Shown here piece after piece: positions 1-56,323 of a stretch of 56,323 nt of DNA. The first letter of the stretch is position 1. Each line of letters opens with the position of its first letter. The notes under the pieces are model-generated. The model was not told the DNA's origin. It saw only the letters and a list, made by a program, of their open reading frames with translations, and searched no databases. Position numbers and translations under genes: made by a program. Location: contig CAIWUU010000055.1 of assembly GCA_903915955.1 (NCBI GenBank), positions 1 to 56,323 of the forward strand, given 5' to 3'. The stretch comes from an uncultured Chlorobiaceae bacterium (GTDB lineage: Bacteria; Bacteroidota; Chlorobiia; Chlorobiales; Chlorobiaceae).

Positions 1-507
1 AAGTCCCGTATCGAAGACCCCAAGAGCGTAGATTGGCTTGCCGAATCGAAGGATGGCGTAGGGTTTCGGAAAACCTACCGTGACTGCCATATAAAGCATG
101 TGCTCTTTTACCGTTTGACTGTACCGGGTTCTTTCGCCATAACCCGTTTTTATTGCTTCCTGTACTTCCGGCCTGTTCCAGTGGCTCTCAATTGCGTAAA
201 GCTTGCCGGGGGGGACAGAGGAGTCGGCGATGACCTCTCCATCAATATCAATCAGGGTGACCCGGATGTCGAACGCAAGTGCGATACGCTCTACCCATGC
301 GTTGCTTTGCTCGGTTGTCTGCCATTCCTGAGCTTCCTCTTCTAACATCTGTTTGTTGAACAGAAGATCGCGGTGAAGCTCCTTTTTTGTTGCCGCGACC
401 AGTACTTCCGTCAACCGATACTCAATTGAGAAATAGCTGATAACGACAGAAAAAAAAATAATAGCACCGATAACAAGACCGAGCTTTATGGAATGTTTAC
501 CCAGCAT
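1..507 (-). CDS. phoR: PhoR-like sensor histidine kinase, N-terminal part (cut by window edge)
   Basis: This is the first ~169 residues of a membrane sensor kinase. Visible: a start ATG at 507, a hydrophobic segment at about residues 9-26 and an extracytoplasmic region with the motif LIDIDGEVIADS followed by HWNRPEVQEA, typical of the PhoR/WalK sensor domain. The HAMP, HisKA and ATPase parts lie beyond base 1. Its ATG overlaps the end of the upstream response regulator by 11 bp, so the two are translationally coupled and almost surely form a cognate pair. The signal sensed is not shown by the sequence; phosphate limitation is inferred from the PhoB-like partner and the neighbouring Pho genes. 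The gene was read directly from the minus strand and is incomplete. Confidence 0.85.
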   Translation of the reverse strand, partial: MLGKHSIKLGLVIGAIIFFSVVISYFSIEYRLTEVLVAATKKELHRDLLFNKQMLEEEAQEWQTTEQSNAWVERIALAFDIRVTLIDIDGEVIADSSVPPGKLYAIESHWNRPEVQEAIKTGYGERTRYSQTVKEHMLYMAVTVGFPKPYAILRFGKPIYALGVFDTGL

Positions 508-1216
508 GGTCGTCACCCTCTTGCTCCTCAAATTTGTAGCCAAGCCCCCGGACGGTTTTGATCATACGGCCTGTTTCGCCGAGTTTTTCGCGAACTCTCG
601 TGATGTGTGTATCGATGGTTCTGGTGTTGATGTTTTTATCGACATCCCAGACATCGCTGAGCAATCGCTCTCGTGTTTGTGCCTCCCCCTTTCTTTTAAG
701 GAGTGCGACGAGAAGCTTGAACTCCATCAGGGTCAGAACAAGCTCTTTGCCGTCAAGCGTAACGATGTGACGGGTCAGATCAACTTCAAGAGCGCCGGCT
801 TTGAGCAGCTCTTCTGTTTTTCCCCCTTGACGGCGATCCCGTTTGAGGATTGCCCGTATGCGGAGGTTCAGCTCGCGTGGACTGAAGGGTTTGACAACAT
901 AGTCATCAATGCCGAGTTCAAAGCCAAGGATCCGGTCGATTTCCTCACCTTTAGCTGTTACCATGATGATAGGGATGTCCTTGTAAACCTGATGCTGCCT
1001 GATTTTCCGGCACAGCTCGAAGCCGTCCATGCCCGGCAGCATGACATCCAGCAGCACAAGGTCAAAGCTTTTTTTTGAGAGCTCCTCAAACCCTTCTTCG
1101 CCAGTGCTGGAAAGATGACATCTGTAGCCTGCCTTGTTGAGATTATATTCAAGCAGTTGAGCAAGGTTCAGGTCATCCTCGACAACAAGAAGCAATGGAT
1201 TTAGCATGGTATGCAA
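497..1216 (-). CDS. phoB: PhoB-like response regulator (OmpR/PhoB family)
   Basis: Two-domain transcription regulator of 239 residues. The receiver domain has the acidic pair EDD near residue 13-15, the phospho-acceptor Asp57 in LLDVMLP and the conserved Lys in VVKPFSPREL. The C-terminal half is a winged helix with RTIDTHITRVREKLG and the wing KTVRGLGYKF. It starts 3 bp after the arsA stop and overlaps the downstream kinase gene, so it belongs to the arsD-arsA operon. The PhoB assignment rests on overall similarity and on the phosphate genes around it. Family members bind tandem 11-bp-spaced repeats, and such repeats occur upstream of this operon at 3528-3557. A second possible start is Met4. 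Confidence 0.85.
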   Translation of the reverse strand: MHTMLNPLLLVVEDDLNLAQLLEYNLNKAGYRCHLSSTGEEGFEELSKKSFDLVLLDVMLPGMDGFELCRKIRQHQVYKDIPIIMVTAKGEEIDRILGFELGIDDYVVKPFSPRELNLRIRAILKRDRRQGGKTEELLKAGALEVDLTRHIVTLDGKELVLTLMEFKLLVALLKRKGEAQTRERLLSDVWDVDKNINTRTIDTHITRVREKLGETGRMIKTVRGLGYKFEEQEGDDHAG

Positions 1217-1219
1217 TTT

Positions 1220-2995
1220 TTATGTTGTGTGCTCTCTCATCTGACCATGAATGAGCTTCAGAAGCCGATTTGCTCCTGTTGGTTCTTCATTCAATAACGG
1301 TACTACGGCGTAGCGGGTGGCATGAAGGCGTTCCACGGCTTCAATTTCATTCAGTTCGTTGTGTGCCCGCTGCTTGAGGATAGGGGAGTGCGGTTCGGCG
1401 GCGGCTATGCTGTTATTGATGACCCAGCCCCACGGTTCAATGCCGGCTCTTCGCAACTCAGCTTGCAGATTGGCAGTTTCGAGCACAGGGGTGGTTTCGG
1501 CCAGCGTCACGAGCACGATGCTGGTATGATCGGGGTCTTGCATTCGCGTCATCGGCGTGAGATGGTGCTGCTCTGTTGATCCACTTTGACGGGTGAATTC
1601 ACGGTGATAGGCTCCGGTTGCGTCGAGCAGCAGCAGGGTATGACCGGTAGGAGCCGTATCCATGATAACATATTTTTGGTCGGCCTCGCTGATGATGCGT
1701 GAAAAAGCCTGAAAGACGGCAATTTCTTCGGTGCATGGCGAGCGCAAGTCCTCTTCGAGCAGGGCAGTTCCTGCTGCGTCGAGCGTCATTCCCTTAGTAC
1801 TCATCACTTGCTGCCGGTAGCGTTCGGTTTCGGCTCGGGGATCTATCCGGCTGACGGTGAGCGTCTCCATGGAGCCGTTCAATGTTTCAGTGAGGTGAGC
1901 CGCGGGATCGGAGGTGGTAAGGTGCACCGGCAGGCCACGACGGGCAAGCTCAAGAGCTACTGCTGCTGCGAGGGTTGTTTTACCGACACCTCCTTTACCC
2001 ATGAACATAACAAGGCCCTTGCCTTTGAGTGCGATATCGTCAACTAATGTCAGGAGGCCTGGAGCGTTGAGGGTGATGGGTAGTTCCTCACTGGAAAAAG
2101 AGTGCTGATCTCCGTCGGAGAGTAACTGGCGCAAGGCTTCAAGACCGACCAGATTGAAGGGCTTGAGTGCGACATGATCGGTCGGCAACGCCTTAAGGCT
2201 ATCAGGCATGGCCGATAACGCTGCCTGCTCACGCGAAAAGAGTGCAGCAGCAAGCGCATCCTCTGCCGCTTCGTTTTGGGGGAGTACGGCGTTGATGATG
2301 AGATAGTGTTGTAAAATGCCAATTGCAGCAAGCTCTTCACTGGTTCGGGCGACTTCGCCCAAGGAGGACTGCTGGGCCCGGGAGACCAGAATCAGGCGTG
2401 TACGCAAGGGGTCGGACAAAGCTTCCAGGGCCTCACTGTACTGGGAGCGCTGCTTTTCAAGACCGGCCAGAGGGCCAAGGCATGAGACGTCCCCCTTGCC
2501 CTCTTCAAGAAAACCACTCCATGCGCCGGGCAGTTGCAGCAGCCGGATGGTGTGCCCGGTTGGTGCCGTGTCGAAGATGATGTGATCGAAGCCAGCGGTA
2601 AGTGCTGAGTCGGTCAAGAGGGCTGTGAACTCGTCGAAGGCAGCAATCTCAGTCGTGCAGGCACCGGAAAGCTGTTCTTCAATGCTTTTGACGATGCTCT
2701 CTGGCAAAAGACCGCGTACCGGTTTAACGATACGGTCGCGATAATGCTGTGCCGCTGCCTGCGGGTCAATTTCGAGCGCAAAGAGGCCTGTAACGGCATC
2801 GACAGGAGTGATTTTGCTGCCGATTGTGATCCCGAAGACCTGGCCGACATTGGATGCCGGGTCAGTGCTGACCAGCAAGATTTGTCGCCCGGCTTCAGCG
2901 AGTTGCATGGCCGTTGCGCAGGCAATTGAGGTTTTGCCAACGCCCCCTTTTCCGGTAAAGAAAAGGAAGCGCGGAGGCTCTTTAAGAAATTTCAT
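1220..2995 (-). CDS. arsA: Arsenical pump-driving ATPase, two-domain ArsA
   Basis: Cytoplasmic ATPase that powers arsenite or antimonite export through a membrane partner (ArsB or Acr3). It has two homologous halves, each with a deviant Walker A loop: FFTGKGGVGKT near the N-terminus and MFMGKGGVGKT in the second half. Each half has the DTAPTGHT signature that couples metal binding to ATP hydrolysis. All three Cys used for metalloid binding in the E. coli enzyme are present, in SGACTTEI, GDVSCLG and RSPCTEEI. I chose the ATG at 2995 because MKFLKEPPRFLFFTGKGG matches the family N-terminus; a TTG at 3025 would overlap arsD. The length of 591 residues is normal (E. coli ArsA has 583). No ArsB or Acr3 is in the window. 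Confidence 0.93.
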   Translation of the reverse strand: MKFLKEPPRFLFFTGKGGVGKTSIACATAMQLAEAGRQILLVSTDPASNVGQVFGITIGSKITPVDAVTGLFALEIDPQAAAQHYRDRIVKPVRGLLPESIVKSIEEQLSGACTTEIAAFDEFTALLTDSALTAGFDHIIFDTAPTGHTIRLLQLPGAWSGFLEEGKGDVSCLGPLAGLEKQRSQYSEALEALSDPLRTRLILVSRAQQSSLGEVARTSEELAAIGILQHYLIINAVLPQNEAAEDALAAALFSREQAALSAMPDSLKALPTDHVALKPFNLVGLEALRQLLSDGDQHSFSSEELPITLNAPGLLTLVDDIALKGKGLVMFMGKGGVGKTTLAAAVALELARRGLPVHLTTSDPAAHLTETLNGSMETLTVSRIDPRAETERYRQQVMSTKGMTLDAAGTALLEEDLRSPCTEEIAVFQAFSRIISEADQKYVIMDTAPTGHTLLLLDATGAYHREFTRQSGSTEQHHLTPMTRMQDPDHTSIVLVTLAETTPVLETANLQAELRRAGIEPWGWVINNSIAAAEPHSPILKQRAHNELNEIEAVERLHATRYAVVPLLNEEPTGANRLLKLIHGQMREHTT

Positions 2996-3012
2996 TGGAG
3001 TTGTTTCGTGAA

Positions 3013-3387
3013 TTATCCGCAGCAATTGCTATCGGAGCAGCAACTTTTTGCTTTTGTTGGCTCTGCTGCTGGCAGCGTTATGGATGCCCATCCGGCAAGT
3101 TCAGCCCGGCTTGGGTATCGGCCACTCAAGAGTACTTCGCCATCGACAAGAATCAGCGGAAGGGCCTCCTCGCCCAAACTGTCGAGAAAGTTTTTTACCG
3201 TACGGTTTTCTGCGAAGGCCAGTGGTTGACGGGCCAGATTGAAGCGCTCTATCTGAGCCCCATTCTGCAGAGCCCAGTCAACGTCAGCCGAAAAGCTGAC
3301 CAGTGCTTGATCGACGTCTATTCCGCAAACGCCGCTGTTGCAGCACAATGCGGGATCAAAAACTTGAATTATAGCTGTTATGGACAT
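3013..3387 (-). CDS. arsD: Arsenite metallochaperone ArsD
   Basis: Small protein (124 residues) that delivers trivalent arsenic to ArsA and can act as a weak repressor. It closely follows the E. coli sequence pattern: VFDPALCC near the N-terminus, then GVCG.DVDQALV and IERFNLARQP. It has the vicinal Cys pairs at residues 15-16, 116-117 and 122-123; the family needs these pairs for arsenite transfer. It lies immediately upstream of arsA, matching the usual arsD-arsA order. No arsR gene lies beside it. Its upstream region carries Pho-box and ArsR-like repeats shared with the divergent arsC gene. Confidence 0.93.
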   Translation of the reverse strand: MSITAIIQVFDPALCCNSGVCGIDVDQALVSFSADVDWALQNGAQIERFNLARQPLAFAENRTVKNFLDSLGEEALPLILVDGEVLLSGRYPSRAELAGWASITLPAAEPTKAKSCCSDSNCCG

Positions 3388-3527
3388 TTCGTGTATTGTT
3401 AAATTTATTGAGTTACAAATTTATTAAATATCAGGCAATTCAGGTGTTTTTAAATGTACAGTAAAATGGAAACGTTTTTCGTAAAGAGCGTCCCGCCGGT
3501 TTCTGTATCCTGAATTATTTGCTGTTT

Positions 3528-3557
3528 CTTAACAATCACTTAACAATTCCGTAACTC
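3528..3557 (+). promoter_or_regulatory. Pho box, three 8-bp repeats at 11-bp period
   Basis: Three octamers follow each other with 3-bp spacers: CTTAACAA (3528-3535), CTTAACAA (3539-3546) and CGTAACTC (3550-3557). Tandem CTTAAC-type octamers at 11-bp period are the classic binding site of PhoB/SphR-type regulators. The last repeat ends 9 bp before a TATAAT at 3567, the geometry of an activator replacing the -35 box. The direction fits the arsC-ABC transporter operon. The regulator is probably the PhoB-like protein encoded at 497-1216. Confidence 0.65.
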
Positions 3558-3566
3558 TTTTTGGCT

Positions 3567-3572
3567 TATAAT
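3567..3572 (+). promoter_or_regulatory. -10 box of the arsC-ABC operon
   Basis: Perfect TATAAT 9 bp after the Pho box, with no good -35 hexamer in front, as expected for a PhoB-dependent promoter. The predicted transcription start is near 3579, about 140 bp before arsC. Confidence 0.5.
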
Positions 3573-3577
3573 AAAAT

Positions 3578-3588
3578 TGAATTATTCA
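3578..3588 (+). promoter_or_regulatory. ArsR/SmtB-like operator palindrome
   Basis: TGAATTATTCA is a perfect inverted repeat (TGAAT-T-ATTCA) at the predicted transcription start. Related sequences occur at 3511-3521 (TGAATTATTTG) and 3705-3715 (TGAATAATTAG). ArsR/SmtB repressors bind TGAA..TTCA-type sites, so a repressor role is plausible. No arsR gene is present in the window. Confidence 0.4.
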
Positions 3589-3719
3589 GGGCGTATCGCG
3601 ATTTTCGTCTTGTATAATTGATTGCACGTCGGATAATGAATTCTTGTCCCCGATGATACTCTCCCTTCAGTATACGCCATTAGGCGAGCAGCTTCTACAA
3701 TGCCTGAATAATTAGCGCC

Positions 3720-4166
3720 ATGAGTGCACAAAAAAAACCAAATGTACTATTTCTCTGTACCGGTAATTCATGCCGGAGCCAGATGGCCGAAGGATTGCTC
3801 CGTCACATGGCGGGTGACCGTTTTGAACCATTAAGTGCAGGACTTGACCCGGGTAGTGAAGTTCATCCGTTTGCCATAAGGGTTATGGCGGAAATCGGTA
3901 TCGATATCAGCTCCCAGCAACCGAAAGCGGTTTCTCTCTATCTCGGAAAAACAGTGATTCATTACCTGATGGTGGTGTGTAACAAGGCACAATCAACCTG
4001 CCCAAGGATCTGGCCAGGCCTGGCGAATGAAAAACGGTATTACTGGCCAATACCCGATCCGGCGGCAATCTCTGGTACTCCTGAAGAACAGTTGGCTGGT
4101 TTTCGTGAGGTTCGGGATGAATTGAAGGAACAATTAACATTGTGGGTGACCGACGTTTCATGTTAA
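3720..4166 (+). CDS. arsC: Arsenate reductase, LMW-phosphatase-fold (ArsC, thioredoxin type)
   Basis: Protein of 148 residues with the low-molecular-weight phosphatase loop CTGNSCR at residues 13-19 (CX5R). A second pair, Cys87 and Cys94 in CNKAQSTC, corresponds to Cys82 and Cys89 of the thioredoxin-coupled arsenate reductase of Staphylococcus aureus. The DP motif of this fold is in PIPDPAA near residue 117. The three-Cys relay favours arsenate reduction to arsenite over plain tyrosine phosphatase activity. Its stop overlaps the start of the ABC permease gene (ATGTTAA), so it is the first gene of a transporter operon, divergent from arsDA. No Shine-Dalgarno site is visible. Confidence 0.85.
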   Translation: MSAQKKPNVLFLCTGNSCRSQMAEGLLRHMAGDRFEPLSAGLDPGSEVHPFAIRVMAEIGIDISSQQPKAVSLYLGKTVIHYLMVVCNKAQSTCPRIWPGLANEKRYYWPIPDPAAISGTPEEQLAGFREVRDELKEQLTLWVTDVSC

Positions 4167-5878
4167 ATCAGGAGATCAAAAAAAAACTGCCTAATTTTTG
4201 GGATTTTGCAGCTTTTATCCTCGTGATGGGACTGGTTGCTTTTTTTGCATGGGGAAGTCGGCAGATGGCTGTGCCCTATATACCTGGTGAGGCGATTTCC
4301 CTTTCGCTTGACCCGATGCATCTTCCCATGTACGCAATGCGTACCGTGCTTCGGATGATTGCAGCGCTCGTTCTTTCGTTTCTGTTTACTTTCACCTACG
4401 CAACTTTGGCCGCTAAAAATCGTCGTGCAGAAGTCATTATGGTTCCGCTGCTCGATATTCTTCAGTCGGTGCCGATTCTTGGCTTCCTCTCCATTACCGT
4501 TGCAGGGTTCATCGCTCTCTTTCCAGGTAACCTGTTCGGCGTTGAAATGGCCGCTATTTTTGCCATTTTCACTTCCCAGGCATGGAACATGGCTTTCAGC
4601 TTTTATCAGTCGCTGAAAACCATTCCCAAGGAGCTCAAGGAGGCTTCTGATCTTTTTGGGCTCTCATCCTGGCAAAAGTTCTGGAAACTGGAAGCATCCT
4701 ATGCAACACCAAACCTGATTTGGAATACCATGATGTCGGTTTCAGGCGGGTGGTTTTTTGTTGTAGCTTCTGAAGCCATTACTGTCGGCAAGACTTCTGT
4801 GACACTTCCCGGGATTGGTTCCTATGTGGCCCAGGCTATTGTGAGCAAAGATCTTTCGGCAATTGGCTTTGCACTGCTCACCATGCTGATTGTCATTCTT
4901 CTGTACGATCAACTGCTTTTTCGTCCGCTGGTAGCATGGGCTGAAAAGTTCAAGATCGAATTGACCGTAAGTCAGGATCCCCCTGAGTCATGGATTCTTA
5001 CGATGTTTCAACGTGCGCACTTGCTTCACCGTTTTGCAAAAGGTATCGGTCATTTCTGGAATAGTTTTATTGAAAAAATTCCGAAACTGCCCCGGCGCAA
5101 TCTGACATTCAGGGAACCTTCACCTCTTGTGATCAAATTACAGGGAGTTACCTGGAATGGACTTTTGATTGGTGCAATGGGGTTTGGAGCATGGATACTG
5201 ATCAATTTTGTCAGCAGTGGGGTCGATCATTCCGAGATTGGGAAGGTCTTTATGCTGGGGCTTATAACACTTGCCCGCGTGATGGTGCTGCTGACCCTGG
5301 CTTGTGTTGTTTGGGTTCCGCTGGGCGTTATCATTGGGCTTAATCCTCGTTGGGCAACAAAGGTTCAGCCTTTAGCCCAGTTTCTGGCAGCTTTTCCGGC
5401 TAACCTCCTTTTTCCTGTTGCAGTTTTTCTGATGGTGCGATACCGGCTTTCTCCGGAAATCTGGACAGCGCCGCTCATGATCCTCGGAACTCAATGGTAT
5501 ATCCTTTTCAACGTTGTCGCCGGGGCATCAGCCATTCCAAATGATCTTCGTGAAGCTGCCAAAAATCTTGGCCTTTCGGGCTGGCGTCTCTGGAAGCACC
5601 TTTTGCTTCCAGGTATAATCCCTTCACTTCTTACCGGTCTGGTCACCGCTTCAGGTGGAACATGGAATGCCAGTATTGTTGCTGAAGTGGTGAGTTGGGG
5701 CGACACAACACTCACAGCTACCGGGCTTGGTTCCTATATCGCCCAGTGGAGTCAAAAAGGGGACTACCCGCATATTGTTCTCGGTATCGCCGTCATGAGT
5801 CTCTATGTTGTATTCTTTAACCGTTTCTTTTGGGGGCGGCTTTATAGTATTTCCCAAACCCGATATCGTCTGGATTAG
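4160..5878 (+). CDS. ABC transporter permease, fused double domain (NitT/TauT type)
   Basis: Inner-membrane protein of about 572 residues made of two homologous permease halves. Each half has several membrane helices and an ATPase-coupling EAA loop: LKEASDLFGLSSWQKFW in the first and LREAAKNLGLSGWRLWKH in the second. Such fusions replace the usual permease homodimer of nitrate/sulfonate/bicarbonate-type importers. I chose ATG 4160, which overlaps the arsC stop; the frame also opens at a GTG at 4142 inside arsC. The next gene is the matching ATPase. No periplasmic binding protein is nearby, so the substrate is unknown. Linkage to arsC and a Pho box suggests a phosphorus- or arsenic-related anion, but this is inference. 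Confidence 0.85.
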   Translation: MLNQEIKKKLPNFWDFAAFILVMGLVAFFAWGSRQMAVPYIPGEAISLSLDPMHLPMYAMRTVLRMIAALVLSFLFTFTYATLAAKNRRAEVIMVPLLDILQSVPILGFLSITVAGFIALFPGNLFGVEMAAIFAIFTSQAWNMAFSFYQSLKTIPKELKEASDLFGLSSWQKFWKLEASYATPNLIWNTMMSVSGGWFFVVASEAITVGKTSVTLPGIGSYVAQAIVSKDLSAIGFALLTMLIVILLYDQLLFRPLVAWAEKFKIELTVSQDPPESWILTMFQRAHLLHRFAKGIGHFWNSFIEKIPKLPRRNLTFREPSPLVIKLQGVTWNGLLIGAMGFGAWILINFVSSGVDHSEIGKVFMLGLITLARVMVLLTLACVVWVPLGVIIGLNPRWATKVQPLAQFLAAFPANLLFPVAVFLMVRYRLSPEIWTAPLMILGTQWYILFNVVAGASAIPNDLREAAKNLGLSGWRLWKHLLLPGIIPSLLTGLVTASGGTWNASIVAEVVSWGDTTLTATGLGSYIAQWSQKGDYPHIVLGIAVMSLYVVFFNRFFWGRLYSISQTRYRLD

Positions 5879-5890
5879 ATTGACATACCC

Positions 5891-7207
5891 ATGGAACCAT
5901 TACACCCTGAAAATAACCTGCTGACACTCAAAAATATTTGTAAATCGTTCAAGAAGTCAGGAGGCGAAGAGCATCTCGTTCTTGACGGGGTAAGCCTAAA
6001 CATCAAAGAGGGAGAGATTGTTGCGCTCCTGGGACGTTCTGGTTCCGGCAAATCTACTCTGCTTCGGATCATTTCCGGCCTGGCGCGGCCGAGTAGCGGT
6101 GAAGTATTATATGGCGGCAAACCCGTTACCGGTCCGGTAAAAGGGCTAGCGATGGTGTTTCAGACTTTTGCCCTTTTCCCCTGGTTCACTGTCCTTGAAA
6201 ATGTTGAACTGGGATTGGATGCCATGGGTGTGCCTCAAGGTGAACGCCGCCGCCGGGCACTGGCAGCAATTGACTTGATTGGACTGGATGGTTTTGAATC
6301 AGCCTATCCAAAAGAGCTTTCCGGCGGGATGCGACAGCGGGTCGGGTTTGCCCGTGCCCTCGTGGTTGAACCGACATTGCTTCTCATGGACGAAGCTTTT
6401 TCGGCTCTAGATGTCTTGACAGCCGAAACGCTCCGAACCGACTTGATTGAACTCTGGCTGGAACGGCGTATCCCTACCAAGGGGATTTTGCTGGTATCGC
6501 ATAATATCGAAGAAGCCGTTCTTCTTGCAGACCGGATTGTTATTCTTGGAACCAATCCTGGTACAATTTTGGCTGAGATTAACATTCCCTTGCAACATCC
6601 TCGTGACCGTGAGGCTCCGTTGTTCCGCCAGCTTGTTGATGAGGTTTATGAACTCATGACCAAGCGCTCACGGAGTGCCGCTGGCAAGAGCGAAGCAGTC
6701 CCGCTCTCTTATCGTCTGCCAAGTGCTCCCATCAATCAATTGGCTGGATTAATGGAAGCCCTGGAGGCGGAGCCTTATAATGGAAGAGCTGATCTTCCTG
6801 AATTGGCTGATCAGATGGGATTTGGAGTCGAGGAGCTTTTTCCGCTGCTTGAAGCATTGGAGATTCTTGCTTTTGCTCGCACCGAGGGTGGCGACGTCGA
6901 GCTGACCCCATCGGGAAAAAGCTTTGTTGATTCTGACATCCTGCAACGCAAGGTGATTTTTGCCGAACATCTTATTCGCCATGTTGCCCTGGCGGCCCAT
7001 ATTCGCCATATCATTGATGAGCGTCCTGGCAATCGGGCAAAGGAAGATCGTTTTTTGCGTGAACTCGAAGATTTTTTCAGCGAAGATGAGGCCGAAAGAG
7101 TTTTGCAGGTTGCTATTGAATGGGGTCGATACGCGGAACATTTTGCCTATGAAGAAGCGTCAGGCATCTTGAGTCTGGAGAACCCGGGCCGATTTGATGA
7201 GGTTTAG
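5891..7207 (+). CDS. ABC transporter ATP-binding protein with C-terminal AAA-associated domain
   Basis: ATPase of the same transporter, 438 residues. The nucleotide-binding domain (to about residue 260) has Walker A GRSGSGKST, a Q-loop in MVFQTFALFPW, signature LSGGMRQR, Walker B LLLMDEAFSALD and the switch His in VSHNIEEA. About 170 further residues form a helical, winged-helix-like extension (AAA-associated C-terminal domain) found in ATPases paired with double-domain permeases; a regulatory or sensing role is likely. The gene begins 12 bp after the permease stop. Its own stop overlaps the convergent alkaline phosphatase gene by 3 bp, so no terminator separates them. Confidence 0.88.
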   Translation: MEPLHPENNLLTLKNICKSFKKSGGEEHLVLDGVSLNIKEGEIVALLGRSGSGKSTLLRIISGLARPSSGEVLYGGKPVTGPVKGLAMVFQTFALFPWFTVLENVELGLDAMGVPQGERRRRALAAIDLIGLDGFESAYPKELSGGMRQRVGFARALVVEPTLLLMDEAFSALDVLTAETLRTDLIELWLERRIPTKGILLVSHNIEEAVLLADRIVILGTNPGTILAEINIPLQHPRDREAPLFRQLVDEVYELMTKRSRSAAGKSEAVPLSYRLPSAPINQLAGLMEALEAEPYNGRADLPELADQMGFGVEELFPLLEALEILAFARTEGGDVELTPSGKSFVDSDILQRKVIFAEHLIRHVALAAHIRHIIDERPGNRAKEDRFLRELEDFFSEDEAERVLQVAIEWGRYAEHFAYEEASGILSLENPGRFDEV

Positions 7208-8676
7208 ATTACTCGTTTTTTAAGCTTTGCGATCTTCATGATTTTTTTTGCGATATCGGTATTGTCGTAAAATCCCTTGAACGCGTCAGCTCCGCATCCA
7301 ATGGCAAAAACCTGAACCGGCACGGCTGTATGAGCATTGCTGCTCCAGCCGATTGCGGCTCTGCTGTTCAATATGCCGGTTACGGTCGGGCTGAATGTGT
7401 CAGGAATCTTTGTTCCGGCAGATTCGGTTTTCATGGTCGATGTGTAGGCTTCGTGCAGCGCGGTGCTATCCTTGGCGGATAGCGCAAGTGCTGAATTGGC
7501 ATGAGTGAGGCTGAGGCCGTAATAGGTCTTGACACTGTCGAGAGCCATGGGGAAGGTAACGGTACCGCGTTTTTTCCACGTGGAGACTTTTTCGGCAAAC
7601 CCCTGCATCGAAATGTTCTGATGGCGCAGAAGCTCAAAACGGGTTTCGTAACCGTTTGCTGAATTGCCAAGCGAGAGACCGCCGCATTCGTGATCGGCGG
7701 TAACGATTATAAGGGTTTCTTTTGGATGATGGCGGTAAAAGGCAAGGGCTTCTTTTATGGCCTTGTCCAATGCCTCGACATCGTGCGCTGCTGCAGCGGC
7801 ATCGTTGGCATGGCAGGCCCAGTCGATCTTACCTCCTTCAACCATCATGAAAAAGCCTTTGGGGTTATCGAGCAGCCGAATACCTTCGCGGGTAAATTCG
7901 GCAAGCTCAATATCATTCCCTTTACGGCGATCCATGTCAAAGCTCAGTGCTCCTTTGCTGTCATAATCGCTGTATGCCCAGCAGTGCACTCCCGGTTTTA
8001 TGGACGCCAGTTCTGTTTTATTATGGGCAATAACATAATGGGCAGACTGCATGAGAGCCTTAATATCTCCCCGAAAAGCTTTGCTTTTTGCCTGGTTTTC
8101 AGGAAAGTTTCCGGCGCTGTAACCTCCGCCGAAGTAGTCAAAACCGCTTGAAGCCATCTCTTTGGCAATGTCGTACAGGTTGCTGCGTGACGCATTGTGC
8201 GCATAAAAACAGGCCGGTGTTGCGTCGTCGATTCCAACGCTGGAGACAATTCCGGTTTTCATCCCCTTTGCTTTCGCCATTTCAGCAATGGTTCTGAGCG
8301 TATCGAGGTGGTTGCCAGCCATCGAAATGGTACCTATGGTAGTTTTGCTTCCGGTCGCGAGTGCGGTGCTGGCGGCTCCTGAATCGGTGATAAGTTGGTC
8401 TCTGGCATGGGTGGTCGCCATACCGAGTACTGGAAAAGAGGTCATGGCAAGGGAACGACCATTCTCAAGCAGTGCCTCGGAGAGTTTTATCTGAGCTGGC
8501 CCCATGCCATCTCCGATAAAGAGAAAGAGGTAGCGCGGTGTTCTGGTCGTCTCCTTTGGAGCCGCAAGTATTGTCTGGTTTGAGGTAAAACAGGCAGCAT
8601 TTGATACGGTGATGATCAGCAGCGCTAATTTCAGTACTGTTTTGACAGCGCAAAGTTTCCGTCGAAATGCCTTCAT
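7204..8676 (-). CDS. phoA: Alkaline phosphatase (PhoA family), exported
   Basis: Metal-dependent phosphomonoesterase of 490 residues that releases phosphate from organic esters outside the cytoplasm. The N-terminus is a signal sequence of about 30 residues ending near SNAAC, which could be a weak lipobox or a signal peptidase I site. The catalytic core starts with FLFIGDGMGP (metal-binding Asp). The Ser nucleophile lies in TDSGAASTALATG, and later metal ligands are in GGKIDWACHAND and TADHECGG. The Ser and His/Asp ligands of an active enzyme all appear present. The gene is convergent with the ABC transporter operon. No clear 11-bp-repeat Pho box was found upstream. Confidence 0.92.
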   Translation of the reverse strand: MKAFRRKLCAVKTVLKLALLIITVSNAACFTSNQTILAAPKETTRTPRYLFLFIGDGMGPAQIKLSEALLENGRSLAMTSFPVLGMATTHARDQLITDSGAASTALATGSKTTIGTISMAGNHLDTLRTIAEMAKAKGMKTGIVSSVGIDDATPACFYAHNASRSNLYDIAKEMASSGFDYFGGGYSAGNFPENQAKSKAFRGDIKALMQSAHYVIAHNKTELASIKPGVHCWAYSDYDSKGALSFDMDRRKGNDIELAEFTREGIRLLDNPKGFFMMVEGGKIDWACHANDAAAAAHDVEALDKAIKEALAFYRHHPKETLIIVTADHECGGLSLGNSANGYETRFELLRHQNISMQGFAEKVSTWKKRGTVTFPMALDSVKTYYGLSLTHANSALALSAKDSTALHEAYTSTMKTESAGTKIPDTFSPTVTGILNSRAAIGWSSNAHTAVPVQVFAIGCGADAFKGFYDNTDIAKKIMKIAKLKKRVI

Positions 8677-8819
8677 GAATCTCTCTGGTAATAGTTTAGA
8701 ACTCAGTGGAAGTATATACTCATTACCCGGGTTTTAATCCAGATGACAAATGTTACAGCAGTGTAAAAACTGGACGCAACAATCCTGACAGGGAAGTGCA
8801 AAGAGGCTTGCTAATAGGG

Positions 8820-9569
8820 CTATTTGCTTCTTTCAAGGTGTGCGCGAAGCTCTTCCCAGAGGTTACGGTAGGCTTTTGATGCAGGGGAGTTTGGCAGAAC
8901 GGCATTGAGTGGCGCCCGGTAGATGCCCATTTTTTCAACCTCGGAATTGTAGGGGATTGTCCCGGTGAGGAATCCCTGTGTGTCCCGGAATTCATCGATA
9001 ATGTCGCGATGCAGTTTTTTCTTTTTTTCCACCATGCTGAAAAATGGCAGGATTTTTGAACTATCAAGTTTATTTGCTTCAAAAAAATCCTTTAACTGGA
9101 TATAGGTGCGAATTGACAGAGTCGTGGGAATCAATGGAACCACGACCACGTCGGAGGCAGCAAAGACACTTTCTGAAAGGAGTGTCAGGTTTGGTGGGCA
9201 ATCAATAAACACAAACCGGTAATCTTCGCTCAGTTCAGTCAGGTTTTTTTTGAGTTTTTTCTGAGGTTTTTTCTCTTCAGAGAGTTCGATATCAAGATTC
9301 CGGTACGAAAAGTCTGATGGGAGCAGGTCAAGGTTTTCAAAGTCTGTTGCCTTGATATGCTGAAAGATCTTTTTGTTTCCCTTCAGGAATTTGTCGCTGT
9401 TGTATTTTTTTGAAGCAGCAATTCTGAAGTAGTATGAGCTTGCGCCCTGCGGATCAAGATCGCAGATCAGTGTCGGCGTTGAGAGCAGGGAAGAGAGGTA
9501 AGAGAGGTTGACTGCCGCAGCAGTTTTACCGACCCCGCCCTTGATGCTGTAAAGCGCTATTGTTTTCAT
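8820..9569 (-). CDS. ParA/MinD-type ATPase paired with a CHAD protein
   Basis: ATPase of 249 residues of the ParA/Soj type. The deviant Walker A loop KGGVGKT carries the signature Lys10 that allows ATP-dependent dimers. Walker A-prime is [11 protein letters not shown] and Walker B is [10 protein letters not shown]. Members of this family bind DNA non-specifically in the ATP form and position cargo such as chromosomes, plasmids, chemosensory arrays or carboxysomes. There is no ParB and no parS-like array nearby. The start codon overlaps the stop of the upstream CHAD gene (ATGA), so the two are translated together. The partner suggests that the cargo is polyphosphate; that is inference. Confidence 0.85.
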
Positions 9570-11140
9570 GTTATAATGCTTGTCAGAAGATCGTGAAACA
9601 GTTGACTGGTTTTCTTGTCGTCAAATGCCGAAAAGGTTTTGTGGAATGTACGGCGTGCCTCTTCCTGTTTTTGAAAAAGGGTTGCCATAAGCCCGCCCAT
9701 TGATGCGGCAAGCAAGTTCTCCTCTTTGCCGTTGGGGATTGCTGTCAGGCGTTCATGAAGAAAGTGCAATTGGACGGAAAAATCGACAAAGTCACCGAGA
9801 TTTTCCTGAAGCTCTTTCAATTGTCTGATAACGGGAACAACCGATTTTTGGGGAAAAATCGAGGAGAAGAATTCAAGCAGATAACGCAGTTTTTTGCAGT
9901 CAATACGCAGTGCATGAAGCTCGCGGTCAGTTGTTTCATGGCTGACCTGACGGCCGTGTCGGATTACTTTTTTCCATGCTTTATTTATGGTATCCAAAGC
10001 CATATCCCTGGTGGAGAGGGAAGCGTTTGGGGAAAGCCTGGGATCAGGAATTGACTGCTCTGTTGTAAAGGAATACCACTCTTCAAGAAAGGATTTGTAT
10101 TCACTGGATGCAAGATAGCGGCAGAACTTTTGGTGCAGCCTCCTGCGTGATGCCGCAATGTCGTTAAAAAAGAGCTGGAGTGATGGCTGGAGAAACCGGG
10201 GAAGATAGTCGAAATAGGTTGCCTGCCGAAGAAGATAGACATCGCTGTCCCTCAATTCGTTGGTACGTTTTCCGAGTTCCCTGAAGAGATTGAGATAATA
10301 TTCGCTCTCCTGGGCATCAAAAACACCCTTGAGCTGTTTCAGGACTGAACGGGTACGGCGTATGGCAACACGATAGTCGTGCAAAAATTCTGAATCGATA
10401 TTTTTTTTGATTCCCTCTTCATTTGCACGCATGACGGAAAAGGTGAACTGAAGCAACCGCCGGGCACTTTCATGAACAGGTGCATCAGCATCCAGCTCAA
10501 GCTTGATTTTTGAAGAGTAATCCTTTGCGTTCCGTCCGGCTGCGTTCAGGATCAGCTTAAAAAGCTCCCTGAAATCCACGATGCTGCAAACGTTATCATC
10601 GTTACACAATAATGACTTCTTGATCAGTTCCATATCATCTTCATATCCCTTGAACGGTGAAAGAGAAAAAAGATGTGCGAAGGTTTCCGGATTCTCTCTG
10701 CCGGCAAGGCATAATGATTCCGAGGTCAGAATGGCGATTGTCTTTTCGTTATCGTCAAGAATGCGGTACGACGTGATGATCGCATCTATAGCGCAGAGTT
10801 TTATGAAAGCCCTGATATCGCTCAATGAAGAGAGCTCTGTTTTAAAACTGCAGGAAGGAAGGTTGTCAGAGAAAAAAGAGCAAGGACTTCCGGGGAATGG
10901 GAGTGAGGCTTTTTCATGCCCGGTGTTGAGATCAGCAAGAAACAGGGCCCTCTTTTTCTTTACAATGACCACCTCTTTTTCAAAAGCCTGCCACTCCATC
11001 GTATCGTAAAACTCTCGACGCTCTTTCCATGATGAAATGGCCTTGAGTTGCCATCCGGAAGAAAGAATTTGTTCAGGCAGCGATTCACTGGATGCAGCCT
11101 GAACCAATTTGAGGTATACCGTTTTCGGTGTGGAGAGCAT
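9566..11140 (-). CDS. CYTH-like/CHAD domain protein (polyphosphate binding)
   Basis: Protein of 524 residues. Residues about 1-200 look like a degenerate CYTH domain (strand pattern around [11 protein letters not shown] and EVVIVKKKR), lacking the clear ExExK motif of active triphosphatases. From about 225 to the end is a CHAD domain, with the two typical basic helices [15 protein letters not shown] and [21 protein letters not shown] domains bind inorganic polyphosphate through these Lys/Arg/His surfaces and locate to polyphosphate granules in other bacteria. No signal peptide. It overlaps a ParA-type gene by 4 bp; ppk and phoU lie 2 kb away. Confidence 0.85.
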
Positions 11141-11279
11141 CCTGTGTCTTTCGGTTAAAATGTAAAAACCCTACTGAAGGAAAATTCAGGCGTTATCAAC
11201 AATAAAATAGATTAAATAAAATATATCAATCAAGGCTATTCCCGAAACCTATTCAAGTGATTTATCAAAAAATTCGCGG

Positions 11280-11303
11280 AAAACCTCGCCCTATAGGGCG
11301 GGG
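11280..11303 (-). terminator. Terminator of the first Cys-ladder repeat gene
   Basis: Read on the minus strand, CCCCGCCC-TATA-GGGCGAGG forms an 8-bp hairpin (one G-U pair) followed by TTTT and, after a GC-rich break, a second T run. It lies 33 bp after the stop of the repeat-protein gene at 11336. Confidence 0.5.
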
Positions 11304-11335
11304 ATGGATAGCGTGGCCACTGCATGCTACCGGTT

Positions 11336-12505
11336 TTAGTTTGGTGTTTGTTGTTGTTCGATATATTTCCCTTTGATTGAACATGTTGCTCGAGCTTGTT
11401 CTTCATTGAAAATGGCTGTATTCCCCGAGCAAATAAAATCTGCGCCAACTTTCTTGACGGTTCCGTTGAGTGAAGTGAGTTGGTTTCTTGAGCAATCGAA
11501 ATCCCCCTTGACTTTTTTAGGTGCCCCATCAAGAGATGTTAACTGGTTACTGGAGCAATTAAAATAGCCTTTAACCTTTTTTGAGGCACCTTTCAGCGAT
11601 GTCAACTGGTTATCTGAACAAGAGAAATTTCCATTGACTTTTTGTGGTGAACCTTCGAGTGTTATTAATTGATTGCCGGAACAATCGAAATCTTTAACAT
11701 ACTGAGGCGTTCCTGCAAGTGAGGTTAATTGGTTTCCTGAACAATCGAAATTTCCCTCAACTTCTTTAGGTGCGCCCTTAAGTGAAATGAGCTTATGGTT
11801 TGAACAATCAAAGTTACCATAAACAAAATTTGGCCCGCCTTTAAGGGATTTTAAAGGATTTCCTGCGCATAAAAAGTTACCAATAATAAAAATGGGAGAT
11901 CCTGCGAGTGAGGTCAATTGATTGTGTGAGCAATCAAAATCCCCATGAGCTTCATCCGGGCTTCCTTCGAGTGATGCCAAATGATTGTGTGAACAGTCAA
12001 AATCGCCAACGTCCTGAGGAGCGCCCTCAAGAGTTGTCAACTGGTTATCCGAACAGGCAAAATCGCCGCCAACTTTTCGAGGCGCTCCTTTGAGTGACTT
12101 CAACAGGTTATCTGAGCAAGAAAAATCACCACCAACTTTTTTAAGATAACTCTGGAGTGTCGTGAGCTGGTTTCCTGCACAATCGAAATTGCCATTCACC
12201 ACTTTTGGAACCCCTTCGAGTGAAATCAGTTGATTGTGTGAACAATCGAAATCCCAGAGAACTTCATCAGGGCCACCTTCGAGTGTTGTCAGTTTGTTAT
12301 TTGAACAAGAAAAATCACCACCAACGTTATGAGGACCACCCTCAAGCGTTGTGAGATGGTTCCCGGAACAATTGAAATTCCCGGCCACTATTCCCGGACA
12401 ACCCTCAAGAGAGGTAAGTCCCATATTTGAACAATCTATATCGCCTTTTCCATCAAGATGGCCCATACCTTCGGCGAATGTTATTTTTGTTACGTTTGTA
12501 GTCAT
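11336..12505 (-). CDS. Cys-ladder leucine-rich-repeat protein 1 (17 units)
   Basis: Protein of 389 residues built almost entirely of about 17 tandem units of 20-21 residues, consensus GDFDCSGNQLTSLEGAPKKV. This fits the bacterial LRR pattern (N.LTSL..P) with a Cys at the position usually held by a hydrophobic residue. The N-terminal cap is FAEGMGHLDGKGDIDCS and the C-terminal cap is EEQARATCSIKG; both caps recur in two paralogs at 16673 and 21763. Two units are one residue short. No signal peptide or membrane helix, so probably cytoplasmic. The role is unknown; LRR solenoids usually bind proteins. It stands alone on its strand, with its own terminator and no strong Shine-Dalgarno sequence. 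Confidence 0.8.
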   Translation of the reverse strand: MTTNVTKITFAEGMGHLDGKGDIDCSNMGLTSLEGCPGIVAGNFNCSGNHLTTLEGGPHNVGGDFSCSNNKLTTLEGGPDEVLWDFDCSHNQLISLEGVPKVVNGNFDCAGNQLTTLQSYLKKVGGDFSCSDNLLKSLKGAPRKVGGDFACSDNQLTTLEGAPQDVGDFDCSHNHLASLEGSPDEAHGDFDCSHNQLTSLAGSPIFIIGNFLCAGNPLKSLKGGPNFVYGNFDCSNHKLISLKGAPKEVEGNFDCSGNQLTSLAGTPQYVKDFDCSGNQLITLEGSPQKVNGNFSCSDNQLTSLKGASKKVKGYFNCSSNQLTSLDGAPKKVKGDFDCSRNQLTSLNGTVKKVGADFICSGNTAIFNEEQARATCSIKGKYIEQQQTPN

Positions 12506-12597
12506 TTTAATTTTTGCAAATAAATGATAGATATAAAAAGCATAATCAGTTGCAGTATATAGCTTAAAATTAAAAAAAATCCAATCAAGTATTTTTG

Positions 12598-12627
12598 TTG
12601 ACAGCGCCTGTAAAAGGGTAATAATAT
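12598..12627 (+). promoter_or_regulatory. Sigma70-type promoter toward phoU
   Basis: Perfect -35 TTGACA (12598-12603), 18-bp spacer, then TAATAT (12622-12627). The predicted start is near 12635, leaving a leader of about 380 nt before phoU or a separate small transcript. Confidence 0.45.
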
Positions 12628-12948
12628 TTTTGGGCAGTAATAACTTTTAATTATTTAGCATTAAAAATGATAGGCAAGTATATACGCCGATGCCATAAGA
12701 GACGATTTTGTGAATTGTTATTTTATCGGTGGATACCTTGATTTAAACCAGTGCCCTGCTTTTTTGCCGCTCTTTTTTCTGTGCGCCACTGATATTTGTT
12801 TTCATATTTGTAACATAAGCGCCGTTGCATTCTGGCTTTAAAGGCATAGATTAAGGTCTTTATTTATACACGGACAGAAATTGGTAAAAAAACCTGTGTC
12901 ACATTGTTTGTTGAGGATACAATAATATTTTTTGATGAAAATTTACTG

Positions 12949-12978
12949 TTTGACAACGTCTTAATGACAACGATTATA
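12949..12978 (+). promoter_or_regulatory. Degenerate Pho-box-like repeats before phoU
   Basis: TTTGACAA, CTTAATGA and CGATTATA follow each other at 11-bp period, 38 bp before phoU. The first two differ from CTTAACAA at two positions each; the third is poor. Weak on its own, supported only by the downstream gene being phoU. Confidence 0.25.
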
Positions 12979-13016
12979 TAACCGGAAGATTCAGCTAACG
13001 AAACCAATGTGCGATT

Positions 13017-13703
13017 ATGCAAGAACGTCCGGTTCATAAACTTATAAAAGAACTTTCTCAGGTTCTTGTTCAACTCTCCGACAAGGTAGTCGGGAATTTA
13101 TTCAATGCTCTTCATGCTGTGAAATATCAGGATGAACAGAGTGCGCGCCAAATCAGGATTGTTGATGATGAAATTGATGTGGATGAAGTTGACCTCGAAG
13201 AGCGTTGTTTGGCATTTCTTGCGCTCCAACAGCCGGTAGCAAAAGATCTCCGCTCCATAGTTACCATTATTAAGATCAATGAACATCTTGAGCGTATAGG
13301 TGATCTGGCGGTTCATATTATTGAACGTATGCCAGAAATCAGTCCGGAGATGCTTGAGGCCCTTGAGTTGGACAATATGGGTACGCAAGCCGGTAAGATG
13401 GTTAAACAGTCTATTGATGCATTTGTCGCGACAGACCGTTTTCTTGCCAGTCGAATCGGTGTTATGGATGAACAAATTGATGCCATACATCGTAAGGTAT
13501 TCAAGAGTATCGCCTTGCTCATGAAAAGTCCGGATTCGGATAGTAATGAGCTTTTAGCGGCCTTGAGTATATCGAGATATATCGAACGTATGGCTGATCA
13601 TGCCAGTCGTATAGCCAATGAGGTTATTTTTCTTGTAACAGGGGAAAATGTGCGGCATACCGAATGGTCCAATGAAAAACTTATAAACTCTTCACGGTAT
13701 TGA
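13017..13703 (+). CDS. phoU: Phosphate signalling protein PhoU
   Basis: Helical protein of 228 residues made of two three-helix bundles, each with the metal-binding family motif: LEERCLAFLALQQPVAKDLR with IKINEHLERIGDLAVHI in the first, and ALSISRYIERMADHASRIANEVIF in the second. PhoU links the phosphate transporter to the PhoR kinase and represses the Pho regulon when phosphate is abundant. It is followed after 6 bp by ppk, so the two form an operon. No pst transporter genes are in the window. The ATG at 13017 gives the usual family N-terminus. Confidence 0.93.
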   Translation: MQERPVHKLIKELSQVLVQLSDKVVGNLFNALHAVKYQDEQSARQIRIVDDEIDVDEVDLEERCLAFLALQQPVAKDLRSIVTIIKINEHLERIGDLAVHIIERMPEISPEMLEALELDNMGTQAGKMVKQSIDAFVATDRFLASRIGVMDEQIDAIHRKVFKSIALLMKSPDSDSNELLAALSISRYIERMADHASRIANEVIFLVTGENVRHTEWSNEKLINSSRY

Positions 13704-13709
13704 CTGCTA

Positions 13710-15791
13710 ATGTCTTTTCTTGATTCCTCCCATTATGTCAATAGGGAGTTGAGCTGGCTCCATTTCAATCAGCGTGTGCTCGAAGAAGCTCTCGATCCTG
13801 AAGCCCATCCGCTTTTGGAAAGAGTCAAATTCATCTCGATTTTCAGCTCAAACCTTGATGAGTATTTCATGATCCGGGTTGCCGGTATTGAGGATCAGTA
13901 TGAGGCGGGTGTAGGAGATCGGACTATCGACGGCCATACTCCATCCGAGCAGCTTGAAAAAATCCGAACGATGGTCTTGTTGCAGCTTAGTCAGCGGAAC
14001 AGGTGCTTTTACCTTGATCTGGTGCCAGCACTTAAGCTTGAGGGCATTGAGTTCCTTCGGGTTTCAGAATTATCTGCTACAAAGCAAAAAGCCCTGAGTC
14101 TTTATTTTCGCAGGGAGATCTATCCCGTATTGACCCCGTTGGCTTTCGATACCGGTCACCCATTTCCTTTTATGTCGAACCTTTCACTGAACCTCGCCAT
14201 AGAAATTGCAGATGATGAAACCCGTATACTGAAGTTCGCCCGTGTCAAAGTTCCGAGCATTTTGCCAAGACTTGTTCGGGTAAATGAAATCCGGGGTTTT
14301 GAAGATAATGACGGGATAATCCGCTATATCTGGCTCGAAGATCTTATTGAAAACAATCTGGCGCAGTTGTTCCCCAAAATAAGGATCACCCGGGCGCATC
14401 TTTTCAGATTAATCCGCAATGCTGATGTTGAAATTGAGGAGGATGAAGCAGGAGATTTGCTCAAGACTATTGAAAAGGGAATTCGCTCACGCCGTTACGG
14501 AAAGGTTGTTCGCCTTGACATTACTCCGGCAATGCCTGTGCCGGTGAGGAAGCTTCTCATGAAAAATCTTGGTGTTGCCGAAAGAAACGTCTATGAAATA
14601 GATGGAGCTCTTGGACTCGGTTCTCTTATGGAACTTCTGAAAATTGAACGACCCTCTTTAAAAGATGAGCCCTATGTGCAAAATAATCCTATAGAGGAGC
14701 AGTCCACCCCTGATATCTTCAGCGCCATTAAAGCCAAAGATCAGTTACTCTATCATCCTTACGACTCATTTCAGCCTGTTGTAGATTTTATCAAACAAGC
14801 CGCCATTGATCCTGATGTGCTTTCGATAAAGCAGACGCTGTACAGGGTTGGCAGCAACTCTCCAATAGTCAAAGCCTTGATGATGGCTGCTGAAGCGGGT
14901 AAACAGGTCGCCGTTCTCGTGGAACTGAAGGCAAGGTTTGATGAAGGAAACAACATTATCTGGGCACGAGCGCTTGAGAATGTCGGAGCGCACGTAGCCT
15001 ACGGCCTGCCTGGACTGAAAACCCACGCAAAGCTTACCTTGATTGTGCGTCGTGAACAAAAAAAGCTTAAACGGTATCTGCATCTTGGCACTGGTAACTA
15101 CAATCCTGCGACCGGCAAGATGTACACTGATTATAGCTTGTTTACTGTCAATGAACAGCTTGCCAACGATGTTGCAGAACTGTTCAACGCTTTGACTGGA
15201 TATTCAAAGCATACCGAGTACAGAAAACTGCTTGTCTCGCCGATCAATACCCGCAAAAGGATTATTGAAATGATAGAAAGGGAGGCTGAATGGAGCCGGA
15301 AGGAGAGCAAGGGAAGAATTGTTATGAAAATGAATTCCCTGGTTGATGCCAAAACCATCCGGGCACTCTACAGTGCATCGTGCGAAGGGGTGAAGATTGA
15401 TCTTATCATACGTGGGATATGCTGTCTGAAGCCAGGTATTCCTGAAATCAGTGAAAATATCAGGGTAATCAGTGTAATCGGACGTTTTCTGGAGCATAGC
15501 AGAGCTTACTACTTTCATAACGGCGGCAAGGAGGAGTTATTTCTGGGAAGTGCCGATATCATGCAGCGAAATCTTGATGATCGTGTGGAGACCCTTTTTC
15601 CTGTGTTTGACAAATCGATAATCCGGATTGTCAAAACGGATCTTGATCTGATTCTGAGCGATAATGTCAAGGCATGGGAGATGAATGCTGAAGCAATATA
15701 CTCGAAGATCAGCAATGAGGGCTTAAAAGTTAATAGTCAGGCTCTCTTTTTAACCAGATTGGATCAGAAAAAAAACCTCATATCACAGTGA
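13710..15791 (+). CDS. ppk1: Polyphosphate kinase 1
   Basis: Enzyme of 693 residues that builds inorganic polyphosphate from ATP and can run in reverse. The N-terminal domain has [13 protein letters not shown] and [12 protein letters not shown]. The two phospholipase-D-like catalytic domains contain the autophosphorylated His in [15 protein letters not shown] and the second essential His in [30 protein letters not shown] is the family signature. The length is normal. Translation is coupled to phoU. It would supply the polymer bound by the CHAD protein encoded at 9566-11140. Confidence 0.96.
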
Positions 15792-16042
15792 AATAAACAA
15801 TCAACTTCTCTCCGGATTGAACATTAAAGTCTAATCGTTGCTGATATTGTAAGAAAAAATTAGTATTTGAATTCTTTTTATTGAAAAATACGGACAGAGT
15901 TCGTTTTGATAATCAAATTTTTACTCCCGATTAAGATGCGGGGTATAATTGCTGTGGTTATTGAAAAAAAACTTTAGAATATGAATTTTTTTTTTTACAA
16001 ACTACGTAAACAGTTTGTTAAAATTATCAAGGGAGCACGGCA

Positions 16043-16588
16043 TTGTCATTTGTTCCAGCAAAAATATTCTTTACGAAAGGAGTTGGGCGGCACAAGGAGT
16101 ATCTTTCCTCCTTCGAGCTTGCCATGAGAGATGCTAAAATCGAGAAATGCAATCTGGTTACGGTATCAAGTATTTTTCCTCCTCATTGTGAGCGCATCAG
16201 CGTCGAAGAGGGAATAAAACTGCTCTCTCCAGGGCAGATTACCTTCGCCGTTATGGCCCGCAATTCAACCAATGAGTTCAACCGTCTTATTGCCGCATCG
16301 GTCGGTGTTGCCATTCCTGCTGACGATACACAGTACGGCTATCTGTCAGAACACCATCCTTACGGGGAATCGGCCGAGCAGTCCGGGGAGTATGCCGAAG
16401 ACTTGGCGGCTACGATGCTTGCAACCACTCTTGGTATTGAGTTTGATCCCAACAAGGACTGGGATGAGCGTGAAGGAATTTACAAAATGAGTCACAAAAT
16501 CATCAATTCATACAACATCACTGCTACCGCAGAGGGTGTAAATGGTTTGTGGACGACGGTTATTTCCTGCGCAGTCCTTCTTCCGTAG
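16043..16588 (+). CDS. pdaD: Pyruvoyl-dependent arginine decarboxylase
   Basis: Converts arginine to agmatine, the first step of one route to putrescine. This is a 181-residue proenzyme that cleaves itself between Ser42 and Ser43 in [10 protein letters not shown], turning Ser43 into the pyruvoyl cofactor. Family features [27 protein letters not shown] and the conserved C-terminal [14 protein letters not shown] are visible. The start is TTG, supported by an AAGGGAG ribosome site 7 bp ahead (16029-16035) and by the family N-terminus [12 protein letters not shown]. No agmatinase or agmatine deiminase is nearby. Homospermidine synthase follows 2.4 kb downstream. Confidence 0.92.
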
Positions 16589-16672
16589 CATGGTTGTAAC
16601 CTATCAGTTGCTATGCTGCTGAATATCTTTTGTTGTTGGGTTCGTTAATTTGTTTTTCAATGGAGAAATAAT

Positions 16673-17725
16673 ATGACCAAGAAAGTAACGTATGCTGAAG
16701 TCATGGGGGAGCTTGATGGAAAAAGTGACATTGATTGTTCCAATAAGGGAATAACTACCCTTGAAGGATGTCCGGAGAGAGTAAAGGGATATTTCAATTG
16801 CTCAGGCAACAAGCTTACCACACTTGAGGGTAGCCCCAAAAAAATTAAAGGAGATTTTAACTGCTCAGGGAACAAGTTGACCTCACTTGAAGGCAGCCCT
16901 GAGGAGGTTAAAGGGGACTTTGACTGTTCCGCCAATCGACTGACCTCTCTTGCGGGTTGCCCGGCTTTTATTATGGGTGATTTTTCTTGTGCCGGAAATC
17001 AGTTGACCTCGTTAAAAGAGGAGATTCATGCAAATACCGAAACCATTATCGTGGGCTGTCCTGCGATAGTTGAAGGAGATTTCAACTGTTCTGGCAACAA
17101 GCTCACTTCACTTGAGGGTGCCCCGTTGATAGTGGGTGGTGATTTTACTTGTTCAGACAATCAGCTTACGGCACTTGATGGTGCGCCAAAAAAGGTGCAA
17201 GGGGATTTTGATTGTTCTTGCAACAAACTTGCTTTACTGGTAGGCGGTCCCGATGTAATCAGGGGGGATTTCTCTTGCAGTGCAAACCTGCTGACTTCGC
17301 TTAAAGGAGGGCCTCGGGATGTGCATGGCAACTTCAATTGTTCAGGCAATCAACTGACTACTCTTAAAGGGGCTCCAAAGCAGGCGGGCACATTTGATTG
17401 TTCAGGTAATCAATTGACTTCCCTTAAAGGAACTCCTCAAGGGGTTGCTGCTTTTAATTGTTCAAATAATCAACTGATTGCACTCAAGTGGTCTCCTGAA
17501 AAGGTCAAGGGTGATTTTGACTGTGCATCGAATCAGATTGAAACACTTGACGGCGCTCCAAAAAAGGTCAAGGGTAATTTTGATTGTTCAGGAAACCAGT
17601 TTGTCTCACTTGAAGGCTCTTTGAAGAAAGTTGGCGGAGACTTGATTTGCCTAAAGAACACACAATCCATTAATGAGGAACAAGTCAGGGAGCTTATCAA
17701 TGTAAATGGCAACTGCCTCCTGTAA
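16673..17725 (+). CDS. Cys-ladder leucine-rich-repeat protein 2 (15 units)
   Basis: Protein of 350 residues, paralog of those at 11336 and 21763. About 15 units of 20-21 residues, consensus GDFNCSGNKLTSLEGSPKKV, with an N-cap YAEVMGELDGKSDIDCSNKG and C-cap NEEQVRELINVNG. After unit 5 there is an insertion of about 15 residues (around KEEIHANTETIIVGC) at exactly the place where paralog 3 has one; paralog 1 lacks it. Two adjoining units are 20 residues long. It starts 84 bp after the arginine decarboxylase gene, with a GGAG ribosome site, and may be read from the same transcript. Cytoplasmic by lack of a signal sequence; function unknown. Confidence 0.82.
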   Translation: MTKKVTYAEVMGELDGKSDIDCSNKGITTLEGCPERVKGYFNCSGNKLTTLEGSPKKIKGDFNCSGNKLTSLEGSPEEVKGDFDCSANRLTSLAGCPAFIMGDFSCAGNQLTSLKEEIHANTETIIVGCPAIVEGDFNCSGNKLTSLEGAPLIVGGDFTCSDNQLTALDGAPKKVQGDFDCSCNKLALLVGGPDVIRGDFSCSANLLTSLKGGPRDVHGNFNCSGNQLTTLKGAPKQAGTFDCSGNQLTSLKGTPQGVAAFNCSNNQLIALKWSPEKVKGDFDCASNQIETLDGAPKKVKGNFDCSGNQFVSLEGSLKKVGGDLICLKNTQSINEEQVRELINVNGNCLL

Positions 17726-17776
17726 TCGCCCTTGTTTTTTTTGTGAAAAGTTACGTCATGCCGTTTCATTTTAAGG

Positions 17777-17810
17777 AATAAGGCAATCGCTTTCAAGTTG
17801 TTGCCTTATT
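17777..17810. terminator. Hairpin between convergent genes
   Basis: AATAAGGCAA (17777-17786) and TTGCCTTATT (17801-17810) form a perfect 10-bp stem with a 14-nt loop between the convergent genes ending at 17725 and 17877. The flanks are A/T-rich, so it may end transcription from both sides. A second, weaker pair TGGCGC/GCGCCA lies at 17831-17857. Confidence 0.4.
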
Positions 17811-17876
17811 TCTCGGTGCCTGAAATAGCGTGGCGCCATCAAACAGAAGGTGCGCCATAAGGGCTTTTCCTCCCGG

Positions 17877-18485
17877 TTAACTTTCTGCTGGAGCATCAGA
17901 CACTCCGGAACGAGGCTCCGAAGAGGGCTGAAACTGCACCGGAGCTTCAGCGATTTTCCTGAAAAGCTTGATGAGGAAGAGATGCTGTGGCCAGTTCAGC
18001 AAAAATGTTGCAAGCGCCTCCCACACCGAAACCCATGCGACAATGGTAAGCCCTTCGGCAAAAACAGTCTTGAGAAATGAGGGAGTGCCGTCAACAGCAA
18101 GAAGATTATTGACCCACAAAGAGAGCCCGAGGATGATGATACCAATAACGAGAAGCGTTGCTGCGGTTCTCAGCATTTTGTTCATGGCTCCAATTTCAAG
18201 CTCCCGCTGGTAGATAAAAAATTTATGGACACTGGTGCGCACCCGCAACATGAACTCTTCGGAAGGATAACATTCAAACATGAAGCGGATCACAAAATCG
18301 ACCTGCCCTATTTCACGCACACACTCTGTGAGATAAGAGGCAAGGTCTTCATCAAGATCCTTTTTGTGATATGGAGCCGTTTTGTCGAAATCCTCATAAA
18401 GATCCTCTACACGCCTTGCGGCCACATCAACGATCACAAGACCATCAGCGGTATGCTCGTAGCGGTCCTCGATTCTTTTATGCAC
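17877..18485 (-). CDS. Hypothetical two-helix membrane protein
   Basis: Protein of 202 residues of no family I recognise. Residues 1-115 are hydrophilic and charged, and include FMFECYPSEEFMLRVRTSVHKFF. Two hydrophobic segments follow (around LLVIGIIILGLSLWV and GLTIVAWVSVWEALATFLL), then a short Pro/Ser-rich tail. Probably an inner-membrane protein with a cytoplasmic N-terminal domain. The start is a GTG at 18485; no ATG is available in frame. It is convergent with the repeat gene at 16673 and divergent from homospermidine synthase. Confidence 0.65.
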   Translation of the reverse strand: MHKRIEDRYEHTADGLVIVDVAARRVEDLYEDFDKTAPYHKKDLDEDLASYLTECVREIGQVDFVIRFMFECYPSEEFMLRVRTSVHKFFIYQRELEIGAMNKMLRTAATLLVIGIIILGLSLWVNNLLAVDGTPSFLKTVFAEGLTIVAWVSVWEALATFLLNWPQHLFLIKLFRKIAEAPVQFQPSSEPRSGVSDAPAES

Positions 18486-18984
18486 TGGCGACGAATTAAG
18501 TTTGAAGTTTAGAGGTATTATACCTAAAAAAAATAATTATAAATTGTTTTTAACTCACAAGAAAACGACCTCATTTTTTTAATGGAGAATGTCCACATCA
18601 ACTTGAAAAATGATACCGGATTTGTCATTATGAAAGCGTGTATCAACCAGATGTAACGGTCTTTTATATGGAGCCATAAATTATTGTAAAAAAACGAGTT
18701 AAGCTTTGCTCAAAATGCATTTCGAAGCCAAGCAATCCTTTTGTTGAGAGGGAATTTTGCTTTGAGTTTCTGATGAAGTATCTTGTCGAACTCTTGAAGA
18801 TCATGACTATTAACGACAAGGCAAGATTTTTTTTGATAGTGCCTATATTATGCGGAATATAAAGCGTTTATATGCACGCGCAATGTAATTTTGGCAATTA
18901 TAATTAACTTTAAAACTCATATTGTTGTCTAATAAAAAGTAAAAATATATACAATAAAAGTTTATCCAAATAAAGGTGAAAAGC
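18486..18984. other. AT-rich intergenic region upstream of homospermidine synthase
   Basis: About 500 bp between divergent genes. Apart from a degraded coding fragment on the minus strand (18710-18847), no gene is seen. The right part (18840-18970) is very AT-rich and probably carries the promoter of the hss operon, but no clean hexamer pair stands out. Confidence 0.5.
18710..18847 (-). pseudogene. C-terminal remnant of an unknown protein
   Basis: A minus-strand frame of about 45 codons reads like real protein, including NSHDLQEFDKILHQKLKAKF and PLNKRIAWLRNAF, and ends at TGA. It has no start codon and is closed by a TAA upstream, so it looks like the tail of a lost gene. The family is not recognised. 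Chance cannot be excluded for a frame this short. Confidence 0.3.
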
Positions 18985-20442
18985 GTGATTGATTTTAATA
19001 AAAAAATACTGATTATTGGATTTGGCTCTGTATCTCAGTGTACCGTTCCTGTTCTTTTTAAACACATAAACGTCGATTATTCTCAAGTCACCATTATGGA
19101 TTTTGAGGATATTCGTGAAAAAGTATCACCATGGACGGAATTGGGCGTTATCTATATTAATCATCAAATAACACCGTATAATATAGCACAAACCCTTTCG
19201 ACTTATGTTGCCGAGGGCGATTTGATCATAGATTTAGCGTGGAATATTGATTGTTGTGAAATTCTCCAGTGGTGTCATGATCATGGTGTCCTCTATATGA
19301 ACACGTCGGTAGAAGTATGGGATCCTTATACAGGGGTTGAGACTCAGCATCCTACCGAAAGATCACTCTACTACCGGCACATGAAAATCCGTCGCATGAC
19401 TTCACAGTGGAAAGAAAAAGGTGTCACTGCGGTGCTTGAGCATGGTGCCAATCCAGGATTGATATCGCATTTTACCAAACAAGGGTTACTTGATATTGCT
19501 GACGCAGTCATTGCCCGGAACAAGGTCGGCCCTGCTCAAGCCGCAATTATTAAAGAGCTCTCTGAAAAAAGAATTTTCAATGAACTGGCTATGGAGCTTG
19601 GCATCAAAGTGATTCACTGCTCTGAAAGGGATACTCAAATTTCTGATGTTCCAAAACAGGTTGACGAGTTTGTCAATACCTGGAGTGTCGAGGGATTCCG
19701 CGAAGAGGGTATGACGACTGCTGAAATGGGATGGGGAACCCATGAAAAAGAGCTTCCTCAATTTGCCTATACCCATACTGATGGGCCAAAAAACCAGATT
19801 TGTCTTGCCAAAATGGGTATGAATACCTGGGTGTGCTCCTGGGTACCTGATTATGATATACGTGGTATGGTAGTTCGCCATGGCGAGGCTTTTACGATTT
19901 CAGACTATCTGACTGTCTGTAAAGAGGGGCAAGCCATCTACCGTCCGACGGTCCATTACGCCTATTGTCCGAGTGATGCCGCAATTACGTCTCTGCATGA
20001 GCTGCGTGGTTATGACTATAAACTTCAGCCCAATTTCAGGATCATGAATGATGAGATCACCAGGGGTTCTGATATTCTTGGTGCATTACTGATGGGTCAT
20101 TGTTTTAATTCCTGGTGGACAGGCTCCGACCTGAGCATAGAGCAATCCAGAGCCCTGGTCCCTCATCAGAATGCAACCACCCTGCAGGTGGCAATATCTG
20201 TGGTCGCAGCCTGTATGTGGATGATAGAAAATCCTGACAGGGGTGTTGTTGTACCAGATAATATCGATCATGAGTATATCCTTGGAATCGCAAAACCTTG
20301 GCTTGGGAACTTCATCTCAAAAGCTTCCGATTGGACGCCATTAAAATACAATCCCAACTATTTTGCAGGGTTTAATACACCTGATATTGATGAAACGGAT
20401 CCCTGGCAGTTCAAGAACTTCCTTATTACCGATAATGATTAA
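18985..20442 (+). CDS. hss: Homospermidine synthase
   Basis: NAD-dependent enzyme of about 485 residues that joins two putrescine molecules into sym-homospermidine. The N-terminal Rossmann fold starts ILIIGFGSVSQ. Family features include DLAWNIDCCEILQWCHDHG, LYMNTSVEVWDPY and EHGANPGLISHF. It belongs to the saccharopine-dehydrogenase-like fold. GTG at 18985 is preferred because AAGGTGAA (18973-18980) precedes it at normal distance; a GTG at 18976 is the alternative. It is followed after 15 bp by a PLP decarboxylase that can supply putrescine, so the two form an operon. Confidence 0.93.
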   Translation: MIDFNKKILIIGFGSVSQCTVPVLFKHINVDYSQVTIMDFEDIREKVSPWTELGVIYINHQITPYNIAQTLSTYVAEGDLIIDLAWNIDCCEILQWCHDHGVLYMNTSVEVWDPYTGVETQHPTERSLYYRHMKIRRMTSQWKEKGVTAVLEHGANPGLISHFTKQGLLDIADAVIARNKVGPAQAAIIKELSEKRIFNELAMELGIKVIHCSERDTQISDVPKQVDEFVNTWSVEGFREEGMTTAEMGWGTHEKELPQFAYTHTDGPKNQICLAKMGMNTWVCSWVPDYDIRGMVVRHGEAFTISDYLTVCKEGQAIYRPTVHYAYCPSDAAITSLHELRGYDYKLQPNFRIMNDEITRGSDILGALLMGHCFNSWWTGSDLSIEQSRALVPHQNATTLQVAISVVAACMWMIENPDRGVVVPDNIDHEYILGIAKPWLGNFISKASDWTPLKYNPNYFAGFNTPDIDETDPWQFKNFLITDND

Positions 20443-20457
20443 AAAAGGATACACTTA

Positions 20458-21597
20458 ATGATACCTCAACATTTAAAACAATTGGCGTTAGTGCATGGTA
20501 CCCCTTTGTTTGTGGTAGACCACGAAGTACTGCGTGCCAATTACCGTGAGTTTAAGCAGCATCTTCCAAGGGTACAGGCCTATTTCGCGGTTAAAGCAAA
20601 CTCAGCCAAAGAAATAGTTAAAACGTTCTATGACGCTGGTGCCAGCTTTGATGTTGCATCAATGCCTGAGTTTCTTACTGTCTATGAAAATATTAAAGGC
20701 CTGACACCTGTTGAGCAGCAGGATTTTATATGGGATAAAATCATCTATGCAAATCCGATAAAGCCAATACCGACGTTAAAGGAGCTCGACCAGTATAAAC
20801 CGTTGGTAACTTTTGACAATGAAGATGAAATAGCAAAAATTGCTACCTATGCACCGAACGCGGGTCTTGTTTTACGACTAAAAGTCCCTAATACTGGAGC
20901 GATGGTAGAGCTCTCGTCCAAATTCGGTGCAGATCCTGGAGAAGCTGTTGATCTTATAGAAAAAGCTTTTAAGAGTGGACTGGTGGTTGAAGGTTTAAGC
21001 TTTCATGTCGGCAGTCAATGCACAAATTTCCAGAATTATATTCAAGCCCTTAATCTGGCAGCGAATATTTTCAAAGAATCGTGGGAGAGAGGGTATAAAG
21101 AGGTAAAAATTCTTGATATCGGTGGCGGTTTTCCCGCTCCTTATGACAACAATGTAAAACCTTTTGCTGAGCTTGCCCTTATGCTCAATTCTGAATTTGA
21201 CCGGCTTTTTCCGCCCGACATTGAAATCATAGCCGAACCCGGAAGATTTTTAGTGGCAACTGCCGCCTGGGTCGTGATGGAGATTGTTGGTACAGCGTAT
21301 CGTGACGGTAAAAAATGTTATTACGTCAATGATGGGGTTTATCATACCTTTTCAGGGATCATTTTTGATCACTGCGAGTATCCTTTAAAATCCTTCAAAG
21401 AGGGCAATGAGAAAATGTGTGCGGTTTATGGTCCTACCTGTGATGCTCTCGACACTATCACTATGGCCAATCTCTTGCCCGTAGACCTTGCGATAGGGGA
21501 TTTACTCTACAGTGAAAATATTGGTGCCTACAGTCATGCGTCATCAACTTACTTTAATGGGTTTCCACCTGCAAAGGTTCTGCATATAAATAGATAG
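20458..21597 (+). CDS. Ornithine/lysine-type PLP decarboxylase (fold III)
   Basis: Protein of 379 residues of the alanine-racemase-fold decarboxylases. The PLP Lys is in QAYFAVKANSA, the pyridoxal-binding His in LSFHVGSQCTN, the Gly-rich phosphate site in ILDIGGGFPAPYD, and EPGRFLVA follows. YGPTCDALDTI matches the active-site Cys-Asp loop of ornithine decarboxylases rather than carboxynorspermidine decarboxylase. It most likely makes putrescine from ornithine (or cadaverine from lysine). It lies 15 bp behind hss with an AAAGGA ribosome site. Together with the pyruvoyl arginine decarboxylase, the locus has two potential entries into the pathway. Confidence 0.88.
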   Translation: MIPQHLKQLALVHGTPLFVVDHEVLRANYREFKQHLPRVQAYFAVKANSAKEIVKTFYDAGASFDVASMPEFLTVYENIKGLTPVEQQDFIWDKIIYANPIKPIPTLKELDQYKPLVTFDNEDEIAKIATYAPNAGLVLRLKVPNTGAMVELSSKFGADPGEAVDLIEKAFKSGLVVEGLSFHVGSQCTNFQNYIQALNLAANIFKESWERGYKEVKILDIGGGFPAPYDNNVKPFAELALMLNSEFDRLFPPDIEIIAEPGRFLVATAAWVVMEIVGTAYRDGKKCYYVNDGVYHTFSGIIFDHCEYPLKSFKEGNEKMCAVYGPTCDALDTITMANLLPVDLAIGDLLYSENIGAYSHASSTYFNGFPPAKVLHINR

Positions 21598-21616
21598 TTT
21601 ATTTGTGCAGGTTGGG

Positions 21617-21635
21617 GAGTTGATAATTTCAACTC
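21617..21635 (+). terminator. Hairpin after the hss-decarboxylase operon
   Basis: GAGTTGA-TAATT-TCAACTC forms a perfect 7-bp stem 19 bp after the decarboxylase stop. No U-run follows, so termination may be weak or factor-dependent. Confidence 0.3.
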
Positions 21636-21762
21636 TGGTTTGGAGAATAGAACAGGGTTTTCTATGCTTGAGTTGCTGGAACAATCATCGGTAGATTAAC
21701 TTGCATTTACTTTTTTTAGTATCATGAATTATATAGGCAAAAAATTATCTGAGGAGGTAAAA

Positions 21763-22767
21763 ATGACTAAACCAGTTAAGGCAGTAACCTTTACCGATGT
21801 AATGGATATGGTTGATGGAACGGCTGATATTGATTGTTCCAATAGGGGCTTGACATCGCTTGAGGGTTGTCCGGAGAAAGTTAAAGGATATTTCAATTGT
21901 TCAGGGAACAAACTCACAACCCTTGGGGGAGCACCTAAAAAGATTAAAGGGGATTTCAATTGTTCGTGCAATCTGCTGACAACCCTTGAAGGAGGCCCGG
22001 AGGAAGTTGACGGTGATTATGACTGTTCAAGCAATGAACTGAAAACTCTGGAGTATTGTCCGATTTTTGTGACTGGTGATTTTTCTTGCGCTGGAAACCT
22101 TCTGACAACGCTTCAAGGAGAGATCTCTTCAAGTAAAGGTATCAAGCAAGCAAGGTGTCTGGAAACAGTTGAGGGAGATTTCAATTGTTCCGGAAACCAG
22201 TTGCAAACCCTTGAGGGTTCGCCTGATATTGTGGGTGGAGATTATGATTGTTCAAACAATCAATTGACCTCTCTTGAAAAGTGTCCGGTTGTTATTTTTG
22301 GAGATTTTTCCTGCTCCGGAAACCAACTTATATCACTTGATGGCGCTCCTCGACATGTTGCGGGTAACTTTGATTGTTCAAATAATAAACTTACCAGCCT
22401 AAAGGGATACCTGGAAGTAGTTAACGGTGATTTTAATTGTTCGGTTAACGAGTTGACCTCGCTCAAAGGTGCTCCTGAAAAAGTCAAGGGCTTCGATTGT
22501 TCAAATAATCAGCTTACATCTCTCAAGGGAGTACCTGAAAAAATCAAGGGGGATTTCGACTGCTCAAGGAATCAGATAAAGTTGCTGAAGGGGGCTCCCA
22601 AAAAAGTAAAAGGACATTTTAATTGCTCCGGTAATCAACTGACAACACTGGAGTGTGGGCTTAAGAAAGTCGGCGGAGATTTTATCTGTGCAGATAATGC
22701 CATGCCTTTTACGGAAGAACAGGTTCGATCGGCTTACCAGATAAAAGGAATCTTTTTAGCGGTATAA
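21763..22767 (+). CDS. Cys-ladder leucine-rich-repeat protein 3 (14 units)
   Basis: Protein of 334 residues, paralog of those at 11336 and 16673. The N-cap FTDVMDMVDGTADIDCSNRG is followed by about 14 units with consensus GDFDCSNNQLTSLKGAPEKV, and the C-cap is TEEQVRSAYQIKG. It shares with paralog 2 the insertion after unit 5 (here around QGEISSSKGIKQARC). The start was set at ATG 21763 because GAGGAGGT lies just before it and the protein then begins like paralog 2; the frame also has an ATG at 21724. No signal peptide. It follows the polyamine operon by 165 bp. Function unknown; a binding solenoid is likely. Confidence 0.82.
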   Translation: MTKPVKAVTFTDVMDMVDGTADIDCSNRGLTSLEGCPEKVKGYFNCSGNKLTTLGGAPKKIKGDFNCSCNLLTTLEGGPEEVDGDYDCSSNELKTLEYCPIFVTGDFSCAGNLLTTLQGEISSSKGIKQARCLETVEGDFNCSGNQLQTLEGSPDIVGGDYDCSNNQLTSLEKCPVVIFGDFSCSGNQLISLDGAPRHVAGNFDCSNNKLTSLKGYLEVVNGDFNCSVNELTSLKGAPEKVKGFDCSNNQLTSLKGVPEKIKGDFDCSRNQIKLLKGAPKKVKGHFNCSGNQLTTLECGLKKVGGDFICADNAMPFTEEQVRSAYQIKGIFLAV

Positions 22768-22994
22768 CTCCTCCACCAATTAATTTTTTTACGCATTTTT
22801 ATAGGTGTCGTATCGCTTTTTGTGGCATAAAAAGCCCTGTACAACTCCTGAGAGCAAAAATACAACGTTTAGGGACATTGGTGTGGTCTATGCTACTTGC
22901 AAGGGGGAATCAGCAGAGTTTTTGTTTTTTTTCTTGCATTTAACCTTGCATCTCTGCTAAATTAGCTTCACATTGTATTTTTTAAAACATAAGT

Positions 22995-23741
22995 ATGGTG
23001 TTTGAACCTATGGCTACATTGTTAGGAAAACTTTTCGGTGAAGCACCGAAAACCTCAGAGACCCCGCAAGCCTTTACCATCAAGATTGATCCCGCAAAAT
23101 TCGCTATTGCTACGAAACCTCAGGGAACGATCTATGTGCAGCTTGAAGCACTCAAGCAGAAGCTCACCAAACTCTCATCCAATGTTGAAAATAACCTGAT
23201 GCTCAGCATCCGTGCTTCAACGAAGGGAAATGTTGAACTTGCGTCATCAGCGTTTAATTTTGATGAGGCCTATATCCGCAAAGGGAAGTTCGAAGTCGAG
23301 TATCTTACCGTTGCTTACTCAGCATTTCAGAATCTCGGTGAAGAGGATCTCAAGGCCATCAAATATGCCCGTATGATTCTCAAGGATCTTGAGCGGCTGG
23401 CGCAGTTGGCCCTCAATATTGCCGACAAGGCCGAGTATGTCAAATTTGCTAATGTGCAGGATCTGCACAAGGATGAGTATGGTCTGAAGCCCATGGGCGA
23501 CATTACAGCAGAGATGATCAAAAAAGCGGTCGAAGCTTATGTGAGCGGCAACTCCAAACATGCCAGTGAAACACTGGTGATGATGAACGAGATTCAGGCT
23601 CTTTACGATGCGGCTGTTGCGAAGATAAAGTCATCGGTGAACGATCAGAATATTGTCAATCTTACCGGTATCCTTTCGATTATTGAACATGTCAAGGCGT
23701 CAGCAGATATCTCTTGTTCCATTGCCAGTAATTTCTGCTGA
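22995..23741 (+). CDS. Divergent PhoU-like helical protein
   Basis: Protein of 248 residues. After about 45 residues of variable sequence, the remainder is all-helical with the layout of PhoU: AYIRKGKFEVEYLTVAYSAF, then YARMILKDLERLAQLALNIA, and a second bundle ending SIIEHVKASADISCSIA. The metal-binding E..D of PhoU is only partly kept. It may be a PhoU-family regulator or a polyphosphate- or phosphate-related helper. It stands alone between the third repeat gene and an RND efflux pair. ATG 23010 is an alternative start. The assignment rests on helix pattern only. Confidence 0.55.
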   Translation: MVFEPMATLLGKLFGEAPKTSETPQAFTIKIDPAKFAIATKPQGTIYVQLEALKQKLTKLSSNVENNLMLSIRASTKGNVELASSAFNFDEAYIRKGKFEVEYLTVAYSAFQNLGEEDLKAIKYARMILKDLERLAQLALNIADKAEYVKFANVQDLHKDEYGLKPMGDITAEMIKKAVEAYVSGNSKHASETLVMMNEIQALYDAAVAKIKSSVNDQNIVNLTGILSIIEHVKASADISCSIASNFC

Positions 23742-23771
23742 AAGGAATAAAGATTATCTGAACCATGCCTC

Positions 23772-24863
23772 ATGCCTGAATGGATTAAAACAAAGAAGTT
23801 CCTCTCAATTCTTCTCTTGACAGTGTTTTTTTTGGGGCTGTTTCTGTGGGCGCAACGCCGCGAAACGCCCAAAACAGTTGCTGCAATAAATAGTGCAATC
23901 GATCGCATTCCTGTCTCGATAGCCCTGGTTTCAAAGGCGGCTATTCGCGACAGTTTCAGCATTGTCGGCACCGTTGAAGCATTCAGGGAGGCCGATATCT
24001 TTTCGGAGTCCGAAGGTCTGGTTCGTCGGGTTTCGGCTGAACTTGGCGATCACAAGAGGGGTGGAGAAGAGCTGCTTCTCATTGATAATGAACTCTCCAC
24101 CATCCGTCAGAGAAAGGCTGATACCTATTATCGACAGAAAAAAAAGGATTTTCAACGTTACAAAAATCTCTACAGTGAAGGCGCTATACCACTCTCAGCG
24201 TACGAAACTGCTCAGTTGCAATACGAAGAGGCCCAAGCTGATTTCGTTACGGTCACCCGGAAAAATAGTGACGCTTCAATAAAGGCTCCATTTACTGGCG
24301 ACGTTACGGCACGGTTTGTGGAGCTGGGTGAGCTGGTGCGTCCCGGGATGAAGGTGGCGCATCTGGTTGATTTGAGCAAAGTCAAAGTTATCCTCTTTGT
24401 TCCTGAAAGAGAGCTTCAGAAATTTGTGGAGGGAACGCTCCTCAAGGTGAGCAGCGACATTTTTCCCGGAGAGATTTTTCAGGGCACAGTGAGTGCGGTG
24501 AGCGACAAATCTGGTCGTGACCACACCTGTCGCGTAGAGGTTCTGTTGCAGAACAGTGGCAAAGCGAGCTTCCGGTCAGGGATGTTTGCAAGAGTTCTCT
24601 CGTCAGAAAAAGATGGGCGTCAAGCCATTGTGGTACCTCGTGCTGCGCTTGTTTCTGGTATCAGAAAACCTGAGCTTTTTATTGTTCGTAACGGCAAGGC
24701 TTTTTTGAAACCCTTTGTTGTTGGCAGGGAGTTTCACAATAACATTGAGGTGTTGAGTGCTCTTGTGCCGGGCGACAGCGTGGTGATCAGCGGTCAGAAC
24801 GAGCTGAATAATGGTGCGCACGTGGTTGTGATTGGGCAGCAAAAGGGCGCTGTTGAGCCATGA
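23772..24863 (+). CDS. RND efflux periplasmic adaptor (membrane fusion protein)
   Basis: Protein of 363 residues anchored by one N-terminal helix (FLSILLLTVFFLGLFLWAQ). It has the two lipoyl half-motifs around the coiled-coil hairpin: GTVEAFREADIFSESEGLV and ASIKAPFTGDVTARFVELGE. A beta-barrel and membrane-proximal domain follow. Such adaptors join an RND pump to an outer-membrane channel. The gene overlaps the pump gene by 4 bp (ATGA). No TolC-like gene is beside it. The substrate is unknown; multidrug or bile/lipid-type compounds are usual for the HAE1 group. Confidence 0.9.
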   Translation: MPEWIKTKKFLSILLLTVFFLGLFLWAQRRETPKTVAAINSAIDRIPVSIALVSKAAIRDSFSIVGTVEAFREADIFSESEGLVRRVSAELGDHKRGGEELLLIDNELSTIRQRKADTYYRQKKKDFQRYKNLYSEGAIPLSAYETAQLQYEEAQADFVTVTRKNSDASIKAPFTGDVTARFVELGELVRPGMKVAHLVDLSKVKVILFVPERELQKFVEGTLLKVSSDIFPGEIFQGTVSAVSDKSGRDHTCRVEVLLQNSGKASFRSGMFARVLSSEKDGRQAIVVPRAALVSGIRKPELFIVRNGKAFLKPFVVGREFHNNIEVLSALVPGDSVVISGQNELNNGAHVVVIGQQKGAVEP

Positions 24864-27800
24864 CGCTCACGGAGCTCTCCATAAAACGGCCAACATTGAT
24901 TGTTGTGCTCTTCACTGTCCTTGCTATTCTTGGCATCTTCAGTTATCGGCAGTTACAGTATGAGCTGCTGCCGAAGATGACTCCGCCTGTTGTCACGGTC
25001 TCCATTGTCTATCCTGGTGCATCGCCAGGTGAGGTGGAAACATCGCTGACCAAGCCGGTCGAAGAGGCTGTATCCGCTATTGAACAAATTGTGTCCATTA
25101 CCTCTACGTCAACTGAAGGGTTATCGATTGTCACTATCGAGTTTTCCAATTCGGCAAATATCGAAAAGGCTCTCCAGGATGCTCAGCGCAAAATTAACGA
25201 GGTGCGCGACCGTTTTCCGAATGAGGCGAAAGCTCCGGTTATTTCCCGTTTTGCGCTCGACGAAGTTCCGGTGCTGCGTATTGGCGCAACCTCGTCGCTG
25301 CCGGATGCGGAGTTTTATCAGATGCTCAAGAATGATGTCAAGCCTCTGCTTGCAAGTGTTAATGGTGTGGGGCAGGTCTATCTGCTTGGTGGTCGTGAGC
25401 GGGAAATCCGGGTCAATATTGATCTGACAAAACTGCAGAGCTATGCTCTTACAGTGCCAGATGTTCTCAAAGAGGTTGGCAAGGCCAATCTTGATTTTCC
25501 AACGGGGAAAATTGATGATCGCGACCGGCAGTTTGTGGTGAGGCTTGCTGGCAAGTTCGTCAGCCTTGAAGAGCTGAAAAAACTCATTCTACGCTCAACG
25601 GCTTCCGGTACGGTGACGCTGAGAGATGTGGCGGAAGTGGAGGATGGTTTCAAGGAGATCACAACCCTCACCAGGCTCAATGGCCGGAGTGCGGTGGCGA
25701 TTATGGTGATGAAGCAAAGTGACGCCAACACGGTTGATGTGAGCCAACTGACGAGGATTGCGCTTTCCAAGCTGGAAAAACTTTACAGTACAAGTAATCT
25801 CCGCTTTGATATTGCGCAGGATGCCTCAACCTTTACCCTTGATGCTGTTACCGCCGTACAGCATGACCTTGTGTTTGCTGTTGCTCTTGTCGCACTGGTG
25901 ATGTTGCTCTTTCTGCACAGTCTGCGCAACTCTCTTATTGTGCTTGTCTCAATTCCTACGTCGCTTGTTACAACGTTTATCGGAATGTATCTCTTCGGGT
26001 TTTCTCTGAATCTCATGACGCTGCTCTCCCTGTCGCTGGTGGTAGGGATTCTGGTTGACGACTCTATTGTGGTGCTTGAAAATATCTACCGCCATCTCGA
26101 ACGAGGCGAAGAGCCACGACAGGCTGCTCTCATTGGTAGAAACGAGATTGGCTTTACTGCACTCTCTATTACGCTGGTTGATGTGGTGGTTTTTCTGCCG
26201 CTTTCGATGGTGAGCGGTATTGTGGGTAATATCCTGCGTGAGTTTGCTGTGGTGATGGTTATTTCGACGCTGGTGAGCCTCTTTGTCTCATTTACCCTGA
26301 CACCGTTGCTTGCCTCGCGATTTTCCACTGTTGAAAAATTTTCAGGCAAAAACGCTGTTGAAAAGTTTGCCCTTGCTTTTGAACGCAACTTTCTCCGAAT
26401 GCGTGTGGGCTATATCAGCTTGCTACAGTGGAGCCTTCGCAATCCGCGCAAACTCTTTTTCAGTGCCATGCTTTTGCTGGTACTCTCTTTTCTTCTCCCA
26501 TTTTTTGGCTTCATCGGTGGAGAGTTTATCTCCGTATCCGACCGAGGCGAGTTTGCGGTAAAGCTGGAGTTGGAGCCTGGCACCACACTCGTCGAGACCA
26601 ATCGACTGACGCGGAGTGTGGAGCGGCGTCTTCGTTCCATGCCGGAGGTGCAGAAGGTAATGGTCAACGTTGGCACCTCGAGCGAAGGGTTTTTCAACCA
26701 GAGCGCCGACAATGTTTCGGAAATCAACGTCAGGCTTTCGCCCAAGGAGGAACGGGTACGCTCGACCGATGTCCTTATGCAATCTGTTCGTGAGAGGTTA
26801 AGGGATATTCCGGGACTCAAGGCAAGCATCAACCCGATTGGTATTTTTGGAACAGCCAATGAAACGCCGGTAATGGTCATTATAAGTGGTCCACTGAGAA
26901 GCCAGGTGACTCGAGTAGCCGAAGCGTTGCGAGACAGTATCAAAACCATTTCAGGAACCGCCGATGTCAAGCTGACCTCACAAATCGGGAGTCCTGAAAT
27001 ACGTGTTGTGGTCGATCGTGAAAAAATGGCCTCATTCGGTCTCTCCATTGCTGATGTTGGTGCAGCCCTGCGGACGGCTTACGCTGGTGATGAAGCTGGG
27101 AAATACCGCGATGGCGCGGATGAGTACGATATCAGGGTGATGCTTGACAAATATTATCGACAGGATACAACGACGCTCTCCGAGATTACCTTTCGCACTC
27201 CACAGGGCGATCTTGTGCGCCTCGGTCAATTTCTCAGCTTTGAGCAAGATCGCGGTTATACGCAGTTGCAGCGTAAGGATCGCAACAATGCCGTATGGGT
27301 CAAGGCGCAGGTTATCGGGCATCCTGTCGGCAGTATCGGCAAGGAGATTGAGCGGGTGCTACACAATATGCAGAAGAGAGGCATTGTGCCATCAACCGTC
27401 TCTTATGCATACGAGTCAGATCTCAAAAGGCAGGGAGAGTCCAACGAAACGCTCTTACTCTCTGTTCTTGTGGCTATTATTTTTGTTTACCTTATTATGG
27501 TCGCTCTCTACGACTCCTGGGTCTGGCCGATGGTGGTGATGTTCTCAATTCCACTTGCCATTATCGGAGCGCTTTTTGCCCTTGCCATCACGGGAAAGTC
27601 TTTGAGTATATTTACCATTCTTGGTATTATTATGCTCATCGGGCTTGTTGGAAAAAATGCTATTCTTCTGGTCGATTTTATAAACAAGTTCCGCAAGGAT
27701 GGTATGGAGCGTTCTGAAGCAATCATGGAGTCAGCCAAAGAGCGGTTGCGTCCTATTCTTATGACGACACTGACCCTGATCTTCGGGCTTTTACCCATTG

Positions 27801-27970
27801 CGCTTTCGCAAAGCTCGGGTTCTGAATGGAAGTCAGGTCTTTCCGTGGCGCTTGTTGGTGGGCTCTTCAGTTCGATGTTTTTGACGCTTCTGGTTATTCC
27901 CGTTGTCTACGTCTGGTTCGATAATCTGCTCGTGAATGTTGCTGCACTAAAAAAGAGATTGAGAGCGTAG
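24860..27970 (+). CDS. RND family efflux pump (HAE1 type)
   Basis: Inner-membrane proton-driven pump of 1036 residues with 12 predicted helices and two large periplasmic loops, after helix 1 and helix 7. It starts with the family pattern LSIKRPTLIVVLFTVLAILG. Helix 4 carries the proton-relay acids in GILVDDSIVVLENIYRHLE. The second half repeats the layout, including IGLVGKNAILLVDFINKFR. The length is normal. It is co-translated with the adaptor gene. The double Asp in helix 4 places it with HAE1 drug pumps rather than heavy-metal pumps. Confidence 0.93.
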   Translation: MTLTELSIKRPTLIVVLFTVLAILGIFSYRQLQYELLPKMTPPVVTVSIVYPGASPGEVETSLTKPVEEAVSAIEQIVSITSTSTEGLSIVTIEFSNSANIEKALQDAQRKINEVRDRFPNEAKAPVISRFALDEVPVLRIGATSSLPDAEFYQMLKNDVKPLLASVNGVGQVYLLGGREREIRVNIDLTKLQSYALTVPDVLKEVGKANLDFPTGKIDDRDRQFVVRLAGKFVSLEELKKLILRSTASGTVTLRDVAEVEDGFKEITTLTRLNGRSAVAIMVMKQSDANTVDVSQLTRIALSKLEKLYSTSNLRFDIAQDASTFTLDAVTAVQHDLVFAVALVALVMLLFLHSLRNSLIVLVSIPTSLVTTFIGMYLFGFSLNLMTLLSLSLVVGILVDDSIVVLENIYRHLERGEEPRQAALIGRNEIGFTALSITLVDVVVFLPLSMVSGIVGNILREFAVVMVISTLVSLFVSFTLTPLLASRFSTVEKFSGKNAVEKFALAFERNFLRMRVGYISLLQWSLRNPRKLFFSAMLLLVLSFLLPFFGFIGGEFISVSDRGEFAVKLELEPGTTLVETNRLTRSVERRLRSMPEVQKVMVNVGTSSEGFFNQSADNVSEINVRLSPKEERVRSTDVLMQSVRERLRDIPGLKASINPIGIFGTANETPVMVIISGPLRSQVTRVAEALRDSIKTISGTADVKLTSQIGSPEIRVVVDREKMASFGLSIADVGAALRTAYAGDEAGKYRDGADEYDIRVMLDKYYRQDTTTLSEITFRTPQGDLVRLGQFLSFEQDRGYTQLQRKDRNNAVWVKAQVIGHPVGSIGKEIERVLHNMQKRGIVPSTVSYAYESDLKRQGESNETLLLSVLVAIIFVYLIMVALYDSWVWPMVVMFSIPLAIIGALFALAITGKSLSIFTILGIIMLIGLVGKNAILLVDFINKFRKDGMERSEAIMESAKERLRPILMTTLTLIFGLLPIALSQSSGSEWKSGLSVALVGGLFSSMFLTLLVIPVVYVWFDNLLVNVAALKKRLRA

Positions 27971-28006
27971 GCCGCTTTTTGCAATGCTTTTAATAAACCA
28001 CACATC

Positions 28007-28405
28007 ATGCGCCTTTTTTTACGTGGAACTCCGGTGCTTTTGATATGCCGAATAGCGCTTTCTTTTTCATGGGTTTACCAGGGTGCTGTTCCCAAAATTA
28101 CCTGCATGAGCAAGGGTGAAATTGACCTGCTTGGCCATATTATTCCGGTCTATCAGTGGGCATGTGAAGCTGTTCTCTGGATGGGAATTGCGGAGATACT
28201 TTTTGGACTTTTTCTTCTTGTGACAAGGTGGCGTTTGGCTTTCTGGCTCAATATTGTTGCGTTGATCGGCCTCCTTTGTTTCGTTGCCCTGTTTGAGCCA
28301 ACAATGTTTACATTGCCTTTCAACCCGCTGACGCTGAATGTTGCGTTAATTGCGCTCTCAGTTATTGCAGCAGGGGAATTGAAAAAATCACAAATCGGGA
28401 TCTGA
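28007..28405 (+). CDS. DoxX-like small membrane protein
   Basis: Protein of 132 residues with four hydrophobic segments and a conserved-looking start LLICRIALSFSWVYQGAVPK, as in the DoxX-like (DoxX_3) family. The biochemical role of this family is not settled. Its TGA stop is directly followed by the ATG of the next membrane-protein gene, so the two are co-translated and may act together. It lies 36 bp after the RND pump and may share its transcript. Confidence 0.7.
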   Translation: MRLFLRGTPVLLICRIALSFSWVYQGAVPKITCMSKGEIDLLGHIIPVYQWACEAVLWMGIAEILFGLFLLVTRWRLAFWLNIVALIGLLCFVALFEPTMFTLPFNPLTLNVALIALSVIAAGELKKSQIGI

Positions 28406-29683
28406 ATGAAACTGTTACGTTTCGATGGAGAGTTGAGCAGTATTGCTACTATTTTTCTCTCTCTCTCTGTGGCCATTATTGCTCTTGCCTCTCTTTCAGG
28501 CGCTGTGGGCTCCATAAATGGCAATCTTTTTTTATTGAAACTGCACCCCTATCTTTTTTTTATCGGATTTGGGAACCTTGCCATACTTATTCTTAACCGG
28601 TATTTGACTGCCGCAATCTATCCTGAACTGAAGATTGATCCCTCAAAGCAGTTGAACTATATCTATGCGATACTCTCTGCTTTGATAATGATTACTGTTT
28701 CCATAGCCATGGAGTGGCCTCTTTTGAAAGCCCTGACCGGGTTGCTTCTTATGGTTATTGTTACAGGACCACTCAGCGAGATTTTTACGACGCTCTCTAT
28801 TCCGAGAATCTGGAAAGAGGTTTCGGTGCGCTACTATATTTTTGATGTGCTTTTTTTACTTGTTGCCAATATCGGGCTCTTCACGCTTGGCCTTAAAGAG
28901 GCCTTTCCAGATCTGGGCATTATTCCTTTCTTTGTAACCCAGTCCTCCTATTTTCTTGGCTCATCATTTCCACTCAGTATCAGTGTGATGGGTTTTCTCT
29001 ATACATACGCGTGGAGCCGTTCCTCAAAACGCGGGCTGGCCAAACGCCTCTTCAGCCTCTGGTTTTATATTTTTGTAGGTGGTGTTCTCTTTTTTCTGAT
29101 TGTTATCCTTCTTGAAAACTATCTCAGCATGATGATGATCAGCCACTTTCTGCTTTTTGGAGTGATGGCACTTCTTGGCAGTTTTGCCATCTATCTCTAT
29201 ACATTTTTTAAAAATAAATTTCATCACCCGGCCCTTGCCTTTCTGTTGAGCGGTCTTGCGCTTCTCTTTGCAACAAGCGCTTTCGGCATTATGAACATCT
29301 ACTATCTCAAGGGAGTTCATTTCGGGACACTTCCTCCCCTTCGTTTCGACAGAATGTGGATTTACCATTCCCACACTCATGCGGCACTGCTCGGATGGAT
29401 CACCTTCTCCTTTATCGGAATGATCTATATTGTCATTCCTTCAATTATGCGTTCTAACTCTCTTGAAATACTTAGAAGCGAGAATGCACTCTCTCTCTTG
29501 GTTGGGCAAGCGGTCATGAAGAGGGCTTTTATACAGCTTACGGTACTCTTGTTGTCGTGTTCAGCAATTCTTCTTGCATTTTTTCTGGAAAACAACGTTC
29601 TGCTCGGAGGAGCGGGTTGTGTTTATGGATGTGCGGTCTATTATCTGAGAGTCAATCTTCTGCGTTCAATACAAACAGTTTAA
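28406..29683 (+). CDS. Polytopic membrane protein, heme-copper-oxidase-like
   Basis: Protein of 425 residues with about 12 hydrophobic segments. Two His-containing stretches resemble oxidase subunit I: KLHPYLFFIGFGNLAI in an early helix and WIYHSHTHAALLGWITFSFI in a late helix, followed by GMIYIVIPS. The latter recalls the WWYGHNAVGF stretch of cbb3-type CcoN. The full set of heme and copper ligands is not evident, so it may be a heme-binding relative rather than an oxidase. It is fused head-to-tail in translation with the DoxX-like gene. Assignment is tentative. Confidence 0.5.
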   Translation: MKLLRFDGELSSIATIFLSLSVAIIALASLSGAVGSINGNLFLLKLHPYLFFIGFGNLAILILNRYLTAAIYPELKIDPSKQLNYIYAILSALIMITVSIAMEWPLLKALTGLLLMVIVTGPLSEIFTTLSIPRIWKEVSVRYYIFDVLFLLVANIGLFTLGLKEAFPDLGIIPFFVTQSSYFLGSSFPLSISVMGFLYTYAWSRSSKRGLAKRLFSLWFYIFVGGVLFFLIVILLENYLSMMMISHFLLFGVMALLGSFAIYLYTFFKNKFHHPALAFLLSGLALLFATSAFGIMNIYYLKGVHFGTLPPLRFDRMWIYHSHTHAALLGWITFSFIGMIYIVIPSIMRSNSLEILRSENALSLLVGQAVMKRAFIQLTVLLLSCSAILLAFFLENNVLLGGAGCVYGCAVYYLRVNLLRSIQTV

Positions 29684-29708
29684 CAATAACGTCATTCAAC
29701 TATAATTT

Positions 29709-30083
29709 ATGCAGATCACAGCAAAGCTTCTATCGATTCTTCCCGAGCAGACAGGTGCGGGAAAGAATGGTCCCTGGAAAAAACAGGATATCATTGTTGA
29801 AACTGAGGGGCAGTATCCGAAAAAAGTCTCTATCTCTCTGTGGGGAGAGAAGCATGACAGAAACCTGCTTAAAGTTGGAGTAAAGCTTTCTCTTTCGTTT
29901 GACATTGAAAGTCGGGAGTTCAATGGAAAGTGGTACACCGATGTCAAGGCATGGAAGGTTGAGGGGGTCAATGACGGCGGTGGCGGGGGAGCCTCTTATA
30001 CCGATGAGTCTGCATCTTATGCTCCACCAGTTTTTGAAAGCGACCGGGAGAGTGTTATTGCCAATGATGACTGTCCATTTTAA
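29709..30083 (+). CDS. DUF3127 OB-fold protein with SSB-like tail
   Basis: Protein of 124 residues. Residues 1-85 match the DUF3127 pattern (MQITAKLLSILPEQTG, KKQDIIVETEGQYPKKVSIS, WYTDVKAWKVEG), a small OB-type beta barrel. A Gly-rich linker (GGGGG) and a disordered stretch follow, ending in the acidic-hydrophobic tip NDDCPF. That tip resembles the DDDIPF tip of single-strand DNA-binding protein, which recruits repair enzymes. The next gene, 18 bp on, encodes a DEDDh exonuclease. A nucleic-acid role is inferred, not shown. Confidence 0.75.
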   Translation: MQITAKLLSILPEQTGAGKNGPWKKQDIIVETEGQYPKKVSISLWGEKHDRNLLKVGVKLSLSFDIESREFNGKWYTDVKAWKVEGVNDGGGGGASYTDESASYAPPVFESDRESVIANDDCPF

Positions 30084-30101
30084 GGTTTAATTTTTCAGCC
30101 C

Positions 30102-30680
30102 ATGTATCTTTTTTTTGATACTGAAACAACAGGATTACCCCGTAATTGGCGTGCGCCGGTAACCGATGTCGATAACTGGCCTCGCCTGGTACAGTTGGCT
30201 TTTTTATACTACGATGAAGATGGTCATCAATTGTCAGCATTTGATGAAATTATCAAACCTGATGGTTTTTTGATTCCATCAAATGCCACCCGGATTCATG
30301 GAATATCGACCGAAAGGGCAACGGCTGAAGGTAAACCACTGAAAGAGGTACTGCACGCTTTTCAGGAACGTATAGCACAAGCTCAGGTGCTTGTGGCGCA
30401 CAATATCAGTTTTGATGAAAAGATTGTGGGCAGTGAATTGATAAGGGCAGGAATGAACAATCTTCTGGAATCAAAAAGAGAGATCTGTACCATGCGGAGC
30501 AGTACCGATTTTTGCGCTCTTTCAGGTACCTATGGCAACAAATGGCCAAAATTGTCTGAACTGCACTATAAACTGTTTGGTACCGGATTTGAAGAGATGC
30601 ACAATGCTGCCCATGATATTCAGGCTACAGCCAGATGTTTCTGGGAACTGAAGAGAAGGGGAGTGCTCGATACAAGATGA
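30102..30680 (+). CDS. DEDDh 3'-5' exonuclease (DnaQ/RNase T family)
   Basis: Protein of 192 residues with the four acidic sites of the DnaQ fold: Asp6 and Glu8 in FFDTETTG, Asp in LVAHNISFDEKIVGSEL, and the His-Asp pair in HNAAHDIQATARCFWELK. Such enzymes trim DNA or RNA from the 3' end. It has no polymerase or GIY-YIG domain attached. The short distance (18 bp) to the DUF3127 gene suggests co-expression, and its partner could present single-stranded substrate. The substrate is not known. Confidence 0.88.
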   Translation: MYLFFDTETTGLPRNWRAPVTDVDNWPRLVQLAFLYYDEDGHQLSAFDEIIKPDGFLIPSNATRIHGISTERATAEGKPLKEVLHAFQERIAQAQVLVAHNISFDEKIVGSELIRAGMNNLLESKREICTMRSSTDFCALSGTYGNKWPKLSELHYKLFGTGFEEMHNAAHDIQATARCFWELKRRGVLDTR

Positions 30681-30760
30681 AAAATTCCAGAAACTGGCAA
30701 ATACAGGATTGAATGTTCGAATCTCTCTCTTCCACACTGACTTCGGCGCTCGGCTACAGC

Positions 30761-30770
30761 TTTTTTTTTT
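30761..30770 (+). other. Ten-T run that breaks the frame of a CcdA-like gene
   Basis: An ATG at 30713 opens a frame (MFESLSSTLTSALGYSFFF) that would join the CcdA-like frame at 30798 if the T run had nine instead of ten bases. Runs of this length are known slippage sites for RNA polymerase and replication. Confidence 0.6.
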
Positions 30771-30797
30771 GCCCTTCTGGCATCTTTTGTATGGGGT

Positions 30798-31418
30798 ATG
30801 CTTAGCGTTATGCACAGCCCTTGCCATCTTTCAGGCATTCCTCTTGTTATCGGATATATCAGCAGTAATGGGCGGGTAAAGGTCAAGAGAACCGTGTCGC
30901 TTTCATTATACTTTGCCGCTGGCAGTCTGTTCAGTGTTGCCGGTGTCGGTTTGATTATTGCCTCAATGGGGACAATGCTGGGTGATACTGAAGAGTGGGG
31001 AACCGTTCTGCTTGCAGTGCTCTTTATTCTTGTAGGGCTTTACCTTATGGATCTGATTCAGTTCCACTGGAAGGGTATCGTGATGTCTGATGAACAACGG
31101 GGCGGGTTATGGGGAGCATTTTTTCTTGGTCTTATTTTTGGTATTGGGCATGGACCATGCACCTTTGCTTTTCTTGCACCTGTGCTTGGGGCCGCGTTCA
31201 AAATCGCTTCTACAAATTGGCTTCAAGCCGTATTACTCATAGGTGCCTTTGGTGTCGGTCATGCGGTTGTCATAGCCATTGCTGGTAGCATGACCAGTCT
31301 GGTTCAGAAATACATTGACTGGGCAGGCAAATCGCAGGCAATGGTCTATCTCAAACGCTGTTCAGGTTTTGTGCTGCTGTTTGCCGGTTTCTACTTTTTA
31401 TATACGGTTCTTTTTTGA
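30798..31418 (+). CDS. CcdA/DsbD-like membrane thiol transporter (N-terminus out of frame)
   Basis: 206 residues in frame, with about six hydrophobic segments. Two Cys-Pro-type motifs, HSPCHLSGIP in the first and GHGPCTFAFLAP in the fourth helix, mark the CcdA/DsbD transmembrane family that passes electrons across the inner membrane to periplasmic thiols or cytochrome c maturation. From ATG 30798 the first helix is cut short. The natural start is probably ATG 30713, with the frames joined across the ten-T run at 30761-30770. Then the protein would be about 235 residues, normal for CcdA. Whether this is a true lesion, slippage or a sequence error cannot be told here. Confidence 0.75.
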   Translation: MLSVMHSPCHLSGIPLVIGYISSNGRVKVKRTVSLSLYFAAGSLFSVAGVGLIIASMGTMLGDTEEWGTVLLAVLFILVGLYLMDLIQFHWKGIVMSDEQRGGLWGAFFLGLIFGIGHGPCTFAFLAPVLGAAFKIASTNWLQAVLLIGAFGVGHAVVIAIAGSMTSLVQKYIDWAGKSQAMVYLKRCSGFVLLFAGFYFLYTVLF

Positions 31419-31814
31419 GGTAAAAAGAGCCGCTTTATCTGCATCATCGATTGTCAATTGATTACAATAGATCCTTTGTAAAGTGAACGAAGAATGGTAA
31501 ATTTACACCAGGTTGGCGGGTCACTCTAACTAAATAAGCGTGAGTGAGTAGCTCCTCCTGCTGAATCGAAAGCCGGGTTTTATTAACCGACAATGTAACG
31601 AATATTGATTTCTTTTCCCTCCTCTGCTACCGGTTTAATACGAGTTTGTAAAACTGTTAACTCTGCCTTGTTAACGTTGTTGTGACTGGCATCTCGGGCG
31701 CATTATTTTTTTGGTGCACACTGGTTATAGATTGAAGAATTCGAGTGGTTCAGAGTATCCACGTTTTTTAGAGAGTCGCAGCTTTTATTGGTCTTCATTA
31801 TAAACTCATCAATT
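31419..31814. other. Intergenic region upstream of the CorA-like gene
   Basis: About 395 bp with no convincing gene. A short minus-strand frame (31591-31708) encodes a protein-like stretch ending PVAEEGKEINIRYIVG, but it has no start and is probably chance or a relic. No clear promoter or terminator was identified. Confidence 0.4.
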
Positions 31815-32741
31815 ATGAGGGAATTTCTAAAAAACGGATCCGGCTTGGAGAGCACCAATGAGTGGCAAAAAAATTGCTGGATTAATATTGAATGTCCCGA
31901 TGAAAAGGATAAAAATTATGTGATAAATGACTTAAAGGTTCCACCTTCATTTTATTACGATATTGAAGATATTGACGAACGTCCTCGTATCGAAATCGAA
32001 GACGGATGGTATTTTATTTTGTTGAGAATTCCTTATAAAACAAATGATATTGATCTTCCATACACAACAATTCCACTTGGTGTAATTTTTAATGATGAAA
32101 TAATTTTATCTATATGCTCATTTAAAACAGATCTTATACAGGACTTTATTGAGCATACGAAACGAAAAAATATTATCATTGAAAATAATTTCGACCTTCT
32201 TCTTAAATTACTCCTTTCATCAAGTATCTGGTTTTTAAAATATCTAAAACAAATAAACCAGAAAATTAAAACCGCTGAAAGCAAGCTTGATAAGTCAATT
32301 AAAAATGAGGATTTACAGACATTATTGCAGATTGAGAAGTGTCTTGTCTATTTTTTAACATCACTTAAAGGTAATGATATTTTGTTGCACAGAATAAAGA
32401 ATATCAAATCGAAAAAGGATGAATTCGACCTTGATGTCATTGAGGATGTTGAAGTTGAGTTAAAGCAGGCTCAGGAGATAACAAATATATATAGTGATAT
32501 TCTCAGTGGGATGATGGACGCTTATGCCTCGGTCATATCCAATAATCTGAACGTTGTTATGAAACGCCTGACTTCAATCTCTATCATCTTGATGATTCCA
32601 ACGCTCATTGCCAGTTTATATGGTATGAATGTCCCTAATACATTTCAAAATTCTCCTTTTGGTTTCTGGATTATTCTTCTTTTTTCTTTTCTGCTTTCAA
32701 CATCAGGAGTATTGTTTTTTAAGAGTAGAAACTGGCTTTAA
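31815..32741 (+). CDS. corA: CorA-type divalent cation transporter
   Basis: Protein of about 308 residues: a long cytoplasmic alpha/beta and helical part, then two C-terminal membrane helices with the selectivity motif YGMNVP between them. This is the CorA family layout for magnesium, cobalt or nickel uptake. The last residues, after the second helix (SRNWL), fit the family end. The gene is visibly richer in A+T than its neighbours and uses many AAA, AAT and ATA codons, which hints at recent acquisition. ATG 31815 (MREFLKNG) was preferred over a TTG at 31788; no strong ribosome site is present for either. Confidence 0.88.
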   Translation: MREFLKNGSGLESTNEWQKNCWINIECPDEKDKNYVINDLKVPPSFYYDIEDIDERPRIEIEDGWYFILLRIPYKTNDIDLPYTTIPLGVIFNDEIILSICSFKTDLIQDFIEHTKRKNIIIENNFDLLLKLLLSSSIWFLKYLKQINQKIKTAESKLDKSIKNEDLQTLLQIEKCLVYFLTSLKGNDILLHRIKNIKSKKDEFDLDVIEDVEVELKQAQEITNIYSDILSGMMDAYASVISNNLNVVMKRLTSISIILMIPTLIASLYGMNVPNTFQNSPFGFWIILLFSFLLSTSGVLFFKSRNWL

Positions 32742-33766
32742 TTCACGATCAATGTCTTCAGAATCAGTGGAAGATGATCTGAATAGCCTCCCTTATACTT
32801 TCTTTTCTCGTATGTTGCATAAGGTTTTTTCCCGTTCTCGTCAAGCATTGGTGCAAACCAGAAGCAGCGGAACGACTCTTTCGATGCATGGAGTCCCAAG
32901 CGATCAAGCATTCCGCCTGTCAGAAGAATATGGTCGATCTGTTGCCAGTGGTTGTTGAAGAAGTAACTACCAATATCTTCATAACCACTCCAGCAGTTGT
33001 AAAGGAGCTTTCGGCTCTCTGCTTTGACACTCTCAGCATCGAAGGTGGAGCCAAGCACCTGTTTCAGTGAGCTGTTTGAAGCTTCGTCATTAAAATCACC
33101 CATGGCAACAATATCAGCTTTCGGATTGCCGACAAGAAGACTGTCGAGAATATGTCGGACAACTGTTGCTGCTGCAATTCGTTTTGGTTCAGTCCAGCCT
33201 GTATCAAAAGAGCGTGATGGCCAGTGATTCAGGATAACATGAAACGGATGTCCGGCTGCTGAAAAACTGGCCACAATAATTTTTCTTGTACGTCTGCTGG
33301 CAAGCGGAACAGTATATGCTTTCGATGCTCCAGCTCGGAGGGTTTTCGGATTATACGCAAGGGCGATATCAATGCCTCTCGGGTCTGAAGATTCATAATA
33401 AATAGCTTTATAGTTGATTCCCTGAATTCCAGAGAGTGTCTCCTCAAAGAGGCGCTGGTTTTCTACCTCTGCACAAGCCAGAACGTCGGGATATTTCTGA
33501 TAGTCGGGATGTGCCTCAACTGCTGTGATAACATGTCGGATGCGCATCTGTTTGAGGAGAAGTTTTTTTTCGGTCCATTGCAGCTTTCCTGTCGGAGTGA
33601 AATCATCATCGTCTGTTTGGCCATCGTTGCTGGTGTCAAAGAGATTTTCAATGTTCCACCACATAAAAAGCACTGTTTTTTCCGCTTTTTGGCACCCTGT
33701 CGCAGAAGGTAAAATCCATGAAGCTGCGATAAAGAGGAAAAAAAAGCAACAGAGTAATTTTCGCAT
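32738..33766 (-). CDS. Exported endonuclease/exonuclease/phosphatase-fold protein
   Basis: Protein of about 342 residues. The N-terminus (MRKLLCCFFFLFIAASWIL) is a signal sequence ending in a possible lipobox TGCQ, so it is probably a lipoprotein or secreted. The mature part shows the EEP fold: MWWNIENLF (Asn), CAEVENQRLFEETL (Glu), ILNHWPSRS, MGDFNDEASNSS (Asp, Asn) and YSDHLPLIL (terminal Asp-His). It could act on extracellular nucleic acid or phospho-compounds. I chose ATG 33766; longer versions would run into the divergent gene at 33867. It is convergent with corA, the ends overlapping by 4 bp. Confidence 0.85.
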   Translation of the reverse strand: MRKLLCCFFFLFIAASWILPSATGCQKAEKTVLFMWWNIENLFDTSNDGQTDDDDFTPTGKLQWTEKKLLLKQMRIRHVITAVEAHPDYQKYPDVLACAEVENQRLFEETLSGIQGINYKAIYYESSDPRGIDIALAYNPKTLRAGASKAYTVPLASRRTRKIIVASFSAAGHPFHVILNHWPSRSFDTGWTEPKRIAAATVVRHILDSLLVGNPKADIVAMGDFNDEASNSSLKQVLGSTFDAESVKAESRKLLYNCWSGYEDIGSYFFNNHWQQIDHILLTGGMLDRLGLHASKESFRCFWFAPMLDENGKKPYATYEKRKYKGGYSDHLPLILKTLIVN

Positions 33767-33866
33767 AACCTCTTTCTCTGTAAATTTTTTCTTTACCATA
33801 ATGATTATGTAACTTAACCTGCATTTTTGATCTTTCAATATTTTTTCAACCGATCCGGAAAGCATT

Positions 33867-34268
33867 ATGACCCAGCAGAGTGATGTCAAAGATCAGGCAA
33901 AAGATATCCTCGAGGAGACCCTTGACAGGGAGGCGGTTATTGTGCTTGCAAGGATTTCAGAAGAGATGCAACTGCTTTTTCTCGCTCATCCCGAACCTGA
34001 AGCTGATAAGGTTAAAGAGATTGTGACCGGTTTTTTTCTTGAGAACAGAAAATCAGAACAGTTTATTGACGACTGGATCAAAACCTCTGAAGAGTATAGC
34101 CGTACAAGAGGGTTGAGTCACCTTGATCAGCCGAAAGCGATGCTTTCCGACCTTGGTGTCTTCAGGTTTATGAATTTTTTGAAAGACAAGGGGTTGACTG
34201 ACGAGCAGATCACTATTGTTCTTACGGGAGCAGTTCAGCAGGCAGCTTCTGATCAGCAGTGTGAATGA
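33867..34268 (+). CDS. Hypothetical protein, all-helical
   Basis: Protein of 133 residues, acidic, predicted helical throughout, with no signal peptide or membrane segment. It includes EETLDREAVIVLARISEEMQ and a C-terminal helix-turn stretch (FLKDKGLTDEQITIVLTG). No family recognised. It stands between the exported phosphatase-fold gene (divergent) and purC. Confidence 0.6.
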   Translation: MTQQSDVKDQAKDILEETLDREAVIVLARISEEMQLLFLAHPEPEADKVKEIVTGFFLENRKSEQFIDDWIKTSEEYSRTRGLSHLDQPKAMLSDLGVFRFMNFLKDKGLTDEQITIVLTGAVQQAASDQQCE

Positions 34269-34342
34269 TAAAAATGGTCAATTGTATGAGTGTAACGGTT
34301 ATCGTCATTAAGAGCTCATCTAAATAAAAAAAAATTTATATC

Positions 34343-35053
34343 ATGAAAAAGGGCACCCAGCTTTATGAAGGCAAGGCTAAGAAGGTTTTTTTGACGGACG
34401 ATAATGACTTGGTGATACAAGAGTTCAAAGACGATGCCACAGCCTTCAATAACAAGAAAAAAGGGACGATTGCTGATAAGGGTGTTGTCAACAATGCGAT
34501 CTCCTGTAAACTTTTTACCATGCTTGAGGAGCATGGAATTCGTACTCATCTGGTTGAGAAGCTCTCTGATCGAGAAATGCTTTGCCGTCATCTTGATATT
34601 ATCAAGGTAGAGGTTGTAGCGCGTAACATTGCTGCAGGATCGCTGGTGAAGCGGTACGGGTTTGCAGAGGGCACTGTTCTTGAGAATCCGATTATTGAGT
34701 TGTATCTGAAGGATGACGATCTTGATGATCCGCTGATGAACGAGTCTCACGCTGTGGCGCTTGGTGTGGCAACGTTTGAAGAGCTTTTTGTCCTTAAAAA
34801 CTGTGCTGCGGAGATTAATGTGGTACTCAAGCAATTTTTTGCAGAGAGAAAACTTAAGCTTGTTGACTTCAAGCTTGAGTTTGGCCGTCACAAAGGAGAA
34901 ATTCTTCTTGGGGATGAGATAAGTCCGGATACTTGCAGATTCTGGGATCTTGAAACAAACGAAAAATTGGATAAAGATCGGTTTCGGTTTGATCTTGGCG
35001 GTGTTGAAAATGCTTATAGCGAGGTACAGAAAAGAGTGCTTGGGCTTGACTGA
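34343..35053 (+). CDS. purC: SAICAR synthetase
   Basis: Purine synthesis enzyme of 236 residues that joins CAIR and aspartate using ATP. Visible family features: LYEGKAKKVF at the N-terminus, KGTIADKGVVNN, VEVVARNIAAGSLVKRYG (family signature), LVDFKLEFG and DEISPDTCRFWD. The length is typical of the short bacterial form. It stands alone among unrelated housekeeping genes. Confidence 0.96.
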   Translation: MKKGTQLYEGKAKKVFLTDDNDLVIQEFKDDATAFNNKKKGTIADKGVVNNAISCKLFTMLEEHGIRTHLVEKLSDREMLCRHLDIIKVEVVARNIAAGSLVKRYGFAEGTVLENPIIELYLKDDDLDDPLMNESHAVALGVATFEELFVLKNCAAEINVVLKQFFAERKLKLVDFKLEFGRHKGEILLGDEISPDTCRFWDLETNEKLDKDRFRFDLGGVENAYSEVQKRVLGLD

Positions 35054-35087
35054 AACTTTCCGGTAATCAATAGTAACGGGTTTGTAC

Positions 35088-35735
35088 ATGCTTGAATCTG
35101 CGATTGCATGGCTGCAACATGCTGACCCGAGTGCGGTCTATCTCTTTCTGTTTCTGATTGCATTCTTTGAAAATGTTATTCCGCCTATACCCGGTGATGT
35201 GCCAATTGCCTTTATCGGGTATCTCATTTACCAGCATAACGGGATAACTTTTGTCAGTGCTCTGTTATGGACTACATTAGGATCAACCGGGGGGTTCATG
35301 CTTGTTTATCTCTTGAGTATATCCCTTGGTCTAAAGTTATATGCCGAAGGAGATAACCCGGTGCATCACCGGTTCTCAAAAAGTGTTCACCGTTTTTTTC
35401 CGCCCTCAGACATGAAGTTGCTCCGCCAAAAATTTGCTGCTCATGGTTATCTTGCTGTCCTGGCTAATCGTTTTTTGTTTGGTTCACGGGCCGTTATTTC
35501 GGTTATGGCTGGATTGATGCACTTAAAGGCTTTTGAAGTTTTTCTTGCAGCATTGACCAGTGCTTTTGTGTGGAATGCACTCTTGCTGTCTGGTGGCTTT
35601 TTTCTGGGTAGCCAGTGGCAGGATATTGGTAAATATGCTGTTTTATACAGTATTCCTGTTTCAATTGTTTTTATTCTGATGGTTTTTTTTTCTGTATGGA
35701 GTTTTGTAAGGCAACGAAAGAAAGTGAACGACTGA
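35088..35735 (+). CDS. DedA family membrane protein
   Basis: Protein of 215 residues with four to five hydrophobic segments. It has the DedA/VTT pattern FFENVIPPIPGDVPIAFIGYL near the N-terminus and, later, FGSRAVISVMAGLMHLKAFEVF with the conserved FGSR Arg. DedA proteins act in membrane lipid scrambling, including polyprenyl-phosphate recycling and envelope homeostasis. ATG 35088 is preferred to a TTG two codons earlier. Confidence 0.87.
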   Translation: MLESAIAWLQHADPSAVYLFLFLIAFFENVIPPIPGDVPIAFIGYLIYQHNGITFVSALLWTTLGSTGGFMLVYLLSISLGLKLYAEGDNPVHHRFSKSVHRFFPPSDMKLLRQKFAAHGYLAVLANRFLFGSRAVISVMAGLMHLKAFEVFLAALTSAFVWNALLLSGGFFLGSQWQDIGKYAVLYSIPVSIVFILMVFFSVWSFVRQRKKVND

Positions 35736-35782
35736 CTGGTTTTTATTAATTCATAAAAATTTCTTGACTATACCTATCTATC

Positions 35783-36694
35783 ATGGCAAAAGAGTTAAAA
35801 CTTTATCCTGTCGCCAGAAAGGGCGTACTTCTTGAACTTGCAGGAATTGATGATCTCCAGCAGATGGCCCGTCAGGTTCGTCGGGATATTATCAGAATGC
35901 TTGCTATGGCCAATTCAGGACATACTGGTGGTTCACTCGGCATGGCCGATGTTTTTACCGCTCTCTACTTCAGAGTGCTGAAGCATGATCCGCACCAGTT
36001 CTGGAATAATAACGACAAGGATCTTGTCTTTCTCTCTAATGGTCATATCGCTCCAGTATGGTACAGTGTGCTTGCACGGTCAGGCTATTTCCCAATCAGC
36101 GAACTGAATTCACTTCGTCAGGTCAACTCATTTCTCCAGGGACATCCTACTTCTGAATCGAAACTTCCAGGGATCCGTATTGCTTCTGGCTCATTAGGTC
36201 AGGGTCTTTCGGTTGCTGTTGGTGCCGCTCTTGGACTTCGGCTTGATGGCAAGGATGGAGATGTTTTCTGCCTGATGGGTGATGGTGAATGTCAGGAAGG
36301 GCAGATTTGGGAAGCAGCGATGAGTGCGTCTCATTACAAGCTCAGCACGATTATTGGTATTGTTGATTGCAATAATCTCCAGATTGACGGGGAGGTATCC
36401 GATATCATGGATGTAGAACCATTTGCAGACAAATGGCGCTCCTTTGGCTGGAATGTTTATCATTGTGATGGAAACGATATGAAGAGTGTTATTGCGACCC
36501 TTGAAGGTATCAAGGCATCTCCTGATCGAAACAAGCCATCTGTGGTTCTTGCCACAACAATTATGGGGAAAGGTGTTCCCTTTTTTGAGGGTTCCATGCC
36601 AGATAAGAGTAACTGGCACGGCAAACCGCCATCGAAGGATGATGCAGTAAAGGCGCTGGCCATTCTTGGCGATACTGTGTTCGGTGATTTTTAG
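35783..36694 (+). CDS. Transketolase, N-terminal (ThDP-binding) subunit
   Basis: 303 residues covering only the first half of transketolase. It includes SGHTGGSLGMADVFTALYF, LSNGHIAPVWYSVL, GSLGQGLSVAVGAALG and the thiamine-diphosphate motif GDGECQEGQIWEAAM ending near VDCNNLQIDG. The pyrimidine-binding C-terminal half is not present; the next gene is rsmD. Two-gene transketolases are known, with the other subunit usually adjacent, so its absence here is notable. It acts in the pentose phosphate and carbon pathways. Confidence 0.9.
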   Translation: MAKELKLYPVARKGVLLELAGIDDLQQMARQVRRDIIRMLAMANSGHTGGSLGMADVFTALYFRVLKHDPHQFWNNNDKDLVFLSNGHIAPVWYSVLARSGYFPISELNSLRQVNSFLQGHPTSESKLPGIRIASGSLGQGLSVAVGAALGLRLDGKDGDVFCLMGDGECQEGQIWEAAMSASHYKLSTIIGIVDCNNLQIDGEVSDIMDVEPFADKWRSFGWNVYHCDGNDMKSVIATLEGIKASPDRNKPSVVLATTIMGKGVPFFEGSMPDKSNWHGKPPSKDDAVKALAILGDTVFGDF

Positions 36695-36709
36695 GCTGAA
36701 GATCGCTTC

Positions 36710-37246
36710 GTGCAGATTCTAGCCGGCATATACAGAGGACGCAAAATAAGGAGTTCGTCGTCACACGCTATCCGTCCTTGCAGCAGCAGGGTTAAAAAGT
36801 CTATTTTTGATACTCTTACATCGAGAATTGATTTTGAAGGAGCTTCCGTTCTTGATCTCTTTGCAGGGTTCGGCTCTCTCGGTTTTGAAGCGCTTAGTCG
36901 AGGCGCGGCCTCTGTCTCTTTTGTCGATCAGCATGTTGATGCACTGAAAGCCCTGAAGGCAACAGCCGTTCAGTTAGGGGTGCAGGAGTGTGTCAAAATT
37001 ATCAATGCTGATGTTTCAACGTTTCTCGGGCGCGAAACAGGACAGTTTGATCTTCTCTTTTGTGATCCGCCATACTCCTGGCCTGATTATAATCGCTTGC
37101 TGGAAAAGATTTTTGGGGGAGCACTCCTTGCCGAAGAGGGCTTGTTACTTATTGAACACAGTACGCAATTCGATTTCAGTTTATCCCCGTATTACTCTTT
37201 TCATAAAGATTACGGGATGACAAGAGTTACTTTTTTTATGCAATGA
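36710..37246 (+). CDS. rsmD: 16S rRNA (guanine966-N2)-methyltransferase RsmD
   Basis: Protein of 178 residues of the RsmD family. [15 protein letters not shown] is the N-terminal signature, [20 protein letters not shown] the S-adenosylmethionine loop, and [11 protein letters not shown] the catalytic DPPY motif. The GTG start at 36710 gives the expected N-terminus ([11 protein letters not shown]). It is followed after 13 bp by coaD; the rsmD-coaD pair is common in bacteria. Confidence 0.93.
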
Positions 37247-37259
37247 CCATTTCAGGACA

Positions 37260-37757
37260 ATGAAACAAAAAGCTATTTATCCAGGAACGTTTGACCCTTT
37301 CACCAATGGCCATCTTGATGTTCTTGAACGTGCCCTGAATATCTTTGAACAGGTTGTTGTCGTCATTGCAGAGAACTGTCAGAAACACGCACTGTTCACC
37401 GTTGAGGAGCGCCTGATCATGACCAAACAGGTAATGGGTAACTATCCCGGAGTCAGTGTTGAGGTACTTCATAAAGGATTACTTGCTGATTATGCCCGTC
37501 AGGTTGGTGCGCGAGCTATTGTCAGAGGTGTACGACAGGTCAAGGATTTCGAATATGAATTTCAGATGTCGCTTCTCAATCGACAACTCTACCCAGAGGT
37601 GACAACGGTTTTTCTTATGCCTAATGTTAAATATACGTATGTGGCATCATCGATTATCAAAGAGGTTGCCATGCTTGGAGGAGATGTCAGCAAGTTTGTG
37701 CATCCTTGTGTTTTGGATATGATGCATAAAAAACGTGAAGAATATAACCAGAAATAA
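37260..37757 (+). CDS. coaD: Phosphopantetheine adenylyltransferase
   Basis: 165 residues; the fourth step of coenzyme A synthesis. It has the nucleotidyltransferase motif [19 protein letters not shown] with the catalytic His, the signature [18 protein letters not shown], and the second motif [20 protein letters not shown]. The length is typical. It lies between rsmD and an aminotransferase gene with short gaps, probably one transcript. Confidence 0.97.
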
Positions 37758-37778
37758 AACTAACAAACCATATTAAAT

Positions 37779-38987
37779 ATGCCGATAACAATACTCCCGG
37801 ATGAAAAACATCTGACCCGCAGGGTACTTAGTATGCAGGAATCGCAGACTATGCGAATTTCTAACCTTGCAGCTAAAATGAAAGCTGAAGGCTTGGATAT
37901 TGTCAGCCTTTCAGCAGGGGAGCCCGATTTTCCAACTCCCGCGCACGTCAATCAGGCAGGAATCGATGCAATTAATGCGGGATTTACCCGTTATACGGCA
38001 AATTCAGGCATTGCTGATCTGAAAAAAGCTATTATTGAAAAATTCAGACGTGATAATGGTCTGGAGTTTATTGAAAACCAGATCATCGTCAGCAACGGAG
38101 GTAAACAGGCCTTGGCAAACACCTTTCTGGCGCTCTGTGAAGAGGGTGATGAGGTTATTGTTCCAGCTCCTTTCTGGGTAAGTTTCCCTGAGATGGTTCG
38201 TCTTGCGGGTGCGACACCTGTAATTGTTCATACTACTCTGGAAAACGAATACAAGATGACACCCACTCAGCTTGAGGTGGCCATCACCCCAAAAACGAAG
38301 GCTCTTGTCCTGAATTCCCCTTCAAATCCAACAGGTTCGGTTTATAGTGAAGCAGAGGTAAGAGCTCTGATGAAGGTTATCGAAGGTCGGGAAATTTTTG
38401 TCATTTCTGACGAAATGTATGATATGATCGTCTATGGCGATGTGCGTCCCTTCTCGCCAGCAAAGATTCCGGCAATGAAGGAGTGGGTTATTGTCAGCAA
38501 TGGTGTCTCCAAAACGTATGCGATGACTGGGTGGCGAATTGGTTATCTTGCAGGACCAAAATGGCTTATCGATGCATGCGACAAGATACAGTCACAAACC
38601 ACGTCAAACCCGAATGCCATCGCCCAAAAAGCTGCCGTTGCTGCTTTGACAGGGGATCAGGGAGTTGTTGAAGAGCGTCGCGCTGAATTTGAGAAGCGTC
38701 GGGATTACATGTACCAGGCTCTTAACAGCATACCCGGTTTTAAAACCGCTTTGCCGCAGGGTGCGTTCTATATTTTTCCTGATATCAGTGGTGTTCTTGG
38801 GCAGACGTTCAATGGCGTTGTCATGAAGGATTCGGCAGATGTGGCCGAATATCTGCTGAAGGTGCATCATGTCGCAACAGTGCCAGGTGATGCTTTTGGG
38901 GCGCCGGAAAACCTTCGTCTCTCTTATGCTGCATCGATAGTTGCGCTTGAGGAGGCGGTGAACCGTATCAGGAGAGCGTTCAAGTAG
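37779..38987 (+). CDS. aspC: Aspartate aminotransferase, class I PLP
   Basis: 402 residues of the class I/II aminotransferase family, subgroup I-gamma. [14 protein letters not shown] is the N-terminal substrate loop, [13 protein letters not shown] holds the conserved Asn, and the PLP-binding Lys is in [18 protein letters not shown]. The Arg that binds the substrate carboxylate is in LRLSYAAS. It transfers amino groups between aspartate and 2-oxoglutarate, possibly also prephenate. Directly followed by the acyltransferase gene. Confidence 0.93.
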
Positions 38988-38996
38988 GTGGTGCCG

Positions 38997-39773
38997 ATGC
39001 TCAAAGTTCGTCGCAGCAGACTGTATACGTTGTGGTTCGGCTGGTATTCCCGTCGGCAGTTCAGGAGGTTTTTTAACTCAGTCAGCGTCGTTATGCAATC
39101 CGGAGTACGAGAGATGGATCTCCGAACTCCGGTGATTTTTTATGCTAACCATGCCTACTGGTGGGATGGTTTCTGGTCACAACTCTGTACTGAAGAGTTT
39201 TTTCGTCAGAGACTCCATATCATCATTGAGTTTCAACAGTTGCGAAAGCACCGTTTTTTCACAAGAATAGGTGCATTTTCGCTTGATCAGTCCCGTCCGA
39301 GAAGTTTACCTGCCACACTCAACTATGCGGCCGAACTGCTCGCCGACCATAATGAACGACAGAACGCCCTCTGGATTTTTCCTCAAGGAAAGATAGAGCA
39401 TGTCGATAAGCGACCGCTTGTATTTTATAAAGGAACCGCATCAATTGTCTCACGTCTGCTTGAAAAAGTTCCACACGTTTATCTTGTTTCAGTTGTCAGC
39501 AGGATTGAATATCTTGAGGAACAAAAGCCGGAACTTTTTTTGTCTTTCAGGGAGCCGCTTCTCGTTTCCAAAGGGAACTTTCACGGTACCAATAATCTCA
39601 CAGCATATATGCGGGGGATGACCGAAAATCATCTTGATGAACTTGGAGAGAAGATTCAAAACCGAAGGCTGGGAGATGTCATGACGATTGTCAGGGGTCG
39701 TGCATCTGTTAACAGAAAAAGTGAGGCATTTGGCCGCTTTGTTCGTATGAGCAGAGAAGAGGATATTGCCTGA
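38997..39773 (+). CDS. Lysophospholipid acyltransferase-family protein
   Basis: Protein of about 258 residues with the acyltransferase motif NHAYWWDGF (HX4D) and, later, WIFPQGKIEH with a Pro-Gln-Gly core like the EGTR motif of this family. Family members add an acyl chain to lysophosphatidate or related lipids at the membrane. The start was set at ATG 38997 because AGGTGG lies 5 bp ahead; in-frame GTG codons directly after the aminotransferase stop are alternatives. Exact substrate unknown. Confidence 0.8.
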   Translation: MLKVRRSRLYTLWFGWYSRRQFRRFFNSVSVVMQSGVREMDLRTPVIFYANHAYWWDGFWSQLCTEEFFRQRLHIIIEFQQLRKHRFFTRIGAFSLDQSRPRSLPATLNYAAELLADHNERQNALWIFPQGKIEHVDKRPLVFYKGTASIVSRLLEKVPHVYLVSVVSRIEYLEEQKPELFLSFREPLLVSKGNFHGTNNLTAYMRGMTENHLDELGEKIQNRRLGDVMTIVRGRASVNRKSEAFGRFVRMSREEDIA

Positions 39774-39853
39774 TATGGCTTTTGCTTATGAGTTATTATG
39801 ATATCAGATAAAGAGCAGTACATACACAAAATCAACAACGTCCCCCTATTTTC

Positions 39854-40831
39854 ATGAGTAATGTTATATGTAGTTGTCTTTTGGGTAATAATGCAAAGGT
39901 GAGGTTGCGGCTTTCACAGTTGCTGCACAATGAGATGGAATCGATTTATGGGGCATCTCCAGAAGGAGTAATTGATAATATTTGCGAGGTTGAGCAGCAG
40001 GGTTGCCGTCGTGATTTTTTTCTTAATAATACAGGCATCCCTTTTACTGTAGGGATGCAGGTTATTATTGAATCGGATGGTGGCTATGATTTTGGCGTTG
40101 TCTATTCGACCGGCCAGATTGCCAGAAAAAAGTTCCAGCTCAAGGGATTGGACAAAAGTGGTCATGAGTGTACGGCTGTTTTGCGAATTGCTGACGAAAA
40201 TGATAACCGGGAAATTATTGAACTAAAAAAACGGCAGTCGGATATCCGTAGCATTTGTCAGAACAAGATTAAAAAACATGAACTCGACCTAAAACTAGTT
40301 GATGTCGAGTTGCGTATGGACCAGCAAAAGCTCTCGGTATACTATACCTCTTCACACCGAGTGGATTTCAGAGCGCTGGTTCGTGATCTTGCTGGTGAGT
40401 TTAAGGCCAGAATCCAGATGGTACAAATTACGACCCGCGAGGAGGCCAGACGAGCAAACTCTTTTGGTCCATGCGGCTGCCTCTTGTGTTGTTCAAGCTG
40501 GCTGCAGAAAATTCATGCTAACCCCTTTGCGGATAAATCCCCTTACGCTGAATCGGCAGGCAATGATAGTCATGCTTTTAATATTACCGGGATATGTAAC
40601 CGTCCAAAATGCTGTCTTAGTTATTCAAAAAATGAGAAGGGGTGTCGCAACCACTTTTCAGCTCAACCAGCGATGCCTTTGGTTGGCAGCAAGATATCGA
40701 CTCCGGAGGGTACAGCCGTGGTTGAGAGCATTGATGCCCAGAAAAAACTTGTCTGGTTGCTTTACCAGAAGAACGATCAGACTCGGAAGTTCCCGCTCGA
40801 CAAGTTCAATGCCCTGTTTGTCACAAAATAA
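39854..40831 (+). CDS. ricT: PSP1 domain protein (RicT/YaaT-like)
   Basis: 325 residues. The PSP1 C-terminal domain covers about residues 60-150, and a Cys-rich part follows: GPCGCLLCCSSWLQK and GICNRPKCCLSYSKNEKGC. In Bacillus subtilis, RicT with RicA and RicF binds iron-sulfur clusters and guides RNase Y processing. In this phylum the partners are not established. It ends 12 bp before metG and may be co-transcribed with it, a gene order found in several bacteria. Confidence 0.85.
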   Translation: MSNVICSCLLGNNAKVRLRLSQLLHNEMESIYGASPEGVIDNICEVEQQGCRRDFFLNNTGIPFTVGMQVIIESDGGYDFGVVYSTGQIARKKFQLKGLDKSGHECTAVLRIADENDNREIIELKKRQSDIRSICQNKIKKHELDLKLVDVELRMDQQKLSVYYTSSHRVDFRALVRDLAGEFKARIQMVQITTREEARRANSFGPCGCLLCCSSWLQKIHANPFADKSPYAESAGNDSHAFNITGICNRPKCCLSYSKNEKGCRNHFSAQPAMPLVGSKISTPEGTAVVESIDAQKKLVWLLYQKNDQTRKFPLDKFNALFVTK

Positions 40832-40843
40832 TGGTTGTCATCT

Positions 40844-42952
40844 ATGCCTCAGTTTACAAGAACGCTTGTCACTTCAGCCCTTCCTTATGCCAATGGCCCG
40901 GTTCATCTTGGCCATCTTGCCGGAGTTTATCTTCCTGCCGATATTTACGTCCGGTATAAAAGGCTCAAAGGTGAGAACATCATCCATATTGGTGGATCGG
41001 ACGAACACGGAGTACCAATTACTATCACAGCGGAGAAAGAGGGGATTTCGCCTCGAGATGTTGTTGATCGCTATCACCAGATGAATCTTGATGCCTTTTC
41101 AAAGTGCGGTATCTCTTTTGATTACTATGGCAGAACAACCTCAGCGGTTCATCATAACACAGCACAGGAGTTCTTTCTTGAGATAGAGGGGAAGGGCATT
41201 TTTCGACAAAAAAATGAAAAGCTTTTCTTTGACCGTAAAGCAAACCGTTTTCTTTCTGATCGATATGTGACCGGAACTTGTCCGATCTGTAACAGTCCTG
41301 AAGCAAATGGTGATCAATGCGAACAGTGCGGTACCCATTTAAGTCCACTTGAACTGATCAACCCGAAGAGCAAACTCTCGGATGCAACGCCTGAATTGCG
41401 TGATACCATGCACTGGTATTTTCCACTTGGACGCTTTCAGGAGCAACTTGAGGCCTATGTCCATACCCATGAGGAAGACTGGCGCTCAAATGTGGTAAAC
41501 TATACCAATACCTGGCTTAAACAGGGACTTAATGATCGGGCGATTACCCGTGACCTGTCATGGGGGATAACGGTGCCCCTTGAGAGCGTAGAGGCCTTTG
41601 GAAAGGTGCTCTATGTCTGGTTTGATGCAGTGCTGGGTTATATCTCATTTACCAGGGAGTGGGCGGCACAGCGGGGAGAGCGCGATCTATGGAAATCATA
41701 CTGGCAGGATCCTCAGTGTCGCCTTGTTCACTTTATTGGCAAGGATAATGTTGTTTTTCATACACTGATGTTTCCTGCCATCCTGATGGCATGGAACCAG
41801 GGGCGTACAAGTGAACTCTATAATCTTGCCGATAATGTCCCGGCATCGGAATTCATGAATTTTGAGGGGAGGAAGTTCTCAAAATCAAGAAACTATGCTG
41901 TCTATCTTGGCGAGTTCTTAGAAAAATTTCCAGCGGATACGCTACGCTACAGCATTGCCATGAACTATCCTGAAAACAAGGATACTGATTTCAGTTGGCA
42001 GGATTTTCAGAACAGAACCAATGGAGAGCTGGCTGATACACTCGGCAATTTTATCAAACGTTCGGTTGATTTTACCAATGCGCGGTTTGATGGAGTGGTG
42101 CCCTGTAACTCTACAACTGAAGAGTGGAATGCTCTTGGGATTGAATGGCAGGATACCCTTGAACAGCTTGATCGCGCTTATGAAGAGTTTCATTTCCGCG
42201 AAGCAACCTCTCTTGGTATGGATATAGCCAGGGCGGCTAATCGCTTCCTGACGGTGTCGGAACCATGGAAAATGATCAAAGTTGATCATGATGCAGCGGC
42301 AAGAACGATGGCAATCTCTCTTAATTTGTGCCATGCTCTTTCCATTGCACTTTTTCCGGTTATTCCTGAAACTTGCAACCGGATTTATGCCATGCTCGGG
42401 TTTGATGGGCATATTGAGGATCGAATTGTACATGGAAAATCACTCTTTACAGAAATTCTCCAACCAGCCTTGAAAGAGGGACACAAGATCAGGAAGAACG
42501 CTGAGATTCTTTTTACAAAAATTGAGGAGGGTGATATTGCGCCGGAACTTGCAAAAATTGCAGCTCTGCTGGCTGAAGCAGAAAAAAGGGAGGCGGGAGT
42601 AGTGCAGAGCCGTATGGAGTTCAAGCCAGCGATCAGTTTCGACGACTTTCTGAAGGTTGACCTGAGGGTAGCAAAAGTTCTTTCTGCTGAGCCTGTCAAG
42701 AAAGCCGCTAAACTATTAAAACTGCAACTGCAGGTTGGTTCTGTAACAAAACAGGTACTTGCCGGTATTGCAAAGCATTACACTCCCGAAGAGATGATCG
42801 GCAAAAATGTGGTGATTGTTGCAAATCTTGCAGAACGGAGCATTCGCGATGAAGTTTCAGAGGGGATGATTCTCGCCGTAGAGGGAGATGATGGCAAGCT
42901 TTTTGTCATAGAACCTTCTGGAGATAAAATAAATGGTAAATTGATACAATAA
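40844..42952 (+). CDS. metG: Methionyl-tRNA synthetase with C-terminal tRNA-binding domain
   Basis: 702 residues. The class I ATP motif appears as PYANGPVHLGHL, the zinc knuckle as CPICNSPEANGDQCEQCG, and the KMSKS loop as the variant KFSKSRN. The last 110 residues are an EMAP/Trbp111-type OB domain (FLKVDLRVAKVLSAEPV and IVANLAERSIRDEVSEGM) that helps hold tRNA. ATG 40844 is preferred to a TTG three codons earlier. The initiator tRNA gene lies 45 bp after the stop, so charging enzyme and tRNA sit together. Confidence 0.96.
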   Translation: MPQFTRTLVTSALPYANGPVHLGHLAGVYLPADIYVRYKRLKGENIIHIGGSDEHGVPITITAEKEGISPRDVVDRYHQMNLDAFSKCGISFDYYGRTTSAVHHNTAQEFFLEIEGKGIFRQKNEKLFFDRKANRFLSDRYVTGTCPICNSPEANGDQCEQCGTHLSPLELINPKSKLSDATPELRDTMHWYFPLGRFQEQLEAYVHTHEEDWRSNVVNYTNTWLKQGLNDRAITRDLSWGITVPLESVEAFGKVLYVWFDAVLGYISFTREWAAQRGERDLWKSYWQDPQCRLVHFIGKDNVVFHTLMFPAILMAWNQGRTSELYNLADNVPASEFMNFEGRKFSKSRNYAVYLGEFLEKFPADTLRYSIAMNYPENKDTDFSWQDFQNRTNGELADTLGNFIKRSVDFTNARFDGVVPCNSTTEEWNALGIEWQDTLEQLDRAYEEFHFREATSLGMDIARAANRFLTVSEPWKMIKVDHDAAARTMAISLNLCHALSIALFPVIPETCNRIYAMLGFDGHIEDRIVHGKSLFTEILQPALKEGHKIRKNAEILFTKIEEGDIAPELAKIAALLAEAEKREAGVVQSRMEFKPAISFDDFLKVDLRVAKVLSAEPVKKAAKLLKLQLQVGSVTKQVLAGIAKHYTPEEMIGKNVVIVANLAERSIRDEVSEGMILAVEGDDGKLFVIEPSGDKINGKLIQ

Positions 42953-42997
42953 TTGTTTGGAAAAGAGATTTTATTGCGTACATTGTAGCACAAACAT

Positions 42998-43073
<76 letters not shown>

Positions 43074-43079
43074 GTAAAA

Positions 43080-43106
43080 GCCGCCTCAGCAAGAGGCGGC
43101 TTTTTT
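43080..43106 (+). terminator. Rho-independent terminator after tRNA-fMet
   Basis: GCCGCCTC-AGCAA-GAGGCGGC is a perfect 8-bp GC-rich stem followed by six T, starting 7 bp after the tRNA. Confidence 0.9.
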
Positions 43107-43197
43107 GTTGTGTCTGTCTGATATTCTTTCGTCCGGTTTAATCTCCATCGGTCCATAAATCAGGAGCAATGTTTCCCTGTCGCTCAGAGCGAGATAG

Positions 43198-43620
43198 TTA
43201 CTTTTTTGCTGAAAAAAATGCGTTCACCTTTGCAATCAACTGCTTTTCTGTCATACGTTCACAAGTTTCTACGGCACGCACTTTTTTGTGCATATCCTTG
43301 TTCTTCTCAATTTCTTTAGCAAGTTCAATTTTTGCCTCTCCAGGACCAAAAAGCGCGATGTCGGTTGAATCGGCAAGTAATTCAACGACCTTCTGATAAT
43401 AAGTATGGTACTGGTGTTTTCTGCGTTCATCGGCGGTGTGTTCATTTGCTACCGCCTGCGCTACTACAGTTCCATCAGCTTTCCAGCCACCGGAGGGTTT
43501 CAGATGGCTCTCAGCATCGGATTCTACATGCTGGACACGCGTATGATCACCGTCAATGGTAACAAGCACTGCTGTTTTGTGGTCAATCCACAGAGCTGTA
43601 TTTTTTTTCATGGCTTTCAT
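43198..43620 (-). CDS. Hypothetical protein with GPGEAK motif (eRF1-like family suspected)
   Basis: 140 residues, cytoplasmic. It starts with TALWIDHKTAVLVTIDG and carries LFGPGEAKIELAKEIEKN and VRAVETCERMTEKQLIAKVN. Similar small proteins with a GPG.AK loop are linked by fold to the middle domain of the archaeal/eukaryotic release factor eRF1, and some are annotated as translation-associated. I recognise the pattern but not a function. It is encoded alone, downstream of and opposite to the tRNA gene. ATG 43611 is an alternative start. Confidence 0.6.
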   Translation of the reverse strand: MKAMKKNTALWIDHKTAVLVTIDGDHTRVQHVESDAESHLKPSGGWKADGTVVAQAVANEHTADERRKHQYHTYYQKVVELLADSTDIALFGPGEAKIELAKEIEKNKDMHKKVRAVETCERMTEKQLIAKVNAFFSAKK

Positions 43621-43781
43621 TGTTTTGATTAATAATTGAGAACCGATTTAAATGTAATCATTACTTTGTTTATTAAAGCATGACGCGCCTCATTCAAGGA
43701 ACTCTTCAACCAGTAGTTTCTACTTATTTTTATATTTTTAGCATATCATGAGCTGTACTACCCAATTTTGGAGAAGAGAGA

Positions 43782-45281
43782 ATGATCACAAGAACGTCGT
43801 TGTTTATGAAACAGAGTCGATTGAGCTTCATTGTATTGTTTTTTTTTCTTTTTGTTGCTTTCTCGTTTGGAGTTAACGATGCGATCTTTGCTTCGGAAGC
43901 TTTTGATATCGTAGCGCGTGCAGCCACTTCTGCAGTCAAACTCCCGGACCATCTTCCTCCACTCTGGCTCATGATGCCTTTTGTAGTACTTCTCGGAATG
44001 ATTGCCACTGGCCCTCTGTTGTACCACCGATTCTGGGAAAGACACTATCCAAAGATCTCCGTTGGGCTTGGGGTTGTTGTTGCAGGTTATTACGGTTTAC
44101 TTATGGAGCATGGACTGCATGTTCTGGAACATACCCTTGAAGAGTATCTCTCATTTATCGCCTTGATCTCATCCCTGTTTGTAGTTTCAGGGGGCATTTT
44201 GATAAAGATCAACCATAGAGGAACACCTTTGGTGAATTCGCTTTTGCTTCTTTTTGGAGCAGTGATTTCCAATCTGATCGGAACAACCGGAGCTTCAATG
44301 CTGCTCATACGACCCTATATGCGTATCAATGAGGGTCGTATGAAGCCGTTTCATATTGTTTTCTTTATCTTTATTGTCAGTAATATCGGCGGCGCACTTA
44401 CTCCGATTGGTGATCCACCGCTTTTTCTCGGCTTTTTAAAAGGGGTTCCGTTTTTCTGGGTTGTCCCGAATGTCTGGTTGCTGTGGATTATTGCCCTCAC
44501 GGCTCTTCTTGTGATCTTCATCATCCTTGATGCAAGGGTAGGTAATGGAGTGAAAAATGGCATTGAAGCTAAAGGCGGGGTGCGCATTACCGGATTAAAG
44601 AACTTTTATTTTCTCGCTCTTGTTATCCTGGCAGTTTTTCTTGATCCCGCCGTTATTACTGAATTTCCGAGTCTTCAGAAACTCTTTCATCTCCCTTTTG
44701 GCATCCGTGAACTGATTATGTTTGGTGTTGCTTTTACCGCATATAAAACTGCTGATCGTTCGGTGCTCAAGGCAAATGAATTCAACTTTGAACCGATCAA
44801 AGAGGTTGCGTTTCTTTTTATCGGCATTTTTGCAACAATGATTCCGGCTCTTGAGCTCATCGGATATTATGCTGAAACTCATGCAGGAGAGCTCTCTGTT
44901 TCAAGGTTTTATTGGATAACAGGGGCTCTTTCGGGGGTGTTGGATAATGCACCAACTTACCTCAATTTTTTAGCCGCTGCGGCCGGAAAGTTCGGCGTTA
45001 GTCTTGGTTCTCCTGAAGAGATCAGGGGTTTTGCTGCCGGGTTGCGCTCTCCTGTTCAGGGTGATGCCTCCTCAACTCTTTATCTCGCCGCAATATCTGT
45101 TGCGGCTGTATTTTTTGGAGCGCTGACCTATATAGGTAATGCCCCGAACTTTATGGTTAAAAACATCGCGGCGCAGACAGATGTTGAAGTGCCTGATTTT
45201 ATGGAGTACCTCTATAAGTACTCGCTGCCAATTCTGCTGCCACTATTCTTTCTCTTATGGCTTCTGTTTTTTAATTATTGA
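43782..45281 (+). CDS. nhaD: NhaD-type sodium:proton antiporter
   Basis: Polytopic inner-membrane protein of 499 residues with about 12 helices and a cleavable-looking N-terminal signal (ending near IFAS). It belongs to the ion transporter superfamily of ArsB and CitM. NhaD features include FGAVISNLIGTTGASMLLIRP, FFIFIVSNIGGALTPIGDPPLFLGFL and LSGVLDNAPTYLNFL. It exchanges sodium or lithium for protons. Because ArsB is in the same superfamily I considered it as the missing arsenite carrier, but the TPIGDPP motif and its distance from arsDA favour NhaD. Confidence 0.87.
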   Translation: MITRTSLFMKQSRLSFIVLFFFLFVAFSFGVNDAIFASEAFDIVARAATSAVKLPDHLPPLWLMMPFVVLLGMIATGPLLYHRFWERHYPKISVGLGVVVAGYYGLLMEHGLHVLEHTLEEYLSFIALISSLFVVSGGILIKINHRGTPLVNSLLLLFGAVISNLIGTTGASMLLIRPYMRINEGRMKPFHIVFFIFIVSNIGGALTPIGDPPLFLGFLKGVPFFWVVPNVWLLWIIALTALLVIFIILDARVGNGVKNGIEAKGGVRITGLKNFYFLALVILAVFLDPAVITEFPSLQKLFHLPFGIRELIMFGVAFTAYKTADRSVLKANEFNFEPIKEVAFLFIGIFATMIPALELIGYYAETHAGELSVSRFYWITGALSGVLDNAPTYLNFLAAAAGKFGVSLGSPEEIRGFAAGLRSPVQGDASSTLYLAAISVAAVFFGALTYIGNAPNFMVKNIAAQTDVEVPDFMEYLYKYSLPILLPLFFLLWLLFFNY

Positions 45282-45307
45282 GCCATTCATCTATCATACG
45301 CAATACT

Positions 45308-45694
45308 ATGAAAAGCTTCCTTGCTGCAGTCAAAAACGGAGAACTTGGGTTTGTTATCAAAAACTCTGTTTTTCTCCCGTTTCACTGTGAAATCATAACC
45401 ATCTGGATAGGGAAGGAGATGTCTCTGCTCTCAACCCCGGATCTGATTGCTGATCTTTGTGATCCCGATGTGTTGGCGATGAGGGAAGGGGACTCATACA
45501 CAAATCTTGTATTCAGGAAATGGAGTGATCTTCATAAAGAGCTGGGCCATCATAAAGGTCATATTATTCTGCGTGCCACAGAAAAAGGTGCGAATATTTT
45601 CAATAAAGAGAATCTTCATTATATCAGGATGCGTTTTGTGGACCACAACAATGAGATCTCTTTTGAAATTATCGATGATCCTTTTGATCTGTGA
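45308..45694 (+). CDS. Hypothetical protein
   Basis: About 128 residues, mixed alpha/beta, no signal peptide. Includes KSFLAAVKNGELGFVIKN and HKGHIILRATEKGANIFNKE. Family not recognised. The frame opens at a TTG overlapping the end of the antiporter gene (45278); ATG 45308 gives a more usual start, but neither has a clear ribosome site. It probably shares the transcript of the antiporter. Confidence 0.6.
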   Translation: MKSFLAAVKNGELGFVIKNSVFLPFHCEIITIWIGKEMSLLSTPDLIADLCDPDVLAMREGDSYTNLVFRKWSDLHKELGHHKGHIILRATEKGANIFNKENLHYIRMRFVDHNNEISFEIIDDPFDL

Positions 45695-45742
45695 TCGTGT
45701 TGCAATGTTGTTCATGATGTTTTATCTGCCAGACCTTATTTT

Positions 45743-47008
45743 ATGACTATGGGTAGCGTTGTTTTTCGGTATTTTTTTCAGGGAGTGAAAGCACTTTTTT
45801 TACCTCTTTCATTTGTACTGCTGCTTATTGTATCATGGCGTACACCGGCAGCTTTTGCTGAAGAGTTGCTATGCGGCATCGACCAGCTTGATGCCTCTGA
45901 ATGTCAGGAGCTGTCAGGCTTGAGAGTTGGTCTTATTACCAACGCAAAGAGTCTCAGCAAAACAGGGGAGTCAAGCTACGCTCTCCTGCTTCGACATGGC
46001 GTCAAGCTGAAGTTTCTTATGGCTCCAGAGCACGGCTTTCTGGCTGATATCGAAGCGGGCAAAAAAGTGGGGGGTACTGTTGTTTCAGATACCATTCCGG
46101 TCTTCTCTCTCTATGGAGCTTCAAAAAAACCCGATATCCGGCAATTACGACAGGTTGATCTGCTTCTTTTCGACCTTCAGGACATCGGCACCCGCTGTTA
46201 TACCTATATTTCGACGATGAAAAATGCCATGGAGGCTTGTGAGCTGGCTGGCATAGCGTTCATGGTGCTTGATCGTCCAAACCCGATCGCCCCACTCTCG
46301 CAAAGTGGGTTCATGGTAACGCCTGGATATGAGTCGTTTGTCGGAGCTGTCAATATTCCATTTGTTCACTCCATGACGGTCGGTGAGATTGCTCTGTTAT
46401 TGCAGAAACAGTGCTACAAGAAACTTGATCTCAAAGTGATACAGATGAACGGGTATCGACACAAGCGATTTGCCGATGAGTACCAAGGGTTTACCTTCAA
46501 AAACCCTTCACCGAACATTAGCAATGTTGAAACGGCAATTATCTATCCTGCTACGGTTTTTCTTGAAGCGACCAACGTGAGCGAAGGGCGTGGAACTGAT
46601 GCGCCATTTTTGCAGTTTGGTGCTCCATTCATCAAAAGTGACAAGCTTCTTGATTCTCTCAGAAAATACAATCTTCCCGGTGTTTCGTTTGACCCGGTGT
46701 CGTTTACGCCCTGCTCAAGCAAGTTCAGTGGAGAGTACTGCTATGGATTGAAGATCACTTTAACAAACAGAAGGGCATTCGATCCATTGAGAGTGGCAAC
46801 GGCGCTCTTGCTTGAGCTTCAGCATCTCTACCCCGAAAAGACAGGGTTGAACAAAAGAGGAGATTTTTTTGACAAACTTGCTGGCACACCTTTTTTCAGG
46901 CAGATGATTACACAACAAAGCCCGATTGATGTTATCATGGAGGAGGGCCATCGTCAGGTAGATCTGTTCAATGGTACGGCTTCAGCAAATTATTTCATAT
47001 ACCCATAA
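45743..47008 (+). CDS. Exported DUF1343 / NamZ-type exo-N-acetylmuramidase
   Basis: 421 residues with an N-terminal signal of about 40 residues ending near AFAEE. The body follows the DUF1343 pattern: LRVGLITNAKSLSK, MAPEHGFLADIEAG, LLFDLQDIGTRCYTYISTMK, MVLDRPNPI and NPSPNISNVETAIIYPAT. Family members such as B. subtilis NamZ release N-acetylmuramic acid from peptidoglycan fragments, so a role in wall recycling in the periplasm is likely. It lies 48 bp after the hypothetical gene. Convergent with cfa. Confidence 0.88.
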   Translation: MTMGSVVFRYFFQGVKALFLPLSFVLLLIVSWRTPAAFAEELLCGIDQLDASECQELSGLRVGLITNAKSLSKTGESSYALLLRHGVKLKFLMAPEHGFLADIEAGKKVGGTVVSDTIPVFSLYGASKKPDIRQLRQVDLLLFDLQDIGTRCYTYISTMKNAMEACELAGIAFMVLDRPNPIAPLSQSGFMVTPGYESFVGAVNIPFVHSMTVGEIALLLQKQCYKKLDLKVIQMNGYRHKRFADEYQGFTFKNPSPNISNVETAIIYPATVFLEATNVSEGRGTDAPFLQFGAPFIKSDKLLDSLRKYNLPGVSFDPVSFTPCSSKFSGEYCYGLKITLTNRRAFDPLRVATALLLELQHLYPEKTGLNKRGDFFDKLAGTPFFRQMITQQSPIDVIMEEGHRQVDLFNGTASANYFIYP

Positions 47009-47014
47009 AAACCA

Positions 47015-48118
47015 TTATCGAGGGATTTTTGTCCTGCCAGCTAATCCGTTTTTTGAGAGCAATATTTGCCAGATTTGGATCGATCGAGCCCGAAAGGCAC
47101 CAGAAAAGCTCAAAAGATAATAGCACCACATACGGTAAAACCTCTCAGAGTACCGGAGTTGCAGGGTTGGCCACCCTTCTGTAAAGTTTTCATACCACGC
47201 TTTGAGTGTCAGTGAGTAGTCGTAGGTAAAGACATGCCAGTCTTCGAGTATGAAAAGTCCTTCGTAGTTTTTAGTAATCTGGCTGGCAGATGGGAGCATC
47301 GAATTTGGGAAAATATATTTGCAACTCCATGGATCGCCATTGATACAGGCAAGGTTGCTACCTACGGTATGCAGCAACGTCATTCCATCAGGGTTCAAGC
47401 ATCTATTAATGATTTCGAAATAGTCACGATAGTTTTTATACCCGACATGCTCGAACATGCCTATCGAATAAATTCTGTCGAAAAAGCCTTGCAAATTACG
47501 ATAGTCCAACACTTCGATGGTGACAGGTAGGCCTGCACATTGTTCTCTTGCAATTTTGGCCTGTTCGGATGAAACTGTTATGGCAGTTACGGAAACGTTA
47601 TAATGTTCAGCAGCAAATCGGGCTGCACCGCCCCATCCACAACCGATATCGAGCACCCTCATTCCGGGTTGGAGCTGTAGTTTGTCAAAAACCATTCGGA
47701 GTTTTTTCTCTTGGGCTTCATCAAGATTGTTGGCCTCATCCCAGTACCCACAACTATAAATCATGCGCTTGTCGAGCATGATTTTAAAAAGATCGTTGCC
47801 GATATTGTAATGTTTTTCACCAATGGTAAAAGCCCTCGACGGGCGCTGCAGGTTGTATGTTTTACCAACTAAATTTCCAATAAGATTTGCTGGTGAAACT
47901 ATTTTTTCATCAACTTTGGAACTGAGTAGTCGGAAAAAGAACTCATCAAGATCATTACAATCCCACCACCCGTCCATATACGCCTCCCCAAGACCAAGGT
48001 TTCCCTCTGTAATGGCGCGCCTGAAAAAAAGCGGCTGGTGAATCTGAATGTCCCACTGGCGATTGCCTCCAATTCGAATATCAGCCGATTCAAATAGCCG
48101 GTCGAATTTTTTTCCCAA
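47015..48118 (-). CDS. cfa: Cyclopropane-fatty-acyl-phospholipid synthase
   Basis: About 367 residues. It uses S-adenosylmethionine to add a methylene bridge to unsaturated chains of membrane lipids. GNLGLGEAYMDGWWDC is the N-terminal signature, FTIGEKHYNIGNDLF and SCGYWDEA follow, and VLDIGCGWGG is the cofactor loop. SIGMFEHVGYKNYRDYF carries active-site residues. The start is a TTG at 48118, the first start in frame after a TGA. An ATG at 48132 lies in another frame that would join this one if a seven-A run had eight bases, so the true N-terminus is uncertain. Confidence 0.9.
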   Translation of the reverse strand: MGKKFDRLFESADIRIGGNRQWDIQIHQPLFFRRAITEGNLGLGEAYMDGWWDCNDLDEFFFRLLSSKVDEKIVSPANLIGNLVGKTYNLQRPSRAFTIGEKHYNIGNDLFKIMLDKRMIYSCGYWDEANNLDEAQEKKLRMVFDKLQLQPGMRVLDIGCGWGGAARFAAEHYNVSVTAITVSSEQAKIAREQCAGLPVTIEVLDYRNLQGFFDRIYSIGMFEHVGYKNYRDYFEIINRCLNPDGMTLLHTVGSNLACINGDPWSCKYIFPNSMLPSASQITKNYEGLFILEDWHVFTYDYSLTLKAWYENFTEGWPTLQLRYSERFYRMWCYYLLSFSGAFRARSIQIWQILLSKNGLAGRTKIPR

Positions 48119-48142
48119 AATTTGTCAAACATTGTCCGGTAT

Positions 48143-48718
48143 TCAGATTTTTTTCGGACGTCCCCTTTTTTTGGAGCCAGTTTCTTTTCCCTCCAAATGC
48201 TCGGAAAGTGAAGATCCCTCGTTTATTTCATCAGGTTTGACAAGATTTTCGTCGAGATGTTCGTCGTGAAGATCCGGCTCAACAATCAGGTCAAGCTCAT
48301 CACCAAGCAGTTCATCAATAATTTCATCAGCAGGCGACGGCGATTTCCCACGATTATTCCGTTTGCTTTTCATTGCCGGTTCAATAAGTGTCATGACCTC
48401 ATTGATGGAGGAAAAAATATAAAGCTGTTTGTCCAGATTGGTCAGTTTCAGAAGATCCTTGATTTGCTTGCAGAGTGAGACAAAAATGGCAAGTCCATTG
48501 GATTGATTTGCAAGCTGGTGAGCGAGAAGCATAGAGCTAATACCACAGGAATCGATGGCCTTTACCTGCGAAAAATCAATGATCAGGTTTTTTGTGCTCT
48601 CTTTGTTTACCATCATATCAATCGAACTTCGGAATGAATCGCGGTGTCGAAAATCAAAGACCTCTTCCTCAATCTTCAGAACGGTTAACTCTTTGCGTGT
48701 TGATACTGAGTTTTTCAT
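48143..48718 (-). CDS. STAS domain protein with acidic linker and AT-hook-like tail
   Basis: 191 residues. The first 110 form a STAS domain of the anti-sigma-factor-antagonist type, with the phospho-acceptor region VKAIDSCGISSMLLAH. A long acidic stretch follows (many Asp/Glu), ending in KKRGRPKKI, which contains the RGRP core of an AT-hook DNA-binding motif. No partner kinase or anti-sigma factor is adjacent. ATG 48718 is preferred; an ATG five codons earlier is possible. It lies 24 bp upstream of cfa on the same strand. Confidence 0.75.
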   Translation of the reverse strand: MKNSVSTRKELTVLKIEEEVFDFRHRDSFRSSIDMMVNKESTKNLIIDFSQVKAIDSCGISSMLLAHQLANQSNGLAIFVSLCKQIKDLLKLTNLDKQLYIFSSINEVMTLIEPAMKSKRNNRGKSPSPADEIIDELLGDELDLIVEPDLHDEHLDENLVKPDEINEGSSLSEHLEGKETGSKKRGRPKKI

Positions 48719-48966
48719 GGCAAAATCCAACAATAAAGCATATAAATCATTATTGATAGGGCAAATAGCTGATTCTTCTCCTTCGTAGATCGTCAGGCAT
48801 ATCGAGACAGCAACATACTCACCTTCTTATTCTGAAACATTATTAATAAGTAAGGTAAAAAAAAAGCTCATTGTTAATTTTTTTTACGAAACGAAAAATA
48901 ATCTTTCTGAAAGAGGTGGGACAACAGCTTGGTTCTTGCACTTGGAAATAATAAAAATTCAGAGCA

Positions 48967-49248
48967 TCAGTTCAACGATCCATTCTCTTTCGTAAACAGG
49001 CTGTTCAGGATAAGAGCATCGATAATTTTAGTGATTTCAGGTGAAAGTCCAGATGGATTAAGGTTGCTTATGACAAGCGCAAGTGTGTAGATTTTTCCTT
49101 CGAGAGGGAGAAATTTGTTGACCACAACCACTCGATCATCTCTCAAGCGACATTCCCCACCAAGAAAGTTCCCTTTTTCATAGCGCAGCGTGTAACCAAG
49201 CTCTTTTATTGTTTTCTCAAGCAGGGAGAGTTGCGTTGTTTTTTTCAT
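48967..49248 (-). CDS. Small hypothetical protein
   Basis: 93 residues with LLEKTIKELGYTLRYEKGNF, then GGECRLRDDRVVVVNKFLPL. No signal or membrane segment; family not recognised, though the pattern is that of a conserved small cytoplasmic protein. It lies 30 bp after the oligopeptide permease gene on the same strand. Confidence 0.6.
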   Translation of the reverse strand: MKKTTQLSLLEKTIKELGYTLRYEKGNFLGGECRLRDDRVVVVNKFLPLEGKIYTLALVISNLNPSGLSPEITKIIDALILNSLFTKENGSLN

Positions 49249-49278
49249 ACACCGTTCTCATCATTGCTGTTGTGGCAG

Positions 49279-50766
49279 TTATCCTCGCATCCTCGGATCA
49301 AGAGCATCGCGCAGGCCGTCACCGATAAGGTTGAAACAGACAACGGTTGTCAGAATGGCAATACCCGGGAAAGTAGATATCCACCAATAGTTTAACAGAC
49401 TGTCTCGCCCTTCATTGATAATATTTCCCCAGCTTGGAGTAGGGGGCTGAACGCCAAGTCCGAGAAATGAGAGTCCTGCCTCAGTGAGGATAATACTGCC
49501 GATTCTCAGGGTAGCGGCTATAATAACCGGAGTCAGCGTATTTGGAGCAAGGTGACGGAAAATGATTCTCATGTTTGAAAGTCCGAGGGACTTTGCTGCA
49601 AGGATGAACTCTTGCTCCTTGAGAGAGAGTACCTGGCTTCTTACAATTCGGGCAACACCCATCCATCCTGTGAAAGAGAGAGTGATCACAATGAGGTAGA
49701 TAGAGTTGCCGAAGGTGGCGATAATGATAAGGATGAGAAAGAGGGCTGGAAAGGCGATAAGCACATCCACGATTCGCATCATAATGGCATCTATCCATCC
49801 ACCGAAATAGCCGGATGTGACGCCGATGACCGTACCGAGGGTGACAGAGATCAAGACAACAAGAAAGCCAATGGAGAGTGAAATTTTTGATCCGTAAATC
49901 ACCCGGCTGAGAATATCCCGCCCATACTGGTCTGTTCCGAGAATAAAGGTACGAGTTACCGCGACGTTTTCTTTTACACCTCTGGCAAGCTCCTCAACGT
50001 GCATGGTTTTGGTGCGCAAGCCTTGGCGGTAGACAAGCGAATTACCTTCAACCCGGTATTCGTTAACAAACCGGATCGCATTAGGTTCGTTGCGTGTTTT
50101 CAGTATCTGGAAATCGCTGATAAGGCTGTTGGCCAGGCGAATGGTGGTTCCCTTGCCTTGCTGCATGGGAATAATCAGCGCTTTTGGTTGTTTGAGTACC
50201 AAAGCATCCAGTTGTGAAAGAGGAGGCTGATATGCCGTGACAAGAAAATCCTGCTGATCATAAGGGCTGAATGGTGCGATAAACGGTGCAAGAAATGCGG
50301 TAGAGTAAAGAATAAAGATGACGACCGAGGCGTACACAGCGATAGAATGTCGCATGAACGCTTTGAAACTTATTTTGCCAAGGCTTGTCTCCTTGTTTGA
50401 GGAAGAACTTGTCGTCTGGAGAGATTTTTGGGTAAGTATTGCAAAAGTGACTATTATCGCAACAAGATAGATGGCACCAACCCAGAATTCCACGATTTCA
50501 GCGGTAAATATATCCATGAACGCTTCCGGAGCGGAAAGGAAAAGCGTTGCTGCGGTAAAGAGCGAACGAAAACTGACCAGTACCAGTTCTGCTCTGGTGA
50601 ACAGAATGAGAGAAAAAAAGAAAAACGTGGTGAGAAAAAAAAATCTTCTTCCATTTTTCCCGTCTCTGAGCGGTACGGCTGCAGGGTGGCTGATGAGTTG
50701 GGAAGATGCTCTTCCGGAATCTCTCTCTGTTTTCAAGCTCGTATAGCTATCGTTGTGTTGTCTCAT
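49279..50766 (-). CDS. Peptide-type ABC transporter permease (DppC/OppC family)
   Basis: 495 residues, longer than the usual ~300. An N-terminal part of about 130 residues contains extra membrane segments. Then comes the conserved first helix of OppC-type permeases (SIAVYASVVIFILYS), a long periplasmic insertion and the core, marked by LGTDQYGRDILSRVIYG. The coupling loop is FILAAKSLGLSNMRIIFRHLAP, and GLSFLGLGVQPPTPSWG is the DppC signature. The ATPase, the partner permease and the binding protein are not nearby. It follows the rplY terminator, so it may depend on read-through or an undetected promoter. Confidence 0.85.
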   Translation of the reverse strand: MRQHNDSYTSLKTERDSGRASSQLISHPAAVPLRDGKNGRRFFFLTTFFFFSLILFTRAELVLVSFRSLFTAATLFLSAPEAFMDIFTAEIVEFWVGAIYLVAIIVTFAILTQKSLQTTSSSSNKETSLGKISFKAFMRHSIAVYASVVIFILYSTAFLAPFIAPFSPYDQQDFLVTAYQPPLSQLDALVLKQPKALIIPMQQGKGTTIRLANSLISDFQILKTRNEPNAIRFVNEYRVEGNSLVYRQGLRTKTMHVEELARGVKENVAVTRTFILGTDQYGRDILSRVIYGSKISLSIGFLVVLISVTLGTVIGVTSGYFGGWIDAIMMRIVDVLIAFPALFLILIIIATFGNSIYLIVITLSFTGWMGVARIVRSQVLSLKEQEFILAAKSLGLSNMRIIFRHLAPNTLTPVIIAATLRIGSIILTEAGLSFLGLGVQPPTPSWGNIINEGRDSLLNYWWISTFPGIAILTTVVCFNLIGDGLRDALDPRMRG

Positions 50767-50773
50767 GAAACAT

Positions 50774-50809
50774 AAAAAAAGCTGCTTTTCCCGAAAGAAA
50801 AACAGCTTT
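50774..50809 (-). terminator. Rho-independent terminator after prs-rplY
   Basis: On the minus strand AAAGCTGTTTTTC and GAAAAGCAGCTTT pair around a TTTCGG loop (one T-G pair), followed by a T run. It lies 20 bp after the rplY stop and 8 bp before the next gene's start. Confidence 0.8.
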
Positions 50810-50828
50810 AACAGAGGTTGAAAAGCAC

Positions 50829-51428
50829 TCAGCTCGCTGTTGACGGGGCCGCTTCCACAGTGGCTTCGGCCTCTTTTTTCGAGGCAAGAACAGTAATGAC
50901 CGGTGCGTCGGGATCATCCATGATCTCAAGCCCGACATAAGCTTCCATTGGTATCTCCTTGACATGGATCGAATGACCAATCTCAAGTGCTGTAACATCA
51001 ACAACCAGATGATCAGGCATGTTTTCGGGTTTGCCCTTGATGGTGAGTGCATGAAGGATAATCAGCAGTTTACCACCTTTTTCGACACCGTTACTCTCAC
51101 CTGTAACAGAGACTGGTACCTCAAGCTCAATAACCTCTTCAGCCGAGAAAAGCTGAAAATCAGTATGGATAATTCTGTCAGTCACCGGGTGAAACTGAAC
51201 CTCCTTAATAAAGGAACGTTTAATTTTACCGTCGGGGAATTGAAGATCAATAATATGCGACTCAGCAGAATGTACCAGTTTTTTAAGTGCAAGCTCATTG
51301 ACACTTATAGCAACAGTCTCTTCACCTTTGTGATAGACAACAGCGGGAACAATACCATTCTTGCGAATTCTTTCCGCTTCTCCTTTTTTGATAATACGAG
51401 GCTCTACCCCCAATACAATAGTTTCCAT
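50829..51428 (-). CDS. rplY: Ribosomal protein L25, long CTC/TL5 form
   Basis: 199 residues. The N-terminal L25 domain (VLGVEPRIIKKGEAERIRKN, VPAVVYHKG) binds 5S rRNA. The C-terminal TL5 beta-domain follows from about residue 95 (ELEVPVSVTGESNGVEKGG, PENMPDHLVVDVTALEIG). An Ala/Glu/Thr-rich tail ends it. It follows prs by 30 bp, the usual bacterial order, and is ended by a strong terminator. Confidence 0.94.
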   Translation of the reverse strand: METIVLGVEPRIIKKGEAERIRKNGIVPAVVYHKGEETVAISVNELALKKLVHSAESHIIDLQFPDGKIKRSFIKEVQFHPVTDRIIHTDFQLFSAEEVIELEVPVSVTGESNGVEKGGKLLIILHALTIKGKPENMPDHLVVDVTALEIGHSIHVKEIPMEAYVGLEIMDDPDAPVITVLASKKEAEATVEAAPSTAS

Positions 51429-51458
51429 GCTCTTCCTTTATCTCTTTTTCGCTTGTGT

Positions 51459-52442
51459 TTAATGAAGGTTTGTGAGTTTCTCAGTAATATTTTTGCTATC
51501 GAACAGGCAACTGACAGAATCATCTTCATAGATGCGTTTTATTGCTTCACCGAAGAGGTTGCTGACTGTTACGGTTTCGATTTTTGAAGAATAGGCATGA
51601 TTGGTTACAACCGAATCGGTCACGATAACCTTTTCAAGTACAGAGGCATCAATCCTCTCAATAGCAGGCCCTGAAAGGATCGGGTGAGTTGCTGCCGCAT
51701 AAATTTTGAGCCCACCCGCTTCACGGATTGCCTTTGCTGCATTGACAATGGTTCCCGCAGTGTCGATCATATCATCAACGAGCAGGACATTTTTCCCTTT
51801 CACATCACCGATAATGTTCATCACTTCAGCGATGTTCGCCGCTGGACGACGTTTATCAACAATCACGAGATCAGTACCGAGCTCCTCTGCAAATTTTCTG
51901 GCAAGTTTGACACCCCCTACATCGGGCGAGGCAACAACCAGATTATCACGAAAATCCCGGTGACGAATATCATTAATCAAGACGACACTGGAGTAGAGGT
52001 GATCAAAAGGAATATCAAAAAATCCCTGAATCTGCGGAGCATGCAAATCCATGGTCAGAATGCGGTTAGCGCCAGCCTCGGTGAGCAAATTCGCCACAAG
52101 CTTTGCTGTGATTGCAACGCGTGGACGGTCTTTACGATCCTGTCGGGCATAGCCGTAATAGGGCATGACAGCGGTAATCCTTGCTGATGAAGACCTTCTT
52201 GCCGCATCAATCATGATCAGCATCTCCATCAGGTTATCACCAGGAGGGTTTGTCGATTGGACAATAAAAAGATCGGATCCTCGAATAGATTCAAAAAAAT
52301 TTACCGAAATTTCCCCATCAGAAAAGTTTTCAACCTTTGCATTTCCAAGGGGAATGCCGAGGTATTCAGCAATTTTTTCAGCAAGAGCCGGATTACTGCG
52401 TCCTGCGAAAATTTTAATTGGTTTTGCCTTTGTGTCCTGCAT
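51459..52442 (-). CDS. prs: Ribose-phosphate pyrophosphokinase
   Basis: 327 residues; makes PRPP from ribose 5-phosphate and ATP for purine, pyrimidine, histidine and NAD synthesis. FAGRSNPALAEKIAEYLG is the N-terminal pattern, DLHAPQIQGFFDIPFDHLY the divalent-cation signature, ASPDVGGVKLARKFAEEL the flexible loop region, and LLVDDMIDTAGTI the PRPP-binding loop. It is the first gene of the prs-rplY operon. Confidence 0.97.
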   Translation of the reverse strand: MQDTKAKPIKIFAGRSNPALAEKIAEYLGIPLGNAKVENFSDGEISVNFFESIRGSDLFIVQSTNPPGDNLMEMLIMIDAARRSSSARITAVMPYYGYARQDRKDRPRVAITAKLVANLLTEAGANRILTMDLHAPQIQGFFDIPFDHLYSSVVLINDIRHRDFRDNLVVASPDVGGVKLARKFAEELGTDLVIVDKRRPAANIAEVMNIIGDVKGKNVLLVDDMIDTAGTIVNAAKAIREAGGLKIYAAATHPILSGPAIERIDASVLEKVIVTDSVVTNHAYSSKIETVTVSNLFGEAIKRIYEDDSVSCLFDSKNITEKLTNLH

Positions 52443-52617
52443 TTTCTAATGAAAGGGGTTATATTGCCATTACATTCAACGCTCTTGACTGTTTGGATCG
52501 TTACCTCCTAAAGCGAGCACGACTAAACACTCATCGGGACTCAAATATAATGAAAAAGGGTGAAAAGTTAATTAATTTTTTCCTCTTTCTAACTTGGGGT
52601 TATTTGCCTGGTTAACT

Positions 52618-53667
52618 ATGACTATTCTGGAGATCTTCAACTACCTTGGGCAATTCTTTGATTCAGTGGAACTAAAAGGAAATGGAGAGTGTCAGATTTC
52701 GGTGCCAGCCAAGATTGAAACCGCACAGAGGGGTGAGGTAACTTTTGTTGCTAATGAGAAATATCTAAAGTTTCTTGCCGCCACCGAGGCTTCGCTTATT
52801 ATTGTTCATCATTCGGTTACTGTGGATGAGTTTATTCATAAAAGCTCTTTTCTTAAAGTTAACGACCCCTATTCTGCATTTGTTTTCCTGTTGCAGAAAT
52901 TTGCCAAGCCCCGTACTATAGCGGCTAAAGGTATTGCTCCGACAGCCACAATCGGCCAGGGTGTCACGATTGGAGAAGGGATTTCAATTGGAGCGTATGC
53001 CGTTATCGGTGATCAATGTTCGATCGGGCACAACTGCGTGATTGGCTCTCATACTGTTCTTTTGCATGATGTTATCGTTGGTGATGATACGACGATTTTC
53101 CCTTCTGTTACCTGCTATGACGGTACCATTATAGGGAAAAGGGTTGTCATCCATTCAGGTAGCGTTATCGGGGCTGATGGCTTTGGTTTTGCTCCACAGA
53201 AAGATGGTTCTTACGTAAAAATCCCTCAGATGGGCATTGTAGAGATCGGCGACGATGTAGAGATTGGAGCAAATTCCACGATTGACCGTGCAACAATGGG
53301 AAGCACGCTCATCGGCAATGGTGTGAAGATTGATAATCTGGTGCAGATTGCCCATAACTGCAGCATTGGTGATCATACCGTTATTGCATCCCAGGCTGGT
53401 ATTTCAGGAAGCGTTACCATTGGCCGTCAATGTGTGATTGCAGGACAGGCAGGGCTTGCTGGCCATCTGGAGCTTGCGGATCGGACGCAGGTTGCAGCGC
53501 AGGCGGGTGTTTCGAAATCTTTTATGCAACCCGGCCTGGCGCTTCGCGGCTACCCGGCCCAGCCCATGCGCGACCAGTTGAAGCATGAGGCGATGTTGCG
53601 TAACCTTGGCTCAATGAAGGAGAAGCTTGATCGCCTCGAAACAGAGATGAAAGCGGTCAAGATGTAG
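52618..53667 (+). CDS. lpxD: UDP-3-O-(3-hydroxyacyl)glucosamine N-acyltransferase
   Basis: About 349 residues; third step of lipid A synthesis. The N-terminal uridine-binding domain is followed by a left-handed beta-helix of hexapeptide repeats (for example [20 protein letters not shown]). The catalytic His lies in [20 protein letters not shown], and the C-terminal helix ends the protein. ATG 52618 is preferred to an upstream GTG-type start at 52594 because it gives the family N-terminus. It indicates a Gram-negative outer membrane. Confidence 0.95.
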
Positions 53668-53739
53668 TCGTCAGCATTGAAAAAGAGAAGATAGACGCAG
53701 AAATTTTGGTCTGATTATTTTTGTTTAGCTAACATCCTG

Positions 53740-56323
53740 TCAGATCGAAATCTTCCCGATCAATCTCTTTCTGGTCACAAATTTTCTTAGTTCCTCCATC
53801 CCGAAAACAATAAATGGGGCAGAGAGAATCCATGGCCACACTTCAGCGCCAAGCTCTTTTGTGTTGAAAAAGTGATGGAAAACTGGCAGGTAGATAATTG
53901 AAAAAATAAAAAGGAGTTCGAGCATGATGCCTGCCACGATCCAGTGATTGAATTGAGCAAGATGGCCAATCGCACTCTGGCGGTTGCTCCGGCATGCCAT
54001 CACGTTTCCGATTTGTGAAAAAATAACAGTGGCAAGAAAGGCTGCCGTTGCCTGAGGATAGAGTGGAGAACTGGCTGGCAATACCACTCCCCACGACCAT
54101 CCACCGCTGAGAAGTACACTGAAAAATACGTAAAAGGAGATTGCGGACTCGATCGGTCCGAGGAACGCATAGCTTCTCATGAAAGTTCCCATGCTGACAA
54201 GTCGCTCATGCCCTCTTCTTGGGGGCCTGAGCATGGTGTCAGATTCCGGTGGTTCGTTGCCGAGCCCTATAGCTGGCAGCATATTGGTAAAAAGATCGAT
54301 GCAGAGGATTTGTACAACGGTAATCGGCAGTGGTATCGGAAAGAGTACGTAAGCAACATAGGGAAGTATTTCAGGTATATTGCTTGTCAGGACGTAGACA
54401 ATGAATTTCCTGATGTTTTCGTAAATACCCCGTCCCTCCTCGATAGCCTTGACGATAGTTGCAAAATTATCGTCAAGAAGAATGATGTCGGAGGCATCCT
54501 TGGCAACATCGGTTCCGCGCAAACCCATGGAGATACCAATGTCTGCACGTTTCAGTGCAGGGGCATCGTTGACGCCATCTCCCGTAACAGCAACTACTTC
54601 GCCCATCAGCTTCAGTGCATTGACAATGGTAAGCTTTTGCTCCGGAGCAATTCTGGCGAAAACAATCTCGTTGCTTTGCAGCTCCCCGATCAGGGCCTCC
54701 TCGCTCATTGCAGCAAGTTCAGTACCCTCAATGACACGGGGTTTCTTCACAATACCGAGTTTTCGAGCTATGTAGCTCACCGTTCCGGCATTATCGCCGC
54801 TCATGACAATAATGCGGATTCCTGCCTCTCTGCATGCTACTACAGCGGCCGGAACTTCAGCTCTTGGTGGGTCAATCAGGGCTACCAGACCAGCAAAGAC
54901 CAGATGGTCAAATTCCGCTTCCGCCTCACAATCATCCCTGAATCCCAGTGCCAAAACCCTGAATCCGTCAGCAGCATACTCTTCGGAACGTTCTTTCAGT
55001 TGCTTCCGTTCTCCTGGCATCATGTTTCTGATCAATCCTTTTGTCAAAATGTCGCTGCATTTATCGATGATGATCTCAGGAGCACCTTTCACGGTCATGT
55101 ATAATGTTCCTTTATTTGTGCGCCATGTTGAGGACATATAGCGGGTGTCAGGGTCAAATGGCCTGCTTGATACTGGTTTAAAGAGTGATCGAAGACGTTC
55201 ATATCCTGAACAGTGTTCAGCAAACTCAGCCATGGCAATTTCAGTTGGGTCGCCTTTGAAGTTGATTGCCCCTTGCTCATCTCGGGTTAGAATGACATCG
55301 TTACAAAGCACCATTATTTCAGTAAGGTGGTGCGAAACGGGATTGATACGATATGCGGCAAGATTACTTGAAGATATTTCCCTGAAATCGAAGAATAATA
55401 ATTCTGCCTGAAGCTTGTTCTGAGTCAGTGTACCAGTTTTGTCGGTGCAGATTACCGTTGTACTGCCAAGTGTTTCAACTGAGAGAATGTCCTTGACTAC
55501 AGCATTGCGCTGACTCATTCTCATGGATGACTGCGTCAGGGCAAGGGTAACGGCCGGGAGAAGACCCTCAGGAACATTGGCCACAATGATGCCAATTGCA
55601 AACACCAGATTTGTCCATAACGAATTACCGATAAGAAATCCGATTCCGAAAAAAAAGAGTCCGATGCCCAAGGCCAGCCAGGTGATCTTTCTGACAAAAT
55701 TTTTTAACTCTTTCTGCATAGGTGTCAAATCTCGCGTCACCCGTTGAGAGAGCATGGAGATCGAACCGATACTGGTCAAACGTCCCGTTCTCACCACCAG
55801 GAGTTGGCAGCTTCCCTTGAGAACTGTTGATCCTGAAAAAAGCGAGCAAGATTTGACTGCAACATTTTCAAGCGGTCTTTTTGTAACTGGCTGCGATTCT
55901 CCTGTCAAAATGGATTCATCAACCAAGAGCCTTGCTGTTTCAAGTACAATGCCGTCAGCCGGAATCTTGTCTCCTTCCTGGATGAAGAGAATATCTCCGG
56001 GAACAATCTCTTTGGCATCAACCATTATTTTCCGGCCATTGCGCAGGAGAACGACCATTTTGGGGATATAGTCGAGAAAGGAGAGCATCAACTTCTCACC
56101 TTTGTAATTTTGTAAAAAGGAGACCAGCGCATTAAGGACAACAACAGCAAAAAGCGCTATTCCGATCAGGTCGTACCCCCCTCCGGGGCTGAGTGAGTTC
56201 GCAAAAAAAGCAAGAATTGAAGCGGTAACCTGAAAGTAGGATAAAGCGAACACATTAACGAAAAACATCACCGCGCAGGCACGATTTTCAAGCAAAATCG
56301 TGCTTTTTTCTTGCTTTTTAACG
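53740..56323 (-). CDS. P-type cation-transporting ATPase (P2 type), N-terminus cut by window edge
   Basis: The frame stays open to the right edge, so the cytoplasmic N-terminal domain is missing; about 860 residues are seen. LVDESILTGESQPV is the actuator loop, ICTDKTGTLTQNK holds the phosphorylated Asp, and VTGDGVNDAPALKRADIGISMG is the hinge motif. The C-terminal cation ATPase domain adds helices 5-10, with NIPEILPYVAYVLF in helix 4-5 territory and CIDLFTNMLPAIGLGNEPPE in helix 6. It is a calcium- or sodium-type pump of the P2 group; the ion cannot be fixed. Convergent with lpxD. Confidence 0.92.
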   Translation of the reverse strand, partial: VKKQEKSTILLENRACAVMFFVNVFALSYFQVTASILAFFANSLSPGGGYDLIGIALFAVVVLNALVSFLQNYKGEKLMLSFLDYIPKMVVLLRNGRKIMVDAKEIVPGDILFIQEGDKIPADGIVLETARLLVDESILTGESQPVTKRPLENVAVKSCSLFSGSTVLKGSCQLLVVRTGRLTSIGSISMLSQRVTRDLTPMQKELKNFVRKITWLALGIGLFFFGIGFLIGNSLWTNLVFAIGIIVANVPEGLLPAVTLALTQSSMRMSQRNAVVKDILSVETLGSTTVICTDKTGTLTQNKLQAELLFFDFREISSSNLAAYRINPVSHHLTEIMVLCNDVILTRDEQGAINFKGDPTEIAMAEFAEHCSGYERLRSLFKPVSSRPFDPDTRYMSSTWRTNKGTLYMTVKGAPEIIIDKCSDILTKGLIRNMMPGERKQLKERSEEYAADGFRVLALGFRDDCEAEAEFDHLVFAGLVALIDPPRAEVPAAVVACREAGIRIIVMSGDNAGTVSYIARKLGIVKKPRVIEGTELAAMSEEALIGELQSNEIVFARIAPEQKLTIVNALKLMGEVVAVTGDGVNDAPALKRADIGISMGLRGTDVAKDASDIILLDDNFATIVKAIEEGRGIYENIRKFIVYVLTSNIPEILPYVAYVLFPIPLPITVVQILCIDLFTNMLPAIGLGNEPPESDTMLRPPRRGHERLVSMGTFMRSYAFLGPIESAISFYVFFSVLLSGGWSWGVVLPASSPLYPQATAAFLATVIFSQIGNVMACRSNRQSAIGHLAQFNHWIVAGIMLELLFIFSIIYLPVFHHFFNTKELGAEVWPWILSAPFIVFGMEELRKFVTRKRLIGKISI

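Follow-up and report, generated by a model that had tools for sequence, protein, structure and literature searches.

A conserved CHAD-ParA gene pair as a candidate positioning module for polyphosphate granules in Chlorobiaceae and other bacteria

Polyphosphate granules serve as storage bodies in a wide range of bacteria, and in several species their placement is non-random. A pair of overlapping genes in a 56,323-nt contig of an uncultured Chlorobiaceae bacterium (hereafter the window) raises the question of whether bacteria may possess a dedicated machine that moves or spaces these phosphate-storage granules. According to a 2025 review of organelle positioning, the proteins responsible for polyphosphate granule placement in Caulobacter are unidentified and whether placement costs ATP remains to be seen; the review names no ATPase for polyphosphate granules (PMC13052382). 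The main text of a 2023 survey of ParA/MinD proteins mentions neither CHAD nor polyphosphate (PMC10241942), and a search of the open-access literature returned nothing on an orphan ParA with polyphosphate or on ParA-like proteins with polyphosphate granules. The gene cluster itself was noticed earlier: two Acidithiobacillus papers, on copper and cAMP, place parA beside CHAD and ppk1 and read the arrangement as chromosome or plasmid partition (PMC6416229, PMC10892726). The folD-ppk-parA-CHAD cluster of Acidithiobacillus probably contains the same pair beside ppk, a likeness drawn from gene context alone; these studies differ from the present one in giving only the gene context and in terming ParA a partition protein. 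Thus, the statement in a preliminary description of the window that no description of such a system was known appears, within the open-access literature searched, to hold for the granule-positioning interpretation, but not for the cluster.

The CHAD-ParA locus and its products

The window encodes a CHAD protein followed on the same strand by a ParA-type ATPase (Table 1). Both open reading frames and their 4-bp overlap were found as described earlier, and ppk1 and phoU, which had been placed about 2 kb away, were both identified on the strand opposite to CHAD, at 2.6 and 1.9 kb from the CHAD start, respectively. A homolog of the alkaline phosphatase occurs upstream of ppk1 in three loci of the host family (L046, L047, and L050). 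The predicted absence of ParB and parS was borne out, since the window contains no parS match with up to three mismatches allowed and the sole ParB_N match in the genome lies on another contig (C186). No McdB homolog or carboxysome gene was found near the pair, whose neighborhood is made up of the CHAD, LRR, phoU, ppk1, and alkaline phosphatase genes. The LRR-like protein is characterized by repeated DCS/NCSGN motifs and its gene usually adjoins CHAD or ppk1 in the family; it is perhaps a further granule protein.

Table 1. Features of the CHAD-ParA locus in the window
Feature	Coordinates	Strand	Evidence or remark
Alkaline phosphatase, encoded downstream of ParA	7204-8676	-	Pfam E=1.3e-65
ParA-type ATPase, 249 aa, distinct subfamily	8820-9569	-	Pfam AAA_31 E=1.1e-32
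Deviant Walker A KGGVGKT of ParA (K10 signature Lys, K15)	9522-9542	-	
ATGA overlap, 4 bp, CHAD stop / ParA start	9566-9569	-	translational coupling
CHAD protein, 524 aa	9566-11140	-	Pfam CHAD E=4.5e-54, residues 230-462
CHAD domain, long type, residues ~208-522	9575-10519	-	
N-terminal domain of CHAD protein, residues ~1-205	10526-11140	-	predicted degenerate TTM/CYTH fold, ExExK lost
LRR-like repeat protein, 389 aa	11336-12505	-	between CHAD and phoU
phoU	13017-13703	+	TIGR02135 E=3.7e-55
ppk1, polyphosphate kinase 1	13710-15791	+	TIGR03705, 854 bits

The ATPase shares with ParA of the ParABS systems (Soj/Spo0J) the ParA fold, the KGGVGKT sequence, and the Walker motifs; however, it belongs to a system without ParB and parS and to a separate subfamily with conserved residues of its own. 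This subfamily splits from two Soj-like outgroups in the phylogenetic tree (SH-aLRT 100), and its conserved residues that are absent from both outgroups include Y7, R90, E133, R154, K184, H187, M214, and W238; E212 is a further conserved residue that sets it apart from ParABS proteins. The signature lysine (K10), the Walker A lysine (K15), and the Walker B aspartate, among the residues K10, K15, D39, and D123 that are invariant in 89 subfamily sequences, confirm the signature-lysine assignment made earlier. The equivalent of Soj R189 is R/K183 in 97% of sequences, and the adjacent K184 is also basic, whereas the equivalent of Soj R218 is E/D or another non-basic residue, which counts against a positioning function. 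DNA-binding residues vary widely across the ParA superfamily (PMC7229837), so that nucleoid binding by the subfamily is plausible.

The CHAD protein matches the crystallized CtCHAD of Chlorobium (Chlorobaculum) tepidum (PDB 3e0s/6qv7) with a phmmer E-value of about 1e-111 and is the ortholog of CtCHAD. Moreover, the crystallized protein is itself encoded in a ppk1-LRR-CHAD-ParA cluster of the host family: the CHAD protein of genome G060 is identical to it letter for letter over the ~315 residues compared, which places the window among the green sulfur bacteria. CtCHAD binds polyphosphate via H253, R256, R260, R296, and R418/Y419 together with outer patches; it forms dimers and tetramers and oligomerizes with long polyphosphate, and the study did not settle what it does in the cell (PMC6537752). 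Of the 12 contact residues that were mutated there, the window protein retains 11 as its H254, R257, R261, R297, K387, K390, K391, R419, Y420, R439, and K442, whereas R385 of CtCHAD is replaced by N386; the two intact basic helices proposed in the preliminary description are therefore real at the residue level. The central contacts are nearly invariant in the ParA-linked CHAD proteins of all phyla. The window protein thus resembles CtCHAD and the phosins as a CtCHAD ortholog with its polyphosphate contacts kept, and differs in its ParA partner, of which the accessible text of the CtCHAD publication makes no mention (PMC6537752). CHAD proteins, including those of R. eutropha, are located on granules in vivo, as cited in two papers (PMC6537752, PMC9239181). 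Deletion of CHAD in R. eutropha is cited as having no apparent phenotype (PMC6537752), which we count against a positioning function.

The full-length CHAD protein is modeled by AlphaFold2 with a pLDDT of 92, and its N-terminal domain (residues ~1-205) with a pLDDT of 90. No Pfam family matched the N-terminal domains; the relationship to triphosphate tunnel enzymes is visible from the structure only, with Foldseek matches at E~1e-5 and structure alignments at Z 13.7 to 6yp4 and 12.6 to E. coli ygiF (5a60), in fold lists that leave room for other folds. The model identifies this domain as a predicted degenerate TTM/CYTH fold. Across the ParA-linked CHAD proteins, the ExExK metal/substrate motif is replaced in the alignment by an FxLP-type strand, and since the motif is missing throughout, the domain is probably not catalytic. 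The E. coli protein has the same TTM-CHAD domain order and an alignable TTM domain; however, it is catalytically active as a triphosphatase and its CHAD domain is short, whereas the window protein has lost ExExK and has a ParA partner. The N-terminal domain was also considered as a required docking part for ParA. This role is weakened by three pairs of the class sample described below (G466, G513, and G577), in which a CHAD protein of ~320 aa has no N-terminal domain and the ParA gene is adjacent; thus, CHAD and ParA can be paired without it.

Conservation of the gene pair in the host family and across phyla

Among 86 genomes of the host family, ParA is encoded in 80 and CHAD in 79, and the two genes are adjacent on one contig in 71. 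Both are missing from the same six genomes, and their co-occurrence gives a Fisher p-value of 1.5e-8 overall and 4.8e-4 for complete genomes, values that ignore kinship (neither neighbors nor kin are independent) and indicate direction only. In one further genome (G013), the pair apparently has the same arrangement, interrupted by a contig end. Seven genomes carry a solo ParA and retain CHAD elsewhere, in six of them directly before ppk1. The LRR-like gene is a conserved neighbor in the family, in the order ppk1-LRR-CHAD-ParA or phoU-LRR-CHAD-ppk1; in a second genus of the family, almost every genome has the former order, with all four genes on one strand. The ppk1 gene occurs in 83 of the 86 genomes, thus the pair is dispensable for making polyphosphate. 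The persistence of ppk1 where the pair is lost counts against a positioning function. For example, two genomes without CHAD and ParA (G057 and G090) are each at least 98% complete and retain ppk1; G057 has one ppk1 copy, whereas its sister genomes mostly have two. These two genomes are natural controls for granule spacing. In G019 (L028, 2769-3579), a frame disruption splits the ParA gene and leaves CHAD intact, which reflects either a sequencing error or decay.

A second CHAD-ParA pair in the assembly of the window (contig C17 of G000) was considered as a paralog. It shares 91% identity across 5 kb with a contig of another species (G019), may be contamination, and was left out of the evidence. 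This pair (L023, 1-11444) lies near phoU and a pst-like ABC ATPase gene, followed by a PhoR-like PAS histidine kinase.

When 345 genomes from the host phylum were searched with a profile, the ParA subfamily, at 216-497 bits, stood apart from the other ParA proteins of the phylum, which reach no more than ~120 bits. The subfamily also occurs in seven distant genomes of the phylum at 216-287 bits (the next match is at ~120), one of which (G121) has the gene order SixA-CHAD-ParA. A cross-phylum set of 80 similarity-ranked loci was collected with one genome per species and a distant member as the first sequence. CHAD lies immediately upstream on the same strand in 60 of these loci, not counting L149, where it is 4 kb away, and exactly 4 nt overlap in 38 of the 57 pairs from other taxa with scorable starts. 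The subfamily is present in at least nine phyla: Bacteroidota/Chlorobiota are represented by the host family and G121, and Pseudomonadota by Sedimenticola, Methylomonas lenta, Nitrosomonas marina, and Thalassobaculum, while the further phyla listed are Actinomycetota, Dormibacterota, Acidobacteriota, Planctomycetota, Gemmatimonadota, Chloroflexota, and Thermodesulfobacteriota. Other shared neighbors of the 80 loci (91 ORFs) are scattered and comprise histidine phosphatase (6), ppk1 (3), PhoR (2), and PPK2 (1).

Since the 80 loci are similarity-ranked, we added an evenly drawn sample of 229 genomes from the class of M. lenta, in which ParA was found in 34 genomes and CHAD (E<=1e-25) in 62. Both genes occur in 28 genomes vs. 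9.2 expected (p 2e-13), and CHAD adjoins ParA in 25 of the 34 ParA-encoding genomes. The 34 of 62 CHAD-encoding genomes without the subfamily ParA count against a positioning function. Sequence identities of ParA and CHAD are correlated among 56 pairs (r 0.63, permutation maximum 0.22), which we take to show shared descent rather than contact. Conservation of the adjacency had been proposed in advance as a check, and the outcome is strongly positive in the family, among the 80 loci, and in the class sample; being conserved family-wide and across phyla, the adjacency is beyond chance.

Granule positioning and alternative explanations

There is good support for this ParA acting jointly with the polyphosphate machinery, because the adjacency is conserved and the CHAD protein is the ortholog of a proven polyphosphate binder. 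As the best explanation, we propose that the pair constitutes a ParA-type positioning module with the polyphosphate granule as cargo and CHAD as its adaptor, with a probability of about 0.6. We infer contact between CHAD and ParA, stimulation of the ATPase, DNA binding, and granule movement, as follows. CHAD would coat the granule, binding polyphosphate through its basic pore, a mode of binding known from the C. tepidum ortholog, and would act as the partner that recruits ParA and/or stimulates its ATPase. ATP-bound ParA dimers would bind the nucleoid non-specifically, granule-bound CHAD would locally strip ParA from DNA, and the granules would drift up the resulting ParA gradient, so that they become spaced and shared between daughter cells, as carboxysomes are by McdAB. 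The window pair resembles McdAB in combining a ParA-type ATPase with a presumed cargo-binding partner beside cargo genes and in lacking ParB and parS; however, the partner is a folded TTM-CHAD polyphosphate binder instead of McdB, the proposed cargo is polyphosphate, and McdA structures are only a distant sequence match to the window ParA. The dedicated spacing or segregation system suggested in the preliminary description is thus favored by the conserved adjacency and the polyphosphate-binding ortholog, spacing and segregation themselves being presumptive, while its comparison of the granules with acidocalcisomes found no support. We lean, slightly less firmly, towards the wider proposal of an undescribed ATP-driven positioning of polyphosphate granules in at least nine phyla, with a TTM-CHAD adaptor and a dedicated ParA motor, in which PPK1 or another factor replaces CHAD in some lineages.

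The strongest rival explanation is that the ParA-like ATPase moves nothing and instead regulates CHAD, PPK1, or polyphosphate turnover through its ATP/ADP state, as an energy sensor of the granule. The linkage to ppk1, SixA-type phosphatases, and Pho genes fits such regulation equally well, one of the two canonical DNA-binding arginines is lost, and not every P-loop ATPase in the broader superfamily is a positioner. We nevertheless consider it unlikely, though worth keeping in mind: the invariant signature lysine, the dimer-type Walker A, and the basic R183-K184 fit a DNA-bound switch ATPase, and positioning systems usually combine a ParA gene with one for a cargo-binding partner (PMC10241942). 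Improbable to a greater degree is a passive arrangement, in which ParA and CHAD fix granules to the nucleoid for inheritance with the chromosome and no depletion gradient forms, as with the DNA-binding proteins AlgP and PhaM. It would use the same parts, and the known placement of polyphosphate and PHB granules in several bacteria needs nucleoid-binding adaptors (PMC13052382, PMC9239181), but an ATPase with invariant hydrolysis motifs would be superfluous. In this respect, AlgP of P. aeruginosa shares with the proposed module the spacing of polyphosphate granules as its outcome, whereas AlgP is a histone H1-like tether without an ATPase.

That a plasmid or chromosome partition ParA lies beside CHAD as a relic or by accident agrees with the label of partition protein in two papers (PMC6416229, PMC10892726) and with the occurrence of the subfamily ParA without CHAD in Chitinophagaceae. 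However, the pair is common to at least nine phyla, mostly with the 4-nt overlap, ParB and parS are absent from the window, and the ParA subfamily is distinct; the adjacency across phyla, the overlaps, and the class sample make a relic or chance neighborhood very unlikely. The positioning module, if real, would give a job to CHAD proteins. The pair offers a named candidate motor and adaptor, a solved adaptor-polyphosphate structure, and cultivable organisms; therefore, the question of granule placement is directly testable.

Solo ParA genes and other genomic contexts

The phylogenetic tree of the ParA subfamily, a quick reconstruction with many weak branches, has adjacency to CHAD as the common state, with solo genes nested in paired clades, for instance in Methylococcaceae. 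Among the 18 solo-ParA genomes of the 80-locus set, 11 encode a long CHAD protein elsewhere, and several of these CHAD genes lie beside SixA-like histidine phosphatase, phosphate-binding-protein-like, or Ppx-like genes. In Marinobacter (L171, 5007-8040), ParA is convergent with ppk1 and a search of the genome for CHAD gave no match, while in G535 ParA is directly downstream of ppk1 and no CHAD match was obtained at E<=1e-25. With ParA directly adjoining ppk1 at L171 and L206 (3632-6689), these two cases suggest that PPK1 or another factor can serve as the granule link in genomes without a CHAD match.

The main counter-evidence to granule positioning comes from a Chitinophagaceae-type clade, in which most genomes tested encode the subfamily ParA without CHAD. 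ParA is followed in this clade (L093, L094, L165, L181, and L182) by a conserved ~250-aa protein with SWYSPAL/SWHSPAL near its start, possibly a different partner.

The solo ParA genes of Methylococcaceae are located upstream of glycogen phosphorylase (L118, L124, and L174; Pfam-confirmed for L118), of an MgtE-type Mg transporter (L161 and L164; Pfam-confirmed for L161), or of a small conserved gene resembling D-aminoacyl-tRNA deacylase (L119, L122, and L133). In another family of the host phylum, the gene for a canonical Soj-type ParA has a short CHAD-like ORF in its vicinity, at a distance of ~0.8 kb (L096, 4217-6220).
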